64,000 bases of DNA from Sorangium aterium (GCF_028368935.1 NZ_JAQNDK010000002.1:1674001-1738000); one strand, 5' to 3'. Positions 1-64,000 are shown, counted from the first letter of the stretch. Numbers and translations: made by a program. Notes: a model not told the origin generated them from the sequence alone.

Positions 1-85
1 CGGCGACGTCGAGGCGCACGTCGCGCAGCACGGGCTCGCCGCGCCGGTAGCCGAGCCGGGGGGCGCGCAGCGCGATCGCGATCAT
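1..85 (-). CDS. cbiO: Cobalt ECF transporter ATPase CbiO, N-terminal fragment (runs off the window)
   Basis: Only the first 28 codons are in the window, read leftwards from an ATG at 85. The start overlaps the CbiQ stop in an ATGA motif, so translation is probably coupled. The visible peptide (start MIAIALRAPRLGYRRGEPVL, then RDVRLDVA) has the usual beginning of an ABC ATPase: a first beta strand, the aromatic A-loop residue (GYRRG) and the 'vLrdVsL.v' strand that precedes Walker A. No catalytic motif is visible, so the assignment rests on this N-terminus and on its place at the end of a cbiM-N-Q operon. In that system it would hydrolyse ATP to energise Co2+ uptake. Confidence 0.75.
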   Translation of the reverse strand, partial: MIAIALRAPRLGYRRGEPVLRDVRLDVA

Positions 86-831
86 CCGGCCTCTCCCGCG
101 GCGACGCTGAGCCCGAGGGCCGCGAGGGCGGCGGCGGCGAACGCGAGGTTCGCGGCGGGCGCGCTCGCCCTCCGGTCGGCGACGGGGAGCTTCCCCTGGT
201 AGCCGCGGAGCTGCATGGCGAGCGCGGCGCTCTCGGAGCGCTCCAGCGTCCGGAGCGCCACGACGCCTGCGACGGCGCCGGCCGAGCGCGCGGCGGCGCC
301 GGGGCCGGTGAACCCGCCGCGGAGCGCGGCGGCGCTCCACGCGCTGTCGGCCGCGCGCTGGAGCACGCCGGCGAAGCGCCGCGTCAGCGCGAGCAGCTCG
401 ACGAGGGCCGCGGGGACGCCGAGCCCGGCGAGCGCCGCCTCGATCTCGGCCGGCGCGGCGGCGCCGGCGAGCCACCGGAGCACCGCGGCCGCCGCGAGGA
501 CGCGCGCGCCGATGGCGACGGCGCGGCGGGCCCCCTCGGCCGTGATCGCGTCGACAGGGAACGGCGCGCCGGGGAGGAGCGGCGCCCCCGGCGTGAGCGC
601 GAGCGCGAGCGCCGCCGCGACCGCGCCGATCCATGCGGCGGGCGCGGCGGCGCGGAGGACGGCGCGCGCCGGCGTGCCCTGGAGGCGGAGGGCCGCGCAC
701 GCGAGGAGGAGCAGCGCGGCCGGCGTGACGGGCGAGCGCGCGCCCGCGGCGACGCAGCACGCCGCCACGGCGGCCCCGAGGCGGAGCCGGGCGTCCACGT
801 CGCGGAGCCGCGCGGGGGGATCAGTCCGCAC
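82..831 (-). CDS. cbiQ: Cobalt ECF transporter transmembrane protein CbiQ
   Basis: This 249-aa, mostly Ala/Leu hydrophobic protein has several membrane segments and the two cytoplasmic coupling helices typical of CbiQ/EcfT T-components. Their short Arg-Gly motifs are seen as AALRGG near residue 170 and MQLRGYQG near residue 210; in this family the loops dock onto the ATPase. It links the CbiM/N substrate unit to CbiO for Co2+ uptake. The start is an ATG at 831 lying 11 nt inside the upstream CbiN-like gene, and the stop overlaps cbiO by 4 nt, so the four genes form one tightly packed operon. Length is normal for the family. Confidence 0.85.
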   Translation of the reverse strand: MRTDPPARLRDVDARLRLGAAVAACCVAAGARSPVTPAALLLLACAALRLQGTPARAVLRAAAPAAWIGAVAAALALALTPGAPLLPGAPFPVDAITAEGARRAVAIGARVLAAAAVLRWLAGAAAPAEIEAALAGLGVPAALVELLALTRRFAGVLQRAADSAWSAAALRGGFTGPGAAARSAGAVAGVVALRTLERSESAALAMQLRGYQGKLPVADRRASAPAANLAFAAAALAALGLSVAAGEAG

Positions 832-1171
832 GCAGGCCTTCGCCGCCGGCCTTGCCCGCGGGCGCGTCCGCGCGCTCGACGAAGAGCACGCGCGAAAAGT
901 AGCCGAGGGCGAAGCCGGCGAGGAGCCCGGCCCAGAGGAACGCGAACAGCAGGAGGTCGCCCTCGAGGCCCGCGAACAGCGGCCCCGTCTCGTGGCGCCC
1001 TGCGTCCTCGGCGACGCGGCGGACCACGGCCTCGTCGACGCCGTCCCAGGACGCGTTGCGGCAGGCGGCGAGCCAGAGGGCAGCGGCGAGCTGGAGCGCG
1101 CGCTCGCAGGCCACGCACGCGCGCCGCGCGAGCAGCGCTGACATCGGGCGCTGTCCGAGCCGCCGCGTCAC
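821..1171 (-). CDS. cbiN: CbiN-like small membrane component of the cobalt transporter
   Basis: This 116-aa protein sits exactly where CbiN is expected, between CbiM and CbiQ. The GTG start at 1171 overlaps the CbiM stop (GTGA), and a later in-frame ATG at 1144 is an alternative. It has an N-terminal hydrophobic segment (around ALQLAAALWLAA), a polar extracytoplasmic stretch containing DGVDEAVVRRVAED that resembles the 'GaDg.aee...e' part of CbiN, and a second membrane helix with AGFALGYF near residue 85. CbiN assists the CbiM substrate-specificity unit. Sequence similarity to classical CbiN is partial, so the name relies partly on gene order. Confidence 0.65.
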   Translation of the reverse strand: MTRRLGQRPMSALLARRACVACERALQLAAALWLAACRNASWDGVDEAVVRRVAEDAGRHETGPLFAGLEGDLLLFAFLWAGLLAGFALGYFSRVLFVERADAPAGKAGGEGLRAD

Positions 1172-1974
1172 GATGCCCCCGGGGCGAGCCGGACGACCTG
1201 GAGCCGGTCCAGGATGTCGGGCCGCCGGGTGCGCAGGAAGGCGAGCGCCCCCGCGGTCATGACGCCCTCGAGCAGGCCGAGCGGCAGCTGGGTGGGGACG
1301 AAGGCGAGGGCGACGCCCGTGAACATGGACGTCACCGAGCCCTCGCCCGAGAGCCCGAGCGCGAGCGCGAGCGCCGTGGTGGCGTACGTCGCCCAGTCCG
1401 ACGTCACGCCCGCCAGGAAGCCCGCGACCCAGAGGTTCGCGCCGCAGCGCCGCGCGAGATGAAAGACGAAGTATCCGGTGAAGGCGCCCGCGATGCCCAT
1501 CGACGCGACGTCGGCGCCGAGCGTGGTGAGGCCGCCGTGCGCGAGGAAGAGGGCCTGGATAAGGAGCGCCACCACGGTGACGAGGACGGTCATCCAGGGG
1601 CCGATGAGCACCGCCGCGAGCCCTGTGCCGCACGGGTGGGAGCAGGTCCCGGCGGTCGGCACCGGCACGGGCATGCACGAGATCGCGAAGACGGCGGCGG
1701 CGATGAGGCCGACGAACGGCTTGTAGAAGGCGTCCTTTTGGGTGCGGCGCCGGAGCAGGTGGAGGGCGATCGCGACGAAGGGCAGGGCGAGCGCGTTCCA
1801 GACGGCGCACCAGCCGAGCGGCAGGACGCCTTCCGCGAGGTGCATCGCGGCCGCGGGCCGGGGCGCGAGGAGCGTCCCCAGGGACACGGCGGCGATCGAC
1901 ACAACGCGGCCGTGAAGACCGATTTCGGCGCTCCGGGTGAAGTCCGCACCCGAACGCCACGAAGACGTGCGCAA
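1168..1974 (-). CDS. cbiM: Cobalt transport protein CbiM (substrate-specificity component)
   Basis: CbiM binds and translocates Co2+ in the energy-coupling-factor transporter. A signal-like N-terminus ending in RPAAA is followed by MHLAEG. In CbiM/NikM the mature N-terminal Met-His directly ligates the metal, so cleavage just before MH is expected. The rest is multi-spanning and includes a conserved His/Cys-containing loop (GTCSHPCGTG) and a TSDWATYATTAL region typical of the family. The start is uncertain: TTG at 1974 has a well placed GAGG (1983-1986) six bases upstream and is preferred; GTG at 1902 would give a shorter signal. A cobalamin riboswitch ends about 20 nt upstream of the TTG. 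Confidence 0.9.
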   Translation of the reverse strand: MRTSSWRSGADFTRSAEIGLHGRVVSIAAVSLGTLLAPRPAAAMHLAEGVLPLGWCAVWNALALPFVAIALHLLRRRTQKDAFYKPFVGLIAAAVFAISCMPVPVPTAGTCSHPCGTGLAAVLIGPWMTVLVTVVALLIQALFLAHGGLTTLGADVASMGIAGAFTGYFVFHLARRCGANLWVAGFLAGVTSDWATYATTALALALGLSGEGSVTSMFTGVALAFVPTQLPLGLLEGVMTAGALAFLRTRRPDILDRLQVVRLAPGAS

Positions 1975-1992
1975 GCTGCACCTCGTGGGAGG

Positions 1993-2173
1993 CTCGGGTA
2001 GGTCTCCCGGCTCATGGGTTCAGGGAGCTGATCGAGCTCCCAGCGCTGCGTCCACCTTCCCAGGCCTCTTCCAATGAGGCCCAGTGGTCTTCGGAGGCAG
2101 CTCCCCACTCACGGTGGCGGGACCGCGCCGGTTTTGCACCGGCTTCCCTGTTATGCCCCGGAGGGCACCCGAG
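1993..2173 (-). promoter_or_regulatory. Cobalamin (B12) riboswitch controlling the cbi operon
   Basis: Read on the minus strand, the region has the conserved elements in order. The P1 5' arm CTCGGGT (2167-2173) pairs with ACCCGAG (1993-1999). Next come a purine-rich GGGAA segment, the TGCAAAACCGGCGCGGTCCC block (about 2117-2136), CCACCGTGAG (2109-2118), the CCACTG element (near 2091) and the B12 box GAGCCGGGAGACCTACC (1997-2013). When B12 is bound, such elements repress downstream uptake or synthesis genes. The SD proposed for cbiM lies only about 10 nt beyond P1, which suggests control of translation initiation, though this is inferred from spacing alone. Confidence 0.95.
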
Positions 2174-3341
2174 GAATGGATTGTCAGGCCGGTGCTCGGT
2201 AATCCCGTTTCGCGCCCGGCGTCAAGGCCGTCGCGCCCCGATCGCGGCGGAGGTGCCCAGCGGACGCTGCACGGGGCCTCGCGTGTCAGACGAGCTCACC
2301 GTCGAGCGCGCGTCGGCTCCGCCTTGCGCGCGCTGGCCCGCGCGTCGGCCCGCGTGTCCAGGCGACGCGATCGCGCGAGCTGGGCGCGCGCACCCCGCGT
2401 GCGCGGACCGGGCGAACCCGGGTGCGTCGACCCGGGGCGCGCGCTTCCACCTTGCGCGCTCCGGCCCGCCCTGCACGCCGCGAGCTCCCTCGTCTACGGC
2501 GTCGGTGCGGCGGTGGTGCCTGCGCTGGTGGCCACCCCGCCCTCGGGGGGGCGCTGCAGCGGCGCACGAGGCCATCGCTGCCGAGGCGCGCCGTGCGCCT
2601 GTCGGGGCCCCCATCAAGCAGACAGGCGCACGCCGGCGAGCCATCCAGGCCCTGTCATGCGGTGGCCCAGGCCGAGAAATTGACCCAGACGCACCAGGCG
2701 AAGAGTCATCGAGCGCACGTCTTGAATTACGTCCTCCTTAGATAAAACCTGTTTACTTTGTCACCGCGCGGGCGCTGCGCGTATGGCGGCCTGCGCCCAC
2801 GCAGGGGCTCTCGTGCGCTTGAACACAGACGCCGGCGCGTTCCTTCCGCAGTGTGCTTTGTTCGTCCTGGCTCTTTACTCGGGAGCAGGTGTCCGGTGTG
2901 CGGCCCGCCGCGTCGTGGCGTCTCTTATTGAAGAGATGGGGATTTCGTGTTCGCTCGTCTCGGAATGCGAAATGGACGCTGCGCCGAGCGCTGTCTCGGT
3001 GGAGGGGTATGCCCGGCTCGAACGTGAATTCCTGCAGAGCTGGTGTGTGGGGGTCGCGCGCTCGCCTGGCTGCCTTCGCGTCTGGAGCGCTCTGCTCGCC
3101 CGGCGTGCAGGCGTTGCACTTTGTTATCGACAACGCGCTTGCGGATGCCACAATCTGACTACCGCATGCGCACCGGCGCGGACCCCCCAGCCCGGAGCGC
3201 ATGCGGTCTTTTTTCTTAGCACCGTGGCGGACGTTCAGGAATCCGGCGCGGTGTCCCTGCCGCGGTCATTCTGGGCCCCCCTCCAGCGTGATGCGCGGTA
3301 TTTTTTTGCCCTCGAGCGCGCGGTTCGCGCCTTCCGAGGCG
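2174..3341. other. Long intergenic region, no convincing protein gene
   Basis: About 1.17 kb lies between the riboswitch and the convergent end of the enoyl-CoA hydratase gene. From about 2690 to 3240 the DNA is visibly less GC-rich than the rest of the window, including an AT-rich patch near 2720-2762. Open frames exist on both strands (for example plus 2783-3355 and 2853-3158), but their third codon positions are not G/C-biased and none resembles a known family. A plus-strand hairpin with a T-run at 3161-3216 suggests that something is transcribed rightwards here, either a small gene or a non-coding RNA. Confidence 0.5.
3161..3216 (+). terminator. Intrinsic terminator-like hairpin with T-run
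   Basis: ACCGCATGCGC (3161-3171) is perfectly complementary to GCGCATGCGGT (3197-3207). The 11-bp stem is followed directly by CTTTTTTCTT on the plus strand. It lies 3 nt after the TGA that closes a 101-codon plus-strand frame (2853-3158). This is the only hairpin in the window with a clear T-run. Confidence 0.7.
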
Positions 3342-4163
3342 TCACTTTCCGGTGAACGTGGCCTGCGATTTCGCCAGGAACGCTTTCATTCCGAGCTGTT
3401 GATCTTCGCTGCCGAAGAGCGCCGCGAATGCCTGGGCTTCCAGCTCGTTGGCGGCGGCGAGGTCGAGGCTCTCGCCGCGCAGGAGGACGCGCTTGGCCGC
3501 GGCGACGGCGAGCGGGCCGCGCGAGGCGATCTTGAGGGCGGTCTCGTGGGCGCGCGCGAGGAGCTCGGTCGCCGGGAAGACGGCGTTGACGAGCCCGATC
3601 GACAGCGCCTGCTGCGCGGTGATCATGTCTCCTGAATAGACGAGCTCGCGCGCGCGTCCGGGCCCGACCCGTCGCAGCAGCCGCTGGGTCCCGCCGAACC
3701 CCGGGATGACGCCCAGGTTCACCTCGGGCTGGCCGAGTTTCGCGCCTTCGGCGGCGTAGATGAAGTCGCAGGCGAGGGCGAGCTCGCAGCCGCCGCCCAG
3801 CGCGAAGCCGTTGACGGCGGCGATCACGGGGAAGGGGGCAGTCTCGATGAGCTCGGCGAGTCGGTGGCCTGCGTCGGCGAACCGCTTCGCGGCGATGCTG
3901 TTCATCGTGGCCATTTCCGCGATGTCGGCGCCGGCGACGAACGCCTTGCCGGCGCCGGTCAGCACCGCCGCGCGGACCTCGTTGCCCTCGGCGGGCGTGA
4001 GGAGGTCGCGGAAGGCCGCCGTGAGCTCGCCGAGGACGGCGGGGTTCAGGGCGTTGAGTTTGTCGGGCCGCTGGATGGTCACGGTGGCGACGTGACCCGC
4101 GCGCTCGACGGCGACGAACTGGAGCGTACCGCGGGCCCCCGGCTGCTGTTCTTGAGCGGTCAT
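3342..4163 (-). CDS. Enoyl-CoA hydratase/isomerase (crotonase family)
   Basis: The 273-aa crotonase-fold enzyme probably hydrates trans-2-enoyl-CoA to 3-hydroxyacyl-CoA in fatty-acid beta-oxidation or butanoate metabolism. The oxyanion-hole segment is AFVAGADIAEM (about 74-84). Both catalytic glutamates are present: E127 in ALGGGCE and E147 in GQPEVNLGVIPG, with the same 20-residue spacing as Glu144/Glu164 of rat enoyl-CoA hydratase. This supports a hydratase rather than an isomerase with one acid replaced. It starts at ATG 4163. The next gene upstream on the same strand is a 3-hydroxyacyl-CoA dehydrogenase, the following pathway step, but the 544-nt gap with a long inverted repeat argues against a simple operon. 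Confidence 0.9.
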   Translation of the reverse strand: MTAQEQQPGARGTLQFVAVERAGHVATVTIQRPDKLNALNPAVLGELTAAFRDLLTPAEGNEVRAAVLTGAGKAFVAGADIAEMATMNSIAAKRFADAGHRLAELIETAPFPVIAAVNGFALGGGCELALACDFIYAAEGAKLGQPEVNLGVIPGFGGTQRLLRRVGPGRARELVYSGDMITAQQALSIGLVNAVFPATELLARAHETALKIASRGPLAVAAAKRVLLRGESLDLAAANELEAQAFAALFGSEDQQLGMKAFLAKSQATFTGK

Positions 4164-4707
4164 GGCGCGTGGTTAGCAGCGCGCCGCGCCGGGGGGAAGC
4201 GCCTGCCGCGGGCCAGGGAAGGCGTCATTCCGTGTCCGCTCGGGCCTGCTATGCTGAGCCCGTGGCCGACCCGACGAGCGAGCGATTTCCAGAAGACGTG
4301 ACGCGCCTGTTCTGGGACACGGCCCGTCGCCCGATAATCCGAACTCACCGCTTGAGTGCGGGTGCGCGCGACATGACGGCCCTGCCACGAGCCCGCGTGC
4401 GATCGTAGTCAGTCGGGCAGATCGCCCATCCTCCGACCCACACATCCGTGTTCGCATCGCGCGTATCCCGTCGCCGCTCCCCGCATCCCCCGCCTGGAGA
4501 GAGTCCGGGAGGGAGGGGGCGCCGCGCGGGGGGCCGGCGGGGTAGGGCCCCACGAACCCGAGCGCCGGCCCGCTCCGTGCGACGCCCTCCCTGACCGGCC
4601 CCGCCGTTCAGCCGGCCATAGCCCACCAAAAGGCGCGAGTTCGTGGGAGGGGCCCCCGCCGGCCCCCCGCGCGGCGCCCCCTCCCTCCCTGGCTCCGTGG
4701 CAGCCGC
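4164..4707. other. Intergenic region with possible gene remnant and long inverted repeat
   Basis: This 544-nt gap lies between two minus-strand acyl-CoA metabolism genes. On the plus strand from GTG 4261 to TAG 4408 runs a short frame beginning VADPTSERFPEDVTRLFWDT. That looks like the N-terminus of small proteins with an 'LFWD.D' start (DUF6922-like), after which the sequence loses sense, so it may be a decayed gene. The 4505-4691 part is a long inverted repeat, listed separately. Confidence 0.4.
4505..4691. repeat. Long near-perfect inverted repeat (arms about 50 nt, spacer about 80 nt)
   Basis: The left arm, about 4505-4556 (GGGAGGGAGGGGGCGCCGCG followed by a GC-rich run and CCCACGAAC), is the reverse complement of about 4639-4691 apart from a few changes near the inner edge. 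Transcribed as RNA this would form an exceptionally stable stem. It could terminate transcription between the two genes or be a miniature mobile or REP-like element. No terminal duplication was found. Confidence 0.75.
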
Positions 4708-5598
4708 CTACACCGCCCGCCCGCTCTTCTGCCCCTTCTCGTCGTACACGTAGAACCCCCGCCCGCTCTTCTTCCCGTACCACCCGGCTGCCACCAGGTT
4801 CCGGAGCAACGTGGCCGCCCGGTACTTCGAGTCCCCGAACTCCCGGTGCAGCACCTCCGCGATCGACAGCACCGTATCCAGCCCGATCAAATCGGCGAGC
4901 TCGAGCGGCCCCATCGGGTGGTTCAGCCCGAGCCGCGCCCCCGCGTCGATGTCCTCCGGCGTGGACAGCCCCTCCTGGAGCGCGAAGCACGCCTCGTTGA
5001 GGAACGGGATCAGCATCCGGTTCACGATGAACCCGGGCTGGTCCTTCGAGGTGATCACCGTCTTGCCGAGCCCGACCGAGAGCGCCCGGACGGCCTCGTA
5101 CGTCGCGTCTGACGTCTGGACCCCACGGACGAGCTCGATCAGCTTCATCAGCGGCACCGGGTTCATGAAGTGCATCCCGATGACCAGCTCAGGCCGCCCG
5201 GTCACCGCCGCCAGCCGCGTGATCGAGATCGACGACGTGTTCGACGCCAGGATCGCCCCCTTCGGCAGCGCCGCGTCGGCGAGCTTGAAGATCCCGCTCT
5301 TCACGTCGAAGCTCTCGGTCACCGCCTCCACGGCCAGGTCGACCCCGGCCAGCCCGGAGATGCCGTCGGCCACCGCGACCCGGCCGAGGAGCGCCTCCCG
5401 CGCCTCCGCGGCCAGCTTGCCCTTCTCCACCTGCTTCGCGAGAATGGCGGCGATCTGGGCCTTGCCCGACTCCGCCAGCGCCCTCGAGACGTCGCACAGG
5501 ACCACCTCGAGGCCCGCGGCCGCGGCGACCTGGGCGATGCCTCGCCCCATCTGGCCCGCGCCGATCACCCCGAAGCGCTTGATCGTCGTAGCTTCCAT
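4708..5598 (-). CDS. 3-hydroxybutyryl-CoA / 3-hydroxyacyl-CoA dehydrogenase
   Basis: This 296-aa enzyme oxidises 3-hydroxyacyl-CoA to 3-ketoacyl-CoA with NAD(P)+. The N-terminal Rossmann motif is GVIGAGQMGRGIA (10-22). The catalytic dyad is present as H143 in GMHFMNPVP and E155 in LIELVRG, and the acyl-CoA-binding SNTSS segment is at about 119-123. The C-terminal domain has the usual NRMLIPFLNEA and a final GWYGKKSGRGFY motif. Length matches short-chain HBD/PaaH proteins. It starts at ATG 5598 and is divergent from the giant TPR gene across about 230 nt. Together with the enoyl-CoA hydratase downstream it covers two successive beta-oxidation steps. Confidence 0.92.
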   Translation of the reverse strand: MEATTIKRFGVIGAGQMGRGIAQVAAAAGLEVVLCDVSRALAESGKAQIAAILAKQVEKGKLAAEAREALLGRVAVADGISGLAGVDLAVEAVTESFDVKSGIFKLADAALPKGAILASNTSSISITRLAAVTGRPELVIGMHFMNPVPLMKLIELVRGVQTSDATYEAVRALSVGLGKTVITSKDQPGFIVNRMLIPFLNEACFALQEGLSTPEDIDAGARLGLNHPMGPLELADLIGLDTVLSIAEVLHREFGDSKYRAATLLRNLVAAGWYGKKSGRGFYVYDEKGQKSGRAV

Positions 5599-5828
5599 GC
5601 CCGCGGTTGATAGCCGAAGCCGAGAGCGCGGTGAACCGCCCTCGCCCGCGGCCCGACGGCCCGCCCGCTCGGACGTCCCCGCGCCACAGAAGCAGAAGCG
5701 CGCGAAAGCTCCGCCCCACCTTCCAGGCCCGCGGGGGCGAGGAACCTTGAAACCGCATCGTCCGCCCGGCTATCTTCGCCCGGCCCGTGAACGGACCGGA
5801 CCGAATTCGCGAGGTCCGCGGAGATACG

Positions 5829-8800
5829 ATGAGCGTTGAGACGATTCGGATGGCCCTTGGGCGTCTGCAGGATGAGCCCGAAAACGAGGCAGCCTGGAAC
5901 GAGCTCGCGGAGGCCGTGACCGCTCCGAACAACGGCGCGGGCCCCGGGGACGTCGAGCGCCTGCTCGGCGCCGCGCGCGGGCGGCACGAGCAGCGAAAGG
6001 AATGGCAGGCCGTGGCCCGCCTCCTCGAGCTGGAGATCGCCCTCGCCGCAGGCAGCGCCGTCGAGCCCGCGATGCAGGCCGAGCTCGCCCGCGTCTACCA
6101 CGAGGAGCTCATCGACGTCGACCGCGCGGCGGCCGCCTACAAGCGGCTGCTCGAGCTGCGCCCCGACGACGACGCCGCGGCCGAGGCGCTCGAGACCGAC
6201 GCCTCGAAGCGTGAGCGGTGGCGCGACCTCGTGGACCGGTACGTCGCCGAGGCCGAGGGCGCGACCGACGGCGCCTTCAAGAGCGCGCTCTACACGAGCG
6301 CGGCCGACATCGGCTACCGCTACGGCCGCGCCGAGCTCGGCGAGCGGGTGGCCGAGCTCATCGAGCTCGCCCTGAAGCTCGACCCGAAGAACCTCCGCGC
6401 GGCCAACCTCGCCGAGATCGCCTTCTCCACCGCGGGGGACTGGGACGCCGTCGTCCGCGTCCAGTCGATCGTCAAGGGCGAGGCCCAGCTCAAGGAGGAC
6501 CGCATCGCGGCGGCCGTCCGCGCGGCGCGCACCATCAAGGCCCGCCTGAGCGATCCGGCCCGCGCTGTCGCGGCGTACGAGGAGCTGCTCGACCTCTCGC
6601 CCGGCCAGCCCGAGGCGCTCTCGTTCCTGACCGAGGCCTACTCCGCTGCGGGCGACTGGGATCGCCTCGTCGCCCTCTACGAGGACCAGCTCCGCAGCGG
6701 CGGCGTGAAGCCCGGCGAAGAGCTCGGCATGCTCGTGCAGATCGCCATGGTCCACTGGCGCATGCGCGGCCAGCCCCAGGCGGCCGAGCCCTATTTCGAC
6801 CGCGTGCGCCGCGCCGACCCGGCGCACGCCGGGATGCTCAACTTCTACCGCGAGGTCCTCGAGCAGCGCGGCGACAAGCCGCGGCTCACGACGATCCTCA
6901 CGGACGCACAGCGCGCCGTGCCCGACGGCCCCGAGAAGCGCGCCATCGCCACCGAGCTCGCGCGGCTCGCCGAGTCGCAGGAGAACGCCGCCAAGGCGAT
7001 CGAGCAGTACAAGTCCGTGCTCCGGACCGACCCGGAGAACCGCCAGGCGCGCGACGCCCTGAAGCGCCTCTACCTGCAGACCGAGGGGTACAACGCCCTC
7101 GTCGAGCTCCACCGGCAGGACCTGGAGCGCACGCCCGCCGACGACGTCGCCGGCAGGGTCGCGGTGCTCCGCGAGATCGCCGCGATCTACCGCGATCGCG
7201 CCAAGAACGACGCGGCCCTCGTCACGGTCCTCACCCAGATCGTCCAGCTCGACGACAAGGACGTCGACGCCGTGCGGGAGCTGACCCGCATCTACGAGTC
7301 GCTCGGGCGCTGGCGCGACCTGCTCTCGTACCAGCAGCGCCTCGCCGAGCTGACCGAGAGCCCCGCCGAGAAGGCGGGACTCTACCGCGCGGTCGCGCGG
7401 CGCTGGTTCGACCAGTTCTCCAACGTCCAGAACGCCATCGCGGCGTACGAGGCGCTGCTCACGGTCGAGCCGATCGACGAGGAGGCGCAGCAGAAGCTCC
7501 GCGAGCTGTACCTGAAGCGGCGCGCCTGGCCGCAGCTCTACTCGCTCTACGAGCGCAAGCTCGAGGGCGCCGAGGGCGCCGCGAAGATCGAGCTCCTCGG
7601 CGAGATGGCCAAGCTCGCCGCCGAGCGGCTCGACCGCGGCGCGGACGCGATCGCGCTGCAGAAGCGGATCCTCGAGCTCGATCCGAGCGCCCCCGGGGTG
7701 CTCGACGCGCTGGAGAAGCAGGCCGAGCGCGAGAAGGACTTCGCCACGGTCGCCGAGGTGCTCGAGCGCCGCGTCGACCTCGCGCCCGACGACGCGGCGC
7801 GGCTCGTCTCGCTGCAGAAGCTCGGGGCGGTGTACGCCGAGCGCCTCAAGGATCCGGCCCAGGCGGCGCGGACGTGGCGGCGCGTGCTCACGCTCTCGCC
7901 GGGGCACGCGCGCGCGCTCCGCGTCCTGCGCGACGCGTACTTCACCGCGGGCGACTGGGACGGGCTCGAGGAGCTCTACGCCTCGCAGAACGACTGGGAG
8001 GGCCTCGTCGACTTCCTTTCGGGCGCGGCGGACAAGGCGACCGACCCGGCCACGAAGCTCGACATCTCCTTCCGCGCGGCCCGGATCTTCGAGGAGCAGC
8101 TCAAGGCGCCCGAGCGCGCGGCGCGCTCGTACGAGCGCGTGCTCAGCGTCTCGCCGAAGGACGCGCGCGCCGCTGCGGCGCTCGTGCCGATCTACGAGGA
8201 GGAGGAGAAGTGGGCCCGGCTGCCGGCGCTCTACGAGATCCTCCTCGAGGCGACGGACGACGCCGAGGCGCAGGTCGGCATGCTGCGCAAGCTCGCGGCG
8301 GTGACGGGCGGGCCGCTCTCGGACAAGCCGAGCGCGCTCGGCTATGCGCGCCGCGCCTACGAGCTCCAGCCGGACGACGAGGGGCTCGATCTGCTCGAGG
8401 CCTGGTCGCGGGCGGCGGGCTCGTGGGGGCCGTTCGTCGAGGCGGTCGAGGGCCGGCTCCGGACGGCGGAGGACCTCGCGACCGACGTGCAGCGCACGCT
8501 GCGGCTGAAGCTCGCCGAGGTGTACGCGCGCGAGATGGGCAAGCTCGACGAGGCGGTGACGGTCTACCGCGGCCTCGTCGAGGACGATCCGTCCGACGAC
8601 GACACGGTGCGGGCGCTCGACGCGCTCCTCCGGGCGAACGAGCGGCAGGCCGATCTGCGGTGGCTGTTCGAGCTCAGGGCGAGCCAGGTCGGGGGCGAGG
8701 ATCGCGCCGAGATCCTCGAGGAGTGGGCAACGCTCGAGGAGGAGGTCTTCGGCGACCCGGCGAAGGCGATCGAGCTCCTGCGCAAGGTCATCGCGCTGAC

Positions 8801-11800
8801 GCCCGGGCGCATCAACGCGCTGCGGGTGCTCTCGCGCCTCCTGAACGCCGCGGGCGAGTACGAGGCGGCGTCCGTGATCGTGGCCACGCACCGCGACGTC
8901 AGCGAGGGCGACGAGCGGGCGCGCCGCGAGATCGAGCTCGCGGCGCTCTACCTGGACCGGCTGGATCGGCCGGCGGACGCCTTCGAGGCGGCGGTGCGCG
9001 CGCTCGACCTGTCGGCGCACGACCCGGACGCGATCGCCGTCCTCTCGCGGCTCGTCGAGCGCCCGGAGACGCGCGTGCGCGCGGCCAAGGTGCTCGCCGT
9101 CGAGTACGCCGAGACGGGCAACCACCGGCGCGAGGCCATGGCGCTCCGGGTCATCCTCGAGTCGGAGCGGGATCCGGCGCGGCGGCGGGAGCTCTACCTC
9201 ACGCTCGCGAGCGTCGAGGAGGCGAAGCTGCACGCGGCCGGGACGGCGTTCGACGCGCTGCTCCGGGCGCTGCACGAGTTCTCGGACGACATCGAGCTCT
9301 GGGACCGCGCCGCCGAGCTGTCGCGGCGCGCCGGCCGCCCGACCGACCTCGCGGAGGCGTACCGCGTGCACCTCGTCGCGGGCCGCACCGAGGGCGACAA
9401 GGTGCTCGGCAGCTCCGTGGAGGTCGAGCTCTGCGAGCGCGCGGCGAGCCTCCACGACGAGCAGCTCGGCGACCCGGAGGGCGCGAAGCCCTACCTGGAG
9501 CGGGTGCTGAGCCTCGACCCGAACAACCACCGCGCGTTCGAGCGGCTGAAGCAGATCCTGACGGCGGCCGAGCGGTGGGGCGAGCTCGAGGAGCTCTACG
9601 ACCGCGCCGCGAAGGGCACGACGGACCAGAGCGAGCGCATCGAGCTACTCAACGAGGTGGCGCTCATCGCCGAGGAGATCATCGGCGATGCGGCCAAGGC
9701 GATCGGCTACTACGAGCGCATCCTCGAGCTCGATCCGTTCTACACGGCGGCGCTCGACTCGCTCGAGAAGCTCTACGAGCGCGAGGGCCGCTTCCGCGAC
9801 CTCGCGGCGCTCCTCGAGCAGCGCCTGAAGACGGCGACCGAGGCCGAGAGCGTCGAGATCAAGCTGTCGCTCGGCAGCATCTACCTCGACCGGCTGCACG
9901 AGCCCGAGGGGTCGCTCGGGCACCTCGAGGACGTGCTGCGGATCCGCCAGAACGACCCGAAGGCGCGCGAGCTCGTCGAGCGGCTGCTCGACATCGGGGC
10001 GCTCCGCCTCCGGGCGGCGCGCGTGCTCGAGGCGGTGTACGAGGCGCGGGACGAGATCCGGCAGCTCGTGCGGGTCCTCGAGATCCGGCGCCAGGGCGCC
10101 GAGACCGAGTCGGAGCGGCGCGAGCTGCTCCGGCGGGTCAGCGTGCTCCAGGACGAGCGCCTCAGGGACGACGCCGGCGCGTTCGCCAGCCTGTCGGAGC
10201 TCCTGCCGCTCGAGCCGGAGGACCTCGCGGCGCGCGAGCGGCTCATCGAGATCGGCCGGCGCCTCGGCGAGCACGAGCAGGTCGCCGAGGTGCTCACGGC
10301 GGCCGCGGACGCGTGCGGTACGGCCACCATCCGCGGCGAAATCCTGATGGAAGTCGCGAGGATCTGCGAGGACCTCCTCGGCGACGCCGACCGGGCCGAG
10401 AAGGTCTACCGGCGCGTGCTCGCCATCGATCCGACCGATCCGACGCTGGTGATCCCGGCGGCGCAGGCGCTCGGCCGCATCTATGCGGCGAAGGAGCAGC
10501 ACCAGGCGCTCGCGGGCGTGCTCGCGATCGAGGTGCGCCTCGAGGAGAACGTCGAGACGCGGCGGTCGCTCTACGAGCGCATCGGGACGCTGCACGAGAC
10601 GGTGCTGGACGACCCGGCCAAGGCGATCGAGGCCTGGCAGGCGCGGCTCGGCGACGACGGCGCCGACGTGGCGGCGCTCGCGGCGCTCGAGCGGCTCTAC
10701 GAGCGGACGTCGCAGTGGCGGGAGCTCGTCTCCGTGCTCCGGGCGCGCGAGCAGTCGACGACGGAGCCGGAGGAGCGGCGGCGCGCCATGACCAAGGCGG
10801 CCGAGACGCTCGCGCAGAAGCTCGCCGACGTGCCCGAGGCGATCAACGCGTGGCGCGCGGTGCTCGACGAGTTCGGCCCCGAGCGCCCGACGCTCGCGGC
10901 CCTCGAGGAGCTCTACGAGCTCGACGAGCGCTGGGTCGACCTCGCCGAGACGCTGGAGGTGGACCTGTCCCTCGCGGTGGAGACGCCCGCCCGGCTCGAT
11001 CTGCTGGCCCGGCTCGGCGACGTGCGGCGGCTGCACCAGGCCGACGCGACGGGGGCGCTCGAGGCGTACCGCCAGGCGCTCTCGCTCGACCCGTCGAACG
11101 CGCGCTGCCGCGCGGCGCTCGAGGCGATGCTCGAGCGGGAGGACGCGCGGCGCGACGCGGCCGAGACGCTCGAGCCGCTCTACGAGGCGGACGGCGACGC
11201 CGAGCGCCTGCTCCGGGTCCTGGAGATCAAGGTCGAGACCTCGGATCTCCCGAGCGAGCGGCTCGCCACCTTGCAGAAGTCGCTCCGCACCGCGGAGGGG
11301 CCGCTCGGCGACACGTCGAGGGCGTTCGGCTACGCGCTCCGCGGCGTGCGGGAGGCGGCGGGCGAGCCCGAGGTGACGACGTGGATCGCCACGGTCGAGC
11401 GGCTCGGCGAGGCCACCGGGCGCTGGTCCGAGGTGTGCGAGCTGTTCCAGCGCATCGCGCCGGACATCCTCGACGGCGACGTGCAGCAGAACGTGCGGCT
11501 GCGGGTCGGCGAGCTCGCGCGGCACAAGCTCGACGACCGCGAGCTCGCGGTCGAGCAGTACAAGAAGGCGCTCGAGGCCCGCGGGGACGACCGGCGGGCG
11601 ATGATCGCGCTGGAGGAGCTCTACGGCGAGGCGCGCGACGCCGGGCGGCTGCTCGAGATCCTGAAGCTCCGGGTCGAGCACGCCGAGAGCGACGAGGAGA
11701 AGACGGGGCTGCTCTTCCGGATCGCCGAGCTCGAGCGGGGCCCGCTCGGGGACCAGGCCGGCGCGATCGCGACCTACGAGACGATCCTCGACATCGCGCT

Positions 11801-14800
11801 CCACCCGGACGCGATCGCGGCGCTGGACGGCCTCTACCGGGAGGCGGGCCGCTTCCAGGACCTCATCCGGCTCTACGAGCGGCAGCTCGACGTGCGCGCC
11901 GGCGATCTCGCCGAGCTGCACGTCAAGATCGCGCTCGTTGCGCACCGGCACACCGAGGACCTGCAGCGCGCGTTCGACGAGCTCTCCGAGGCGCTGCTCA
12001 TCGATCCGGCGCACGAGGGCGCGGTGTCGCTGCTCGAGGCGATCCTCGAGGGCTCGGCCGAGGCGGAGCACCGGGCGCGCGCCGGGGAGATGCTCGAGCC
12101 GGTGTACCTGCGCCGGGCGGACTGGAACCGGGTGAAGATCGCGCTCGACGCGCGCCTCGCCGCGAGCCAGGACCCGGTCGAGCGCCGAGATCTGCTGCAG
12201 CGGCTCGCGACGCTGCACGAGGAGCAGCTCGAGGATTACCGCGCGGCGCTCGAGACGGTGGCGAAGCTCCTCCACGAGGACCTCACCGACGAGGGGGTCT
12301 GGGCGGAGCTCGAGCGGCTCGCGAAGGTGGCGAGCGCGGAGCGGCGGCTCGCGGAGATCTACGCCGCGGAGCTCGGGGAGCTCACCTCGGACGACGCGTC
12401 GAGCGCGAAGCTCAGCCGGCGCACCGGCGAGCTCTACGCCCAGCTCGGCGACGTGGCCGACGCGCTGCGGTGGTACCGGCGCGCGCACGAGTTCGAGCCG
12501 GACTCGCGCGAGCTGTTCGACGCGATCGACGGGCTGCTCGTCAAGGAAGCGCGCCACGCCGAGCGCATCCAGCTCTACCGCGCGGCGCTCGATTACCGGA
12601 AGGACGAGGATCGGCTCGACGCCCTCCACACGATCGCGCGCCTGGAGCGGACCGAGCTCCGCGAGCCCGCGCTCGCGATCGAGACGTACCGCGCGGCGCT
12701 CGACGTCGACGAGAACGACGCCCGGGCGCTCGACGCGCTGACGGAGCTCTACCGCGAGCTCGACCGGCCGCGGGACCTCGCCGACCTCTACCTGCGCCGG
12801 GCCGAGGCGGCCCCGAACGGCGAGCGGGCGGCGCCCTACCGGCTGGCGCTCGCGGCGCTGCTGCGCACGCGGCTCGAGGACACCTCGGGCGCGATCGATC
12901 AGCTCGAGGCGATCGTCGGCGAGGTGCCCTCGCACGCCGAGGCGATCCGGGCGCTCGAGGCGCTCATCCAGGACCCGCAGCACAAGGCGCGGGTCGTCGA
13001 GATCCTCGGGCCGCTCTACGAGGGGGCGGACGACTGGCGGCAGCTCGTCCGGCTGAACGACGAGCGGTTCGGCCTCGCCTCGGACGCGCGCGAGAAGGTC
13101 GCGGTGCTCCGGGAGACGGCGAAGCTCTGGGAGACGCGCGGCAACGACGAGCTGCGCGCCTTCGACGCGACGCGGACGGCGTTCGGCCTCGATCCGGACG
13201 ACGGCGAGACGCGCGGCGAGCTCGAGCGGCTCGCCGAGCAGCTCGGCGCCTGGGAGGAGCTCGCGGAGAGCCTCGAGGCGGGGGTGACCACCACGTCGGA
13301 CGAGCTCACGAAGCGCGAGCTGCTCTCGTCGCTGGCCAAGGTCTACGACACGCGCATCGACGACCCGCGCCGGGCGCTCCGCGCCTACGCGCGGCTGTCC
13401 GCGCTCGACCCGAGCGATCCCGAGCCGCTCGAGCAGATGGACACCCTGGCCGTGCTGCTCAGCGACTGGGACACGCTCATCTCCGTCCTCGAGAAGAAGA
13501 GCGAGATGGCGTCGGACGAGGAGAACGCCTCGATCTGCCGGCGCATCGCCGAGACCAAGCTCGAGATGCTCGAGGACACGGAGGGCGCCATCCAGGCGTA
13601 CGAGCGGGCGCTCGAGCTCGATCCGGAGAGCGCGATGACGATCGACGCCCTCATCGAGCTGCACGAGCCGCGCGGCGCCGCGAGCCGCCTCGTCGAGCTC
13701 TACGGCCGGCGCGTCGAGCTCGCGGGCCCCGACGAGGAGGAGCTGCGCTACGATCTCAACGTGCGCGCCGCCGAGCGCTACGAGCGGGATCTCTCGAGCC
13801 CGCGCGACGCCATCGCCGCGCTCAACGCGGCGCTCGAGGCGAAGCAGGGCGATCCGGCGGTGCTGTCCTCGCTGGAGCGGCTCTACCGGGCCGAGCGGAT
13901 GTGGGACGAGCTCCTGTCGAACCTGATGCTCCAGGCGAGCGCGGCCGCGGACAGGGACGCGCGCATCAAGCTGCGGACGGCGATCGGCGACCTCTACGCG
14001 GGGGAGCTCGAGAGCCCGAGCGACGCGATCGAGCAGTACCGGCTCGTCCTCGACGAGGACGCGGTGAACGACCACGCGATCCAGGCGGTCCGCGCCATCG
14101 GCGAGGGCCGGGAGGAGCTGCGGCTCGACGCCGCCGAGGTGCTCGAGCCCGTCCTCCGCGCGGCCGGGCGCCACGAGGAGCTCGCGGCCGCGCTCGAGCT
14201 GCGCCTGCGCGCGCAGACCGAGCCGGCCGATCGGGCCGCGACCCTCCGGGCGATCGCCCTCGTGCAGGACGTCCAGCTCGGGCGCCCGCTCGAGGCGGAG
14301 CAGGCGCTGCTCCGCGCGCTGGAGGACGCGCCGGACGACGCCTCGCTGCACGGCGAGATCGAGCGGCTCGCGGAGCGCACGGACGGCTTCGGCCGCTACT
14401 GCGACGCGCTCGCGCAGCGGGCCGCGGCGACGTTCGACGCGACGATCGCGAAGGACCTGTTCCTGCGGATCGGCCGCATCGCCGAGGAGAAGCTCGGCGA
14501 CGACCGGCGCAGCGCCCAGGCCTACGCGAAGGCGGTCGAGCACGCGGGCGACACGCCGGAGCTCCTCGAGGCGCTGGACCGGCTCTACGGCCGCCTCGGC
14601 GACGAGCGGGCGCTCGCGGACGTGCTCGAGCGCCGCGTCGCGGTCACGCCCGGCGATCGCGACCAGGCGGATCTCTTCTACCGGCTCGCGGTGATCCAGA
14701 TCGGGTCGTTCGGCGACAAGCCCCAGGGCCTGAACACCCTGCGGCAGGCGCTCGATCGCGCGGTCGATCACGAGCGGGCGAGCGGCGCGCTCGAGGCGCT

Positions 14801-17069
14801 CACCGAGGACCCGGCGCTCTTCGACGAGGCGGCCGAGGCGCTCGAGGGCGTCTACCGGACGCGGGGCGACAACGCCGCGCTGGCGCGCCTCTACGAGAAG
14901 CGCATCCGCTTCGCGCCGGGCGGCGCGGAGCGGATCCGGATGCGCCTCGACCTGGCGAAGGTGCTCGAGGTGCGCTCGAACGATCCGAGGGCCGCGCTGG
15001 AGACCCTCGAGAAGGCGCTCGCCGACGACCCGTCGGACCCCGACGTTCTCGGCGAGATCGAGCGCCTGGCCCCGCTGACGGGCGGCTGGGCGAGCGCCGC
15101 CTCCGCCCTGGAGCGGGCGGTGCGGGCCGGGACCGAGCTCGACGGCGACACGGCGCGCGACCTCTGGATGCGCATCGCCGAGTGGCAGAAGAACAAGGTG
15201 GGCGACGCCAAGGCCGCCGAGGCGGCGTACGAGGCGGCGCTCACGCACGATGCCACGAGCGAGCACATCCTGCGGTCGATCGAGGAGCTGCAGCGGGCGC
15301 CTGGGCGCGAGCGCGACCTCATCGGCACGCTGCGCCGGATCGCCGCCCTCGACGGCATGGAAGGGAGCGCGGGCGAGCTGCGCCGCGAGGCGAAGGAGCT
15401 GGCGGAGCGCGCGCTGGGCGACCGCGATCTCGTCGAGGCGATCCTGCGCGAGATGATCGCCGCGGACGAGGGGGACACCTGGGCGCTCGCCGAGCTCACG
15501 AAGGTGCGGGAGGAGGCGGGCGACCACAAGGAGGTCTTCCGGCTGCTCGTGCGCCAGTCCGAGCTCTACGCCGAGGCCGAGCGCATCCGCGACGCGCGGC
15601 ACGCCGCCGCGGCGGTCGCGCGCGAGCGGCTCGGCGACGACGCGGCGGCGATCGAGCTCTACGAGACGCTCTTCGAGGCGGATCCGGGCGACGCGCGCGC
15701 CGCGACGGCGCTGCGCGAGCTCTACGCGAAGGCCGGCAAGCACAAGGAGCTCCTCGCGCTGCTCGAGCGGCTCACCGACCTGGCCGAGTCGCCCGAGGCC
15801 CGCTCGGCGCTGCGCCTCGAGAGCGCGGAGATCTGCCTCTCGCGGCTCGACGCGGTGAGCGAGGCGACCGAGCACCTGCGCGCGGTCCTCGACGAGCAGC
15901 CCGACAACGAGAAGGCGACGGTCCTGCTCGCGCAGCTGCTCGAGAAGACCGGCCGCGATCAGGAGCTGTCGGACCTGTTCGTCACGCAGATCGAGCGCGC
16001 CAAGGACCGCGGCGACGTCGCGGCGGAGCTCTCGTACAGCGTTCGCCTCGGCGAGGTCTACGAGGCGCGGCTGAACGACACGGCGCGGGCGATCGAGACC
16101 TACCGCGCGGTCCTCGAGCGCGAGCCGCGCCACCACGGCGCGCTCCTCGCGCTGGCGCGCCTGCACGAGCAGCGCGGGGAGAAGGCCGAGGCGGCGCAGC
16201 GGCTCGAGGTGATCCTCGAGGACGCCCGCGCCGCGGAGGCGGTGGCCACGGCGCTCCGGCTCGCGGATCTGCACCGGTCCCTCGGCGACGAGGGCGCGGT
16301 CCGGCGCGTGCTCGAGCGGGGGCTCGCGGCGGACGGGGCGGCGCAGGAGATCAGGAAGCAGCTCCTCGCCCTCTACGAGAAGCAGCAGGCCTTCACCGAG
16401 CTCGCCGATCTCATCACGGGCGACGCCGAGGCGGCCGCGCAGCCGGCCGAGAAGGTGGCGCTCTACCGCAAGGCGGCCGGCATCCACCTGGCGAAGCGGA
16501 ACGATCCCGGCCGCGCGGCGGACCTCCTGGTCAAGGCCACCGAGCTCGTGCCGGGCGACCGCGAGCTCCTGCTCGCGCTGTGCGACGCGTACAGCGCCTC
16601 GGGCCGCGGCCAGAAGGCCGCCGAGGCGCTCCAGCAGATCGTCGAGTCCTACGGCGGCCGCCGCTCGAAGGACCTCGCCGCGATCCACCACCGCCTCGCC
16701 AAGGCCTACCTGGCCGAGGGGCAGCGGGAGCGGGCGCTCGCCGAGCTCGACATCGCCTTCAAGATCGACCCGGGCTCGATCGCCATCCTCCGCGACCTCG
16801 GCGTGCTGGCGCTCGATCTGTCGGAGTCGGGCGACGACGCGGCGAAGGCGGCGCACATCGATCGCGCGCAGAAGACCTTCCGCGCCCTGCTCCTCCAGAA
16901 GCTCGACGAGGGCGCGCCGATCAGCAAGGGCGAGGTCTTCTATTACCTCGGCGTGATCAGCCATCGTCAGAACGACGAGAAGAAGGCGATCCAGATGCTG
17001 GAGCGCGCGCTCGACAACGAGCGCGACTTCGCCCCGGCGAAGGAGCTCCTGGCGCAGCTCAAGAAGTGA
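5829..17069 (+). CDS. Giant tetratricopeptide-repeat protein (about 3,746 aa)
   Basis: This single frame of 3,746 codons consists almost entirely of helical TPR units. The recurring core is A..aYe.vL.ldP.d..A...L..LY, followed by a 'W..L..l...r' helix pair, with a higher-order period of roughly 100-115 residues. There is no signal peptide or membrane segment, so it is probably a cytoplasmic scaffold. The start is ATG 5829, which has GGAG five nt upstream; a GTG at 5787 would add 14 residues. Size and make-up recall the roughly 3,800-aa TPR protein GltI/AgmK of the Myxococcus xanthus gliding machinery, but no other gliding gene lies here, so that link is only a suggestion. The aminotransferase gene follows after 14 nt. 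Confidence 0.9.
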   Translation: MSVETIRMALGRLQDEPENEAAWNELAEAVTAPNNGAGPGDVERLLGAARGRHEQRKEWQAVARLLELEIALAAGSAVEPAMQAELARVYHEELIDVDRAAAAYKRLLELRPDDDAAAEALETDASKRERWRDLVDRYVAEAEGATDGAFKSALYTSAADIGYRYGRAELGERVAELIELALKLDPKNLRAANLAEIAFSTAGDWDAVVRVQSIVKGEAQLKEDRIAAAVRAARTIKARLSDPARAVAAYEELLDLSPGQPEALSFLTEAYSAAGDWDRLVALYEDQLRSGGVKPGEELGMLVQIAMVHWRMRGQPQAAEPYFDRVRRADPAHAGMLNFYREVLEQRGDKPRLTTILTDAQRAVPDGPEKRAIATELARLAESQENAAKAIEQYKSVLRTDPENRQARDALKRLYLQTEGYNALVELHRQDLERTPADDVAGRVAVLREIAAIYRDRAKNDAALVTVLTQIVQLDDKDVDAVRELTRIYESLGRWRDLLSYQQRLAELTESPAEKAGLYRAVARRWFDQFSNVQNAIAAYEALLTVEPIDEEAQQKLRELYLKRRAWPQLYSLYERKLEGAEGAAKIELLGEMAKLAAERLDRGADAIALQKRILELDPSAPGVLDALEKQAEREKDFATVAEVLERRVDLAPDDAARLVSLQKLGAVYAERLKDPAQAARTWRRVLTLSPGHARALRVLRDAYFTAGDWDGLEELYASQNDWEGLVDFLSGAADKATDPATKLDISFRAARIFEEQLKAPERAARSYERVLSVSPKDARAAAALVPIYEEEEKWARLPALYEILLEATDDAEAQVGMLRKLAAVTGGPLSDKPSALGYARRAYELQPDDEGLDLLEAWSRAAGSWGPFVEAVEGRLRTAEDLATDVQRTLRLKLAEVYAREMGKLDEAVTVYRGLVEDDPSDDDTVRALDALLRANERQADLRWLFELRASQVGGEDRAEILEEWATLEEEVFGDPAKAIELLRKVIALTPGRINALRVLSRLLNAAGEYEAASVIVATHRDVSEGDERARREIELAALYLDRLDRPADAFEAAVRALDLSAHDPDAIAVLSRLVERPETRVRAAKVLAVEYAETGNHRREAMALRVILESERDPARRRELYLTLASVEEAKLHAAGTAFDALLRALHEFSDDIELWDRAAELSRRAGRPTDLAEAYRVHLVAGRTEGDKVLGSSVEVELCERAASLHDEQLGDPEGAKPYLERVLSLDPNNHRAFERLKQILTAAERWGELEELYDRAAKGTTDQSERIELLNEVALIAEEIIGDAAKAIGYYERILELDPFYTAALDSLEKLYEREGRFRDLAALLEQRLKTATEAESVEIKLSLGSIYLDRLHEPEGSLGHLEDVLRIRQNDPKARELVERLLDIGALRLRAARVLEAVYEARDEIRQLVRVLEIRRQGAETESERRELLRRVSVLQDERLRDDAGAFASLSELLPLEPEDLAARERLIEIGRRLGEHEQVAEVLTAAADACGTATIRGEILMEVARICEDLLGDADRAEKVYRRVLAIDPTDPTLVIPAAQALGRIYAAKEQHQALAGVLAIEVRLEENVETRRSLYERIGTLHETVLDDPAKAIEAWQARLGDDGADVAALAALERLYERTSQWRELVSVLRAREQSTTEPEERRRAMTKAAETLAQKLADVPEAINAWRAVLDEFGPERPTLAALEELYELDERWVDLAETLEVDLSLAVETPARLDLLARLGDVRRLHQADATGALEAYRQALSLDPSNARCRAALEAMLEREDARRDAAETLEPLYEADGDAERLLRVLEIKVETSDLPSERLATLQKSLRTAEGPLGDTSRAFGYALRGVREAAGEPEVTTWIATVERLGEATGRWSEVCELFQRIAPDILDGDVQQNVRLRVGELARHKLDDRELAVEQYKKALEARGDDRRAMIALEELYGEARDAGRLLEILKLRVEHAESDEEKTGLLFRIAELERGPLGDQAGAIATYETILDIALHPDAIAALDGLYREAGRFQDLIRLYERQLDVRAGDLAELHVKIALVAHRHTEDLQRAFDELSEALLIDPAHEGAVSLLEAILEGSAEAEHRARAGEMLEPVYLRRADWNRVKIALDARLAASQDPVERRDLLQRLATLHEEQLEDYRAALETVAKLLHEDLTDEGVWAELERLAKVASAERRLAEIYAAELGELTSDDASSAKLSRRTGELYAQLGDVADALRWYRRAHEFEPDSRELFDAIDGLLVKEARHAERIQLYRAALDYRKDEDRLDALHTIARLERTELREPALAIETYRAALDVDENDARALDALTELYRELDRPRDLADLYLRRAEAAPNGERAAPYRLALAALLRTRLEDTSGAIDQLEAIVGEVPSHAEAIRALEALIQDPQHKARVVEILGPLYEGADDWRQLVRLNDERFGLASDAREKVAVLRETAKLWETRGNDELRAFDATRTAFGLDPDDGETRGELERLAEQLGAWEELAESLEAGVTTTSDELTKRELLSSLAKVYDTRIDDPRRALRAYARLSALDPSDPEPLEQMDTLAVLLSDWDTLISVLEKKSEMASDEENASICRRIAETKLEMLEDTEGAIQAYERALELDPESAMTIDALIELHEPRGAASRLVELYGRRVELAGPDEEELRYDLNVRAAERYERDLSSPRDAIAALNAALEAKQGDPAVLSSLERLYRAERMWDELLSNLMLQASAAADRDARIKLRTAIGDLYAGELESPSDAIEQYRLVLDEDAVNDHAIQAVRAIGEGREELRLDAAEVLEPVLRAAGRHEELAAALELRLRAQTEPADRAATLRAIALVQDVQLGRPLEAEQALLRALEDAPDDASLHGEIERLAERTDGFGRYCDALAQRAAATFDATIAKDLFLRIGRIAEEKLGDDRRSAQAYAKAVEHAGDTPELLEALDRLYGRLGDERALADVLERRVAVTPGDRDQADLFYRLAVIQIGSFGDKPQGLNTLRQALDRAVDHERASGALEALTEDPALFDEAAEALEGVYRTRGDNAALARLYEKRIRFAPGGAERIRMRLDLAKVLEVRSNDPRAALETLEKALADDPSDPDVLGEIERLAPLTGGWASAASALERAVRAGTELDGDTARDLWMRIAEWQKNKVGDAKAAEAAYEAALTHDATSEHILRSIEELQRAPGRERDLIGTLRRIAALDGMEGSAGELRREAKELAERALGDRDLVEAILREMIAADEGDTWALAELTKVREEAGDHKEVFRLLVRQSELYAEAERIRDARHAAAAVARERLGDDAAAIELYETLFEADPGDARAATALRELYAKAGKHKELLALLERLTDLAESPEARSALRLESAEICLSRLDAVSEATEHLRAVLDEQPDNEKATVLLAQLLEKTGRDQELSDLFVTQIERAKDRGDVAAELSYSVRLGEVYEARLNDTARAIETYRAVLEREPRHHGALLALARLHEQRGEKAEAAQRLEVILEDARAAEAVATALRLADLHRSLGDEGAVRRVLERGLAADGAAQEIRKQLLALYEKQQAFTELADLITGDAEAAAQPAEKVALYRKAAGIHLAKRNDPGRAADLLVKATELVPGDRELLLALCDAYSASGRGQKAAEALQQIVESYGGRRSKDLAAIHHRLAKAYLAEGQRERALAELDIAFKIDPGSIAILRDLGVLALDLSESGDDAAKAAHIDRAQKTFRALLLQKLDEGAPISKGEVFYYLGVISHRQNDEKKAIQMLERALDNERDFAPAKELLAQLKK

Positions 17070-17083
17070 CGTAATCTCGCCGC

Positions 17084-18076
17084 GTGACGCGGCTAGTCAG
17101 CATCGATGGTGTGATCCACCGGCCGGAGGAGGCCCGGGTCTCGGTCTACGACCGCGGCTTCCTCTACGGCGATAGCGTCTTCGAGACCATCCGCACCTAC
17201 GGCGGCGAGCCGTTCGCTCTGGAAGAGCACCTCGTCCGCCTCGAGCGCTCGGCCGAGCGGATCGCGATCGCCCTGCCGATCCCGCGCGACGATCTCGGCC
17301 GCGAGGTCGTCGCGCTGCTCCGGGCAGCGACGGCGGCCGGGAGCGCCGGGGCCACGGCGGGCTCGGCGGGGGCTCCGGGCTCGGCTTCCGCCGGCAGCCC
17401 GGCCGCGCCGCTAGAGAGCTACATCCGCGTGATGCTGACGCGCGGCAGCGGCCCGCTCGGGCTCGATCCCTCGCTCGCGGGCGCGCCCCTCCGCGTCATC
17501 CTCGTCGAGCCGCTGAAGCCGCTGCCGGGCGCGCTCTACCGTGGGGGGATCTCGGCCATCACGATCCGCACCCAGCGGGCCGGCGACGCGGCGCCCGGCG
17601 CCAAGGTCTCGAACTACCTCGAGAGCCTGCTCGCCCTGCGCGACGCGCGGGCCGCGGGGGCGCACGAGGCGCTGATCCTGGATCCGTCAGGTCATGTCGT
17701 GGAGGGCACGACGTCCAATGTCTTCCTCGTCGAGCGGCGGCCCGCGGCGCACGAGGGCGCCGAGGACCCGGGGCACCTGCTGATCACACCGCCCAAGGAG
17801 GCAGGGATCCTCGTCGGCATCACCCGGGCCCACGTGATGCACGTCGCGAGCGAGGTCGGCATGCCGGTGTGCTGCGAGCCCGTCACGATGGCCCGGCTCC
17901 TCGCCGCCGAGGAGGTGTTCATCACCTCGAGCCTCCGCGAGATCGTTCCCGTCGTTCGCGTGGACGCCCACACGATCGGCGCCGGTGTCCCCGGCCCGAA
18001 GACCCGGGCGCTGCATGCCGCTTTCCGCAAGCGGGTGGGTGCTGGTGCGATTCCTCTCCCGTGGGAGGCGCCCTGA
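17084..18076 (+). CDS. Class IV PLP-dependent aminotransferase (IlvE / PabC / D-amino-acid type)
   Basis: This 330-aa fold-type IV PLP enzyme starts at GTG 17084, 15 nt after the TPR gene. Family motifs are visible: an N-terminal VYDRGFLYGDSVFETIR, the PLP lysine K174 in GAKVSNYLESLLA, and EALILDPSGHVVEGTTSNVFLV (about 195-216), followed by the TP/EAG.L.GITR phosphate-binding segment. The TTSN signature lies between branched-chain aminotransferases and 4-amino-4-deoxychorismate lyase, so the substrate cannot be assigned. An Ala/Gly/Ser-rich insertion at about 81-108 is unusual and probably a surface loop. Confidence 0.85.
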   Translation: MTRLVSIDGVIHRPEEARVSVYDRGFLYGDSVFETIRTYGGEPFALEEHLVRLERSAERIAIALPIPRDDLGREVVALLRAATAAGSAGATAGSAGAPGSASAGSPAAPLESYIRVMLTRGSGPLGLDPSLAGAPLRVILVEPLKPLPGALYRGGISAITIRTQRAGDAAPGAKVSNYLESLLALRDARAAGAHEALILDPSGHVVEGTTSNVFLVERRPAAHEGAEDPGHLLITPPKEAGILVGITRAHVMHVASEVGMPVCCEPVTMARLLAAEEVFITSSLREIVPVVRVDAHTIGAGVPGPKTRALHAAFRKRVGAGAIPLPWEAP

Positions 18077-18227
18077 GCCCGCCGCGGCCGGCTCCACGGC
18101 GTCGAAATCTTGCGATCCATGACGTGCCGCTCGGCGCGCGCGTCCAAGGAACGGGCCGGCACGTTCCCTGCGCGGGTCGGATGGGGCTCGCAACTCGCCC
18201 GCCGTACAATCTGCCCGAGAGGAATCC

Positions 18228-19061
18228 ATGATGAATCGCTCGCTCCGAATCGCCTGTTTCTTGGTGTGCGCCGTGTCCGCCGCAGCGACGGCCGGATGTG
18301 CCCTGACCATCGACGACAACTCCATCACCGCCGAGACCCTCGTGCGCTACGAGGGCACCAAGGAGAAGGCGCGGGTCGACTACCTACCGACCCAGAGCGT
18401 CCGCATCGTGAGCGAGAACGGCGACGTCGATGTCCGTATCGGGGACGTGAGCGCGGTCGAGGTCAGCTTCTCCCCGTTCACGATGCGCAAGAAGGACGAG
18501 AACCAGATCGCGGTGGAGGAGATCGAGAACGACCTCGAGCTCTCCGCGATCACCGACGGCGATGTCGTGATCTCGACGCGACGCGTCTCGGGCGGGTGGG
18601 GAGGGCTGGGCGCCGACATCCAGGTCGTCCTGCCCGCCGAGTTCGACGGCGGGCTCCGCGTCGAGCAGGACAACGGCGGCGTCGAGGTCAACCTGGACGG
18701 CGCCCCGTCCCGCGGCACCACCGTGGTAAGCGACAACGGCAGCATCGATGTGGTCGGCGCGCGCGGCGCCATCGACGTGGCCACCGACAACGGCCACGTC
18801 TTCGTCGACCTCGACGCGTGGAGCAGCTCCGATGGCGCGATCAGCTCCGGCAACGGCGCGATCGAGCTCTCGGTGCCGGCCGGGGTGGACGGGACGATGA
18901 CCGCGCAGACGCTCAACGGCGACGTCGTGGAGCAGGGCATCCCCTCGACGTGGGCCACCGCCGGCGAGGGCAGCGCGACGTCGTACACGATGGGTGACGG
19001 CGAGGGCGGCCTGCTCGAGCTGTTCACCGAGAACGGTGACATCACCATCGCGGTGAAGTAG
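18228..19061 (+). CDS. Lipoprotein with DUF4097-like beta-helical adhesin domain
   Basis: The protein is 277 aa. A signal peptide ends in a lipobox (ATAGC, Cys at about residue 25), so it is probably a membrane-anchored lipoprotein. The rest is a repetitive beta-strand pattern: VRIVSENGDVDVRIGD, VEQDNGGVEVNLDG, VVSDNGSIDVVGARG, VATDNGHVFVDL and ELFTENGDITI. This 'DNG.i.v' ladder is typical of DUF4097-type putative adhesins, which form a beta-solenoid. Function is unknown. There are two adjacent ATGs (18228 and 18231), and GAGAGGA lies about 5 nt upstream. A hairpin follows the stop. Confidence 0.75.
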   Translation: MMNRSLRIACFLVCAVSAAATAGCALTIDDNSITAETLVRYEGTKEKARVDYLPTQSVRIVSENGDVDVRIGDVSAVEVSFSPFTMRKKDENQIAVEEIENDLELSAITDGDVVISTRRVSGGWGGLGADIQVVLPAEFDGGLRVEQDNGGVEVNLDGAPSRGTTVVSDNGSIDVVGARGAIDVATDNGHVFVDLDAWSSSDGAISSGNGAIELSVPAGVDGTMTAQTLNGDVVEQGIPSTWATAGEGSATSYTMGDGEGGLLELFTENGDITIAVK

Positions 19062-19082
19062 TTCCGCCGGGACAAAAGCCGA

Positions 19083-19115
19083 GAGGCGAGCGCCGGGTCG
19101 CCCCGGGCTCGCCTC
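19083..19115 (+). terminator. GC-rich hairpin after the DUF4097-like lipoprotein gene
   Basis: GAGGCGAGC (19083-19091) pairs perfectly with GCTCGCCTC (19107-19115), and GGTCTTTGG follows. It sits between convergent genes and could serve both. No long T-run is present. Confidence 0.45.
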
Positions 19116-19174
19116 CTGGTCTTTGGGTCACCGGCTTCGCGTCGCCGGCGCGCCGGCGACGCCGGCGCTCTTGA

Positions 19175-21472
19175 TCACGTGTCGGTCGACGGCTGGGCCT
19201 CGGCGCCCGAGCCCTCGGCGCCCTGCGCCGTGGCGCCCGAGCCCTCGGCGGGCTCCTCGCCGCCCGCAGCGGGCGCGGGCGGGACAGCGCCGGCCGGGAC
19301 CGGGATCCGCAGCTGCCCGCCGCCCTGCTGGGCGAGCACGCCGAGCGCCTTCTGGAAGAAGGCCGCCAGGAACGGGATCTCCCGCGGCGGCGAGGTGATC
19401 AGCCCGGCGTCCTTGATGGCGCGCGCGATGGCGAGGGCGGTGGTGGCCGCCGCGTCGCCCTTGCGCGCCCGCAGCGACACGGCGCTGCTCCGGATCCGCG
19501 TCGCGAGCTGCCCGCGCACCTCGGGCGAGAAGAACCGGTCGGTCGCGAGATCGATCTCCTCCCGCAGGGCCGTGTTCACCAGCCCGGGATCGCGCATCCC
19601 GGCGGCCCCGAGCCGCTGGCCGACCTTCTGCAAGAGCTCGTCGAGCGCCGGCCGCGAGGGCAGCCAGTGCCGGAACTCAGGCTCGTCGTGCAGCGCGGCG
19701 GAGCCGGCGATCTGCGCCGTCACCAGCTCGTCCGTCAGGCTCTCTTCGAGGTCCGCCACCGGGTGCCTCGGCTCGGCCTCCGGCGCGGGCTCGATGAGAT
19801 CGCGACATCCCTCGAACCCGAGCGGCACGACCTGCCCCGACACCGCGTTCTGCCGCTTCGCGGCCGCGATACGGTGGCGCGCCCACTCCACGGAGACCGG
19901 CACGGGCGCCGTCCCCAGGTTCTCGTACGCGCGCGCGCGACCCTCCTTGATCTGCGAGCCGCTGAGCCACCCCGCGCCGGCGTGCAGCACGCCGACCGAG
20001 TCGCGCACGATCACCTCGGCGATCCGGTAGCGGCCGCTGGTGTCGCGGCTCGTGATCGCGATGGCCTCGGTCCCGCTCGAGTCGGGCGGGATGAGCGTCG
20101 CCTCGACCACCTCGGCGCGCTCCTCCGCGAGCCGCACCACGCGCGGGCGCGTCGGGATCGTCGCCCCGCGCGACTTGAGCACGTTGAGCGCGCGCCGCGC
20201 CGCCTTGCGCGCCGCGCCGGAGGCGTCCTCCGCCTCGGCGGCCGCCGCGATCGCCTCCGCGTTGGAGGCGCCGAGCCAGGCGTCGACGAGCGCCGGCGCG
20301 GCGTCGCCCGCCGACTTGAGCGCCTCGAGCGCCCGATCCCAGCCCGCCGCGAGCACCTCGGCGTCGAAGTCGACCTTCGTCGCCCCGGCGCTCGGGCTGC
20401 CTTCGGGGCGGGCGCCGCTCTCGGCCTTGCTCTTCGAGGTGGCCGCGGCCTGCTGGGCCTTCGCGGTGCGCGCGCCGAGCGCCTCGCGCGCCGTGAGCGC
20501 CGGCTTGTCCGAGGTCGCGACCGGCTTCGCCTTGGCCGCCGGCAGCGCGAAGAGGAGGTGCGCCGGCTTGGCCGGGCCCTGCGGCTGCCGGGCGCTCTTG
20601 CCCGTCACGACCGTCGCGGCCGCGCCCTGGCCGACCACGGTCACCATCCGGTCGCTCTGCTGCTGCTTCGCCGCGGCGGGCGCTCGTCCTTCGGCGCCCC
20701 CGGGGCCCTGCGGCCGCCCGCCTTCTGCAGCCGGCCGCGCCGAGAAGCCGCGGTCGGGCCTCGGCCCGCGGTCGGGGCGAGGTCCACGGTCGGGGCGCGG
20801 TCCACGGTCGGGCCTGGGCCCGCGGTCGGACCAGGGGCGGTCGGGGCGCGGCCCGCGGTCGGGCCTCGCGCCCTGCGCGCCCTGCTCTGCGCCTGCCACC
20901 TGCGCCGCTCCAGGGGCCCGCTCGGGCCTGGGTCCACGGTCGGGCCTGGGCCCGCGGTCGGGGCGCGGCCCGCGGTCGGGCCTGGGTCCACGGTCAGGGC
21001 GCGGGCCGCGATCGGGCCTGGGCCCGCGGTCGGGCCTGGGCCCGCCGGAGGCCGCGGCGGGCCGCTCGGGCCTCGGCGCGCGGTAGTCGCGCACGACCCG
21101 CGGCGCGGCGGCCGGCGGCGGCGCGGCGTCCTCGGTCGTCGGCGGCGGCGGCGCGTCCGCGAGCGCCGGCCGCTTGCGCGGCGCGATGACGTCCAGCAGC
21201 GAGCCCTGCGGTTCCTTTGCGGCGGCCTTCGACGAGGGACGCGGCGCCTCGCCTGCGGGCTGCGCCGACGCGCCCTCGGAGGGCTCGTCGGTTCGTTTCG
21301 CGCCGCTCACGCCGCTCGCGCCGCTCGCGCCGACGGACGTGCTCGCCGAGCGGACGACCCTCCGCGCGCGCGGCTTGTCTCCGCTCTCTGCATCGGGGGC
21401 GCCCTCGCGCGCAGCTTCGGACACTGCGCTGGCGGTCCGCTCCGTGCTCTCGCTCTCGTTCTTTGTGCTCAT
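19175..21472 (-). CDS. Low-complexity protein with Gly-Pro-Arg-Pro-Asp-Arg repeats, unknown function
   Basis: This 765-aa protein resembles no family I recognise. Residues 1-110 are Ser/Ala/Glu-rich and probably disordered. Residues about 130-240 hold at least ten tandem copies of GPRPDR, giving a long basic, proline-rich tract like those of RNA- or DNA-binding tails. The C-terminal 400 residues look folded and mostly helical (for example AARKAARRALNVLKSRG), with a beta-rich patch around EATLIPPDSSGTEAIAITSR, and end in a low-complexity Gly/Ala/Glu tail. It has no signal peptide. It lies 54 nt downstream of ridA on the same strand, so the two may be co-transcribed with recR and ybaB. A nucleic-acid-binding role is only a guess from composition. 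Confidence 0.7.
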   Translation of the reverse strand: MSTKNESESTERTASAVSEAAREGAPDAESGDKPRARRVVRSASTSVGASGASGVSGAKRTDEPSEGASAQPAGEAPRPSSKAAAKEPQGSLLDVIAPRKRPALADAPPPPTTEDAAPPPAAAPRVVRDYRAPRPERPAAASGGPRPDRGPRPDRGPRPDRGPRPDRGPRPDRGPRPDRGPRPERAPGAAQVAGAEQGAQGARPDRGPRPDRPWSDRGPRPDRGPRPDRGPRPDRGPRPDRGFSARPAAEGGRPQGPGGAEGRAPAAAKQQQSDRMVTVVGQGAAATVVTGKSARQPQGPAKPAHLLFALPAAKAKPVATSDKPALTAREALGARTAKAQQAAATSKSKAESGARPEGSPSAGATKVDFDAEVLAAGWDRALEALKSAGDAAPALVDAWLGASNAEAIAAAAEAEDASGAARKAARRALNVLKSRGATIPTRPRVVRLAEERAEVVEATLIPPDSSGTEAIAITSRDTSGRYRIAEVIVRDSVGVLHAGAGWLSGSQIKEGRARAYENLGTAPVPVSVEWARHRIAAAKRQNAVSGQVVPLGFEGCRDLIEPAPEAEPRHPVADLEESLTDELVTAQIAGSAALHDEPEFRHWLPSRPALDELLQKVGQRLGAAGMRDPGLVNTALREEIDLATDRFFSPEVRGQLATRIRSSAVSLRARKGDAAATTALAIARAIKDAGLITSPPREIPFLAAFFQKALGVLAQQGGGQLRIPVPAGAVPPAPAAGGEEPAEGSGATAQGAEGSGAEAQPSTDT

Positions 21473-21526
21473 GTCGAGGCTCCCGGGGACATATTGGAGA
21501 TGGGGGCCGCGGCCGCGGCTCCCCGA

Positions 21527-21913
21527 TTATCGCGAAAGATGGGCAACAGCTTCGATCTCGACGGCGGCGCCCTTGGGCAGCGCCGCCACCTGCACCGTCG
21601 CCCGTGCGGGCAGCACGCCGCCGACGGCTGCTCCGTACACCTGGTTGACGATGGCGAAATCCGCGAGGTCCGTCAGGTAGATCGTGGTCTTCACCACGTC
21701 GCTCCAGCTCGCGCCGGCCGCGGACAGCACCTCGGTCAGGTTCTTGATCACCTGGGCCGTCTGCTCCTCGATCCCCCCGGCGACGAGCTCGCCCGTCGCG
21801 GGATCGATGGGGATCTGGCCGCTGCAGAACACGAGATCTCCGGCCTTGACGGCCTGCGAGTAGGGGCCGATGGCGCGCGGGGCCCGATCGGATGTGATGG
21901 CGATTTTGGACAT
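21527..21913 (-). CDS. ridA: RidA family enamine/imine deaminase
   Basis: This 128-aa protein is full length for YjgF/YER057c/UK114 RidA. It has IGPYSQAVKAGDLVFCSGQIP near the N-terminus and PARATVQVAALPKGAAVEIEA near the C-terminus; the Arg of the PARA motif and the final Glu are the residues that bind the substrate carboxylate and water. RidA hydrolyses reactive 2-aminoacrylate-type enamines released by PLP enzymes to keto acids and ammonia. It starts at ATG 21913. RecR lies upstream on the same strand (95-nt gap) and the GPRPDR-repeat gene downstream (54-nt gap). Confidence 0.95.
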   Translation of the reverse strand: MSKIAITSDRAPRAIGPYSQAVKAGDLVFCSGQIPIDPATGELVAGGIEEQTAQVIKNLTEVLSAAGASWSDVVKTTIYLTDLADFAIVNQVYGAAVGGVLPARATVQVAALPKGAAVEIEAVAHLSR

Positions 21914-22008
21914 GTCGACCTCTGAAGTTCGTGAGCGCTTCGGCGTGAAGAACGCCCGCCCGCCCCGGCCCTCGCTTTCATGGCTGGGGCCGATTCTCGC
22001 GTTTCCTG

Positions 22009-22725
22009 CTAGCCGAAGCTCTTCCGGCCTTCGATGGCTCGCCCCAGCGTCACCTGGTCGGCGAACTCCAGATCTCCCCCGTGCGGCACGCCGCTGGCGA
22101 TCCGCGTGACCTGGATCCCCATCGCGCCGAGCTCCCGCGCGAGCAGGAGCGCGGTCGCCTCTCCATCGACGGAAGGCGGGGTGGCGACCAGCACTTCCCT
22201 CACCGGCTGCTCGGGATCGCGCACGCGCGCCCGGAGCGCCTCGAGCGGCAGCTCCTCAGCGCCGACCCCCTCGAGCGGCGAGAGGAGCCGGCCGAGCACG
22301 AAATACCGCCCGCGCATCGCCCCGCTCCGCTCGATCGCCAGGAGGTCCTGGACGCGCGCGACAACGCACAGGAGCGCGCCGTCGCGCCGCGTATCCAGGC
22401 AAATGGCGCAGAGCGCCCGGCCGTCGTCGTCGAGCTCGGCGATATGGCCGCACCGGATGCACGGCCTGATGTGATCGCAGAGCTCGACGAGCTCGCCGCC
22501 CAGGTCGCGCGCGGTGTCCTCTCCGGCGGTCACGAGGAAGAGGGCGAAGCGCTGTGCCGTCTTCTCGCCGACGCCCGGCAGGCGGGCGAGCAGCTGGGCG
22601 ACCCGCGACAGCCGGCCGGGCAGGCCGCCGGGCGCGCTTCGGAAGCCGGCCGAGGGCGCGCCCCGGTCGCCGTTCGGGACCTTCGAGGAGCCGGGGAGCG
22701 ACGCCGGGGAACGCAACGCCGTCAA
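22009..22725 (-). CDS. recR: Recombination mediator protein RecR
   Basis: RecR works with RecF/RecO to load RecA at gaps. The 238-aa product shows a helix-hairpin-helix (LLARLPGVGEKTAQRFALFL, about 45-64), a four-Cys zinc finger (CIRCG...CAIC), and a TOPRIM domain with VVARVQDLLAIERSG and, at the C-terminus, GGDLEFADQVTLGRAIEGR. The start is TTG 22725, which overlaps the ybaB stop (TTGA). About 35 extra Pro/Gly/Ser-rich residues precede the usual RecR beginning, and no ATG or GTG lies closer in that stretch, so the true start is not certain. The ybaB-recR order is the classical one. Confidence 0.95.
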   Translation of the reverse strand: MTALRSPASLPGSSKVPNGDRGAPSAGFRSAPGGLPGRLSRVAQLLARLPGVGEKTAQRFALFLVTAGEDTARDLGGELVELCDHIRPCIRCGHIAELDDDGRALCAICLDTRRDGALLCVVARVQDLLAIERSGAMRGRYFVLGRLLSPLEGVGAEELPLEALRARVRDPEQPVREVLVATPPSVDGEATALLLARELGAMGIQVTRIASGVPHGGDLEFADQVTLGRAIEGRKSFG

Positions 22726-23045
22726 GTATGCATGCCGGGGAGCTTGACGCCGCCGGTCACCTTGGTGATCTCGGTCTCGACGAGCTTGTCGGCCGCGTCG
22801 AGCGCCGAGTTCGATGCGGCCACGATGGCGTCGAGCGCCATCTCCAGGCCCTCGCTCGCGAGGAAGGCGGGGTCGACCTCGATCCGGCGCAGCTTGCCCT
22901 CGCAGGAGACCACGACGGTGACCTTGTCGCCGGCGGCGGTCGCGCTCACCTCGCGGTCCTTCAGCTCGCCCTTCACCTGGTCGATCTTGCGCTGCACGCG
23001 CGCCGCCTGGCGAACCAGCTCGTTCATTCCGCCGCGAAATTGCAT
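22722..23045 (-). CDS. ybaB: YbaB/EbfC family nucleoid-associated protein
   Basis: This 107-aa protein has the family layout: an N-terminal helix (MNELVRQAARVQRKIDQVKGE), a beta sheet carrying VTVVVSCEGKLRRIEVDPAF, and a long C-terminal helix. YbaB proteins bind DNA as dimers and sit next to recR and dnaX in many bacteria. Start ATG 23045 (MQFRGGMNEL) was chosen because it matches the family N-terminus. The frame stays open upstream to 23303, but that stretch is Arg/Pro-rich and unlike any YbaB; ATG 23027 is an alternative. Here dnaX is divergent rather than upstream in the same operon. Confidence 0.9.
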   Translation of the reverse strand: MQFRGGMNELVRQAARVQRKIDQVKGELKDREVSATAAGDKVTVVVSCEGKLRRIEVDPAFLASEGLEMALDAIVAASNSALDAADKLVETEITKVTGGVKLPGMHT

Positions 23046-23556
23046 ATTCAGATCGGCGTCTATGCCGTGAACCGCGCCGCGCCGCAACCGTGAAGGGGAG
23101 GGGAACGGGGGGCGAGGTGGGGCGCTGGACGCGCGGCCCGCCGACGCAGCGCGCGGCCGTTCGACGCAGCGCGCGGCGGCACCACGGGCGCGTCTCCCTC
23201 CGGGGGCGGGCGCCGGCCCGACGTTTGTCGGCTCCGCTGCGGGGCGTCTATCTCTCCGCGGTGGACGCCCCCGTCCTCTGCGAGCGGACGCTTCCGTTTC
23301 CACTTCCGTGCGTTCCGCTCGCGCCGAGCGCTTCCGGGGCTGCCGTTGCGAGCGGGCTCCTCCGCTCCGCCTTGTTAGGGCCCGTTGGCGCTCTCCAGGG
23401 GCTCCTTGGCGCGAGCGGTGGCCCGGTTCCGGCCCTGGCGCGGGCGGGGTGCATTTTGTGCGGCAATTCTGGCAAACTCTCCGGAATGCAGGGCGACTTC
23501 CGTACCGGCCACAGCTGCGGCGACGCGCCCGCGAGAAGGTGCTAGTCGAGCAGCGT
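23046..23556. other. Divergent intergenic region between ybaB-recR and dnaX
   Basis: The 511 nt must hold promoters for both directions. No clear -35/-10 pair could be assigned on either strand. The frames that continue from both genes into this stretch have no family resemblance and were not included in the genes. Nothing else was seen. Confidence 0.5.
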
Positions 23557-25947
23557 ATGAGCTACGTCGTCCTCGCGCGGAAATGGCGCCCGCAGTCCTT
23601 CGAGGATCTCGTCGGACAGGAGCACGTCTCCACGACGCTCGCCAACGCCATCGCGCGGGATCGCGTCGCCCACGCGTTCCTCTTCACGGGCGTCCGCGGG
23701 GTCGGCAAGACGACGAGCGCCCGCATCCTCGCGAAGGCGCTGAACTGCGTCCGCGGCCCGACGGCGACGCCCTGCCAGACGTGCGCGCCGTGCGCCGAGA
23801 TCACGATCGGCGCGGACGTCGACGTCCAGGAGATCGACGGCGCGAGCTACAACGGCGTCGACGAGGTGCGCAAGCTCCAGGAGAGCCTGCCGTACCGGCC
23901 GGCGCGCGACCGGTTCAAGATCTTTATCGTGGACGAGGTCCACATGCTCTCGAACGCGGCGTGGAACGCGTTCTTGAAGACGCTCGAGGAGCCGCCGCCG
24001 CACGTGAAGTTCATCTTCGCGACGACGGAGGTGCACAAGGTCCCGGTCACGATCCTGAGCCGGTGCCAGCGCTACGACTTCAAGCTCATCGGGGCGCAGG
24101 CGATCGCGGCGCGGCTCCGCTGGGTGCTCGATCAGGAGAAGATCCCCGCCGACGACCCGGCGCTCAGCGCGCTCGCGCGGGAGGCGGCGGGGAGCATGCG
24201 CGACGCGATGAGCCTGCTCGATCAGGTGATCGCGTGGGTGGGGACGAGCGGCGATCGCATCACGGCCGAGGGGGTGGCGAAGGTGCTCGGCGTCGCCGAC
24301 CGCGTCGTGCTGCACCGGCTCGCGGGCGCGCTCGTGGACGGCGACCCGGCGGCTTGCGTGCGCATCGTCGGCGAGCTCGCGCAGGAGGGGTACGATCTGC
24401 CCCACGTGGCCCGCGATTTCCTCGCGCACCTGCGCGATCTCGTGGTGGCCAAGGTCTGCGAGGATCCGGCGCCGCTCCTGGATCTCGCGGACGAGGAGAT
24501 CGCCGACACGCGCGCGCTCGCGGCGCGGGCGGACGCGGACGACCTCACGCGGCTGCACCAGGGCTTCTCGCGTGCGTTCGACGACATCGCCCGGAGCGGC
24601 CAGCCGCGCGCCTCGTTCGAGATGGCGCTCGTCCGGCTCGCCCGGAGGCCGCCGCTCCTGCCGATCGACGAGCTGCTGCGCCGCCTTGGCGATCTCGAGC
24701 GGCGCCTGAACGGCGGAGGCGGCGGCGGGGGTGGTGGTGGCGGCGCGCCGGAGCGCGGGCCGCAGCGGCCTGGAGCGCCCTCCGGCGGAGCGGCTGCGCC
24801 CCGGCGCGGGGCGGCTTCGGCCGAGGCTGCGGCGGAGGACGCGCGCGCGTCCGGCGCGGCGGCGGCAGGCGTGGCGAGGGCGAACGACGCGCCGGCGTTG
24901 AACGGCGCGGCGGCGGCGAACGGCGTGGTGAGAGCGAACGGCGCGGCCGCCACCGGCGCACCGGCGAACGGCGTCGCCTTTGCGAGCGGCGCAGCGGGCG
25001 CGGGCGCGGCGGGGAGACCGACCGGCGCGGCGCCGGCGAATGGCGTGGCGGCGGTGAACGGCGCGGCGGCGGTGAACGGCGTGGCGAGGGCGAACGGTGC
25101 GGCGGCTGCCTATGGCGCGCCGGGCGGGAGCGGGGTGGCGCGAGCGCACGGCGGCATGGCGGCGAACGGCGCTGTCGCGGCGAGCGGCACGTCGGCTGCC
25201 AACGTCGTCCCCTTCGTGAACGGCGCGCCGGGCGTGCACGGCGCCGCGACCAGCTTCGCGAGCGGCGGCGCCGCGCCGGCCTTCGCGAAGGCGCCGCCGT
25301 ACGCGAGCAGCGCAGCCGCGCCCGCGTACCGCGCCGACAGCGCTCCGCCACCCTCCCCGCGCGGCGCGTTGTACTCCGTTCCGCAGAGCGCGCCGCCGTT
25401 CGTGGCGCCCAGCTTTGCGCCGAGGTCGAGCGCGCCGCCCTCGGCGCAGACCCCGGCGCCGGCGTCGAGCGTGCCGCCCTCGGCGCAGGGCCCGGCGCCA
25501 GCGTCGAGCGCGCCGCCGCCGCCTGCGATGAACGCCGAGGACCTCGCCACCTGGCGCGCGGTGATCGCCGCGGTCAGGGTGCAGCGGCCGGCGCTCGCCT
25601 CCGTCCTCGAGCACGCGGCGGTGCTGGAGCTCACGCCGACCCGCGTCGCCCTCGGCTACGAGGCGAACTCGTTCCTGGCCGGCCAGGCCACCGAGCCGGT
25701 GTCCCGCGAGCTGCTCGCCCGCGTCCTCGGCACCCACTTCGGCGGCCCCACCGAGCTGGTCTTCGAGACGATCACCCGCGGCAGCGCCGGCCCGTCGCTC
25801 GCCCAGGTCGAGACCGCCGAGCGCAAGGCCCGCATCGATGCCGCCAAGCGCGCCGTGGCCGATCACCCGCTCGTCACGGCCGCGATCGAGCTGCTCGGCG
25901 CGGAGCTCAAGGACGTGCGGCTCGCTCAGGACTTCGCGGAGGGGTGA
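23557..25947 (+). CDS. dnaX: DNA polymerase III subunit gamma/tau (DnaX)
   Basis: This 796-aa clamp-loader subunit starts with MSYVVLARKWRPQSFEDLVG, the canonical DnaX N-terminus, which fixes the start at ATG 23557. Motifs in order: Walker A GVRGVGKTTSAR (about 46-57), a zinc module with four Cys (C64, C73, C76, C79), Walker B IFIVDEVHMLS, sensor 1 (FIFATTE) and the SRC arginine finger (ILSRCQRYDF). After about residue 385 comes a very long low-complexity linker, first a Gly run of about 11 and then roughly 280 residues dominated by Ala, Gly, Asn and Val with recurrent NGAAA/NGVA units. A tau-like C-terminal domain (about 660-796) resumes. A GC-rich hairpin follows the stop. Confidence 0.95.
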   Translation: MSYVVLARKWRPQSFEDLVGQEHVSTTLANAIARDRVAHAFLFTGVRGVGKTTSARILAKALNCVRGPTATPCQTCAPCAEITIGADVDVQEIDGASYNGVDEVRKLQESLPYRPARDRFKIFIVDEVHMLSNAAWNAFLKTLEEPPPHVKFIFATTEVHKVPVTILSRCQRYDFKLIGAQAIAARLRWVLDQEKIPADDPALSALAREAAGSMRDAMSLLDQVIAWVGTSGDRITAEGVAKVLGVADRVVLHRLAGALVDGDPAACVRIVGELAQEGYDLPHVARDFLAHLRDLVVAKVCEDPAPLLDLADEEIADTRALAARADADDLTRLHQGFSRAFDDIARSGQPRASFEMALVRLARRPPLLPIDELLRRLGDLERRLNGGGGGGGGGGGAPERGPQRPGAPSGGAAAPRRGAASAEAAAEDARASGAAAAGVARANDAPALNGAAAANGVVRANGAAATGAPANGVAFASGAAGAGAAGRPTGAAPANGVAAVNGAAAVNGVARANGAAAAYGAPGGSGVARAHGGMAANGAVAASGTSAANVVPFVNGAPGVHGAATSFASGGAAPAFAKAPPYASSAAAPAYRADSAPPPSPRGALYSVPQSAPPFVAPSFAPRSSAPPSAQTPAPASSVPPSAQGPAPASSAPPPPAMNAEDLATWRAVIAAVRVQRPALASVLEHAAVLELTPTRVALGYEANSFLAGQATEPVSRELLARVLGTHFGGPTELVFETITRGSAGPSLAQVETAERKARIDAAKRAVADHPLVTAAIELLGAELKDVRLAQDFAEG

Positions 25948-25959
25948 GGGCCCCGGGCC

Positions 25960-25984
25960 GGCGCGCCATGCGCCCTGGCGCGCC
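25960..25984. terminator. Perfect GC-rich hairpin after dnaX
   Basis: GGCGCGCCA (25960-25968) and TGGCGCGCC (25976-25984) form a perfect 9-bp stem with a 7-nt loop. It lies between the dnaX stop and the convergent Uma2 gene. There is no T-run, so its efficiency is unknown; it could act in both directions. Confidence 0.5.
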
Positions 25985-26016
25985 GAGCACGGCCGTGGGC
26001 TGACGGCGGGGCGGCC

Positions 26017-26625
26017 TCAGCCTCCGTTTCGCAGCCAGCTGCGGAACGCCTTGACCGCCTCGTGTTGATCCGGCCAGCGCACGAAGCGCGCGAGCGCGAC
26101 GAGATCCAGATCCGGAATGAGCTCGCTGGCCGCGATGGGCTCGTATTGCTCACCGCGCAATGCATGAATGTGGAATGCGTCGCGCTCCCAGAACCAGACT
26201 TCGCGGACTCCGAGCCCGCTATACACAGGCAGCTTGTCGATCCCGCCGCTCGTCAACACCACCTCGATCGCGAACTCGGGGAATTCCTTCAGCGTGCTGC
26301 CAACGCAGTAGCACTCGTCGGGCTCGAGGCCGCGTGACTTGGCCTCGCGCCGGAACGTGGTCGAGCCGTAGCCGTAGAGAGGAACGTCCCGCTCCAGCGC
26401 GAAGAGCTCGATGAGGCGGGCGATGGTCGTCTTCGCCACTTCGTGTTCGGTCGACGGGCTCATCAGCTCCAGCGTTCCCTCGCAGAAGGTCATCCGCAGG
26501 CCGGGGGTGTCGAGCTCGTCCCGCAGCCTCACGTAGGTCTGCCAGGGAACGCCGTGGAGCACAAACCGCTGCTCCCCCGCAGGAGCGGTCGAGGACGGAA
26601 GCGGCATGTGCGCGGCGGCTACCAT
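26017..26625 (-). CDS. Uma2 family putative endonuclease (DUF820)
   Basis: This 202-aa protein has the Uma2/DUF820 pattern of a PD-(D/E)XK-like fold: an N-terminal part with YVRLRDELDTPGLRMTFCEG and LELMSPSTEHEVAKTTI, then GLEPDECYCVG, PEFAIEVVLTSGGIDKLPVYSGLGVREVWFW and a C-terminal IPDLDL helix. The candidate acidic and lysine residues are the D/E of EPDE and EFAIEVV, and K of DKLPVY. The cellular role of Uma2 proteins is unknown; they are strongly expanded in cyanobacteria and myxobacteria. The ATG at 26625 overlaps the upstream ATPase gene by 7 nt. It is the last gene of the minus-strand radical SAM cluster, perhaps only by read-through. Confidence 0.8.
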   Translation of the reverse strand: MVAAAHMPLPSSTAPAGEQRFVLHGVPWQTYVRLRDELDTPGLRMTFCEGTLELMSPSTEHEVAKTTIARLIELFALERDVPLYGYGSTTFRREAKSRGLEPDECYCVGSTLKEFPEFAIEVVLTSGGIDKLPVYSGLGVREVWFWERDAFHIHALRGEQYEPIAASELIPDLDLVALARFVRWPDQHEAVKAFRSWLRNGG

Positions 26626-27242
26626 GGGCTCGCGCGCAGGATAGCACGCTCGATGAGCCGCGCGCGGCTCGCCAGGAACTCCGCCCGCTCCTCCACCGTG
26701 CCAGGGGCGACGTCGATCACCTCGAAGCCCGCCGCGCGGTAGAGCGCGCCGAGCCGCCGGTTGATCCGCTCCGCCTCGGCGGCGCGCGCCTCTCGGCTCT
26801 TGCCCCAGCGCGGCTCCTGGAGCTCTGGCATCACGGCGAACAGGAACACAAGCGCATAACGCTCGAACGCGGGCTCGCCTTCCGGCCAGGGATACTCCGC
26901 CTCTCCGCTCGTGCGCAGGTAGTACTCGACCGGATCGAGGTACCCGCGCTCCAGCCAGTCTCCCTCCCGCGCGTCCGCCTCGATCGCCTTCTGGGTCTCC
27001 AGCACCCGCGCGGCGAACTCCCGCTTTCGGCACATCGGACAGAGGTGCTCCGGCGTGTCGATCGGACGAAACGGCGCGTCCGGCGCGTGGCCGTGGGTGC
27101 GCGCGCCGAGCTCGTCGAGCACGCGCCGGTGCGCCTCTCCGTGGATGCGATAGCCCCGCGTGGACGCGAGGTGACGGAGCGTCGTTGTCTTGCCGCACGA
27201 ATAGGCCCCTGTCGCCACGAAGAGAGGTTTGCTCATCGCCAT
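26619..27242 (-). CDS. P-loop NTPase (AAA_28 / NadR-kinase-like)
   Basis: This protein of about 207 aa has a Walker A motif GAYSCGKTTTLRHLAS within its first 25 residues. Its general pattern is that of AAA_28/NadR-like nucleoside or small-molecule kinases: a following GEAHRRVLDELG, and GDWLERGYLDPVEYY where a D/E pair could bind substrate. A CPMC motif (about 75-78) is an unusual addition. The ATG at 27242 was preferred (GTG 27266 and ATG 27236 are alternatives) because AGGTGGG precedes it and it follows the methyltransferase stop closely. It lies in the radical SAM cluster and could phosphorylate a pathway intermediate; no substrate can be named. Confidence 0.7.
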   Translation of the reverse strand: MAMSKPLFVATGAYSCGKTTTLRHLASTRGYRIHGEAHRRVLDELGARTHGHAPDAPFRPIDTPEHLCPMCRKREFAARVLETQKAIEADAREGDWLERGYLDPVEYYLRTSGEAEYPWPEGEPAFERYALVFLFAVMPELQEPRWGKSREARAAEAERINRRLGALYRAAGFEVIDVAPGTVEERAEFLASRARLIERAILRASPW

Positions 27243-27247
27243 CCCAC

Positions 27248-28240
27248 CTATCGCCGCGCCCACCACACCGAGCCTGCGCCGCGCTCGATCGCCCGTCCGG
27301 CACGCGACATGAAGTGAGCGACGGCCTCCATGACGCCCGCGTGATCCTCGTTGTGGTCATGGCCGGCCAGGACGGCGCCCGGCTTGAGCCTTGGCCACCA
27401 GGCCTCGAGATCGGCGAGCACGGCCGCGCGGTCGTGCGAGCCGTCGAGGAACACGAGATCCAGACTGGCGTCCGCGAAGCGCGCCGCCGCGTCCGTGGAC
27501 GCCATCCGGAGGACGTCTGGCTGGATCCCGAGCGCCGCCATGTTCGCCTTGAACGCGCCGGGCACGTCCTCCGCGGCGAGCATGGCGCGATACCTGTCCG
27601 CGTACTTGTCGCTCGAGCCTCCCCAGGTGTCGACGCAATGGAGCGCAACCCCGTTTCTCGCGGCGAGCCGCCCGACGTACGCCGTGGAGAGCCCCTTCCA
27701 CGAGCCCACCTCGACCATCGCGCCTCCCCGGATGGGGCGCACAAGCGCCCGGTAGGAGAGGCCGTCCTCCTCGGAGAACCAGCCCTGGATGGGCGCGGCC
27801 CGGTTCACCGGGAAGAGCGCGAGCAGCGCTGCTCGCTTCTGCGCCGGATCGCGGTACTCGTACTGCCTGTCGCACAGCTTGACGAAGCAGCGGGCGTCGT
27901 GCGCGATGAACAGGGGCCGCTCGATCACGGCGAATTTCTTGAGCGACGTGGACCGCTCGGGCTCCCGCTCTCCTCTCCGGATCTCGCCTTCGGTCGTCGC
28001 GAAGATCACGTCTTCGTGCCGGATCGGCCGCCCTTGATCCGGGCCGTCGGTCCAGGCCCTCTCTCCGGGGTATCCGGCGCGGTCGGTGCCGTGCTCGAGG
28101 AGGCGAGCCAGCTTGTCCGCCTCGCTCGCGCGGAACAGGAGAAGGTGAGGAGTGCCGTGCGATTCGAGCTCGTCCAGGACCTCCTCGAGGAAGAGCAGGT
28201 TCCGGCCGATGTAAGGAACGGGAATGAGGAGCGGTGTCAT
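27248..28240 (-). CDS. Class I SAM-dependent methyltransferase with unknown N-terminal domain
   Basis: The protein is 330 aa. The C-terminal half is a Methyltransf_24-type fold: motif I GGAMVEVGSWKGLSTAYVG (about 173-191), an acidic strand-2 end (LHCVDTWGG), LDLVFLDGSHD and KPGAVLAGHDHNEDHAGV. The N-terminal 165 residues (beginning MTPLLIPVPYIGRNLLFLEE) match no domain I know, although they are well structured. The ATG at 28240 overlaps the upstream radical SAM stop in ATGA, a strong sign of coupled translation. A methylation step after the two radical SAM reactions is a natural reading, but the acceptor is unknown. Confidence 0.8.
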   Translation of the reverse strand: MTPLLIPVPYIGRNLLFLEEVLDELESHGTPHLLLFRASEADKLARLLEHGTDRAGYPGERAWTDGPDQGRPIRHEDVIFATTEGEIRRGEREPERSTSLKKFAVIERPLFIAHDARCFVKLCDRQYEYRDPAQKRAALLALFPVNRAAPIQGWFSEEDGLSYRALVRPIRGGAMVEVGSWKGLSTAYVGRLAARNGVALHCVDTWGGSSDKYADRYRAMLAAEDVPGAFKANMAALGIQPDVLRMASTDAAARFADASLDLVFLDGSHDRAAVLADLEAWWPRLKPGAVLAGHDHNEDHAGVMEAVAHFMSRAGRAIERGAGSVWWARR

Positions 28241-29313
28241 GACGTGGCCAGCGAGGCGCGCATCGAAGGGGGAGGGCCGAGGACGCCGTCCCACGGTTGC
28301 CAGGTGGAGGCGAGCCTCGCGTTGGGATGGAAGATGAGCTCGTGGACGATGCCCGGGCCCGAGCGCTTCGTCTCCTCGAGCTGGGCGAGGTCGGCCTCCT
28401 CGAAGACGACATCCATGTCCTCGAAGCGGAACACCTCGACATAGTAGTAATAGCCCACGATCTGCCGCTCGAACGAGAACCGCGCGTCGGCGCTCAGCGC
28501 GTCGAGGAGCGGATCGAGGCGGACGCGCGCGCGATCGCTGTATTTGACGACGTGGTTCTCGACCACCGCGGTCGGGTCGGTCTTCATCAGCTGCCGGAAG
28601 ATCACGTTGTCCACGCCGAGCGACCGGGCGAAGCGCAGGTATTCCACGATGGGCTCGACCGCGTCGATCTGCCCGTCGAGGAGCACGCAGGAGAGGCGCA
28701 CCCGGGTGCCGCCCGAGGTCGCCGCCGCCACGACGCTGCGGAGCTCGTCGGCGCGCAGGCCGTCCTTCATCACCATCAGCCGTGCGTTCCTGTCGTGATC
28801 GGGGTGGGCACGGCTGATGTTGAGGTGCTGCACGCCAGTGTCGACGATCCAGTCGATCACCCGCTTTCCTTCGCGTTGCTGGAGCAGCCCCGAGCCGTTC
28901 GTTGTGAGCGTCCGCTTGCGGCCCCGGTGGGCCTGCCCGAGCGCGAGGATGCGGGGCAATCGCGGATCATGGCTCGGCTCCCCGCCGGTCACCGAGACGG
29001 TCGGATCGAGCGGCCGGAGCGCTTCCAGGGACGCCGCCATGGCATCGAAATAGCGCCCATCGTCGTCCTCGACGGTCTTCTGCACGGACAGGCTGCGCCC
29101 GCGCGACGCTGGCCTCAGCTCCTCGACGCAGAAGTGGCATTTCGCGTTGCAGGGCTGACGGCTGTAGATGGAGAAGTTCGCGTTGCGATAGACCTCGACT
29201 GGCCGGCCCCAGAGGTCGAAGCGCACCGTGTCGCCGGCCGTGCTGTTGCCCTTGAGATCGAAGGCGCGGCTCTTCAGGCGGCGCCATTCCTCGCGGAAGG
29301 GACGGGCGCTCAC
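28237..29313 (-). CDS. Radical SAM protein (second of a tandem pair)
   Basis: The enzyme is 358 aa. The radical SAM cluster motif CNAKCHFC (C55, C59, C62) is preceded by NANFSIYSRQP, and GGEP follows at about 110-113. A strand with LTTNGSG and later NISRAHPDHDRNARL fits the partial TIM barrel. No C-terminal Cys cluster (SPASM/twitch) is visible, so there is probably a single 4Fe-4S cluster. The C-terminal 120 residues contain a Tyr run (GYYYYVEVFRF) not familiar from named families. The start is GTG 29313, which overlaps the preceding radical SAM stop (GTGA); the stop overlaps the methyltransferase start. Substrate is unknown. Confidence 0.85.
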   Translation of the reverse strand: MSARPFREEWRRLKSRAFDLKGNSTAGDTVRFDLWGRPVEVYRNANFSIYSRQPCNAKCHFCVEELRPASRGRSLSVQKTVEDDDGRYFDAMAASLEALRPLDPTVSVTGGEPSHDPRLPRILALGQAHRGRKRTLTTNGSGLLQQREGKRVIDWIVDTGVQHLNISRAHPDHDRNARLMVMKDGLRADELRSVVAAATSGGTRVRLSCVLLDGQIDAVEPIVEYLRFARSLGVDNVIFRQLMKTDPTAVVENHVVKYSDRARVRLDPLLDALSADARFSFERQIVGYYYYVEVFRFEDMDVVFEEADLAQLEETKRSGPGIVHELIFHPNARLASTWQPWDGVLGPPPSMRASLATS

Positions 29314-30056
29314 GGCAGCCTCCTCATGGCATCTGAGCGCGCCACGAGGTCGGGGCCGAAGGCGCTGCCGTCCGGGTTGAGCATCGTGAAATGGGTTCCG
29401 ACGAGGAAGGGCTCGTCCCAGTCGTCGCGCTTCTGCGCGAAGCCATAGCGCTGGAGGTGGAACACGTTGGCGAGCTCGATGAGCCCCGCGTCGCGCACTG
29501 CCTCGACGATCCATGCATCGCCGTCGGGCTCGGTCTTGCGCAACCGGACGTTCAGGACGAGCTGGCGATCGCCGCCGAGCGCCGAGAGCCGCTCGCGCAG
29601 GGCGCACGCGAGGGCAAGCAGGCCGCCGTCGTTCTCAAGGAGGTGGTGGTTCACCGAGAGCTTGATCGTGGCGGGCTCGCCGAGCTTCTGGAGCCAGGCG
29701 TCGAGCCCGGCCGGATCGCGCGGGATCTCGACGCCGTTGGTCACGACGACGACGCGCGCGCAGCGGGGCTCGGCGCGGGCGAGGCGGACCATCTCGTCGA
29801 AGTGCGGGTGGATCGTGGGCTCGCCGCCCTCGAGCTGCACCTCGAAGGGGCCCTCGGCCGGAAAGCTCGCGCGGTAGCGATCGAGGGCGAGGAAGGTCTG
29901 CCCCCGAGGCGACGAGCAGGTGCAGCACCACGGGCAGGAGCGGTTGCAGTGGTTCGACGTGGCCACGTAGAGCCGGTGCGGCCGCTCCGCCGTGGGGCGG
30001 TCGAGCGGCAGCGTGCCCGTGAGCGTGGCGTTCTGGGGGCGCGTCGCGGTCGGCAT
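29310..30056 (-). CDS. Radical SAM protein (first of a tandem pair)
   Basis: This short 248-aa radical SAM enzyme has the cluster motif CNRSCPWC (C37, C41, C44) after RLYVATSNH, followed by extra Cys (CCTCSS) that could bind metal or only be structural. EGGEP is at about 76-80, then VVVTNGVEIPR and KLSVNHHLLEN. No SPASM domain is present. The ATG at 30056 has an excellent AGGAGG Shine-Dalgarno 4 nt upstream, which settles the start although the frame is open further. The next gene begins inside its stop codon. A 40-codon ORF ends 64 nt upstream on the same strand. Confidence 0.85.
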   Translation of the reverse strand: MPTATRPQNATLTGTLPLDRPTAERPHRLYVATSNHCNRSCPWCCTCSSPRGQTFLALDRYRASFPAEGPFEVQLEGGEPTIHPHFDEMVRLARAEPRCARVVVVTNGVEIPRDPAGLDAWLQKLGEPATIKLSVNHHLLENDGGLLALACALRERLSALGGDRQLVLNVRLRKTEPDGDAWIVEAVRDAGLIELANVFHLQRYGFAQKRDDWDEPFLVGTHFTMLNPDGSAFGPDLVARSDAMRRLP

Positions 30057-30120
30057 GGAGCCTCCTGCGAGGAGGATACGGCGGGCAGGGGAGGGGATGA
30101 AGGAGATCCGGGGCGGCGGA

Positions 30121-30243
30121 TCACGGCGATGGGGCCATCGCGCCGAGGCCGAAGTGGGAGGCGTAGCCGAGGGCGATGGGGCCGCGGACGGGCTCGGCGA
30201 AGGTGAGGAGCAGGCCGAGGCTAGTGGCGATAGGGCGATGCAT
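30121..30243 (-). CDS. Small ORF (40 aa) upstream of tandem radical SAM genes, candidate precursor peptide
   Basis: A minus-strand ATG at 30243 opens a 40-codon frame ending in TGA at 30121. The peptide starts MHRPIATSLGLLLTFAEPVR and continues with GPIALGYASHFGLGAMAPSP. About nine in ten third codon positions are G or C (mostly C), as in real genes here, which favours coding. The N-terminal half is hydrophobic; the C-terminal half is rich in Gly, Ala, Tyr, His and Phe and could be a core peptide. No good Shine-Dalgarno is seen, and the match to any named precursor family is unknown. It lies 64 nt before the first radical SAM gene. Confidence 0.45.
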   Translation of the reverse strand: MHRPIATSLGLLLTFAEPVRGPIALGYASHFGLGAMAPSP

Positions 30244-30791
30244 TGCCGGCGAGGAGCATGGGGTCGTCTGCTCGCCGCCCGAGTCCGCGCTGCGCGGACA
30301 GCGTGTTCGCGAGTGCTAGGCGGGTCCTTGGGTATATCGGCAGCCGCGATTGGCCGGGCGGAGGCGTGCGCATAAACCGTTTGATTCTCAAGGAATTCAG
30401 AGCTGGCTGGTCGGATTGCCGCCTCTGCCATGTGGAGGAAGGGCGAATTGTTCGGGTTGAATCGGCAAAGCGAGCAGGTGAGCTAAATAGGTCAGCGATT
30501 GGGCTCGCCCGTCGAGACGACTTCAGCCAGGTGCGCCTCGCGGTACGGTCTGAGTGGCCGCTATTCTGTGTTAAGAGTCGGTGCTCACTGGAGACTTGTA
30601 GTAGAACGGCAACCGAGGCTCGCTTGACGAACCATGCCGCATGTCTAAAGACATGGTGTATGCAGCGAATCCGTGAGTTTGGCATGCCAGCGATCGAGCG
30701 GCCCCCGGTGCTTCCCCACATCGTCGAGTTTGGCGATGCAGGCCTAGTTGAAGTAGTGTCGGTGCGGCTGGTGGGTGCAGCTGCCTACACG
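30244..30791. other. Less GC-rich spacer between radical SAM locus and CRISPR array
   Basis: This 548-nt stretch has lower GC than its surroundings, especially 30360-30700. It may contain the promoter of the minus-strand cluster and the leader of the CRISPR array, but no confident -35/-10 was found. A plus-strand frame from GTG 30369 (VRINRLILKEFRAGWS...) runs into the first CRISPR repeat; its start recalls the first strand of SMC/AAA ATPases, but no Walker A follows, so it was not called as a gene. Confidence 0.4.
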
Positions 30792-31194
30792 CTCCGCCGC
30801 TGAAAGGCGGCGGCCCCATTGAAGCACGATCCTTACGCCGAGTTGCGGATTCCGTTCGGCCATCAGCTCTCCGCCGCTGAAAGGCGGCGGCCCCATTGAA
30901 GCCTTGGGCCTGCGACGTCGCCACCGTCAACATCGCGTCATCTCTCCGCCGCTGAAAGGCGGCGGCCCCATTGAAAGTTCTCCCTCGGCAGGATGAACGT
31001 CCCGGTCCACGTGCTCTCCGCCGTTGAAAGGCGGCGGCCCCATTGAAGCTGCCCTCACGGCTACCTCAAGTCGCACGCATGTCCTCTCTCCGCCGCTGAA
31101 GGGCGGCGGCCCCATTGAAGCTCCGACCCCTTCCCGCGCCGCACCTTCGACGGGACCCCCTCTCCGCCGTTGAAAGGCGGCGGCCCCATTGAAC
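30792..31194 (+). CRISPR. Orphan CRISPR array, six repeats and five spacers
   Basis: Six copies of a repeat with a 33-nt core (CTCCGCCGCTGAAAGGCGGC followed by GGCCCCATTGAAG) start at 30792, 30869, 30944, 31016, 31088 and 31162, with periods of 77, 75, 72, 72 and 74. The five spacers are all different. Inside each repeat, CCGCC pairs with GGCGG to form a hairpin. Repeats 4 and 6 carry C to T, repeat 5 has A to G, repeat 3 ends in A and repeat 6 in C. The ATTGAA(A/G) 3' end suggests that the plus strand is the crRNA sense. No cas gene is in the window. The first repeat differs at its 5' edge, and an IS element abuts the last one. Confidence 0.92.
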
Positions 31195-32854
31195 TTCACC
31201 TTCGCGCGTCGGAGCGGTAGCGGACGGGGGTTCAGTGATTCAGCGGCGCGCCGGACCGCGAATATGCGAGAAATGCGGTTTTCCGCTGCATCATCGCGAT
31301 GCGAGGGCACACCTCCCCCTTTCCCCAAATGCCGTCACAATGCTGGCCTGCCGCTCAGTTGAGCCAGCGTCCGAGCAACGACAGCTCCGGGGCGCGGAGG
31401 AGGCGCTCCCGTCCTGGGCCTCGTAGCAGGCGTCCTGGAGCGAGGATGAGCCCGCGGCGAAGCCACGGCGCGGTCCAGCGCGACAGCTCGGGGAATCGCC
31501 GGAGCGCGTAACGGCGCATCAGGTTGTGGGCGAGGAGCTTCAGAAGCAGCATCGCGTGGTTCGCGACGAAGGTATGGCTTGGAACCTGACCACAGCCCCA
31601 ACCGTGCTTGAGGTCGCGGATCAGCATCTCGACGCCAGCCCGAAGGTCGTAGCGGGCGGCGACGTCCTCCGGCGCTTCGACCATCTAGTTGGTGAGGTAG
31701 ACCTGCACGGGGTAGTCGAGATCGCCCCAGAGATAGATGGGCCTGGCGTGCGTCCGATCGAGCGTCCGGACGGCGATGACGCGGGCCGCGAGGTCTGCCC
31801 ATTCGCCGCGCCGGAACAGGACCTCCGCGACCTGGCGACGAGGCCGACCGTCCGCGTCCCAGTCCACGGTTTTCCAGCGGGTGACCAGGGAGATGGCACC
31901 AGCGAGATCGCGCGTAAGCCTGGGCTTGGTCAGGAAGAAGGCCCTCTTGTCAGCGATGGCCCGCAGCAGCTGGGTACAGTCGCCGGCGGCGTCAATGCGC
32001 ACGTAGACGGCGGCCTCGGGCGCCGCCGCGCGGACGCGATCGAGGCAGCGCTCGACGTCGGGCACGTCATCGTTGCCGAAGTTCGTGTCTCCCGGCCGGA
32101 GCTGGGCGCCGATGACGGTGTTGGTTTCGGCGACGCGGACGAGCCGCGGGTGATAGCTGGGCCTGCCGTGGTAGCGAGGATTGGGTCCCGGTCGGGCTCC
32201 TTCCTGCGAGCCGAACAGCGGCTCGACGGTGGTGTCCACGTCCAGATGGATGATGTCGGGCGGCGCCTTGGCGAGCGGAGCGAGCCCGTGCTCGGCGAGC
32301 ATCGAATCGAGCGCGGCGAGCGCCTTGTCGTCGAAGCGGCGGAGGTCACGGTAGACCCTGTCGATGCTGGGCACGACGCCACCGGCCAGGTGCACGAAGA
32401 GCGGGTCGTTCGCCGGCGCCTCCAGGCCGAAGACCCGCGCCTCCCCGGCCACGGCGGCGTCGATGAGCAGCCGCATCTGGGCGGCCATGGGGAAGACAAC
32501 ACGGCTGTCCGGCTTGAGTCGACCGAACGTGCGCTGGAGCTCGGCGTCGACATCGAGCTCACGGAGGAAGACACCGAAGCCGACCAGCCCCGCCACGCCG
32601 GTGAGCGTCGTCTCCGTCGCGCGGAGGTGCACCGCACGCGGATCGGGACGGCGGACGCGGGCGCGTCGAGGCGGGGTCGGTTTGGGCTCGTTTCGGCGGA
32701 TGCGCCGTCGCACCTTCGAGGTGCTCGGCGTGCGCTTGCGTTGGGTCATAACAAACGCAACGGGTGCGCACGCCGAGCCTTTTCTTCAATGCATTCCGTT
32801 TTGCGGCGTCAGTTTGCCACTTTTTTGAATGGCTCAGGACGCGCGAAATTCAGG
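31194..32854 (-). mobile_element. IS1380-type insertion sequence (degenerate)
   Basis: The element carries a transposase gene broken by one stop codon. TTCGCGCGTC at 31201-31210 recurs in inverted orientation at 32838-32847, with a GGAGC/TGAGC continuation inwards, so the ends are probably about 31194 and 32854, a length of about 1.66 kb as usual for IS1380. No matching target-site duplication was found (flanks TGAA and CTCA). The left end falls immediately after the last CRISPR repeat. Confidence 0.6.
31355..32749 (-). pseudogene. IS1380 family transposase interrupted by an in-frame TAG
   Basis: From ATG 32749 the frame encodes an IS1380-type DDE transposase with TTLTGVAGLVGFGVFLREL near the start, DIIHLDVDTTVEPLFGSQ, GPNPRYHGRPSYHPRL, the acidic stretch VYVRIDAAGD, and VQVYLTN before a TAG at 31685-31687. 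The next codon, in the same frame, is ATG, and the family sequence continues as MVEAPEDVAARYDLRAGVEM to 31355, including LIRDLKHGWGCGQVPSH with the usual terminal catalytic acid region. One nonsense mutation therefore splits an otherwise full-length (about 464-residue) protein. It is either a pseudogene or is expressed as two pieces. Confidence 0.85.
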
Positions 32855-32898
32855 CTCAGTTGACAACGCCGTAGCCTTCGGCGTTACCATCCTCCGGC

Positions 32899-33912
32899 AT
32901 GAAGAGGATCACATCTTGGCCGGTCGTGGCCGGGCTCGTCGTCATCGCTCTCGGCTGCGGCGGCGGCGCGGGCGCCGGCGGAGCGGGTGAAGCGGGCGCC
33001 GGCGGAGCGGGCGAAGCGGGCGCCGGCGGCGGCGCAGGCGGAACGAGCGACGGCGGCGGCACGGACGGCGCTGCCGCGGGCACCGGCGGAACGACCTCTG
33101 CGGCCGGCACCGGTGGATCGCTCGCGGGAACGGGCGGTGGCGGGGATGGCGGCGGCGCGGCGGCCGGCGGCAGCGGCGGCGATTCGGGCGCGCAGGGTGG
33201 CGCCGGCGGCGGCGCGGGCTCGACCTATCGGCCCTGCCCGACCGACGGTACGGCGTGCAAGATCATGCCGTTCGGCGACTCTATCACCGACGGATACAAC
33301 GGGGACACGCCGGGCGGCTATCGCGTCGAGCTGTTCCGGCTCGCGCACGCGGCGGGCAAGAACATCACGTTCGTCGGTTCGGGATCGAACGGACCGAGCA
33401 CCGTTGGCGGCGTGGCGTTCCCGCACAACCACGAGGGCCACAGCGGCTGGACGATCGCCCCCGCCGGCGGAAGGAGCGGCATCTCGACGCTGGTGTCGAC
33501 CGTCATGCCGCAATACAAGCCCGATATCGTGCTCTTGATGATTGGAACCAACGACGCAATCGACAATTACGACATGCCCAACGCTCCCAAACGTCTGGGC
33601 GCGTTGATTGACAGCATCTACGAGCAGCTCCCCAGTGTTCTCATCGTGGTGGCCGCGCCCGTCCCGTCGCGCGGCGATGCGAGCAAGGGCGACGACACCG
33701 CGCTCAGCGCGCGCATCAAGACCTACGACGACGCCATTCCGGCGGTGGTGAAGGCCCGCGCGGACGCAGGCCGACACATCATCTCCGTCGACATGTACAC
33801 GCCCTTCAATCCGAACAAGACCACGTTGCTCGAAGATCAGTGGCACCCCAACCTCCAGGGCTACGTGCTGCTGGGCGAGCAGTGGTACGCGGCGTTGCAG
33901 CCTCTGCTGTGA
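32899..33912 (+). CDS. SGNH/GDSL hydrolase lipoprotein with Gly-rich linker
   Basis: This 337-aa protein is predicted to be secreted. The signal peptide ends in a lipobox (VIALGC, Cys at about 20), then come about 90 residues of Gly/Ala/Thr low complexity, typical of myxobacterial surface lipoproteins. The enzyme domain shows the SGNH blocks: block I MPFGDSITDGY (nucleophile Ser), block III LLMIGTNDAID (Asn) and block V EDQWHPNLQGY (Asp and His), so it should be an active esterase or acetylesterase, often acting on carbohydrate esters. It starts at ATG 32899, 45 nt beyond the IS end, so its promoter may be affected by the insertion. Confidence 0.88.
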   Translation: MKRITSWPVVAGLVVIALGCGGGAGAGGAGEAGAGGAGEAGAGGGAGGTSDGGGTDGAAAGTGGTTSAAGTGGSLAGTGGGGDGGGAAAGGSGGDSGAQGGAGGGAGSTYRPCPTDGTACKIMPFGDSITDGYNGDTPGGYRVELFRLAHAAGKNITFVGSGSNGPSTVGGVAFPHNHEGHSGWTIAPAGGRSGISTLVSTVMPQYKPDIVLLMIGTNDAIDNYDMPNAPKRLGALIDSIYEQLPSVLIVVAAPVPSRGDASKGDDTALSARIKTYDDAIPAVVKARADAGRHIISVDMYTPFNPNKTTLLEDQWHPNLQGYVLLGEQWYAALQPLL

Positions 33913-34192
33913 CGGCGCGGTCGCTGGAGGGAGGCGCGCGGAGCCCGACGCCCGGCGCGGCGTGTGCAGGCTCGACCAGGGGGTAGGTAATCTCAGCCTT
34001 GATTTCGCGCCCACGGGGCACGAGTGAGCCGACGGCGACGCGCCATGGCTGTGTTGCGACTCTCGAACCGTAGCGAAGCCGAACCGTGAACGTCCTGCCA
34101 GGCCGAGATCACCACGTCGCGGCGATCGAGGGCGCGCGCCGACGCTCCACCGGCGTTGACGCCGCTCAGCCGGCCGCCGACCATCCGCTCCC

Positions 34193-36856
34193 GTGCAGGC
34201 GCCCTCGCCCTCCGCCCTCTTCCAGCTCCGCGTCGACGCGCCCGGGACACCCGATCTGGAGGTCGTGCGCTTTCGAGGGATCGAGAGGCTCTCACGCTGC
34301 TTCTCCTTCGATGTCACCGCGCGGCTCGACGCCGGGGCGATCGATGAGGCGACCCTCGCCGCCGCGCTGATGGAGCGGCCCGCGTCCCTGCGCGTGCCCA
34401 CCTCGGCGACCGAGGCGCGCGCGGTGACCGGCGTCGTCACCCGGGTGAGCGTCGAGGGCGCCGACGGCGACGGGCGCGCCGTCGTCCGCGTGCGCATCGA
34501 GCCGCGGCTCGCCCTCCTCGGCGAGGGGCGGCAGAGCCGGATCTTCCAGGAACAACCCCTCTCGGGCGTCCTCGGCGCCGTGCTCGCCGAGGCGGGGCTG
34601 CCCCACCGCTTCTCCCTCGCCGCGCCCCGGCCCCCGCGCGTCTACTGCGTCCAGCACCAGGAGAGCGATCTCGCCTTCATCACCAGGCTCTGCGCGGAGG
34701 ACGGCGTCTTCTTCTGGTTCGAGCCGCCCGAGGGCGGCGATGGCGATCCGGCGGCGCCCGAGGTGATCGTCTTCGCCGATTCGCCCGGGGCCTACGCGCA
34801 GATCGCCGGCGATCCCACGCTCGCCTACCGCCAGGCGACGGGCGCCGCCGCGCTCGCTCCCGAGGAGCGGCACGTGACGCGGTTCGTGCGGAGGCAGGCG
34901 AAGGCGCCGCGCGGCGCGCGGGTGAAGGGCTTCGACTTCGCGCGGCCGGCGCTCGATCTCGGCGCGGCCCGAGGGGAGGCGATCCGGGCGCGCACGACGT
35001 ACGATCACCACGATCACGACGAGAGGATCGACGCCGGCGCCGAGCGGGCGCAGATCGCGCTGGAGCAGGCCCGGGCGCGCGCGGATCTCGGCGAGGGCGC
35101 GTCGTGGTGCAGGCGGCTCGCGCCGGGGCACAGGTTCTCGCTGGAGGGCCACGACGTCGCCGCGCTCAACGGGCGCTACGTGCTGACCCGGGTCGAGCAC
35201 GAGGGCCACAACGCGCACCTCTCGGGCAGCGACGGGCCGAGCTACGAGGCGCGCTTCCGCTGCGCGCCCGAGGCCGTGCCGGTGAGGCCCCCCGCGCCCC
35301 GCGCGTCGGTGCGGCAGGCGCTCGAGACCGCGACCGTCGTCGGCCCGCCCGGCGAGGAGATCCACACCGACGCGCTCGGCCGCGTGAAGGTGCAGTTCCA
35401 CTGGGACCTCGACGGCGCGCGCGACGACAGGAGCTCGTGCTGGCTCCGCGTCGCGACGCCGTGGGCGGGCGCGGGCTGGGGCTTCCAGTTCGTGCCTCGC
35501 GTGGGGATGGAGGTCCTCGTCGGCTTCCTCGGCGGCGATCTCGACCGCCCCGTCGTCGTGGGCGCGCTCCACAACGGCCTCCACGCGCCGACGCACCCGC
35601 TGCCGCGCTCGCGCTCGCGGAGCGGCATCCGCACGCAGTCGACGCCGGGCGGCGGCGGATACAACGAGATCGCCTTCGAGGACCGGGCCGGCGGCGAGCA
35701 GGTGGTGATCCGCGCGCAGCGCGATCTCGACGCCTCGATAGAGAACGACGCCACGGAGACCGTCGGCCGCGACAAGACCCTCAACGTCGCGGGGAAGCAG
35801 GTCGTCCGCGTCGAGGGCGACCGCGACGATCACGTCACGGGGGCGCTCGTCGAGGTCGTCGAGGGCGGCGCATCGAGGAGCTGCGGCGGCGACGCGCGCG
35901 GCCGCACCACGGGCAGCGTCGCGGAGGAGATCCTCCAGAACCGGAGCGTCGAGGTGCACGGCACGGACACGGCCACGCTCCACGGCGGCTCGACGACCGT
36001 GGTGGGCGGCCCGCACGTGCTCCGCGTCGACGCCGAGCACACGCTGCTCGTGGGCGAGGGCCGCGACGACGGCCAGGCCGAGGTCTCGGTGTCGCGCAAG
36101 TACCTGCTCTCCTCGGGCAGCGTGATCCGCGTCCGCGCCGAGGACTCGATCGTGCTCGAGTCGGGCCAGAGCTCGATCGAGGTCACGCCGAAGGGCGTGG
36201 TCATCCGGGCGAGGTCGATCGAGGTCGTGGGCTCGGAGCGCGCGTCGCTGTCCGGCCCGGGCCCGGCGGTGCGGCTCGCGAGCGACGCGGAGATCGTGTC
36301 GAAGGTCGTCAAGATCTACGGCGAGGAGGCGTCGATCGAGCTCGGCAAGAAGGCGAGCGTGAAGGGCGAGCAGGTGCTCCTCAACTGCGACGAGGGCGCG
36401 CCCGAGCCGCCGGAGGACGGCGAGGCGCCGCCGGGGACGAAGAGGTTCAGCATCCGGCTGACCGACGAGCGGTTCGAGCCCTACGCCGGCAAGCGGTTCA
36501 AGATGGTGTGCGAGGGCCTGAAGCTCGACGGCGAGACGGGCCGTGACGGATCCATCGAGGCGGACGTGCCGGAGGCGGCGAGGACGGCGGAGATCACGCT
36601 GTGGCTCGGCGAGTTCCCCACGGGGCAGGTGCGGCGCTACTCGATCCAGATCGAGGACCTGCCGGCGCCGACGTCGATCGCCGGAGCGCAGATCCGGCTC
36701 AAGAACCTCGGGTATTACCGGGGCGCGGGCAAGGGGGAGATCGACGACGAGACGCGCGCCTCGCTGCGGAGGTTCCAGAGCGACCACGCGCTGGAGCCGA
36801 CGGGGGAGCTCGACGGGGCGACCGCCGGGTCGATCGTCGAGCGGCACGGGAGCTGA
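34193..36856 (+). CDS. vgrG: Type VI secretion VgrG spike protein with C-terminal peptidoglycan-binding domain
   Basis: The protein is 887 aa. The N-terminal gp27-like part has FQLRVDAPGTPDLEVVRFRG, HRFSLAAPRPPRVYCVQHQESDLAFITRL and ED(G)VFFWFEP. The gp5-like OB region has EIHTDALGRVKVQFHWDLDG, WGFQFVPRVGMEVLVGFL and GDLDRPVVVGALHN, followed by the beta-helix spike. The last 60 residues (AGAQIRLKNLGYYRGAGKGE, then FQSDHALEPTGELDG) are a PG_binding_1 domain, so this is an 'evolved' VgrG carrying a wall-binding tip. The GTG at 34193 is used; no better start is seen. The downstream gene follows after 26 nt. No T6SS sheath or baseplate genes are in the window, so this is an orphan vgrG island. 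Confidence 0.93.
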   Translation: MQAPSPSALFQLRVDAPGTPDLEVVRFRGIERLSRCFSFDVTARLDAGAIDEATLAAALMERPASLRVPTSATEARAVTGVVTRVSVEGADGDGRAVVRVRIEPRLALLGEGRQSRIFQEQPLSGVLGAVLAEAGLPHRFSLAAPRPPRVYCVQHQESDLAFITRLCAEDGVFFWFEPPEGGDGDPAAPEVIVFADSPGAYAQIAGDPTLAYRQATGAAALAPEERHVTRFVRRQAKAPRGARVKGFDFARPALDLGAARGEAIRARTTYDHHDHDERIDAGAERAQIALEQARARADLGEGASWCRRLAPGHRFSLEGHDVAALNGRYVLTRVEHEGHNAHLSGSDGPSYEARFRCAPEAVPVRPPAPRASVRQALETATVVGPPGEEIHTDALGRVKVQFHWDLDGARDDRSSCWLRVATPWAGAGWGFQFVPRVGMEVLVGFLGGDLDRPVVVGALHNGLHAPTHPLPRSRSRSGIRTQSTPGGGGYNEIAFEDRAGGEQVVIRAQRDLDASIENDATETVGRDKTLNVAGKQVVRVEGDRDDHVTGALVEVVEGGASRSCGGDARGRTTGSVAEEILQNRSVEVHGTDTATLHGGSTTVVGGPHVLRVDAEHTLLVGEGRDDGQAEVSVSRKYLLSSGSVIRVRAEDSIVLESGQSSIEVTPKGVVIRARSIEVVGSERASLSGPGPAVRLASDAEIVSKVVKIYGEEASIELGKKASVKGEQVLLNCDEGAPEPPEDGEAPPGTKRFSIRLTDERFEPYAGKRFKMVCEGLKLDGETGRDGSIEADVPEAARTAEITLWLGEFPTGQVRRYSIQIEDLPAPTSIAGAQIRLKNLGYYRGAGKGEIDDETRASLRRFQSDHALEPTGELDGATAGSIVERHGS

Positions 36857-36882
36857 CGCGACGCCAAGGGAGAGAAGAGACG

Positions 36883-39000
36883 ATGCCTGCTCCGAGCGCA
36901 CCGATGGGAGTCAAGGTCCCCGCAGGCGGCCCTGGCCACGCCTCGCCGCCAGCCGCGTTCGAGGCCGAGCCGCCGCGGCTCACGACGTGCCTCAACATGA
37001 CGCCCGTCGACTACCCCGACGGCACCACGGGCGCGCCGGAGTTCCCGGCGCACGAGCTGGATCTCACCGACGCGACGAGCATCGAGCAGATCCTCGCCCA
37101 CATCGACGCGCGGATCCACGCCCCTCTCGACGACGCGTGGGCCGGCCCGCCGGGCACGGACGGCGAGGACGAGTGGGTCGACGACCCCGCCGAGGAGGCC
37201 TGGGCCAAGGCGCTCAGCGAGGCGATGTTCGGCCAGCGGTACGGGGGGCCGGGACAGTGCTACTTCGGGGATTCGAAGTGGGACTCGTTCATCTTCTCGC
37301 GGATGCAGAAGACGTCGATCGATTACATGAGCCAGGACGTATGGGGGCTGCGGAAGAAGGCGACCGCGCCGGCGACCTGGCTCGAGGTTCAGATCTTCAA
37401 GAAACAGCTCGAAAAGAGGAACACGGATCTCGTCGCGATGATGACCGACAACGACGACCCGGCCATCTCGATCTGCTGTGCGTGCGAGCACAACGCGACG
37501 TATGGAACCATCACGCGCGGGTTCACGCTCGAGCAGCACATGAACGGCGCCTGTTGGGCAGCCGGACAGAACCCCGGTCGCCCCATCTTCGACGCCGAGC
37601 AATTTCCGGGCGGCAGGTGGTACCCGACCAAGGAGGCGACGCTCGACGTCGCTGCTGGCCTGGAGAAGACTCCACCGATCGGCCCTGGCACCATTTATTG
37701 TTACAATCCGTTCGGCGACAACAAGATGGTGACTGGCTATGTCCCCATCGCCTGGGTCGTGACCGATGCGCAGGGACGCCCGACGGTCGACCAGAAGCAT
37801 GCGGACCACGTGCTCAACGATCTACCTGAGAAGCACTCGCAGCACGACGCGCCAAAACGGATGGTCACGAGCAGCGCCGACCAGCAATCGAAGGTCGACA
37901 CGCTGCCCTATTCACCCTCCGCGCCGACCTCCGAGGCAGAAGCAGAGAACATGTATGTGGGCGTCACCCTGCCCGCCACAGGGCAGCGCAAGGGCTCGCA
38001 CATCTTCTTCGTGCTCCGCGTGAGCAAGGACGAGAAGCGGATCCAGAAGTTCGACACGAGCAACGGCTACCCGCTCGACAAACATACAGGTGACACCGTG
38101 ATGGACCCCCTCGGCAAGGAGGGGATCTACGATGGCATCTCCCTCACCACGGCTCCTCCTGGCAACGTCTTCTGCGGGATGGGCGTGCTGCCCGAGGCCC
38201 CCGTGGCGCTCGACGTCATGGCGGCGCACATCCGCCGCGCACGCCCCATCGGCCTCATGCGGCTCGTGATCGCGGAGCGCCGCCCTGGGCGCGAGCTCAG
38301 CGACCGACACGTGCTGTTCGTCAGCAAGCTCATGCGGATGTACGATGACAAGGACCAGAATTTCTGGGTGAGCAAGTGCGCGTGGTCGCTGCGCAACACC
38401 CCCGGGTTCACCAGCATCCAGCCCTGGTGGATCATCTACATCCCGCGCATGGAGCTCGCGAGGATGATGTGGACCAAGGGCGCGCGGAGCCGGAAGCTCT
38501 CGGAGATGGCGCGCGACGTGTCCGTCATCCGCCGCATGAAATTCGACAGGGAGCAGGCGAAGAAGACGAAGAAGGATCCTCCGCCCGCGCCGGGGCTCCG
38601 CTACGGTGAGGACTACGTGGCGCAGATCGTCCTCACGAATGACGACCGAGGAGGCGCGCTCTACTGGAGCCGGGCTCGGTCGGAGCTCAGCTTCGGGGTG
38701 ACGAACGAGCAGATCCAGGGCAACCCGCTGCCGAACGCGATCAAGGACAGCGTGGCGCCCGTGGCGCGGCAGGGGCGCGATCCGAAGCTCGAGGTGCCCT
38801 GGAACGGCGAGCGCTTCGACGACCGTTACAACGATATCGACATCGCGATTCCATCGCTGTTCCGCGACGGCGAGGACACGAGGGCGGCCACCGAGCAGGA
38901 CTCCATGCCCATCGCGACCGACGACGAGCACGCCGACGCGCTCAGGGGGTGCATGATCGACGACGAGCCCAAGGAACCCGGCATCGTGGAGCTCGTATGA
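36883..39000 (+). CDS. Candidate VgrG-linked T6SS effector, unknown family (705 aa)
   Basis: It lies directly behind vgrG, with a good purine-rich SD before ATG 36883, and has no signal peptide, as expected for a spike-delivered cargo. I do not recognise the family. The N-terminal 35 residues are Pro/Ala-rich. Residues about 196-202 read ICCACEH, 269-273 PGTIY, and 372-395 contain GSHIFFVLRVS and KRIQKFDTSNGY. The order Cys, 'G-D/T-I-hydrophobic', then H-hydrophobic run recalls CHAP/NlpC-type cysteine peptidases, which would suit a peptidoglycan target and the wall-binding VgrG, but this is weak pattern-matching. The C-terminal third contains several Trp/Tyr-rich segments. The stop overlaps the next gene (ATGA). 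Confidence 0.7.
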   Translation: MPAPSAPMGVKVPAGGPGHASPPAAFEAEPPRLTTCLNMTPVDYPDGTTGAPEFPAHELDLTDATSIEQILAHIDARIHAPLDDAWAGPPGTDGEDEWVDDPAEEAWAKALSEAMFGQRYGGPGQCYFGDSKWDSFIFSRMQKTSIDYMSQDVWGLRKKATAPATWLEVQIFKKQLEKRNTDLVAMMTDNDDPAISICCACEHNATYGTITRGFTLEQHMNGACWAAGQNPGRPIFDAEQFPGGRWYPTKEATLDVAAGLEKTPPIGPGTIYCYNPFGDNKMVTGYVPIAWVVTDAQGRPTVDQKHADHVLNDLPEKHSQHDAPKRMVTSSADQQSKVDTLPYSPSAPTSEAEAENMYVGVTLPATGQRKGSHIFFVLRVSKDEKRIQKFDTSNGYPLDKHTGDTVMDPLGKEGIYDGISLTTAPPGNVFCGMGVLPEAPVALDVMAAHIRRARPIGLMRLVIAERRPGRELSDRHVLFVSKLMRMYDDKDQNFWVSKCAWSLRNTPGFTSIQPWWIIYIPRMELARMMWTKGARSRKLSEMARDVSVIRRMKFDREQAKKTKKDPPPAPGLRYGEDYVAQIVLTNDDRGGALYWSRARSELSFGVTNEQIQGNPLPNAIKDSVAPVARQGRDPKLEVPWNGERFDDRYNDIDIAIPSLFRDGEDTRAATEQDSMPIATDDEHADALRGCMIDDEPKEPGIVELV

Positions 39001-40547
39001 GAGCGCTTGCAACAGCGTTGTCCGCCGGAATCCTCACCTTGCTCGGGTGCTCAGGAGCGCCGTCGACGACGCCGTCGCCCGCGGTGTCGCGAACGGCCGC
39101 GCCTCCCGTCACAGCAGCTGCGCCACCCACCGCGAGCGCGCTGCGAGCAGCTCCTACGGACTGCACGAGATCCGATCCTTTCGAAAAGTGCAAATGGGCC
39201 TGCGACCAGGGCGCGCTGCGGAGCTGCGTGCGGGTCGGGAACATCTACCGACAGACGGATCCGAAGCAGGCGGCGATCGCGCTCGACGCGGCGTGCAATG
39301 GCGGAGAGCAGAGCGGGTGCGACCGGCTCGCGGCGCTTTACCTCGGGGACTCGCTCGAGATCGACTACCCGCGCGCGGCTGCGCTCTACGGAAAGGCCTG
39401 CGACGGCGGATACCTGCCGGCGTGCGGTCATCTCGCTCAGCTCCGCTTCCGGAGCGAGCCGGGCGTCGAGGCGCGAACCGATGAGGAGCGAACCGCCGCG
39501 GTCAAGCTCCTGGAGCGGGCCTGCGAGGCCAAGGACGGCGACGCCTGCGGCTTCCTGGGCGCCGTCCATTTCGTCCCCATCCATGGGACGAAGAACCAGG
39601 CCAGGGGGAGCGAGCTTTTGGCAGAAGGCTGCTCCCTGGACAGCGAGTGGAGCTGCAAGCATGCCACGGAGATGTGGCGGACCGCCGATCTCACCGCGCT
39701 CGGGAACATCAAGGAGCACGAGCGCACGGCGCGGATCGAAGGGTTCGTGAAGCGCCAGCAGAAGCTCCGGGAGGCAGCGTGCGAGGACACAGGCCTCTTC
39801 TGCAACGTGCTCGAGGGGGTGCGCGCGAGCACGGCGAGGGCGCGCCTCGGCGAGCTCTGCCGGACGCGCAACCACCTCGCGTCGTGCAACGACCTGGCGT
39901 TCATGCTTGAGCGAGGAGAGCAGGGAGACAAGGACTTCGCTGGCGCAGCGCTCCTGTTCGAGATCGCGTGCAAGGGCGGCATCGGAGGCGCGTGCTACGA
40001 GCTCGCGGCGCTCCACAAGTTCGGGAGCGGCATGGCGAAGGACCTGCGCAAGAGCTTCTCGCTCATGGAGCGAAGCTGTGCTCTCGGCTTCGCGCAGGGC
40101 TGCGACGTCCTCGGCTCGATGTACCTCGACGCGGAGGGCGCGCAGCGCGACGTCTCCCGCTCGATCGCCGTCCGCCGGCGGGCCTGCGGCTGGCACGACA
40201 GGAATGCATGCCGTACCCTCGGTGTCTGGCTCATCTCCCACGACGGCGAGGAGGTACCGGAGGGAGAAGGGATGCGCGAAGGCGCCGAGCGTCTCCGCGA
40301 GGCATGCGCTGGCGATAGCAGTCCGAGCTGCCTCGATTACGCCCTGCTCCACGACAAGGGGTGGGGCGTGCCCAGGGACCCGAAGAAGGCGCGCGAGACC
40401 GCGCAGCTCGCGTGCGATCGAGGCGATCGCGAGGCGTGCGGGTGGCTGAAGAACCCCGCGCTCCACACCCCGAAATGGGTGAAGGAGCGCGAGCAGCGGC
40501 TGGCGAAGCGCAAGGCGCGCGGCGCCGCGACCGAGGAGCCGAGATGA
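38997..40547 (+). CDS. Cys-rich Sel1-repeat lipoprotein, candidate T6SS immunity protein
   Basis: The protein is 516 aa with a signal peptide and lipobox ILTLLGC (Cys 18). It has many Sel1-like helical repeats, each with a Cys pair, such as KACDGGYLPACGHLAQL, ERACEAKDGDACGFLGA and RSCALGFAQGCDVLGSMYLD. Paired cysteines of this sort form intra-repeat disulfides in Helicobacter Hcp-like proteins, so it should fold in the periplasm. The ATG at 38997 overlaps the putative effector stop by 4 nt. Sel1-repeat proteins serve as immunity proteins next to some T6SS phospholipase effectors, which makes this the best immunity candidate; other scaffold roles are possible. Confidence 0.8.
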   Translation: MRALATALSAGILTLLGCSGAPSTTPSPAVSRTAAPPVTAAAPPTASALRAAPTDCTRSDPFEKCKWACDQGALRSCVRVGNIYRQTDPKQAAIALDAACNGGEQSGCDRLAALYLGDSLEIDYPRAAALYGKACDGGYLPACGHLAQLRFRSEPGVEARTDEERTAAVKLLERACEAKDGDACGFLGAVHFVPIHGTKNQARGSELLAEGCSLDSEWSCKHATEMWRTADLTALGNIKEHERTARIEGFVKRQQKLREAACEDTGLFCNVLEGVRASTARARLGELCRTRNHLASCNDLAFMLERGEQGDKDFAGAALLFEIACKGGIGGACYELAALHKFGSGMAKDLRKSFSLMERSCALGFAQGCDVLGSMYLDAEGAQRDVSRSIAVRRRACGWHDRNACRTLGVWLISHDGEEVPEGEGMREGAERLREACAGDSSPSCLDYALLHDKGWGVPRDPKKARETAQLACDRGDREACGWLKNPALHTPKWVKEREQRLAKRKARGAATEEPR

Positions 40548-41125
40548 GCGCGGCAGAGCGAGGGCGGCAGGCAGGGCGCGCGCACCAGCGCGAACCGCAG
40601 ATCGAGGGGCTCACGATCGAGCGCTACGCGGAGGTGATGGCCTATCGCCGCCACTTCCCCGCGGCGCGCGCGATCGAGGTGCTGCTCCGGCTCGGCGTCC
40701 AGCCGGCGCGCTGGGACGCGGCGACGCGCGGCTGGGGCACGGCGATGAGCAGCGCGCTCGCCCGCGACGAGCCGGAGATCCTGACGCGCTTCGCGAAGGC
40801 CCTCGCGACCCAGGAGCGGCGACTTCGCGAGTTCCCGCCGCGCATCGAGTCGCTCGGCGAGCCCGTGGCCCAGCAGGGGGACACCGACGGCGCGCGCGCG
40901 TTCGAGGGCGAGCGTGCGGCGGAGCGGCCGTCGTACCTGCGCGACGAGGCCGCGAGCGCGCCCCGGGAGGCCGCGAGCGCGCCGTGGCCCGCTCCGCCCG
41001 CGGAGCCGGCGCCCGGCGCGCTGCGGAACCTCCACGGCACCGCCGAGATGAGCCGGTTCGTCCCCCGGCCCACGCTGCCCTTCCAGGAGCTCGATCCGGC
41101 GCGCGAGCCCAGCAAGAAGCGCTGA
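40544..41125 (+). CDS. Accessory protein of the vgrG island, unknown function
   Basis: This 193-aa protein is translationally coupled to the Sel1 gene (ATGA at 40544-40547, with GAGGAG upstream). An N-terminal part contains GLTIERYAEVMAYRRHFP and a helical WGTAMSSALARDEPEILTRF. The remainder is Pro/Ala/Glu-rich with a short conserved-looking end (GTAEMSRFVPRPTLPFQELD). No signal peptide or catalytic motif is seen. Its position suggests a helper (for example an adaptor or chaperone) for the effector or VgrG, but the family is not recognised. Confidence 0.65.
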   Translation: MSAAERGRQAGRAHQREPQIEGLTIERYAEVMAYRRHFPAARAIEVLLRLGVQPARWDAATRGWGTAMSSALARDEPEILTRFAKALATQERRLREFPPRIESLGEPVAQQGDTDGARAFEGERAAERPSYLRDEAASAPREAASAPWPAPPAEPAPGALRNLHGTAEMSRFVPRPTLPFQELDPAREPSKKR

Positions 41126-41215
41126 TCCCAAGATGGACCCAGTATCGCCTCGGGCAGGAGTACAACCATCGCTGCTCGGTCCAGGTCAGCTCGGACAGGT
41201 CAGCGCGGCTGCAGG

Positions 41216-41806
41216 TCACCTCGCCCAGAGGACCGAGAGATCGAGCTCGATGGCGTGGAAGGGCTCGGCGCGGACGCGGGCGGCGTCGCGGTGGACGACG
41301 GCGGGCCCCCAGCCGCGATCCGCGCCGAGCACGTAGACCTCCAGCGTCCGGGCGATCGGGTCGACCAGCCACGCGTGCCGCACGCCCTCGCGTGCGTAGA
41401 TCGGCATCTTGTCGTCGCGGTCGACGCCCTCCGTCGAAGGGGAAAGCACCTCGCAGATCCAGTCCGGGGCGAGCGCGAAGTACGCCGTGTCGGGCATCTC
41501 GGGCATGCGTTCGCGGCGCCAGCCGGCGAGATCGGGCACGAGCGCGTCGAGCTCGCCCGGCGCGTCCGGGTCGGGGAAGCGCAGCTCGGGCTCGTCGATG
41601 ATGTGCCAGCCGCCGGGCCCTCCGTCGCCCAGGTCGAACGGTCCGCCCAGCTTGATGCCTAGCCTGGACGACGCCCGTGCATGTCGCGGTGCCGGCCGGG
41701 GGAACACGTGCAGGGTGCCGCTGACGAGCTCCGCCACCTGGTGCGGCGGAACGGCTTCGAGGTCGGCGTACGTCGCGCGACGCTGCTTCTCGGCGGCTCG
41801 GCCCAT
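41216..41806 (-). CDS. Uma2 family putative endonuclease (DUF820)
   Basis: This 196-aa protein has the Uma2 layout: an N-terminal ATYADLEAVPPHQVAELVSG and, in the C-terminal half, APDWICEVLSPSTEGVDRDD with KMPIYAREGVRHAWLVDP, in which PD-x(n)-E-V-L-S and D...K supply a PD-(D/E)XK-like catalytic set. An LVPDLAGWRRERMP segment is also family-typical. The start is ATG 41806; the frame is open to 41890 but adds only Pro-rich sequence. It is convergent with the vgrG island, with no obvious functional link. The role of Uma2 proteins is not established. Confidence 0.85.
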   Translation of the reverse strand: MGRAAEKQRRATYADLEAVPPHQVAELVSGTLHVFPRPAPRHARASSRLGIKLGGPFDLGDGGPGGWHIIDEPELRFPDPDAPGELDALVPDLAGWRRERMPEMPDTAYFALAPDWICEVLSPSTEGVDRDDKMPIYAREGVRHAWLVDPIARTLEVYVLGADRGWGPAVVHRDAARVRAEPFHAIELDLSVLWAR

Positions 41807-41886
41807 AGGGGCCAAGTCTGCCCGGGGGCGCACAGCGGGGCAAGGCGGTAAGGCGCAGGGTCGGGTTGGCGCGCCGCCCGGCTCGC

Positions 41887-42579
41887 TCATTGCGCCACGA
41901 GATCTCCTGCCAAGCGCGGCGCGACCTCGTAGGTCGTCTCGTATTGCGCGGCGAGGCCGATCACCGTGATGTCCTGATCGACCGCAAGCGACGCGGTGTC
42001 GATGACGGGTTGCCCGTCCACGATATGCACGAAGACCTGGATCTCGCCCGAGCCGTCGTCGATGTACACCTTGAAGCCGTAGGGCTGGTCGTCCTCCACG
42101 GCCTTGGTCACGCGGCCGCCCACGCTCACCAGCAGGCCCTCGACGGGCTCTCCGACCGCTCCGGTCGTCACGTCCTTCGGGCCGACGGCTCCGGCCTCGC
42201 CGAGCTCCGTGACCGAGGCTGCCTTGGCGTTGAGCACCGTCTGCTGGGCCGCCTGCCCGAGCGTCCCCGTGACACGCACCCGGGTATCGAGGCCGAGATC
42301 GAGCGCGTCGGGTAGGCTGACGTAGACGCCCCCGGTGTTGTCCTGCAGGGCGAAGCCCTGCTCGCCGGTCGCCGAATTGAATGTGCCGGGCGCGACGGTC
42401 ACGACACCCTCGATCGTCGCCGTGGAGCCTTCGGCCAGGCCGCGGGCTTCGGAGATGGCGACCACGACCTCCTCGTCCGGAGCAGGCGACTCTTCGTCAG
42501 AGCTGCAGGCCGTCGTCGCGAGGACGCATGCGGTGATGGCGATCGAGACGATGCTGCGAGTCGAAACGGTCTTGCGCAT
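41887..42579 (-). CDS. Lipoprotein with OB-fold-like domains
   Basis: The protein is 230 aa with a signal peptide and lipobox LATTAC (Cys about 25). The body is beta-rich, with two similar segments reminiscent of the YhcR/OB-fold domain found in front of secreted nucleases: ISEARGLAEGSTATIEGVV...FALQDNTGGVYVSL and, later, GGRVTKAVEDDQPYGFKVYI with DGSGEIQVFVH. No nuclease domain follows, so it may be a binding protein. It starts at ATG 42579. Confidence 0.7.
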   Translation of the reverse strand: MRKTVSTRSIVSIAITACVLATTACSSDEESPAPDEEVVVAISEARGLAEGSTATIEGVVTVAPGTFNSATGEQGFALQDNTGGVYVSLPDALDLGLDTRVRVTGTLGQAAQQTVLNAKAASVTELGEAGAVGPKDVTTGAVGEPVEGLLVSVGGRVTKAVEDDQPYGFKVYIDDGSGEIQVFVHIVDGQPVIDTASLAVDQDITVIGLAAQYETTYEVAPRLAGDLVAQ

Positions 42580-42975
42580 TCCCTGTCCCTAGTCGTGCTG
42601 CCTCCTGGGGACAAGCCATGGCCCCGGTGCGCTGGATGTCATCTACAGGCCCAGCGCCGCGTCGCCATGGCGCGACCTGCCGAAGCGTGCGTTCCGTCGC
42701 GCCATTCCTCAACGCGGATCCGCGTGAACCACGACGTGGAACGAGCGGGCGGCGATCCCGAGCGACGTTCCCCTCCCTCTTGAAAGCGCTGCTCAGGAGC
42801 ACGCCGGTGCCGCGGGGCGACGCTCTCCGGAACAGCCAGGGATCAGGCGCGCTGGCGCGCAGCCCGGGCTCCGATCCTCGTACAGCTGGAGGCCCGCCTG
42901 CGGTTCCGCCTCGTCCCTTGGCGCGAGCCCCCGTCGATTCCGTGACGGTCCCAAGAATCCCCCGCAATTCTAAGC
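42580..42975. other. Divergent intergenic region before the sigma factor gene
   Basis: The 396 nt lie between the OB-fold-like lipoprotein and the sigma factor gene. No gene, repeat or convincing promoter was recognised. It should contain promoters for both directions, including a possible autoregulated ECF promoter. Confidence 0.4.
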
Positions 42976-44505
42976 ATGAGCACACTCTCTCCCCTCCCGC
43001 CTCCTCCCGTCGACCTCGTCCAGCACAGCACCTGGACGTCCATGCACGCGACCGCCGTTCACGTCCTCCCGGGCATGCTCCGCTACCTCGGCGTCGCCGA
43101 GGACGACATCGACGACCTCTCCCAGGAGGTCCTCCTCGGCGCCTACACCAGCCTCCCCCGGTACAACCCGGCCTATCCCGCCGCGGCTTGCGGCTCTGCC
43201 TCACTGCCGCCGGTCGACTCGCCGCTTCTCCACGACATCGTGTCCGCCGTGCCAGGCGCCGCCGCGGACACCGCGCAGGAGAAGCAGGAGCAGGACGACC
43301 CCGCGTCGCTCCCTCCACCGGAGCTGCGCAATCCCCCTCGGCCATCGCGCCCGCACGGCCTCGGCCCGCGCTGGCGTGTCGAGTGCAGCTGGCTCTTCGG
43401 GATCGCCTGGCGAAAGGTCCGGCGCCATCTGGAGCGCACCTACCGGCGCCTCGAGGTGCCGGTGGGCCTTTCAGACGAGGCATGCTTCCAGGGCGCCGAC
43501 GTCGCGCCGAGCAGCGAGCAGCGCATCGCCACGAACCAGCGGATCGCGATCGCGACCCGCCTGCTGGCGACGATCGCGCCCGAACGGCGCGCCATCCTGA
43601 TCATGGCCGACATGGTCGAGATCCCGGTGCGCGAGATCGCGCGCTCCCTCGAGCTCAACGAGAACACCGATTCAAGTCGGCTGCGCCTCGCGCGCGAAGA
43701 CTTTCGCGCCGCCGTGAAGCGCCTGCGCCCCGAGGAGCAACGCGCGCTCCGGTCCGGCCTGCTCATGGTCCCGCTCTTCTCCCTCGCCTCCTCGCGCTCC
43801 GCCGCGTCGCCGGCTGTCCACTCCGGCGCCTCCGCCGTCGTCGAGACGAGCGCGCCCGCGACCCGTCCCGAGTTCCCGAGCGATCTCGGACGCCAGGATC
43901 TCGCTGATAGGCCTGGGCGCGCCGCGCGCCTCGCGCGTCTGCTCGCCCGGTTCGCCCGCCCGGCGCTCGCCCGGTTCATCCTCCCGGCGCTGGCGTGGGC
44001 GACGGCAGGCGTCGGCGGCGCCGCGCTGTTTGCCGCGCTCGCGCCAGCGCCGGCCCTCTGGGCCAACCGCCTGGGCCCGATCGCGACACCGCTCCTCCTC
44101 TCGCGTGCCGTCGGCCTTGATGCGCGGCCGGAGACGGGGCCCGGTGGAAGGCCGCGATCCGAGGCGCCGCGAGCCGATGCGATCTCGGACAAGGAAGCTC
44201 CACCCTCTCGCGCGCCCACGCCCGCGCCGGCGAGCGTCTCCCGCCCGCGCAAACCCGCCGCGCCGGAGCAGCACGCTCCCTCCGACCAGGATCGAGAGCC
44301 GCTCGCCGACGAGCTGCAGCTGCTCGCCGCCGCCAGGCAGGCGCTGCTGCAAGGCGATAGAGCGACCGCGCTGGAGCGCATCGCCGCCCACGAGCGGCGG
44401 TTCCCCGAGGGGCGGCTCAAACTGACGCGCGAGCGGCTGCGATCGAAGGCCGCGGCGGCGCAGGCAGCGCCGGCCGGCAGCGCGGCGGGGCAGACGCTTC
44501 CGTGA
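42976..44505 (+). CDS. ECF-type sigma factor with transmembrane and periplasmic C-terminal extension
   Basis: The protein is 509 aa. Residues about 20-60 resemble sigma region 2 (AEDDIDDLSQEVLLGAYTSL), and about 180-250 region 4 (TIAPERRAILIMADMVEIPV, then REIARSLELNENTDSSRLRL). Between them is a Pro-rich insertion. Unusually, the chain continues about 250 residues beyond region 4: a membrane-like segment around ILPALAWATAGVGGAALFAA (about 335-355), a Pro/Ala linker and a helical module LLAAARQALLQGDRATALER near the end. That layout joins a sigma factor to what is normally a separate membrane-bound partner in myxobacteria. The next gene starts within its stop (GTGA), so they are co-expressed. 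The region 4 NT.KSRL motif is changed to NTDSSRL. Confidence 0.75.
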   Translation: MSTLSPLPPPPVDLVQHSTWTSMHATAVHVLPGMLRYLGVAEDDIDDLSQEVLLGAYTSLPRYNPAYPAAACGSASLPPVDSPLLHDIVSAVPGAAADTAQEKQEQDDPASLPPPELRNPPRPSRPHGLGPRWRVECSWLFGIAWRKVRRHLERTYRRLEVPVGLSDEACFQGADVAPSSEQRIATNQRIAIATRLLATIAPERRAILIMADMVEIPVREIARSLELNENTDSSRLRLAREDFRAAVKRLRPEEQRALRSGLLMVPLFSLASSRSAASPAVHSGASAVVETSAPATRPEFPSDLGRQDLADRPGRAARLARLLARFARPALARFILPALAWATAGVGGAALFAALAPAPALWANRLGPIATPLLLSRAVGLDARPETGPGGRPRSEAPRADAISDKEAPPSRAPTPAPASVSRPRKPAAPEQHAPSDQDREPLADELQLLAAARQALLQGDRATALERIAAHERRFPEGRLKLTRERLRSKAAAAQAAPAGSAAGQTLP

Positions 44506-45641
44506 CCGCGCGGACGAGGCCGATGCGCGGGAGATCTCACGACGAGGGCGCGCGCAGGAAGCGGGCAGCACGCGCAGCGCTCGCCTCGATGGCCGCGGCC
44601 GCGATCTCGGCCGCCGGAGTCGCACCGGTCCGGGCCGAGCCCACGGCCACGCCGCTCCGGGCGCGGCTCGAGTTCATCCGTGGGCCAGGCGCCGAGGATT
44701 GCCCGGACGAGCAGCTGCTGCGCGCGGAGACGGCCCGGGCGATGGGCGGGGTCGACCCCTATGATTCGGAGGCTCCGTTCACGATGACGGCGTCCATCGA
44801 GCGCCGGCGCGGCAAGCTCGCCGCCTCGATGTTCCTCCGCGACGGCGACGGTCACGGACGCTGGTTCGACGGGTTCAGCGCCTACGATGACTGCAAGGTG
44901 CTCGTCACCGCCATGGCCCTGTCCATCGCGGTGCTGCTCGACGACGCCGCCGAGCTCGCCGCACCACCTGGGGTGCCAGTGAAGCCCGCTTCGCCGCCCG
45001 CGCCGCCCGAGGGGCCCTGTTCGCCGGATCGGCCCTGCCCGCCGCAGCCAGCCCATGCGCCGCCGCCACCCCCGGGCACGGCGCCGCCGGTGCGCGCGCC
45101 GCCCCGGAGCAGCGCGTTGCCGCGGATTCCGGCAGGGCGCTTCTCCTGGGTGGCCGGCCTCGGCGCTGTGACGGGCCTCGGGATGACACCAGGCGTTGCC
45201 GGTGGGCCAGCGCTGTCCTTCGGGGCACGCTGGCCGGCGTGGTCCGTTACGCTGGAGGTCCGCGGGCTCGCCTCGCTGTCGGGAAACGTCGAAGCCGTCG
45301 GCATGTCGGTCTCCACCCTCACGACGGATGTCGTCTTCTGTCTCGACCGCCGCAGCCTGTTCGCGTGCGGCCTCGCCGAGCTCGGCATACTCCATGCGGC
45401 TCCCAACGTTCCGTTAAACGCGACATCACGGCTGAATCTCCACAGCGGATTCGGTGCACGGGCGGGTATCGAGTGGCCTCTGTCAGAAAATTTATCGGCC
45501 CGAGCACACGCGGATGTCGTTCATCCTGTGGCCGGAGCCGCCATTCTTCGCCACCCAGGCGCTCCTGAGCCCGAGCGCCCCGTCTGGCGCGCGCCTGCTC
45601 TCGCCGTGGCACTCGGCATCGGTTTACAAGCGCGCTTCTGA
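44502..45641 (+). CDS. Secreted envelope protein of unknown function, coupled to the sigma factor
   Basis: This 379-aa protein starts at GTG 44502 inside the stop of the sigma gene. A signal peptide (AALASMAAAAISAAGVAPVR, cleaved near VRAE) leads to a small domain with one Cys pair (EDCPDEQLLR ... YDDCKVLVTAM), then a Pro-rich linker (about 145-205). The rest is a beta-rich C-terminal region with alternating hydrophobic strands (FSWVAGLGAVTGLGM, SFGARWPAWSVTLEVRG) ending in a terminal aromatic (GIGLQARF), as in outer-membrane beta-barrels. I know of similar sigma-plus-barrel pairs only as uncharacterised myxobacterial genes. It may be the surface output of the sigma factor or part of its signal path. 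Confidence 0.7.
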   Translation: MTARTRPMRGRSHDEGARRKRAARAALASMAAAAISAAGVAPVRAEPTATPLRARLEFIRGPGAEDCPDEQLLRAETARAMGGVDPYDSEAPFTMTASIERRRGKLAASMFLRDGDGHGRWFDGFSAYDDCKVLVTAMALSIAVLLDDAAELAAPPGVPVKPASPPAPPEGPCSPDRPCPPQPAHAPPPPPGTAPPVRAPPRSSALPRIPAGRFSWVAGLGAVTGLGMTPGVAGGPALSFGARWPAWSVTLEVRGLASLSGNVEAVGMSVSTLTTDVVFCLDRRSLFACGLAELGILHAAPNVPLNATSRLNLHSGFGARAGIEWPLSENLSARAHADVVHPVAGAAILRHPGAPEPERPVWRAPALAVALGIGLQARF

Positions 45642-45789
45642 GGGTGATTCGATAGTGAGCGCGGCAAAACGCTTCGGCAGATTGGCGCGGAAAGAGAAAT
45701 TCCTCTCGCTTCATGGAATGGTGTTCATGAAAGTCGTCGTACGTCATTCGCCTTGCGCTGAAGAACGGCGCTCAAGTAAGGTTTCAGCT

Positions 45790-46932
45790 ATGCGCACGGC
45801 ACGATTCGTCCTTCCAGGGCTGCTGCTCATCGCTGGCTGCGATCAGGAGCCCATCATCATCACGGGGCCCTGTACACCCGAAGAGATCAGACTGGGTTAT
45901 TGCTCGGGGGTTGGCGCCGGCGGTGAGGGCGGTGCTGGCGGCCAAGGCGGCGCCGGTGGTGAGGCCGGCGCCGGTGGCGAGGCCAGCGTCAGCGGCCAGG
46001 GCGGCTCCGGCGGCGACATGCACAGCTCGCTGTGCTCCGGCCAGTGCGCCCCGCCCGCGCCGCTCGGCTGGTTCGGCCCTGCGCTGCTCTGGTTCGGGCC
46101 GACCGAGGCTGTCCCGGACTGCCCCGCCGACGCGCCGACGCTCGGCTACGAAGGCTTCGCCGATCTCCAGCAGCCGCCGATGGACTGCGCGCTCTGCGCG
46201 TGCGACCCGCCCGAGGCCTCCTGCGCGCTCCCCACCGGCTGGGCCGCATCCTCGTCCGTGTCGTGCCCAGGCGACGAGCCGGGCACCGTGATGACCTCCT
46301 TCGCTGCGCCCGACGGCTGGGACGGCGCGTGCACCGCGGCGAACCCGATCCCCGAAGATCAGCTCTGCGACGGCGAGCCCTGCGTGCAGTCGCTCACGAT
46401 CGCGGCGCCCTCGGTTGCGACCGGCGCGTGTACGCCGCGCATCGACGCCCCGCCGCCGGTCCCCAGGGCCGATCCTTGGGCGACGCGGGCCAGGGCGTGC
46501 CTCCCTGGCGCGTACACCGCGTGCGAGGACGCGACGACGTGCTTGCCTGCGGCGCCGTCCGGCTTCCTGACCTGCATCTACCACGAGGGCGACGACGCCA
46601 GCTGTCCGGAGGGGTACGCCGTCAGGCACGTCTTCTTCGAGGACGTGATCGACGGCCGCGAGTGCACCCCCTGCGGCTGCGGCGATCCGACCGGCGCCTC
46701 GTGCACCCTCATGGCGTCCGTGTACCGCGACGCCGCCTGCACGGACCTGCTCGCGTCGAACCTCGTCAGCTCCAGTGTCCCGTTCTGCGTCGTGACACCT
46801 CCCGGCGTCGGCCTGGGGAGCAAGTCGGCCGTGATCGCGGATGTCGAGCCGGGCGCGTGCGCGCCGCACGGCGGGGAGCCCGTGGGCGAGCTCCAGGCGA
46901 GCGCGCCCTCCACCTTCTGCTGCATGGCCTGA
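45790..46932 (+). CDS. Cys-rich lipoprotein with Gly-rich linker, unknown function
   Basis: The protein is 380 aa. The signal peptide ends with LLLIAGC (lipobox Cys about 16), a GAGGEGGAGGQGG-type linker covers about 41-75, and the large C-terminal part holds about two dozen Cys in short loops (ALCACDPPEASC, TPCGCGDPTGASC), so it must be disulfide-rich and extracytoplasmic. No enzyme motif was found. Start ATG 45790 was chosen because the signal peptide begins there; the frame is open upstream to 45454. The preceding 148 nt are less GC-rich and probably hold its promoter. Confidence 0.75.
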   Translation: MRTARFVLPGLLLIAGCDQEPIIITGPCTPEEIRLGYCSGVGAGGEGGAGGQGGAGGEAGAGGEASVSGQGGSGGDMHSSLCSGQCAPPAPLGWFGPALLWFGPTEAVPDCPADAPTLGYEGFADLQQPPMDCALCACDPPEASCALPTGWAASSSVSCPGDEPGTVMTSFAAPDGWDGACTAANPIPEDQLCDGEPCVQSLTIAAPSVATGACTPRIDAPPPVPRADPWATRARACLPGAYTACEDATTCLPAAPSGFLTCIYHEGDDASCPEGYAVRHVFFEDVIDGRECTPCGCGDPTGASCTLMASVYRDAACTDLLASNLVSSSVPFCVVTPPGVGLGSKSAVIADVEPGACAPHGGEPVGELQASAPSTFCCMA

Positions 46933-47017
46933 CTGGCTTCCTCCCGGAAGCCCTCTCGCAAGAGCGCATTGCACCGCCGCCCTCGCCGTCCGTCGGCGCA
47001 TCGCCCCCGCCGCGCAC

Positions 47018-47057
47018 CGCGTCAGCCGCGCCGTGAATGTCGTCCCTCGCGCTGCAT
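47018..47057 (-). repeat. Fragment resembling the 3' end of the neighbouring histidine kinase gene
   Basis: The 40 nt at 47018-47057 match 48251-48290 at about 35 positions. On the minus strand both read (A/E)RGTTFTARL, the G2-box and last beta strand of the kinase ATPase domain. The gene at 47114-48145 lies between the two copies. Confidence 0.65.
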
Positions 47058-47113
47058 TGAAAGGCCATGAATTACAATTTCAGGTACTGCTGCAAGTGTG
47101 GGCTCTGTTGAGC

Positions 47114-48145
47114 ATGGCGAGCATCGTTGAACTTGGCGGGGCTACTCACGTTGCTTTCGATGGGCTCACCACCGAGCGGCTGTTGCAGCTTGGTGCGACG
47201 CATGTCGTGTGCGCCTCCGACCGTCTTGTCATCGGTCCGAGCCGTCGGGATGCTCTGGAACATGCGCGGGCGCGTCGTGCGTGGTGGAATTCGACCGAGG
47301 AATGGGACAAGCTCTATTCGTCGGATGCCCACTGGGAGCCTCCCGTCGCCTTGTGGGTGTCGGCGAGCCTTCACGAGCGGGTGAACCTCTGGAGGACTTG
47401 CAGCTGGTTGCGCCATCTCGGGTTCGCGCATCACGACATCTTCGTTCTCGATTTCGAGCCTGTTTCACCGTCGAGAGCAGCGAGCCGTGAGGTGTTGGTT
47501 CGTCCGTTTACCTGCTCCGAGTCAGTGTCCGATCATGCGGACGAGATCCTTCTGGACCGCCTTGGTAAGGCGCGGCCCTGGTCGGGGGAACGCTACGAAC
47601 ATGCCATTCGCCTCTGGGACAGCTACGTCGACGAGAACCCCTTGTCGTTCGCAGAGAGCTGCAGGGCTGGCGTCGAAGGGTTTCCGGAGCTTGCCCCCCT
47701 GTGGGCGTTCCTCTCCTGCTTCTTTCCGAGAAGGACCGCAGAGGGAGACCTGCGCTTGAGTCGATTCGACGAGATCATTCTCTCTCGGCTGTCGACTGAG
47801 TGGCAAACTCCGGCGGGCGTGGCCGCGCAGAAGTCGGAGACGCTGGTAGACATGTGGCATCTCCTTTTCTGTACAGGCGACCTGTTCCTGCCACGCCGGC
47901 TGGAGCACTGGGCAAACCACGATTCGAGCGCGGTCGTGGAACGCGCGCCTGGTCCAAAACCGCCCAATGCTGGCTACCCCATGCTCTCGGAGGTGTATCG
48001 CCTCACGGAACGTGGGATGCGGCTACGGGATAAGGGACTCGAGCAGCTGACGGATGCGCCAAGCCTGCCAATCGCCGGGACCGAGGCGTACTCGGCTTCC
48101 GCCCCCTGGGTGCTGCTCGACGATGGACGGCTCGCTCGACTGTAA
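47114..48145 (+). CDS. Protein of unknown function (faintly DUF1835-like), possibly acquired
   Basis: This 343-aa protein starts at ATG 47114 (a GTG 18 nt further upstream is an alternative; no good SD for either). The start, ASIVELGGATHVAFDGLTT, and the end, YRLTERGMRLRDKGLEQLTD followed by SASAPWVLLDDGRLARL, recall the layout of DUF1835/DUF3658 proteins, which open with a nucleotide-like fold and end in 'LT..G...l', but the match is loose. There is no signal peptide. Its codon use is less G/C-extreme than that of the flanking genes, and it is bracketed by two copies of a histidine kinase 3' fragment, both signs of transfer or local rearrangement. Confidence 0.65.
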   Translation: MASIVELGGATHVAFDGLTTERLLQLGATHVVCASDRLVIGPSRRDALEHARARRAWWNSTEEWDKLYSSDAHWEPPVALWVSASLHERVNLWRTCSWLRHLGFAHHDIFVLDFEPVSPSRAASREVLVRPFTCSESVSDHADEILLDRLGKARPWSGERYEHAIRLWDSYVDENPLSFAESCRAGVEGFPELAPLWAFLSCFFPRRTAEGDLRLSRFDEIILSRLSTEWQTPAGVAAQKSETLVDMWHLLFCTGDLFLPRRLEHWANHDSSAVVERAPGPKPPNAGYPMLSEVYRLTERGMRLRDKGLEQLTDAPSLPIAGTEAYSASAPWVLLDDGRLARL

Positions 48146-48225
48146 GAGCTAACGTGATCCGCACGGCGGGATCACTGTGGCCGCCTCACGCCACGGGATC
48201 CCATGTGCGCCGCTGCCCCCACCTA

Positions 48226-49779
48226 TCAGCCCCTCGCCGCCGCCCCCCTCCGCGGCAGCCGCGCCGTGAACGTCGTCCCCCGCTCCGCATGGCTCGCCAC
48301 CTCGATCGCCCCGCCGTGCGCCCGCACGATCTGGTGCGCGATGAACAGCCCGAGCCCTAGCCCCCGCCCCGCGCTCGCTCGCCCCTCCGCGGGCGACGCC
48401 TGCTGCCAGGGCTCGAACAGCGTCCCGAGCCGCTCCGGCGCGATCGCCGGGCCCTTGTTGTGCACCTCGATCAGCACGTCTCCCCCGCGCGGCCGGATCG
48501 CCACCCGCACGGCGCTCCCGGGCTCGGCGTGGTCGGCCGCGTTCTGCACGAGGTTCGTCACCATCTGGGCGATCCGCTCGGGATCCCACAGCCCCGCGCC
48601 GCTCCCCCGCAGATCGAGCCGGATCGGCACCCCCGCGTGCGTCGCCCGGAGCTCGTCGATCGCCCCCTTGCACAGGACATGGAGGTTCCCCGGCCTCCGC
48701 GCGATCGGGATGCTGTCGCCGAAGCAGCTCCTGGTCAGATCGAGCAGGTCCTCGATCGTCCGCGCCATGCGGCGCGCGCTCGCCGCGATCCCCTCGACGC
48801 TCGTCGCCTGGCGCGGCGTCAGGTTGCCGTGGCGCACCAGCGTGCTCGACGCCAGCGTGACCGCCGTGAGCGGCGTGCGCAGGTAATGGCTGAGCGCGGC
48901 CAGGAATCGATCGCGAAACGCGAGATCGTCCAGCCGCGCAGCCTCCGCCCGCTTGCGATCGGAGATGTCGATCGCCGTGCCGATCATCCGGACGCTGCGC
49001 CCGGTCGCGTCGAAGAAGGTTCGCCCCTGCACGCAGACCCAGCGCTCGATCCGGTCGCGGAGCCCCACGAGGCGGTACTCGATGCTGTACTCGCCGCCGC
49101 TCTCCGGGGCCTGCGAGCGCCGCACGGCCTCCTGCACGCGCGCGCGATCGTCGGGGTGGATCGCCGAAAGGAAGAGCTCGTAATCGACGTCCGACGCCGG
49201 CTCCAGCCCGCACACCTCCCGGCAGCGGTCGTCCCAGCGCAGCTGGCCGGTCACCGTGTCGTAATCCCAGATGCCGACGCCGCCCGCCTGCGTCGCGAGC
49301 CGCAGGCGCGCGCCGCTGTCCTCGAGCGCGGCGCGCGTCGCTCGCTCGATCTCGAGGGCGCTCGTCCACATGCTCGCGTCCACCACCGCGTGGAGGACCT
49401 GCGTTTCCCCCACCCCGAGCGCGATGCCCTGGGCGACGCACTCCTCGATCAGCGCAGCCCGGAGGTGCGATAGCTCCCGCAGCGCCGCCGCGATGCAGCG
49501 GCCCCGCGTGACGCAGCGGCGCGCGTGGTCCTCGACCCGCTCGTAGGCGCCGCGGAGCGCCGCGTCCTCGCCGGCGAGCCGGCTCGCAGCGAGCGCCTCG
49601 ATGAGGTGCTCGAGCAGCGCCGGCACCGCGTCGACGAGCATCGGGCGCTCGCCCCGCAGTGGCGCCGGCGCCCTGGGATCGTCGAGCACCCGGCGCGTCC
49701 AGCGATCGAGCACGTCGCGCTTGCAGCTGCGGAGCCGGGAGGCAGCGGAGGTCTTTGCTAGCGGGCCGGCGTCATCCAT
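48226..49779 (-). CDS. PAS-containing sensor histidine kinase
   Basis: The protein is about 517 aa from ATG 49779; a GTG at 49878 would add 33 unconserved residues. An N-terminal RsbRD_N-like helical domain (CKRDVLDRWTRRVLDD to SHLRAALIEE) is followed by a PAS/PAC domain (GGVGIWDYDTVTGQLRWDDR ... GTAIDISDRK), a HisKA helix with H-box FLAALSHYLRTPLTAV, and an HATPase with N-box MVTNLVQNAADHA, G1 (HNKGPAI) and G2 (GRGLGLGLFIAHQIVRAHGG). The H-box has SHYLRTP instead of SHELRTP, so the acidic residue after the phospho-His is replaced, but it is otherwise complete. No membrane helix and no adjacent response regulator are present: a soluble orphan kinase. Confidence 0.88.
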   Translation of the reverse strand: MDDAGPLAKTSAASRLRSCKRDVLDRWTRRVLDDPRAPAPLRGERPMLVDAVPALLEHLIEALAASRLAGEDAALRGAYERVEDHARRCVTRGRCIAAALRELSHLRAALIEECVAQGIALGVGETQVLHAVVDASMWTSALEIERATRAALEDSGARLRLATQAGGVGIWDYDTVTGQLRWDDRCREVCGLEPASDVDYELFLSAIHPDDRARVQEAVRRSQAPESGGEYSIEYRLVGLRDRIERWVCVQGRTFFDATGRSVRMIGTAIDISDRKRAEAARLDDLAFRDRFLAALSHYLRTPLTAVTLASSTLVRHGNLTPRQATSVEGIAASARRMARTIEDLLDLTRSCFGDSIPIARRPGNLHVLCKGAIDELRATHAGVPIRLDLRGSGAGLWDPERIAQMVTNLVQNAADHAEPGSAVRVAIRPRGGDVLIEVHNKGPAIAPERLGTLFEPWQQASPAEGRASAGRGLGLGLFIAHQIVRAHGGAIEVASHAERGTTFTARLPRRGAAARG

Positions 49780-49989
49780 CGACACAAAGCGAGCGCTCGC
49801 CGGCGCGGATGTCACGTGAGGACACCCCCTGATTGGCGCGTAAGTGACCGTCACCGGGCCCGGGCCCGACGTCTCCACCCTCGGCCACCGGGCCTGATCT
49901 CTCTGCCTCGGCCACCGGGCCCGGCGCCTCCGCCCTCGGCCCGCCGGCTCTTCGGTCCCCGGCCGATCCGCGTCTGCCGCGACTCGGCG

Positions 49990-51066
49990 CTAGAACGCGC
50001 CCAGCACCCCGACCCCGCCGCCCTCCGGGCCGATGAGCGGCACGATGCGCGCGTGCACCCGCGCCGGCGAGCCGTGCCGTGCCGCCGCGGCGCTCGCGCC
50101 CTCCGCCCTCGATGAGCCCGAGGTCAGCACGAGGACCGCCCCCGCGGCGAGCGCGGCGACGCCCACGCCGACGCCGATCGTGGACACGAGCGCCTTGGTC
50201 TCCGCCGCGTTGATCTCCTTGCGACCTTCCGGCGTACACAGCTTCTCCGGACAGAGCGCTTCGTCCTTTTCCGCGTCGCTCGCCTGCCCCGCGGCGAGGA
50301 TGCCGAACACGGCGCCTACGCCGAGCACCGCCGCGCCGGCGCCCCCGATCACGAAGCCCGCTGTCTGCAGGCTGCCCCCGCCGCTCCGGCCGCCGGCGCC
50401 GCCGCTGGCCGGCGGAGCCTGCGGCCCGGCGGGCTTGCTCGTGGTCGCCACCGGCAGGAGCTTCGGGATGGCGATCGCCTTCAGATCGGCGCTCTCGCCG
50501 ACCTGGACGGTCGTCGACCAGACCGTGTAGCCGCTCGCCGTCGCCTCGACCTCGTGCGCCCCAGGATCGATCGGGATCGGCGTGCCGAGCGCGGCCGCGG
50601 GGATGTCGCCGCCGTCGACGCGGACCAGCAGGCCGGGCGTGTTCTCCGCGTTGAGCTGGATCTTCGAGAGCCTCGGCTCCAGCGCGTCGATGTGCTCCTG
50701 CGCGAACGCCTCGCGCGCGGCGTTGCCCTCCTTCTTCGAGGCGAAGAGCGCCTCCTTGAACTGCCCCCACGCCGTCGCCGTCCTGCCGAGCCCCTCGTTG
50801 CACAGGGCCAGGTTGAGCAGCGTCCCCGTCCCGGGCCGCAGGCGCTGGCTCTCGGCCAGCTTGGGGCACGCCTGCGCGTACGACTTCGCCTCCATCAGGC
50901 GGCGCCCCTCCTCGAACAACGTCTGGGCGAGCGTCGGATCGCCGCCCGCGGCCTGCGCGGCGGCGCTCGAGGGCGCGAGCAGGGCGGCCGAGCCGAGCAC
51001 GACCGCGGCGAGGGCGAGGCGGGCGCGACGGAGCGCGCGGGGGGCATGGACTGTCGAGGGGATCAT
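49990..51066 (-). CDS. Secreted TPR / PEGA-like protein linked to the Ser/Thr kinase
   Basis: This 358-aa protein begins with a signal peptide ending in SSAAAQA. It is followed by a TPR-like segment (TLAQTLFEEGRRLMEAKSYA, QRLRPGTGTLLNLALCNEGL), a PEGA-type beta module (GLLVRVDGGDIP ... PIDPGAHEVEATASGYTVWS), a Gly/Ser linker and a strongly hydrophobic double segment (AGFVIGGAGAAVLGVGAVFG and IGVGVGVAALAAGAVLVL). Such proteins regularly accompany Hanks-type kinases in Sorangium-like genomes and are taken to be envelope partners. It starts at ATG 51066, just 10 nt after the kinase stop on the same strand, so the two form an operon. Confidence 0.8.
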   Translation of the reverse strand: MIPSTVHAPRALRRARLALAAVVLGSAALLAPSSAAAQAAGGDPTLAQTLFEEGRRLMEAKSYAQACPKLAESQRLRPGTGTLLNLALCNEGLGRTATAWGQFKEALFASKKEGNAAREAFAQEHIDALEPRLSKIQLNAENTPGLLVRVDGGDIPAAALGTPIPIDPGAHEVEATASGYTVWSTTVQVGESADLKAIAIPKLLPVATTSKPAGPQAPPASGGAGGRSGGGSLQTAGFVIGGAGAAVLGVGAVFGILAAGQASDAEKDEALCPEKLCTPEGRKEINAAETKALVSTIGVGVGVAALAAGAVLVLTSGSSRAEGASAAAARHGSPARVHARIVPLIGPEGGGVGVLGAF

Positions 51067-51076
51067 GGCTGTGGGC

Positions 51077-52993
<1,917 letters not shown>

Positions 52994-53451
52994 AGCGGGC
53001 GATGATCACCGCTTCGCCCTCGGACGGCAAGGGCGGGCGGCGCCGGTGTCGGGGCGCGGCGCGGCGGGGGGGACAGAACGGCGCCAAAGGCCGCGTAACA
53101 CGCGGTTTTTGTGCCGCCGCACGGTCGCTTCGTCACGCGGCTCGCGCCGTCGCGAGGCCGCGTTGGCGTGCGGTCGCTCCATCACACGCCCGCGTCGCTG
53201 CGCGGTCGCGTTGCATCGCGCTCTCCGTCAGACGCTCGTGTCGTCGCGTCCGCGCGCTGCGCCGCGCTCGCGTCCGCGCACCGCCACGCGCTCGCGCCGC
53301 CACACGCTCGCGCCCACGCGCCGCCACGCGGTCGATCCCTGGCCGAATCGTCCTCGAAACGATCGCGCAGCGCGCCTCACGCGCGTCACGGAAGGCGAGA
53401 CGCAACGGGGCACTTCTGGTTGGATAGGGCCACCCCCGGAGACAAACCACC
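52994..53451. other. Divergent intergenic region with degenerate GC-rich repeats
   Basis: The 458 nt contain many imperfect copies of a CGCCACGCGCTCGC-like unit (about 53270-53340) and related CGTCGC/GCGGTCGC words further left. The frames across it are Arg/Ala-rich nonsense. No gene was found; promoters for the kinase and the transglutaminase must lie here but could not be pinned down. Confidence 0.4.
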
Positions 53452-56400
53452 GTGCGCCTGCTCATCCAGCACCGGACCCGTTACAACTATCCCCGCCCCG
53501 CCTCGCTCGGCCCGCAGCTCATCCGGCTGCGGCCCGCGACGCACGCGAAGGCGAAGATCGAGTCGTACAGCCTGAAGATCGACCCGCCGATCGCGGCGCG
53601 CTGGCAGCAGGACCCGTACGGCAACCACGTGGCGCGGGTGCTCTTGCCCGCGGGCGAGCGCGTCCCTCACCTCGACGTCCTGGTCGAGCTCGCGGTCAGC
53701 GTGCGCCCCGTGAACCCGTTCGACTTCTTCCTCGACGAGCGCGCGAAGGAGGTCCCGTTCTCGTACCCAGCCGAGCTCAAGCAGGACCTGGCCCCCTTCC
53801 TCGACAGCTCCGACCCGTCGTTCGCCCGCGGCCCGCTGCTCGATGAGTTCCTCGCCGGGCTGCCCTCGAAGGGCGACACCGTGTCGCTCCTCGTCGCGCT
53901 GAACACCGCCGTGAACCGGCGCATCAAGTACGTCATCCGCGAGGAGGCCGGCATCTGGACGCCGGAGGAGACGCTCGCGCAAGGCCGCGGCAGCTGCCGC
54001 GACTCGGCGGTGCTGCTCATCGCGGCGCTCCGGTCGCGCGGGCTCGCCGCGCGCTTCGTGAGCGGCTACCTCGTGCAGCTCACGGACGAGGGGATGATCC
54101 CCGACCAGCCGCGCGGCGTGAGCCGCGACGTCGTCGACCTGCACGCGTGGGCCGAGGTCTTCCTCCCCGGCGCAGGCTGGATCGGCCTCGACGCGACGAG
54201 CGGCCTGCTCTGCGGCGAAGGCCACATCCCGCTCGCCTGCACCGCCTCGCCCGCGCTCGCGGCGCCGGTCGAGGGCACGAGCGACACACGCGCCACCGAC
54301 GTGACCTTCGAGATGAAGGTCGGGCGGCTCGGCCACGAGCCGCGCCCCACCACGCCCTACGAGGAGCCCGTGTGGCAGGAGCTCCTGTCGGTGGCCGATC
54401 GCGCGGACGAGCGGCTCGCCGCCGCGGGTCTCTCCCTGACCATGGGCGGCGAGCCGACGTTCAACTCGCGCGAGTACCCGGACGCGCCCGAGTGGTCCGA
54501 GGGCGCGCTCGGCCCGACGAAGTGGTCGCAAGGGCTCCGGCTCGCGCACGAGCTCCGGCGCCGGATCACGCCGGGCGGCGTCCTGCTGCTCCGCGCCGGC
54601 AAGCACTACCCCGGCGAGAGCCTGCCCCGCTGGGCGCTCGAGATCATCGGCCGGCGCGACGGCGTCCCGATCTGGACCGAGATGTCCCAGGCGCGCCACG
54701 CCGATCCGGCGACCAGCGCGTCGCGCGGGCGCGGCGTCGAGCTCTCGCGGAGGTTCGCCGACGCGCTCGCGGCGCGGCTCGGGCTGGTCGACTTCCTGAT
54801 GCCGGCCCTCGAGGACCCCTGGCGCCACCTCCAGGACGAGGCGAGCCTGCCCACCGACGTCGACCCGCTCAAGGCGAACCTCGACGACCCGGAGGAGCGG
54901 CGGCGCCTCGCGCGGGTCCTCGATCGCGGGCTCGGGCGCGAGGCCGGCTTCGTCCTGCCCCTCGCGCGCCAGTGGGGGTCGTGGATCAGCGAGCGCTGGG
55001 GCTTCCGGCGCGGGCACCTCTTCCTGCTCCCGGGCGACAGCTCCATCGGCCTGCGCCTCCCGCTCCGCTCGCTCGTCGCGGTGGCCCCGCCGCCGCCGAT
55101 CGAGGAGCTCGTGTCGCCGCAGGACCCGCGGCGCGGCGAGCCCGAGGCCGACGAGGAGGAAGAGCGGCAGCGCCGCGTCGAGCTGCTGGAGGGCGACGGC
55201 GACCCGGAGCACGCCGAGACGGCGCGCGCGCGCGCGGCCCAGCGGCACGCCCACGACGGCGAGCGCGCCGCGCATCACGCCCAGCGCGCCGCCCCCGCCG
55301 CGGGGCGATCGGGCTACGGCGTGCGCACCGCGCTCTGCGTGGAGACGCGCGACGGCCTCGTCCACGTCTTCCTTCCGCCGCTCCTCTCGCCGGGCGACTT
55401 CTTCGACCTCATCGCCGCGATCGACGCGACCCGGCAGGAGACGGGCATCGACGTGCTGCTCGAGGGGTACCCGCCGCCTCCCGGCGCGAACGTGCTCCGC
55501 TTCTCGGTGACGCCGGACCCGGGCGTGCTCGAGGTGAACCTGCCGCCCTCCGACGGGGTGCGCGCGTACGCGTCGCTCCTCGAAACGGTGTTCGACGCGT
55601 CGCTCCACAGCGGCCTGCACTGCGAGAAATACCTGGTCGACGGGCGCATGGCGGGGAGCGGGGGCGGCCATCACCTCACGTTCGGCGGCCCGACGCCGCT
55701 CTCGAGCCCCTTCCTGCGCCGGCCGGATCTGCTGGCCAGCCTGCTCACGTTCAACCAGCACCACCCGTCGCTCTCGTACATGTTCGCCGGCCTCTTCGTC
55801 GGCCCGACGTCGCAGGCGCCGCGCGTCGACGAGGCGCGCCACGAGAACCTCTACGAGCTGGAGATCGCGCTCTCGCGCGCGTTCGAGCGCCGGCAGAACG
55901 AGCCGGCGTGGCTCTCGGACCTCCTGTTCCGCCACCTGCTCGTGGACATGACGGGCAACACGCACCGCGCCGAGGTGAGCATCGACAAGCTGTTCGATCC
56001 GCAGACGGCGCACGGCCGGCAGGGGCTCATCGAGCTGCGCGCCTTCGAGATGCCGCCGCACTTTCGGATGGCGGTCGCCCAGGCGCTCCTCGTCCGCACG
56101 CTGCTCGCCTCGTTCGCCGAGGAGCCGTACTCGGGCCGGCTCGTGCGCTGGGGCCAGGCGCTGCACGACCGCTTCCTCTTGCCGTACTACCTGTGGCGCG
56201 ACTTCGAGGACGTGCTGGATCACCTGAAGCAGCGCGGGCTCGCCCTGCCCGCGGACGCGTACCGGCCGTTCATCGAGCTGCGCTGCCCGGTGGTGGGGAC
56301 GCTGCACGCCGGCGACGTGGTGCTGGAGGTGCGCAACGCGATCGAGCCGTGGCACGTGCTCGGCGAGGAGCTGACGACGACGGGCACGTCGCGCTACGTG

Positions 56401-56871
56401 GACTCGTCGATGGAGCGCATCGAGGTGCGCGTGCAGGGGCTCACGCCGGAGCGCCACACGGTGCTCGTGAACGGCCACGTGCTGCCGCTCCGGCCGACGG
56501 GGACGGCGGGCGAGCACGTGGGCGGCGTGCGTTTCCGCGCCTGGGCGCCGCCGCACAGCCTGCACGCGCACCTCGGCATCCACCACCCGGTTCACATCGA
56601 CATCCTGGACACGTGGGGCAAGCGCTCGATCGGCGCGTGCGCCTACCACGTGTGGCACCCCGAGGGCCGCGCCTTCGACGCCGCGCCGCTCACGCGGTTC
56701 GAGGCGTCGGCGCGGCGCGCGCAGCGGTTCACGATCGAGGGGCCGACGCCCTGGCCGGTGACCGCGAAGCAGGCGTTCGCCCACGGCGACGCGCCCTGCA
56801 CGCTGGATCTGCGGCGCTACGCCGTGGACCGGCCGCCGCCCAAGCCGCAGAAGCCCGAAGACGAGGGGTGA
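53452..56871 (+). CDS. Transglutaminase-like DUF2126 protein
   Basis: The protein is 1,139 aa, from GTG 53452. It has an N-terminal bacterial transglutaminase beta domain ([20 protein letters not shown]), then a transglutaminase core with the full triad: C182 in [10 protein letters not shown]231 in [10 protein letters not shown]247 in GLDATSG. From about 320 a large DUF2126 region follows, including [33 protein letters not shown] and a C-terminal [21 protein letters not shown] Glu/Arg/His-rich charged insert sits near 565-620. Proteins of this type often neighbour 'alpha-E' and ATP-grasp (circularly permuted) genes and are thought to act in peptide bond chemistry; none of those partners is next to it here. 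There is no signal peptide. Confidence 0.9.
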
Positions 56872-56878
56872 GCTGCGG

Positions 56879-56908
56879 GGCCGCGCTGCGGTGAAACCCA
56901 GCGCGGCC
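56879..56908 (+). terminator. Perfect GC hairpin after the DUF2126 gene
   Basis: GGCCGCGCTG (56879-56888) and CAGCGCGGCC (56899-56908) form a perfect 10-bp stem with a 10-nt loop, 8 nt after the stop codon. No T-run follows. Confidence 0.5.
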
Positions 56909-57266
56909 GGGGGCTCGCCTGGACGGAGGTCCGTCGCTCACGGTCGAGCCGGGTGTGACACTTTGGCCCAGCGCGCACGCCCGGCGCGCCGCGCGGGAAA
57001 CCGCGGCGCCGGCGGCGCCGAGCGCCGCCAAGGCCCGCTCCGCTGTGGCGATTTGCCTTCTCGCGGGACCCCCCACCACCGTCGGCCGACGTGCTCGGGT
57101 GAGCCGGAAGTCCGGCGCCGAGCTCGCTTTGCGCGGCATAACGGCTCTCCGGGTCTGCGGAACAACAGGTGAGTCGCGTCAGAACGCCGATTGGTACGCC
57201 CCCTGCTTGAGTGTTCGATGTCCCCTGCATCGCATGCGGACAGTACACCACGAAGGAGGACAACTC
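56909..57266. other. Intergenic region before the small Cys-rich lipoprotein
   Basis: About 360 nt with no supported gene. The last 120 nt become less GC-rich, as expected for a promoter of the gene at 57267, but no clear -35/-10 could be assigned. Confidence 0.4.
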
Positions 57267-57479
57267 ATGTTGCGCAAGGTGCTCGCAGTGCTCTTGGTTT
57301 CCACGGTTCCCCTGGCGGCAGGCTGTTTCGTCGACGCGGACGATGACAAGGACGAAGGGGACGACTGCATCACGGCGTGTTCGACGGATCGGGACGATTG
57401 CGTCGCTGCATGTGACGACGACGGCGATTGCGTCTCGGCGTGCGAAGAAGAACACGACTGCGACTCGCTCTGCATCTGA
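57267..57479 (+). CDS. Small acidic Cys-rich lipoprotein with four CxxxC motifs
   Basis: This 70-aa protein has GGAGGA 6 nt before ATG 57267. The signal peptide and lipobox VPLAAGC place Cys 20 at the mature N-terminus. The mature part is almost entirely Asp/Glu plus cysteines in four evenly spaced C-x3-C pairs (C34/C38, C45/C49, C55/C59, C65/C69), with CITAC, CVAAC, CVSAC and CDSLC. That could be a disulfide ladder of short helical hairpins or a metal-binding surface. No named family is recognised. It converges with the HExxH lipoprotein gene. Confidence 0.8.
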   Translation: MLRKVLAVLLVSTVPLAAGCFVDADDDKDEGDDCITACSTDRDDCVAACDDDGDCVSACEEEHDCDSLCI

Positions 57480-57500
57480 GAGCGCCGCGCCGTCGCTGGA

Positions 57501-58859
57501 TCAGGGATGTGGCCCGGGCAGGCGCCGCGAGAGCCTGGCCGCGAGCGACGGGCGTGTGCGGATCACGTGCCGCATCGGCCGGAGCCCGGAAGGGAAGGCG
57601 GCCTGGGCGAGCGAGGGCAGGAGCGCTTCATCGACGTTCTTGACGGCGACCACGCGCTCTTCCCTCCGCTCGATCCAGATGAGCTCGCCGTCGCCGGCCC
57701 GCCCGAGCCGCGGCTCCTCGCCGGCGATCGGCGAGGCGTCGTGGAGCCGCCACAGCGCGGCCTCGACGCCCGCCGCGGCGCCGGCGTCGTCCCACGCCGA
57801 CGCCCACGCCGTACCGATCGCGTCCGTCTTCCGATCGCGCACGAACAGGGCGCGATCGCCGTCCCAGGCCGCGGCCAGCGCGCGCATGTCGCCGAGCTCG
57901 GGCGCGCCCTCGAGCGGGCGCAGGAGCAGGTACGTGAGCCACTCGCCGAGGGTGTCCCAGTTGAGCCGCTCGAGCCGCTCGTCGAGCGCGGACGGGATCT
58001 CGTCGAGTCCGACGCCGACCTCGGGGTCCTGGGCGTCGAGGGTGAGGATCTGCTGGGTGCTCGCAGGCGCCCGCGTGGTGAATAGCGCGTCCTCGCTCGA
58101 CCAGTCGAACGGCGGGAGCCTGTCGATGAAGGGCGTCGCCGCACTCACCCCGGTCAGGTTGTGGGCGCAGTACTCGAGCCCGAAGCTGTAAGCGAACGAT
58201 GGATACGCCATGAACAAGAGCGGGAGCTCGCTCCCGGCGAGCAGCTCTTCCCGACGCGCGTGCACCGAGGACAGGAGCGGGCCCCAGTCCACGAGGTGCA
58301 GATCGGCGTCGAGGCGCTCCTGCATGATGAAGCGCCCCTCCGCGAGCGTCGCGTCGCCCTCGGTGACCGCCCGCTGCGCGAGGAATGCGTCGCTCGTCAG
58401 CGCGTCGTCCTGGTCAGGCGCCAGGTCGAAATGCTGATCCTGGAGCCCGTGCACGTACTCGTGGACGAGGACGGCGTCGTCCACCTCGCCGATGAGCACG
58501 ATGCCCTCGCTCTCGGGAGAGTACCAGGCAGCGGCCCAGTCCCCCGAGCGAGCCAGCGTCCCCCGCAGGTCCGCGTCGACGGCGAAGAAGCCGAGCCGGC
58601 CGTAGGTCGCGGCCATCTCCGCGAGATCGGCCTCCTCAGCGTCGGCCGCGGCGGCCTCCTGATCCGCCTCGTACTCGTCCCGCGATATCGTGGCGACCGG
58701 CACGGCGTGGCGGAACGACAGCTCGCGCACCTGCTCGGCGCGCCTCGCGAGCCGGGCGAAGCGGCGCTCCTCCTCGGATGGCTCGTCGCTGCAGCCGGCG
58801 ACCGTCGGGATGAAGGACAGCCCCACGAGAAGCGCGATGCCATCGAAGAATCGGTTCAT
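57501..58859 (-). CDS. Lipoprotein with HExxH metallopeptidase-like motif
   Basis: The protein is 452 aa. The signal peptide ends in a lipobox (IPTVAGC, Cys about 23), followed by an acidic/Ala-rich segment. The zinc-binding motif is VLVHEYVHGLQDQHFDL (HEYVH at about 161-165), and a downstream VTEGDATLAEG could supply the third ligand Glu, as in gluzincin-type enzymes; the H-E-x-x-H-x-LQDQHFD pattern occurs in poorly studied bacterial and archaeal proteins. The C-terminal 200 residues (for example LNWDTLGEWLTYLLL) lack known domains. It starts at ATG 58859. Tandem TTGCGCAA palindromes lie about 140-160 nt upstream. Confidence 0.82.
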   Translation of the reverse strand: MNRFFDGIALLVGLSFIPTVAGCSDEPSEEERRFARLARRAEQVRELSFRHAVPVATISRDEYEADQEAAAADAEEADLAEMAATYGRLGFFAVDADLRGTLARSGDWAAAWYSPESEGIVLIGEVDDAVLVHEYVHGLQDQHFDLAPDQDDALTSDAFLAQRAVTEGDATLAEGRFIMQERLDADLHLVDWGPLLSSVHARREELLAGSELPLLFMAYPSFAYSFGLEYCAHNLTGVSAATPFIDRLPPFDWSSEDALFTTRAPASTQQILTLDAQDPEVGVGLDEIPSALDERLERLNWDTLGEWLTYLLLRPLEGAPELGDMRALAAAWDGDRALFVRDRKTDAIGTAWASAWDDAGAAAGVEAALWRLHDASPIAGEEPRLGRAGDGELIWIERREERVVAVKNVDEALLPSLAQAAFPSGLRPMRHVIRTRPSLAARLSRRLPGPHP

Positions 58860-59109
58860 GGTGGCCGGGCGCCTAGCACCGCATGTGCCGGGTTCGTCGT
58901 CGCAGTATTCCCGGCCGATCCAGGCGGGCCGCAGGCGGCCGCGCCATCGCGCCGTGCGCGGGGCGGGCCGGCGCAGCGCAAGCCGTTGTGCGCTTGCGCA
59001 AACGGTCGCGCAATTGCGCAATGGGCCATCCGCTCGACGCGCCGCCGCCCGCCGCCCGCCGCTGCGGTCCGTCCCGGCGGGCGATGGTTGGGGTCGGAGG
59101 GGGAGGGGA
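58860..59109. promoter_or_regulatory. Intergenic region with two TTGCGCAA palindromes, possible operator
   Basis: TTGCGCAA at 58994-59001 and ATTGCGCAAT at 59013-59022 are symmetrical sites whose centres are 20 bp apart, about two helical turns. They sit upstream of the minus-strand lipoprotein gene. The spacing suits cooperative binding of a dimeric repressor or activator, but no regulator is known. Confidence 0.35.
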
Positions 59110-59688
59110 TCAAGCCGCCGAGAGGTAATGGCGCGCGATGAGGTCGTTCTGGAGCCAGAGCAGCTTGTTGAACGCGCGGAGGGTGCGCACCTCGGCTTCC
59201 CGGTCGAGGCCCAGCGACAGGATGGTCTGGAGCAGGGCGTCCGACACGAAGCCCATGAGCGCGTTCATCTGCACGAGCGGGACGACGACCTCGGGATTGC
59301 CGGCCTTCGTGGTGTGGATTTTCCCCACCATGTCGAGGTAGGCGACCATCTTCGGATCATACGGGTGGGTCACGAGCCGGACGAGGTAGGCCGAGAGGTG
59401 CTGCTTGCGGAACTTGATCTGCTCGTGGCCCAGCGTCAGCGACGCCAGGTCGGCCGGGGGCGCCCCCTCGTAGCCGTGCTGCTTCGGCACGAAATGGCGC
59501 TTCGTGGCGTCGTAGAGGAACAGCTTCTCGTACACCGCGTCGACGAGCGCCTCGACCCGCGGGGCGAGGTGCGGCGCGGCGCCGTGGATCGCCGCGATGT
59601 CCGCCTCGCCGAAGCCGACAAACTCGATGAGGTATCCGAACCGATACTCGAGATCTGACTCCAGACGGCTCTCGTCGATGTGTTTCAT
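59110..59688 (-). CDS. Protoglobin-domain protein (heme sensor globin)
   Basis: This 192-aa single-domain protein resembles protoglobins and the sensor domain of globin-coupled sensors: an N-terminal pre-helix (RFGYLIEFVGFGEADIAAIH), YEKLFLYDATKRHF, a KFRKQHLSAYLVRLVTHPYD helix, DMVGKIHTTKAGNPEVVVPL with the candidate proximal-His region (KIHT), and a final FNKLLWLQNDLIARHY helix. It would bind heme and O2, NO or CO. No output domain is attached. The ATG at 59688 is preceded by GGAGGAGA at 9 nt. It is divergent from an SDR gene across 405 nt. Confidence 0.85.
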   Translation of the reverse strand: MKHIDESRLESDLEYRFGYLIEFVGFGEADIAAIHGAAPHLAPRVEALVDAVYEKLFLYDATKRHFVPKQHGYEGAPPADLASLTLGHEQIKFRKQHLSAYLVRLVTHPYDPKMVAYLDMVGKIHTTKAGNPEVVVPLVQMNALMGFVSDALLQTILSLGLDREAEVRTLRAFNKLLWLQNDLIARHYLSAA

Positions 59689-60093
59689 CACCACGGTTCT
59701 CCTCCGCGTCTTCGCCGGCGGCATGCCGCGAGGCGACGCAGGGTGAAGACACCGGACCAGCTGTCGCCTGTCAAGCCTTGACGTGACGGGTCGCGGCGGC
59801 ACCGGGCGACAGGGGCGCGCGTCGTCTGCTCGATCACGTCGATCACGTCGATCACGTCGATCACGTCCCCCGCGTCCATCACCGCGAGAGGCCTGCTGCC
59901 GTGTCCGCTCGCGAGCGCCCGGCGAGGATCCGACGGCACGAGCCGCTCGCCGGTCGCTGCGCCGGTGTGTAGGGGGAGCTCCGATCTGGAGAGCAGGCAG
60001 CGACCGATGGCTGGGCTGTGCCGACGCCCTTATGGCCACGGTTCGGTGGGAGCGCGTTCGGCCGCTCCCACAGCGCAGCGTCAGGAGGAGGTT
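59689..60093. other. Divergent intergenic region with a 9-bp tandem repeat
   Basis: The 405 nt separate the protoglobin and SDR genes. Four exact copies of GATCACGTC (59832-59867) stand in tandem. No gene was recognised; frames through the region are short. GGAGGAG at 60084-60090 is the SDR Shine-Dalgarno. Confidence 0.5.
59832..59867. repeat. Tandem repeat (GATCACGTC) x 4
   Basis: There are four perfect 9-bp copies between divergent genes. Each unit contains the CACGT half of an E-box-like word. It may be a multi-site operator or a slippage-prone spacer. Confidence 0.85.
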
Positions 60094-60984
60094 ATGCAGA
60101 ACACTGGACCGACAGCGGATCCGAGAGGCGCAGGCCCGAAGCCGCCTTTCGAGGGCAAGACACAGGAGCGTCCCGGAATCGAAGGCAGGATGGATCCGAG
60201 GCCCGATTACGGCGAATCGTCGTACAAGGGGCTCGGCCGCCTGAAGGACCGCATCGCGCTGATCACGGGAGGGGACAGCGGGATCGGCCGCGCCGTCGCG
60301 CTCGCGTTCGCCCGCGAGGGGGCCCACGTGGCGATCTCGTACCTGAGCGAGCACGAGGACGCGAAGGAGACCGCGCGCGTCGTGAAGGAGGCGGGGCGCG
60401 AGGCGCTCACGATACCCGGCGACCTGGCCGACGAGGGCCATTGCAGGAAGGTCGTCGAGGAGGCGGCGCGCAAGTTCGGGCGCATCGATATCCTGGTGAA
60501 CAACGCCGCGGAGCAGGGCAAGGCCGTCGAGCGGTTCGAGGACATCGACGCTGCGCGCGTCGAGCGCACCTTCCGCGTCAACATCCTGGCCATGTTTCAC
60601 ATGGTCCGGTACGCGCTGCCGCACATGAAGGAAGGCGGCTCGATCATCAACGTCGCCTCGATCCAGGCGTACCAGCCGAGCTCGAATATCCTCGATTACG
60701 CGTCTACCAAGGGCGCGATCGTCACCTTCAGCAAGGGGCTGGCGCAGGACCTCATCGAGCGTGGCATCCGCGTCAACGCCGTGGCGCCCGGGCCCGTGTG
60801 GACGCCGCTCATCCAGCAGTCCTTCGACAAGGAGAAGGTGGCCACCTTCGGCAAGAATCATCCAATGGAGCGCCCGGCACAGCCGGTCGAGCTCGCCCCG
60901 GCGTTCGTGTTCCTGGCCTCGAACGAGGCGAGCTACGTCAACGGCGAGGTCCTAGGCGTAACCGGCGGCAAACCCCTTTCCTAG
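60094..60984 (+). CDS. SDR family oxidoreductase (YhdF/Gsp39-like)
   Basis: This 296-aa classical-type short-chain dehydrogenase carries the roughly 45-residue N-terminal extension (starting MQNTGPTADPRGAGPKPPFE) typical of the YhdF/YdaD general-stress branch. The cofactor loop is TGGDSGIGRA (about 59-68), followed by NNAA, catalytic Ser in NVASIQAY, and YASTK for the Tyr/Lys pair. The C-terminal VAPGPVWTPLIQ and YVNGEVLGVTGG are canonical. GGAGGAG stands 4 nt before ATG 60094. Substrate is unknown. A very large nested hairpin follows the stop. Confidence 0.93.
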   Translation: MQNTGPTADPRGAGPKPPFEGKTQERPGIEGRMDPRPDYGESSYKGLGRLKDRIALITGGDSGIGRAVALAFAREGAHVAISYLSEHEDAKETARVVKEAGREALTIPGDLADEGHCRKVVEEAARKFGRIDILVNNAAEQGKAVERFEDIDAARVERTFRVNILAMFHMVRYALPHMKEGGSIINVASIQAYQPSSNILDYASTKGAIVTFSKGLAQDLIERGIRVNAVAPGPVWTPLIQQSFDKEKVATFGKNHPMERPAQPVELAPAFVFLASNEASYVNGEVLGVTGGKPLS

Positions 60985-60985
60985 A

Positions 60986-61106
60986 GCGGGGCGCACCCGC
61001 TGCGGATACGGGCCCACCTCGACGTTTTCGGTGCTCCGCGCACAACAGTGCGCTTCCGCGCCGAAAACGCCGATCTGGGCCCGTCTCCTGTGCGGGTGAG
61101 CCCCGC
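60986..61106. terminator. 121-nt nested hairpin (multi-stem) after the SDR gene
   Basis: Four complementary pairs are nested symmetrically. GCGGGGCGCACCCGC (60986-61000) pairs with 61092-61106 with one mismatch. ACGGGCCCA (61008-61016) pairs with TGGGCCCGT (61076-61084). CGTTTTCGG (61023-61031) pairs with CCGAAAACG (61061-61069). GCGCAC (61038-61043) pairs with GTGCGC (61048-61053) around an AACA tetraloop. It begins 2 nt after the stop codon, between convergent genes, so it may be a two-way terminator or a structured RNA element. Confidence 0.65.
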
Positions 61107-61125
61107 GCTGGGGCGGCGGGGGGCG

Positions 61126-61617
61126 TCAGGGATCGGTGAGCTGCTTCAGGTCGACGCTGACGCCGAGGTGGTGGAGCGCGTCCTCGGGGCGGGTGAAGAT
61201 GCCCATCGGCTTTGAATAGCCCTTCGAAAGCCGCCCGAGCTGGAGCACCCCGGTCGCGCTCTTCAGGAGGACCGCGGTCCTCTTGAAACCTTCCGTCAGC
61301 CGCGTGTGACAGTGAGCGAACGCATTCTCGAACCCGTCGTCGTTGCGCAGCGGTGCATCTCGGGCGTCGACGAGCAGGAGCGTGCGCCGCCTGGCGATCG
61401 CCTCGAGCGACCGATTGATGCGGTCGAAGCTCAGCTCGATCGCCGCGATGCTCGGATAGTTCAGCGAATATCGCTTGATGAGCACGAGCTGCTGAGCGGG
61501 GTCGTGATGGACGGCCGTGTACGGGTCCCGCTCGATCTCGCGCAATCCGAGGAAGGCCACGACGGAATGGTATGCCCGTTCGCCCGGGGCGTCGACCCCG
61601 GCGGCGCCGCGCGGCAT
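61126..61617 (-). CDS. Hypothetical protein, unknown function
   Basis: This 163-aa protein starts at ATG 61617. It has alternating beta strands and helices (LVLIKRYSLNYPSIAAIELS, RRTLLLVDARDAPLRNDDGF, FKRTAVLLKSATGVLQLGRL). The 'llvD.R..p' strand and small size recall STAS/SpoIIAA-like proteins, but no phosphorylatable Ser motif was seen. It has no signal peptide, and codon use is normal for the region. It lies 24 nt downstream of the Cys-rich lipoprotein gene on the same strand, so they may be co-transcribed. Confidence 0.65.
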   Translation of the reverse strand: MPRGAAGVDAPGERAYHSVVAFLGLREIERDPYTAVHHDPAQQLVLIKRYSLNYPSIAAIELSFDRINRSLEAIARRRTLLLVDARDAPLRNDDGFENAFAHCHTRLTEGFKRTAVLLKSATGVLQLGRLSKGYSKPMGIFTRPEDALHHLGVSVDLKQLTDP

Positions 61618-61640
61618 GGCGGCCCGCGGCGGCTCACCCG

Positions 61641-62351
61641 TCACTCGCAATCCGCACCGCACTTCGCCTCTTCGCACGCGAAGACCGCCCCGGCGGTCTG
61701 CACGCCGTCCGCGTGCATCGCCGCGCACGCTTCCTGGCAACCATCTCCGTCCGCACGGCACAACTCCACGCACGCGAGCAGCGCCCTGCACGACGGGTCG
61801 GCGACGCACGCGTTCATCTCGGCGGCGCACCCCGTGAACCGGCACGACGCGCAGGGGGACAACGCGTCTCGCGACGGGCATTGCGCCCTGCACAGCTCGG
61901 ACGCGCAGCCGCCTTCGAGGAAGATGCCCGAGATGCCCGCCCGGTGCGCCGTCATGCACGCCTGCTTGCAAGCGACGTCCTCCGCCGCGCAGCCGAGGAG
62001 GCAGTTGCCCAGCGCGGCGCACTCCGTGCTCCGCTGGCACGCGCAATAGCTCTCCTGACAGCGCAGGGCGAGGCAGGTCGTGCACGGATCGCCGATCGAC
62101 GCGCAATCGTAGACAGCCTCTCCCCCCGCGCCGCCGCCGGCCGTCGTGGAGCTCGCCGCCCCGCCAGCGCCGCCAGCGCCAGCGCCGCCAGTGCCGCCCG
62201 CGCCCCCGCCAGCGCCGCCCATGCCGGCTCCGCCGGAGCCGCCCAGGCCGGCGCTGCCGGCGCTGCCCGTCCCGGGGCTGCCGCCGGTCGAGCTGCAGGC
62301 CGCCGCCAGGAGCGCCGCTGCGGCGCACGTCTGCCAGGAAGAGAAGGCCAT
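61641..62351 (-). CDS. Cys-rich lipoprotein with Gly-rich linker
   Basis: The protein is 236 aa. The signal peptide and lipobox AALLAAAC (Cys 19) are followed by a Gly/Ala/Ser linker to about 75, then a domain with roughly 27 Cys in recurring C-x(3)-C or C-x(2)-C spacings (CTTCLALRCQESYCAC, CRALLACVELC, CQEACAAMHADG). Repeats of that kind are common in myxobacterial surface lipoproteins and presumably form disulfide-rich helical modules. It starts at ATG 62351. No enzymatic motif was found. It is divergent from the O-methyltransferase gene. Confidence 0.8.
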   Translation of the reverse strand: MAFSSWQTCAAAALLAAACSSTGGSPGTGSAGSAGLGGSGGAGMGGAGGGAGGTGGAGAGGAGGAASSTTAGGGAGGEAVYDCASIGDPCTTCLALRCQESYCACQRSTECAALGNCLLGCAAEDVACKQACMTAHRAGISGIFLEGGCASELCRAQCPSRDALSPCASCRFTGCAAEMNACVADPSCRALLACVELCRADGDGCQEACAAMHADGVQTAGAVFACEEAKCGADCE

Positions 62352-62444
62352 GGTCGACGCTACCGCGAAGGCCGCCGGCGGCTCAAGGTGAGGCGAGGAG
62401 CGAGCGCGCACCGATGCTACGGTGCCCGGCCGAGGAACCGCGCC

Positions 62445-63086
62445 ATGATCGCCATCGTCAATCCAGAGCTGGATCGCTACGTTCACGACCACTCCGAGCC
62501 GCCTCCCGCGCTCCTCGACGAGCTGCGCGAGTTCACCCTCGCCCATGAGCCGAGGGCGGTCATGCAGGTCGGGCGGGTCGAAGGCGCCCTGCTCAGGATG
62601 CTGGTCGCGCTCATTCAGGCGCGCCGGGTGCTCGAGATCGGCACGTTCACCGGTTACTCGGCGCTCAGCATGGCCGAGGCGCTCCCGCCGGACGGCGAGC
62701 TCATCACGTGCGATCGCGACCCCGAAGTGGCCCGCATCGCCCGATCGTTCTTCGACCGCAGCGAGCACGGCGGGAAGATCCGGATCGCGCTCGGCGACGC
62801 GCTCGCCACCCTCCGCGCCATGCCGGCGAGCCCGGCCTTCGATCTCGTGTTCATCGACGCCGACAAGGAGCGGTATCCGGCCTACTACGAGGAGGCCCTC
62901 CCGCGCCTCCGCCGCGGCGGGCTGATCGTCGCCGACAACACCCTCTGGAGCGGCGAGGTCCTCGCCCCCGAGAGCGCCGACGGCCGCGCCATCGCCGCCT
63001 TCAACGATCTCGTCTTCCGCGATCCCCGGGTCGAGAAGGTCATGCTCACCGTGCGCGACGGGGTGACGCTCGCGCGCAAGCGCTGA
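62445..63086 (+). CDS. SAM-dependent O-methyltransferase (caffeoyl-CoA OMT-like)
   Basis: This 213-aa protein has a full Methyltransf_3 pattern: motif I VLEIGTFTGYSALSMAEALP (about 66-85), an acidic residue ending strand 2 (LITCDRDPE), DLVFIDADKERYPAYYE with the metal-binding Asp pair, and GGLIVADNTLWSGEV with the third ligand (DN). It should be a divalent-cation-dependent methyltransferase of small catechol-like or related hydroxyls; the substrate is unknown. It starts at ATG 62445. It precedes coaX by about 100 nt with no functional tie. Confidence 0.9.
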   Translation: MIAIVNPELDRYVHDHSEPPPALLDELREFTLAHEPRAVMQVGRVEGALLRMLVALIQARRVLEIGTFTGYSALSMAEALPPDGELITCDRDPEVARIARSFFDRSEHGGKIRIALGDALATLRAMPASPAFDLVFIDADKERYPAYYEEALPRLRRGGLIVADNTLWSGEVLAPESADGRAIAAFNDLVFRDPRVEKVMLTVRDGVTLARKR

Positions 63087-63188
63087 AGGCCGGGCGCGCG
63101 CGGGCGTGCGGCAGCGCGCCGCGAGCGCCGGCGGCGCGTCCGAAATCCTGGCAGGATCCCGGGCGCGCGGCGCTAGAGTCGCGCCAGC

Positions 63189-64000
<812 letters not shown>

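Follow-up and report, generated by a model that had tools for sequence, protein, structure and literature searches.

Radical SAM enzymes with likeness to those described here are known from systems of quite different function. MoaA (GTP 3',8-cyclase) carries a CxxxCxxC motif near its N-terminus and a second, C-terminal set of 4Fe-4S cysteines, while the prokaryotic viperins (pVip) are single-cluster enzymes with their own ddhNTP chemistry. Nucleoside-antibiotic enzymes include BlsE and AbmM; the latter takes part in making the albomycin thionucleoside, and its cluster also encodes another radical SAM enzyme and a nucleoside kinase, radical SAM enzyme plus nucleoside kinase being a known pairing in thionucleoside clusters (PMC12691670). 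Tandem radical SAM enzymes are also found in peptide systems, as exemplified by HxsB/HxsC (NCBIfam names) of the His-Xaa-Ser type, and a radical SAM effector is described for one subtype of the MoxR-vWA ternary conflict systems (Kaur et al. 2020, PMC7159879).

In this work, we analysed a stretch of 64,000 nucleotides from Sorangium aterium (GCF_028368935.1 NZ_JAQNDK010000002.1:1674001-1738000), hereafter the window, which contains four genes arranged head to tail on the minus strand, encoding two radical SAM enzymes (rSAM1 and rSAM2), a methyltransferase fused to an N-terminal domain (N-domain), and an AAA_28 P-loop NTPase (Table 1). Our results indicate that a radical SAM system of two enzymes has spread horizontally and that this cassette represents one of its versions; what is new is that the two enzymes are coupled in evolution, come with exchangeable partner sets and are also carried by phages. 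The rSAM1/rSAM2 pair constitutes a real unit, apparently undescribed: the open-access literature, searched for such a pair, DVU_1553/TrsS and phage radical SAM tandems, yielded no description.

Table 1. Features of the Sorangium cassette and its surroundings, in window coordinates
Feature	Position	Strand	Description
rSAM1	29310..30056	-	short radical SAM enzyme, 248 aa, CNRSCPWC, without auxiliary-cluster Cys
rSAM2	28237..29313	-	MoaA/viperin-like radical SAM enzyme, 358 aa, GTG start, CNAKCHFC, family motif GYYYYVE
N-domain/methyltransferase	27248..28240	-	N-domain (residues 1-148, new family) fused to Methyltransf_24 domain (residues ~150-330)
P-loop NTPase	26619..27242	-	AAA_28 P-loop NTPase/kinase-like protein, 207 aa, conserved HxCPxC and LERGYxD
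Csb2/Cas5-6g remnant	30121..30243	-	C-terminus only, type I-G CRISPR; outside the cassette
CRISPR array	30790..31193	.	6 repeats of ~34-36 nt, spacing 72-77 nt; neighbour, outside the cassette

Results

Organization of the cassette

The first-pass annotation had described two radical SAM enzymes, with CNRSCPWC and CNAKCHFC motifs, joined by 4-nt overlaps to a methyltransferase with an unfamiliar N-terminal domain and followed closely by a P-loop NTPase, and all of these elements were recovered. The overlaps are of exactly 4 nt, GTGA between rSAM1 and rSAM2 (29310-29313) and ATGA between rSAM2 and the methyltransferase (28237-28240), and the NTPase gene lies 5-11 nt past the methyltransferase gene, which itself falls just outside the interval originally assigned to the locus. 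Pfam searches identified a Methyltransf_24 domain (4.8e-24) behind the new-family N-domain and an AAA_28 domain (7.3e-30) in the P-loop protein, while Radical_SAM (PF04055, cut-off 29.5 bits) matched rSAM2 at 33.4 bits and rSAM1 at 27.3 bits, just under the cut-off. Comparison between Sorangium strains revealed purifying selection on the first three genes, with dN of 0.035-0.072 vs dS of 0.23-0.36. The host genome has 13.5 Mb, and its closest records are of Sorangium cellulosum.

Motifs, folds and relatives of rSAM1 and rSAM2

The CxxxCxxC motif is invariant in 27 rSAM1 and 29 rSAM2 homologues, which places both enzymes in the radical SAM superfamily. Throughout these homologues, the only cysteines conserved without exception are the three of CxxxCxxC and, in rSAM2, Cys209, and therefore neither a SPASM nor a second MoaA-type cluster is present, so that the lack of a SPASM Cys cluster first noted in the window extends to both families. 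Likewise, no named family had been recognized by eye, and in the HMM searches neither enzyme reaches any NCBIfam cut-off.

MoaA is the closest fold and the best or near-best model for rSAM2, whose CxxxCxxC likewise stands near the N-terminus; however, rSAM2 lies far under the equivalog cut-off (TIGR02666, 40.4 bits vs 284), lacks the C-terminal cysteines, is paired with rSAM1, and had no Moco genes in its vicinity. With pVip it shares the single cluster, kinase neighbours and a weak match to model NF038283 by 12/12 members (best 3.7e-17, below cut-off; 23.3 bits vs a cut-off of 180 for the window protein), but it differs in being paired with another radical SAM enzyme and in its partner sets. 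The predicted model of rSAM2 (pLDDT 85.5) is closest to MoaA (Z 19.7), with the tetraether synthase GDGT-MAS next (Z 19.6), followed by SuiB (Z 17.3) and viperins (Z ~17), with SkfB and ChlB also in the list; because GDGT-MAS and the peptide enzyme SuiB are close as well, the fold leaves the substrate unfixed.

The solved relatives nearest to rSAM1 are YydG, AbmM, tetraether synthase, MoaA and BlsE. Its profile places the peptide epimerase YydG/EpeE at the top, slightly over AbmM, and the best single-sequence relatives include AbmM (thionucleoside; 8wm2) and BlsE (cytosylglucuronate). Unlike AbmM and BlsE, rSAM1 is a near-minimal barrel of ~220-250 aa whose similarity to them is limited to the core, and no other albomycin or blasticidin genes were seen around it. 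Two different adjoining radical SAM genes in a small cassette recall HxsB/HxsC, but no His-Xaa-Ser peptide was found and the scores fall far below cut-off (HxsC, 17.5 of 267.9 bits for rSAM1; HxsC4, 33.6 of 500 bits for rSAM2), which places the enzymes outside that family. A weak relationship of rSAM1 to TrsS was also observed.

Distribution and co-inheritance of the pair

Homologues of rSAM2 were identified in three Sorangium genomes, in G181 (another genome of the window's order), and in an Obscuribacterales (64% identity), a Helarchaeota (46%) and a Woesearchaeota (40%) record, the archaeal and Obscuribacterales records being MAGs with taxonomy as deposited. Four further genomes belong to the class of the Helarchaeota record, one to that of the Obscuribacterales record, and eight to Myxococcota. 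Phage copies were found in eight IMG/VR contigs of up to 375 kb, including two near-identical pairs, and in a ninth record, the complete, circular Dulem virus 40. Carriage is rare: 1/103 genomes in the Woesearchaeote's order, 5/83 and 3/240 (one of the three distant) in the classes of the Helarchaeota and Obscuribacterales records, and 14/379 in Myxococcota, four of these being distant single homologues.

Gene rSAM1 adjoins rSAM2 in every core cellular locus apart from L129 and L132; these two genomes, which belong to a single genus, encode a full-length rSAM1 on another contig (E ~1e-71). It also stands beside rSAM2 in all phage loci found, in some with a paralogue between them: contigs L055, L056, L058 and L060 carry a third, rSAM2-like radical SAM gene in this position. 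In phages the pair stands bare, or is joined in some cases by the third radical SAM enzyme and a kinase. Trees of the two enzymes are in agreement, with a Mantel r of 0.88 for 27 loci and 0.90 for 16 dereplicated cellular loci, against a permutation maximum of 0.57. Thus, rSAM1 and rSAM2 are inherited together, with genes that overlap or nearly touch. Close homologues do not occur singly, and the only ones found alone belong to a distant rSAM2-like family; nor did a match to a known pathway emerge.

Exchangeable partner sets

The pair is accompanied by two exchangeable partner sets. Set A comprises a MoxR-type ATPase, an HExxH/vWA-like protein, two small families and an AMP-dependent ligase, and was found in L005, L006, L033, L120, L122-L124 and L131, with the ATPase in five loci (among them L005, L033, L123 and L124); the ligase also stands at the contig end in L121 and L127. 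The HExxH and vWA (DxSxS) motifs were assigned by eye in proteins with no Pfam match, and the ligase is related to the DVU_1553 family (NF045666, 113 and 109 bits, under the cut-off of 300). Set B consists of the N-domain and AAA_28, with or without the methyltransferase, and is present in the window, L002, L125, L126 and the Woesearchaeote L007, where N-domain and AAA_28 are fused in one protein directly after rSAM2. Between Sorangium and the Woesearchaeote, identity is 45% for the N-domain and 46% for AAA_28. Sets A and B are linked by L128-L130 and L132, since in these the N-domain stands by itself, accompanied by a diverged AMP ligase, the N-domain gene directly following rSAM2 in L129 and L132. 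The compact cassette first recognized in the window is thus upheld by recurrence of the pair with N-domain and NTPase in distant genomes, with the methyltransferase inserted only in myxobacterial set-B versions.

Across 379 Myxococcota genomes, the N-domain occurs in 7/10 that carry a core rSAM2 vs 0/369 of the others (Fisher 6e-13); two scans and the phage records examined detected none in phages. Its invariant residues are R37, E40, GTDR 51-54, G56, W63, L100 and K102, with H50 nearly so, and by eye this sequence pattern resembles an ADP-ribosyltransferase of the R-S-E or H-Y-E type. Profile searches against solved structures gave no real match for the N-domain and no informative relative for AAA_28, and an AlphaFold model of the N-domain built from five sequences was unusable (pLDDT 44).

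The pair has P-loop kinases of two kinds as neighbours: in myxobacteria and the Woesearchaeote the kinase is AAA_28, and in phage L044 it is a CoaE-like protein. NAD-related genes are also found nearby, in two independent cases: the flanks of phage L048 hold NAPRTase, NAD synthase and a CTP_transf_like protein, and L007 has a NadB-like flavoprotein, assigned by motif, and a NAD_kinase match just under cut-off (3.3e-5).

The upstream ORF and the CRISPR surroundings

The first-pass annotation had pointed to a short G/C3-biased ORF just upstream of rSAM1 and had inferred a RiPP system, with a modified glycan or small molecule held equally possible. This 40-aa ORF (30121-30243) instead matches positions 462-491 of 492 of TIGR02165 (Csb2; 2.5e-8) and PADLOC Cas56g (4.8e-11), and aligns to the Csb2 C-terminus of another Sorangium strain. 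Three other Sorangium genomes (L002-L004) have a type I-G cas operon filling the region upstream of rSAM1, made up of csb1, csb2, cas3 and a Cas3-extension gene, its families being confirmed in L002 and the same ORFs carried by L003 and L004; only the final 40-120 bp before rSAM1 are common to these genomes and the window. The ORF was consequently rejected as a RiPP precursor and is regarded as Csb2 debris, and since it is a remnant of an operon still standing there in sister strains, the peptide reading loses its candidate. Clustering of ORFs of at least 45 or at least 60 aa retrieved no short family common to unrelated loci, ORFs under 45 aa having been checked upstream of rSAM1 in Sorangium only.

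The CRISPR neighbourhood was seen in Sorangium only, being absent in G911 and G921. The Sorangium cassette also adjoins a Uma2/PDC-S17 gene.

Discussion

Two radical SAM families that match no named model, yet have kept company all the way from archaea to large phages, almost certainly have a reaction or a product in common. We tentatively favour, over a RiPP, a role of the pair on a nucleotide- or NAD-type small molecule, with a probability of about 35%, on the indirect grounds that the rSAM2 fold lies near MoaA and viperin, rSAM1 lies near AbmM and BlsE, and kinase and NAD genes are neighbours. rSAM1 and rSAM2 would share a single small-molecule substrate, acting on it one after the other or as a complex, and this substrate would most likely be a nucleoside, a nucleotide or a dinucleotide of the NAD type. 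The sugar or the base would be altered by rSAM2 through chemistry of the MoaA/viperin kind, and rSAM1 would carry out a further radical step. Tailoring enzymes particular to each pathway might then modify the product: in Sorangium, the P-loop kinase and the O-methyltransferase, while the private N-domain would bind or transfer it, and in set A, the AMP-dependent ligase with the MoxR/vWA machine. Several points weigh against a nucleotide substrate: large phages often carry kinases and NAD genes, which could therefore be bystanders here, the AMP ligase, MoxR and vWA partners are not obviously suited to a nucleotide, and the rSAM1 profile ranks the peptide epimerase slightly above AbmM.

That last ranking also bears on a serious rival, possible if doubtful, in which the pair modifies a partner protein and not a leader-core RiPP of the classical type; the likeliest targets are the N-domain and the proteins of the MoxR/vWA set. 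The N-domain could serve as target by itself or as part of a fusion with the kinase or the methyltransferase, and its restriction to rSAM2 carriers in the sampled Myxococcota, together with its place directly after rSAM2 in L129 and L132, is consistent with such a role, as are SuiB, SkfB and ChlB among the rSAM2 folds and the tandem enzymes of peptide systems. However, the loci provided no recurrent short ORF, SPASM/Twitch Cys or HxsA-type peptide, and the N-domain match is absent in phages and in most set-A loci.

A role in conflict or defence appears unlikely. The pair would make the effector of a MoxR-vWA system or a viperin-like antiviral nucleotide, with phage copies as counter-measures or anti-phage weapons. 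The patchy spread across domains and into phages and the weak pVip similarity would fit, and the MoxR ATPase and vWA/HExxH protein of set A resemble the ternary systems with a radical SAM effector (PMC7159879); here, though, these components come with a radical SAM pair and an AMP ligase, and set A is absent from the window's cassette. CRISPR and the Uma2/PDC-S17 gene adjoin the cassette in Sorangium, but the CRISPR surroundings do not extend to G911 or G921, none of the PADLOC models scores convincingly against the radical SAM genes, and the bare phage pairs have no common defence gene in their flanks.

Also unlikely, in our assessment, is a pathway of cofactor, lipid or RNA modification, whether molybdopterin-like, tetraether-like or on RNA. 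MoaA and GDGT-MAS are the top two folds of rSAM2, and the set-A ligase and rSAM1 point, the latter weakly, to DVU_1553 and TrsS; nevertheless, the MoaA cut-off is missed by far and the second cluster is missing, no tRNA- or lipid-handling partner recurs among the loci, and so patchy a distribution is unlike that of a cofactor pathway. Chance adjacency of unrelated secondary-metabolism genes in Sorangium, with no common function, is hardly credible: large myxobacterial genomes carry many radical SAM and methyltransferase genes, and several weak rSAM1-like matches were found in genome G000, but the neighbourhood survey contradicts it, with co-occurrence and tree agreement over phyla, domains and phages.

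Returning to nucleotide- or NAD-type chemistry, a long shot would be that the obligate pair yields a new nucleotide- or NAD-derived molecule and that the N-domain is a new enzyme or effector using it, cells and phages then exchanging one and the same radical chemistry in a conflict or signalling role. The private N-domain and the kinase would tie the Sorangium version to the product of the pair. Solving the pair may provide new radical chemistry, a role for a biosynthetic-looking myxobacterial cassette with no sign of a RiPP, and an account of what is done by phage genes that now go under the labels 'molybdenum cofactor biosynthesis enzyme' or 'Fe-S oxidoreductase'. In Dulem virus 40, the annotation calls one gene of the pair an Fe-S oxidoreductase and the other a molybdenum-cofactor enzyme.

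Genomic surroundings of the radical SAM pair

In the sister strains, represented by three other Sorangium genomes (L002, L003 and L004), csb1, csb2, cas3 and a Cas3 extension lie directly upstream of the radical SAM cassette. Downstream of the cassette, a Uma2-family gene is conserved in Sorangium. The window carries a decayed type I-G CRISPR locus, reduced to a C-terminal remnant of Csb2 and an array of six repeats, and directly adjoined by a DDE transposase, which may have been involved in the loss of cas genes at this locus.

In large phages (L044, L045 and L049), a third radical SAM gene related to rSAM2 sits between rSAM1 and rSAM2; in phage locus L044, the three radical SAM genes are followed by a CoaE-like kinase. 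The pair and an additional radical SAM gene are enclosed in phage locus L048 by NAD-synthesis genes, namely NAPRTase, NAD synthase and CTP_transf_like. A distant rSAM2-like family (E 1e-41 to 1e-49) occurs singly, without rSAM1, at loci L133-L136 and L013-L017, and a similar gene is found on a Hymenobacter plasmid.

Coordinates of features in the window and in phage loci
Feature	Location	Position	Remarks
Cobalamin riboswitch	Window	1980-2187	Minus strand; 94 bits
Uma2-family protein	Window	26017-26601	Strong match to PADLOC candidate PDC-S17, 2.6e-71
CRISPR remnant	Window	30121-31193	
DDE transposase	Window	31685-32749	PF13701, 4.6e-19
VgrG-type spike-like ORF	Window	34193-36856	Large; near the cassette; assigned by eye
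Third radical SAM gene	L044	7000-7962	
Third radical SAM gene	L045	6944-7882	
Third radical SAM gene	L049	6963-7898	
Radical SAM and NAD-synthesis genes	L048	5968-13507
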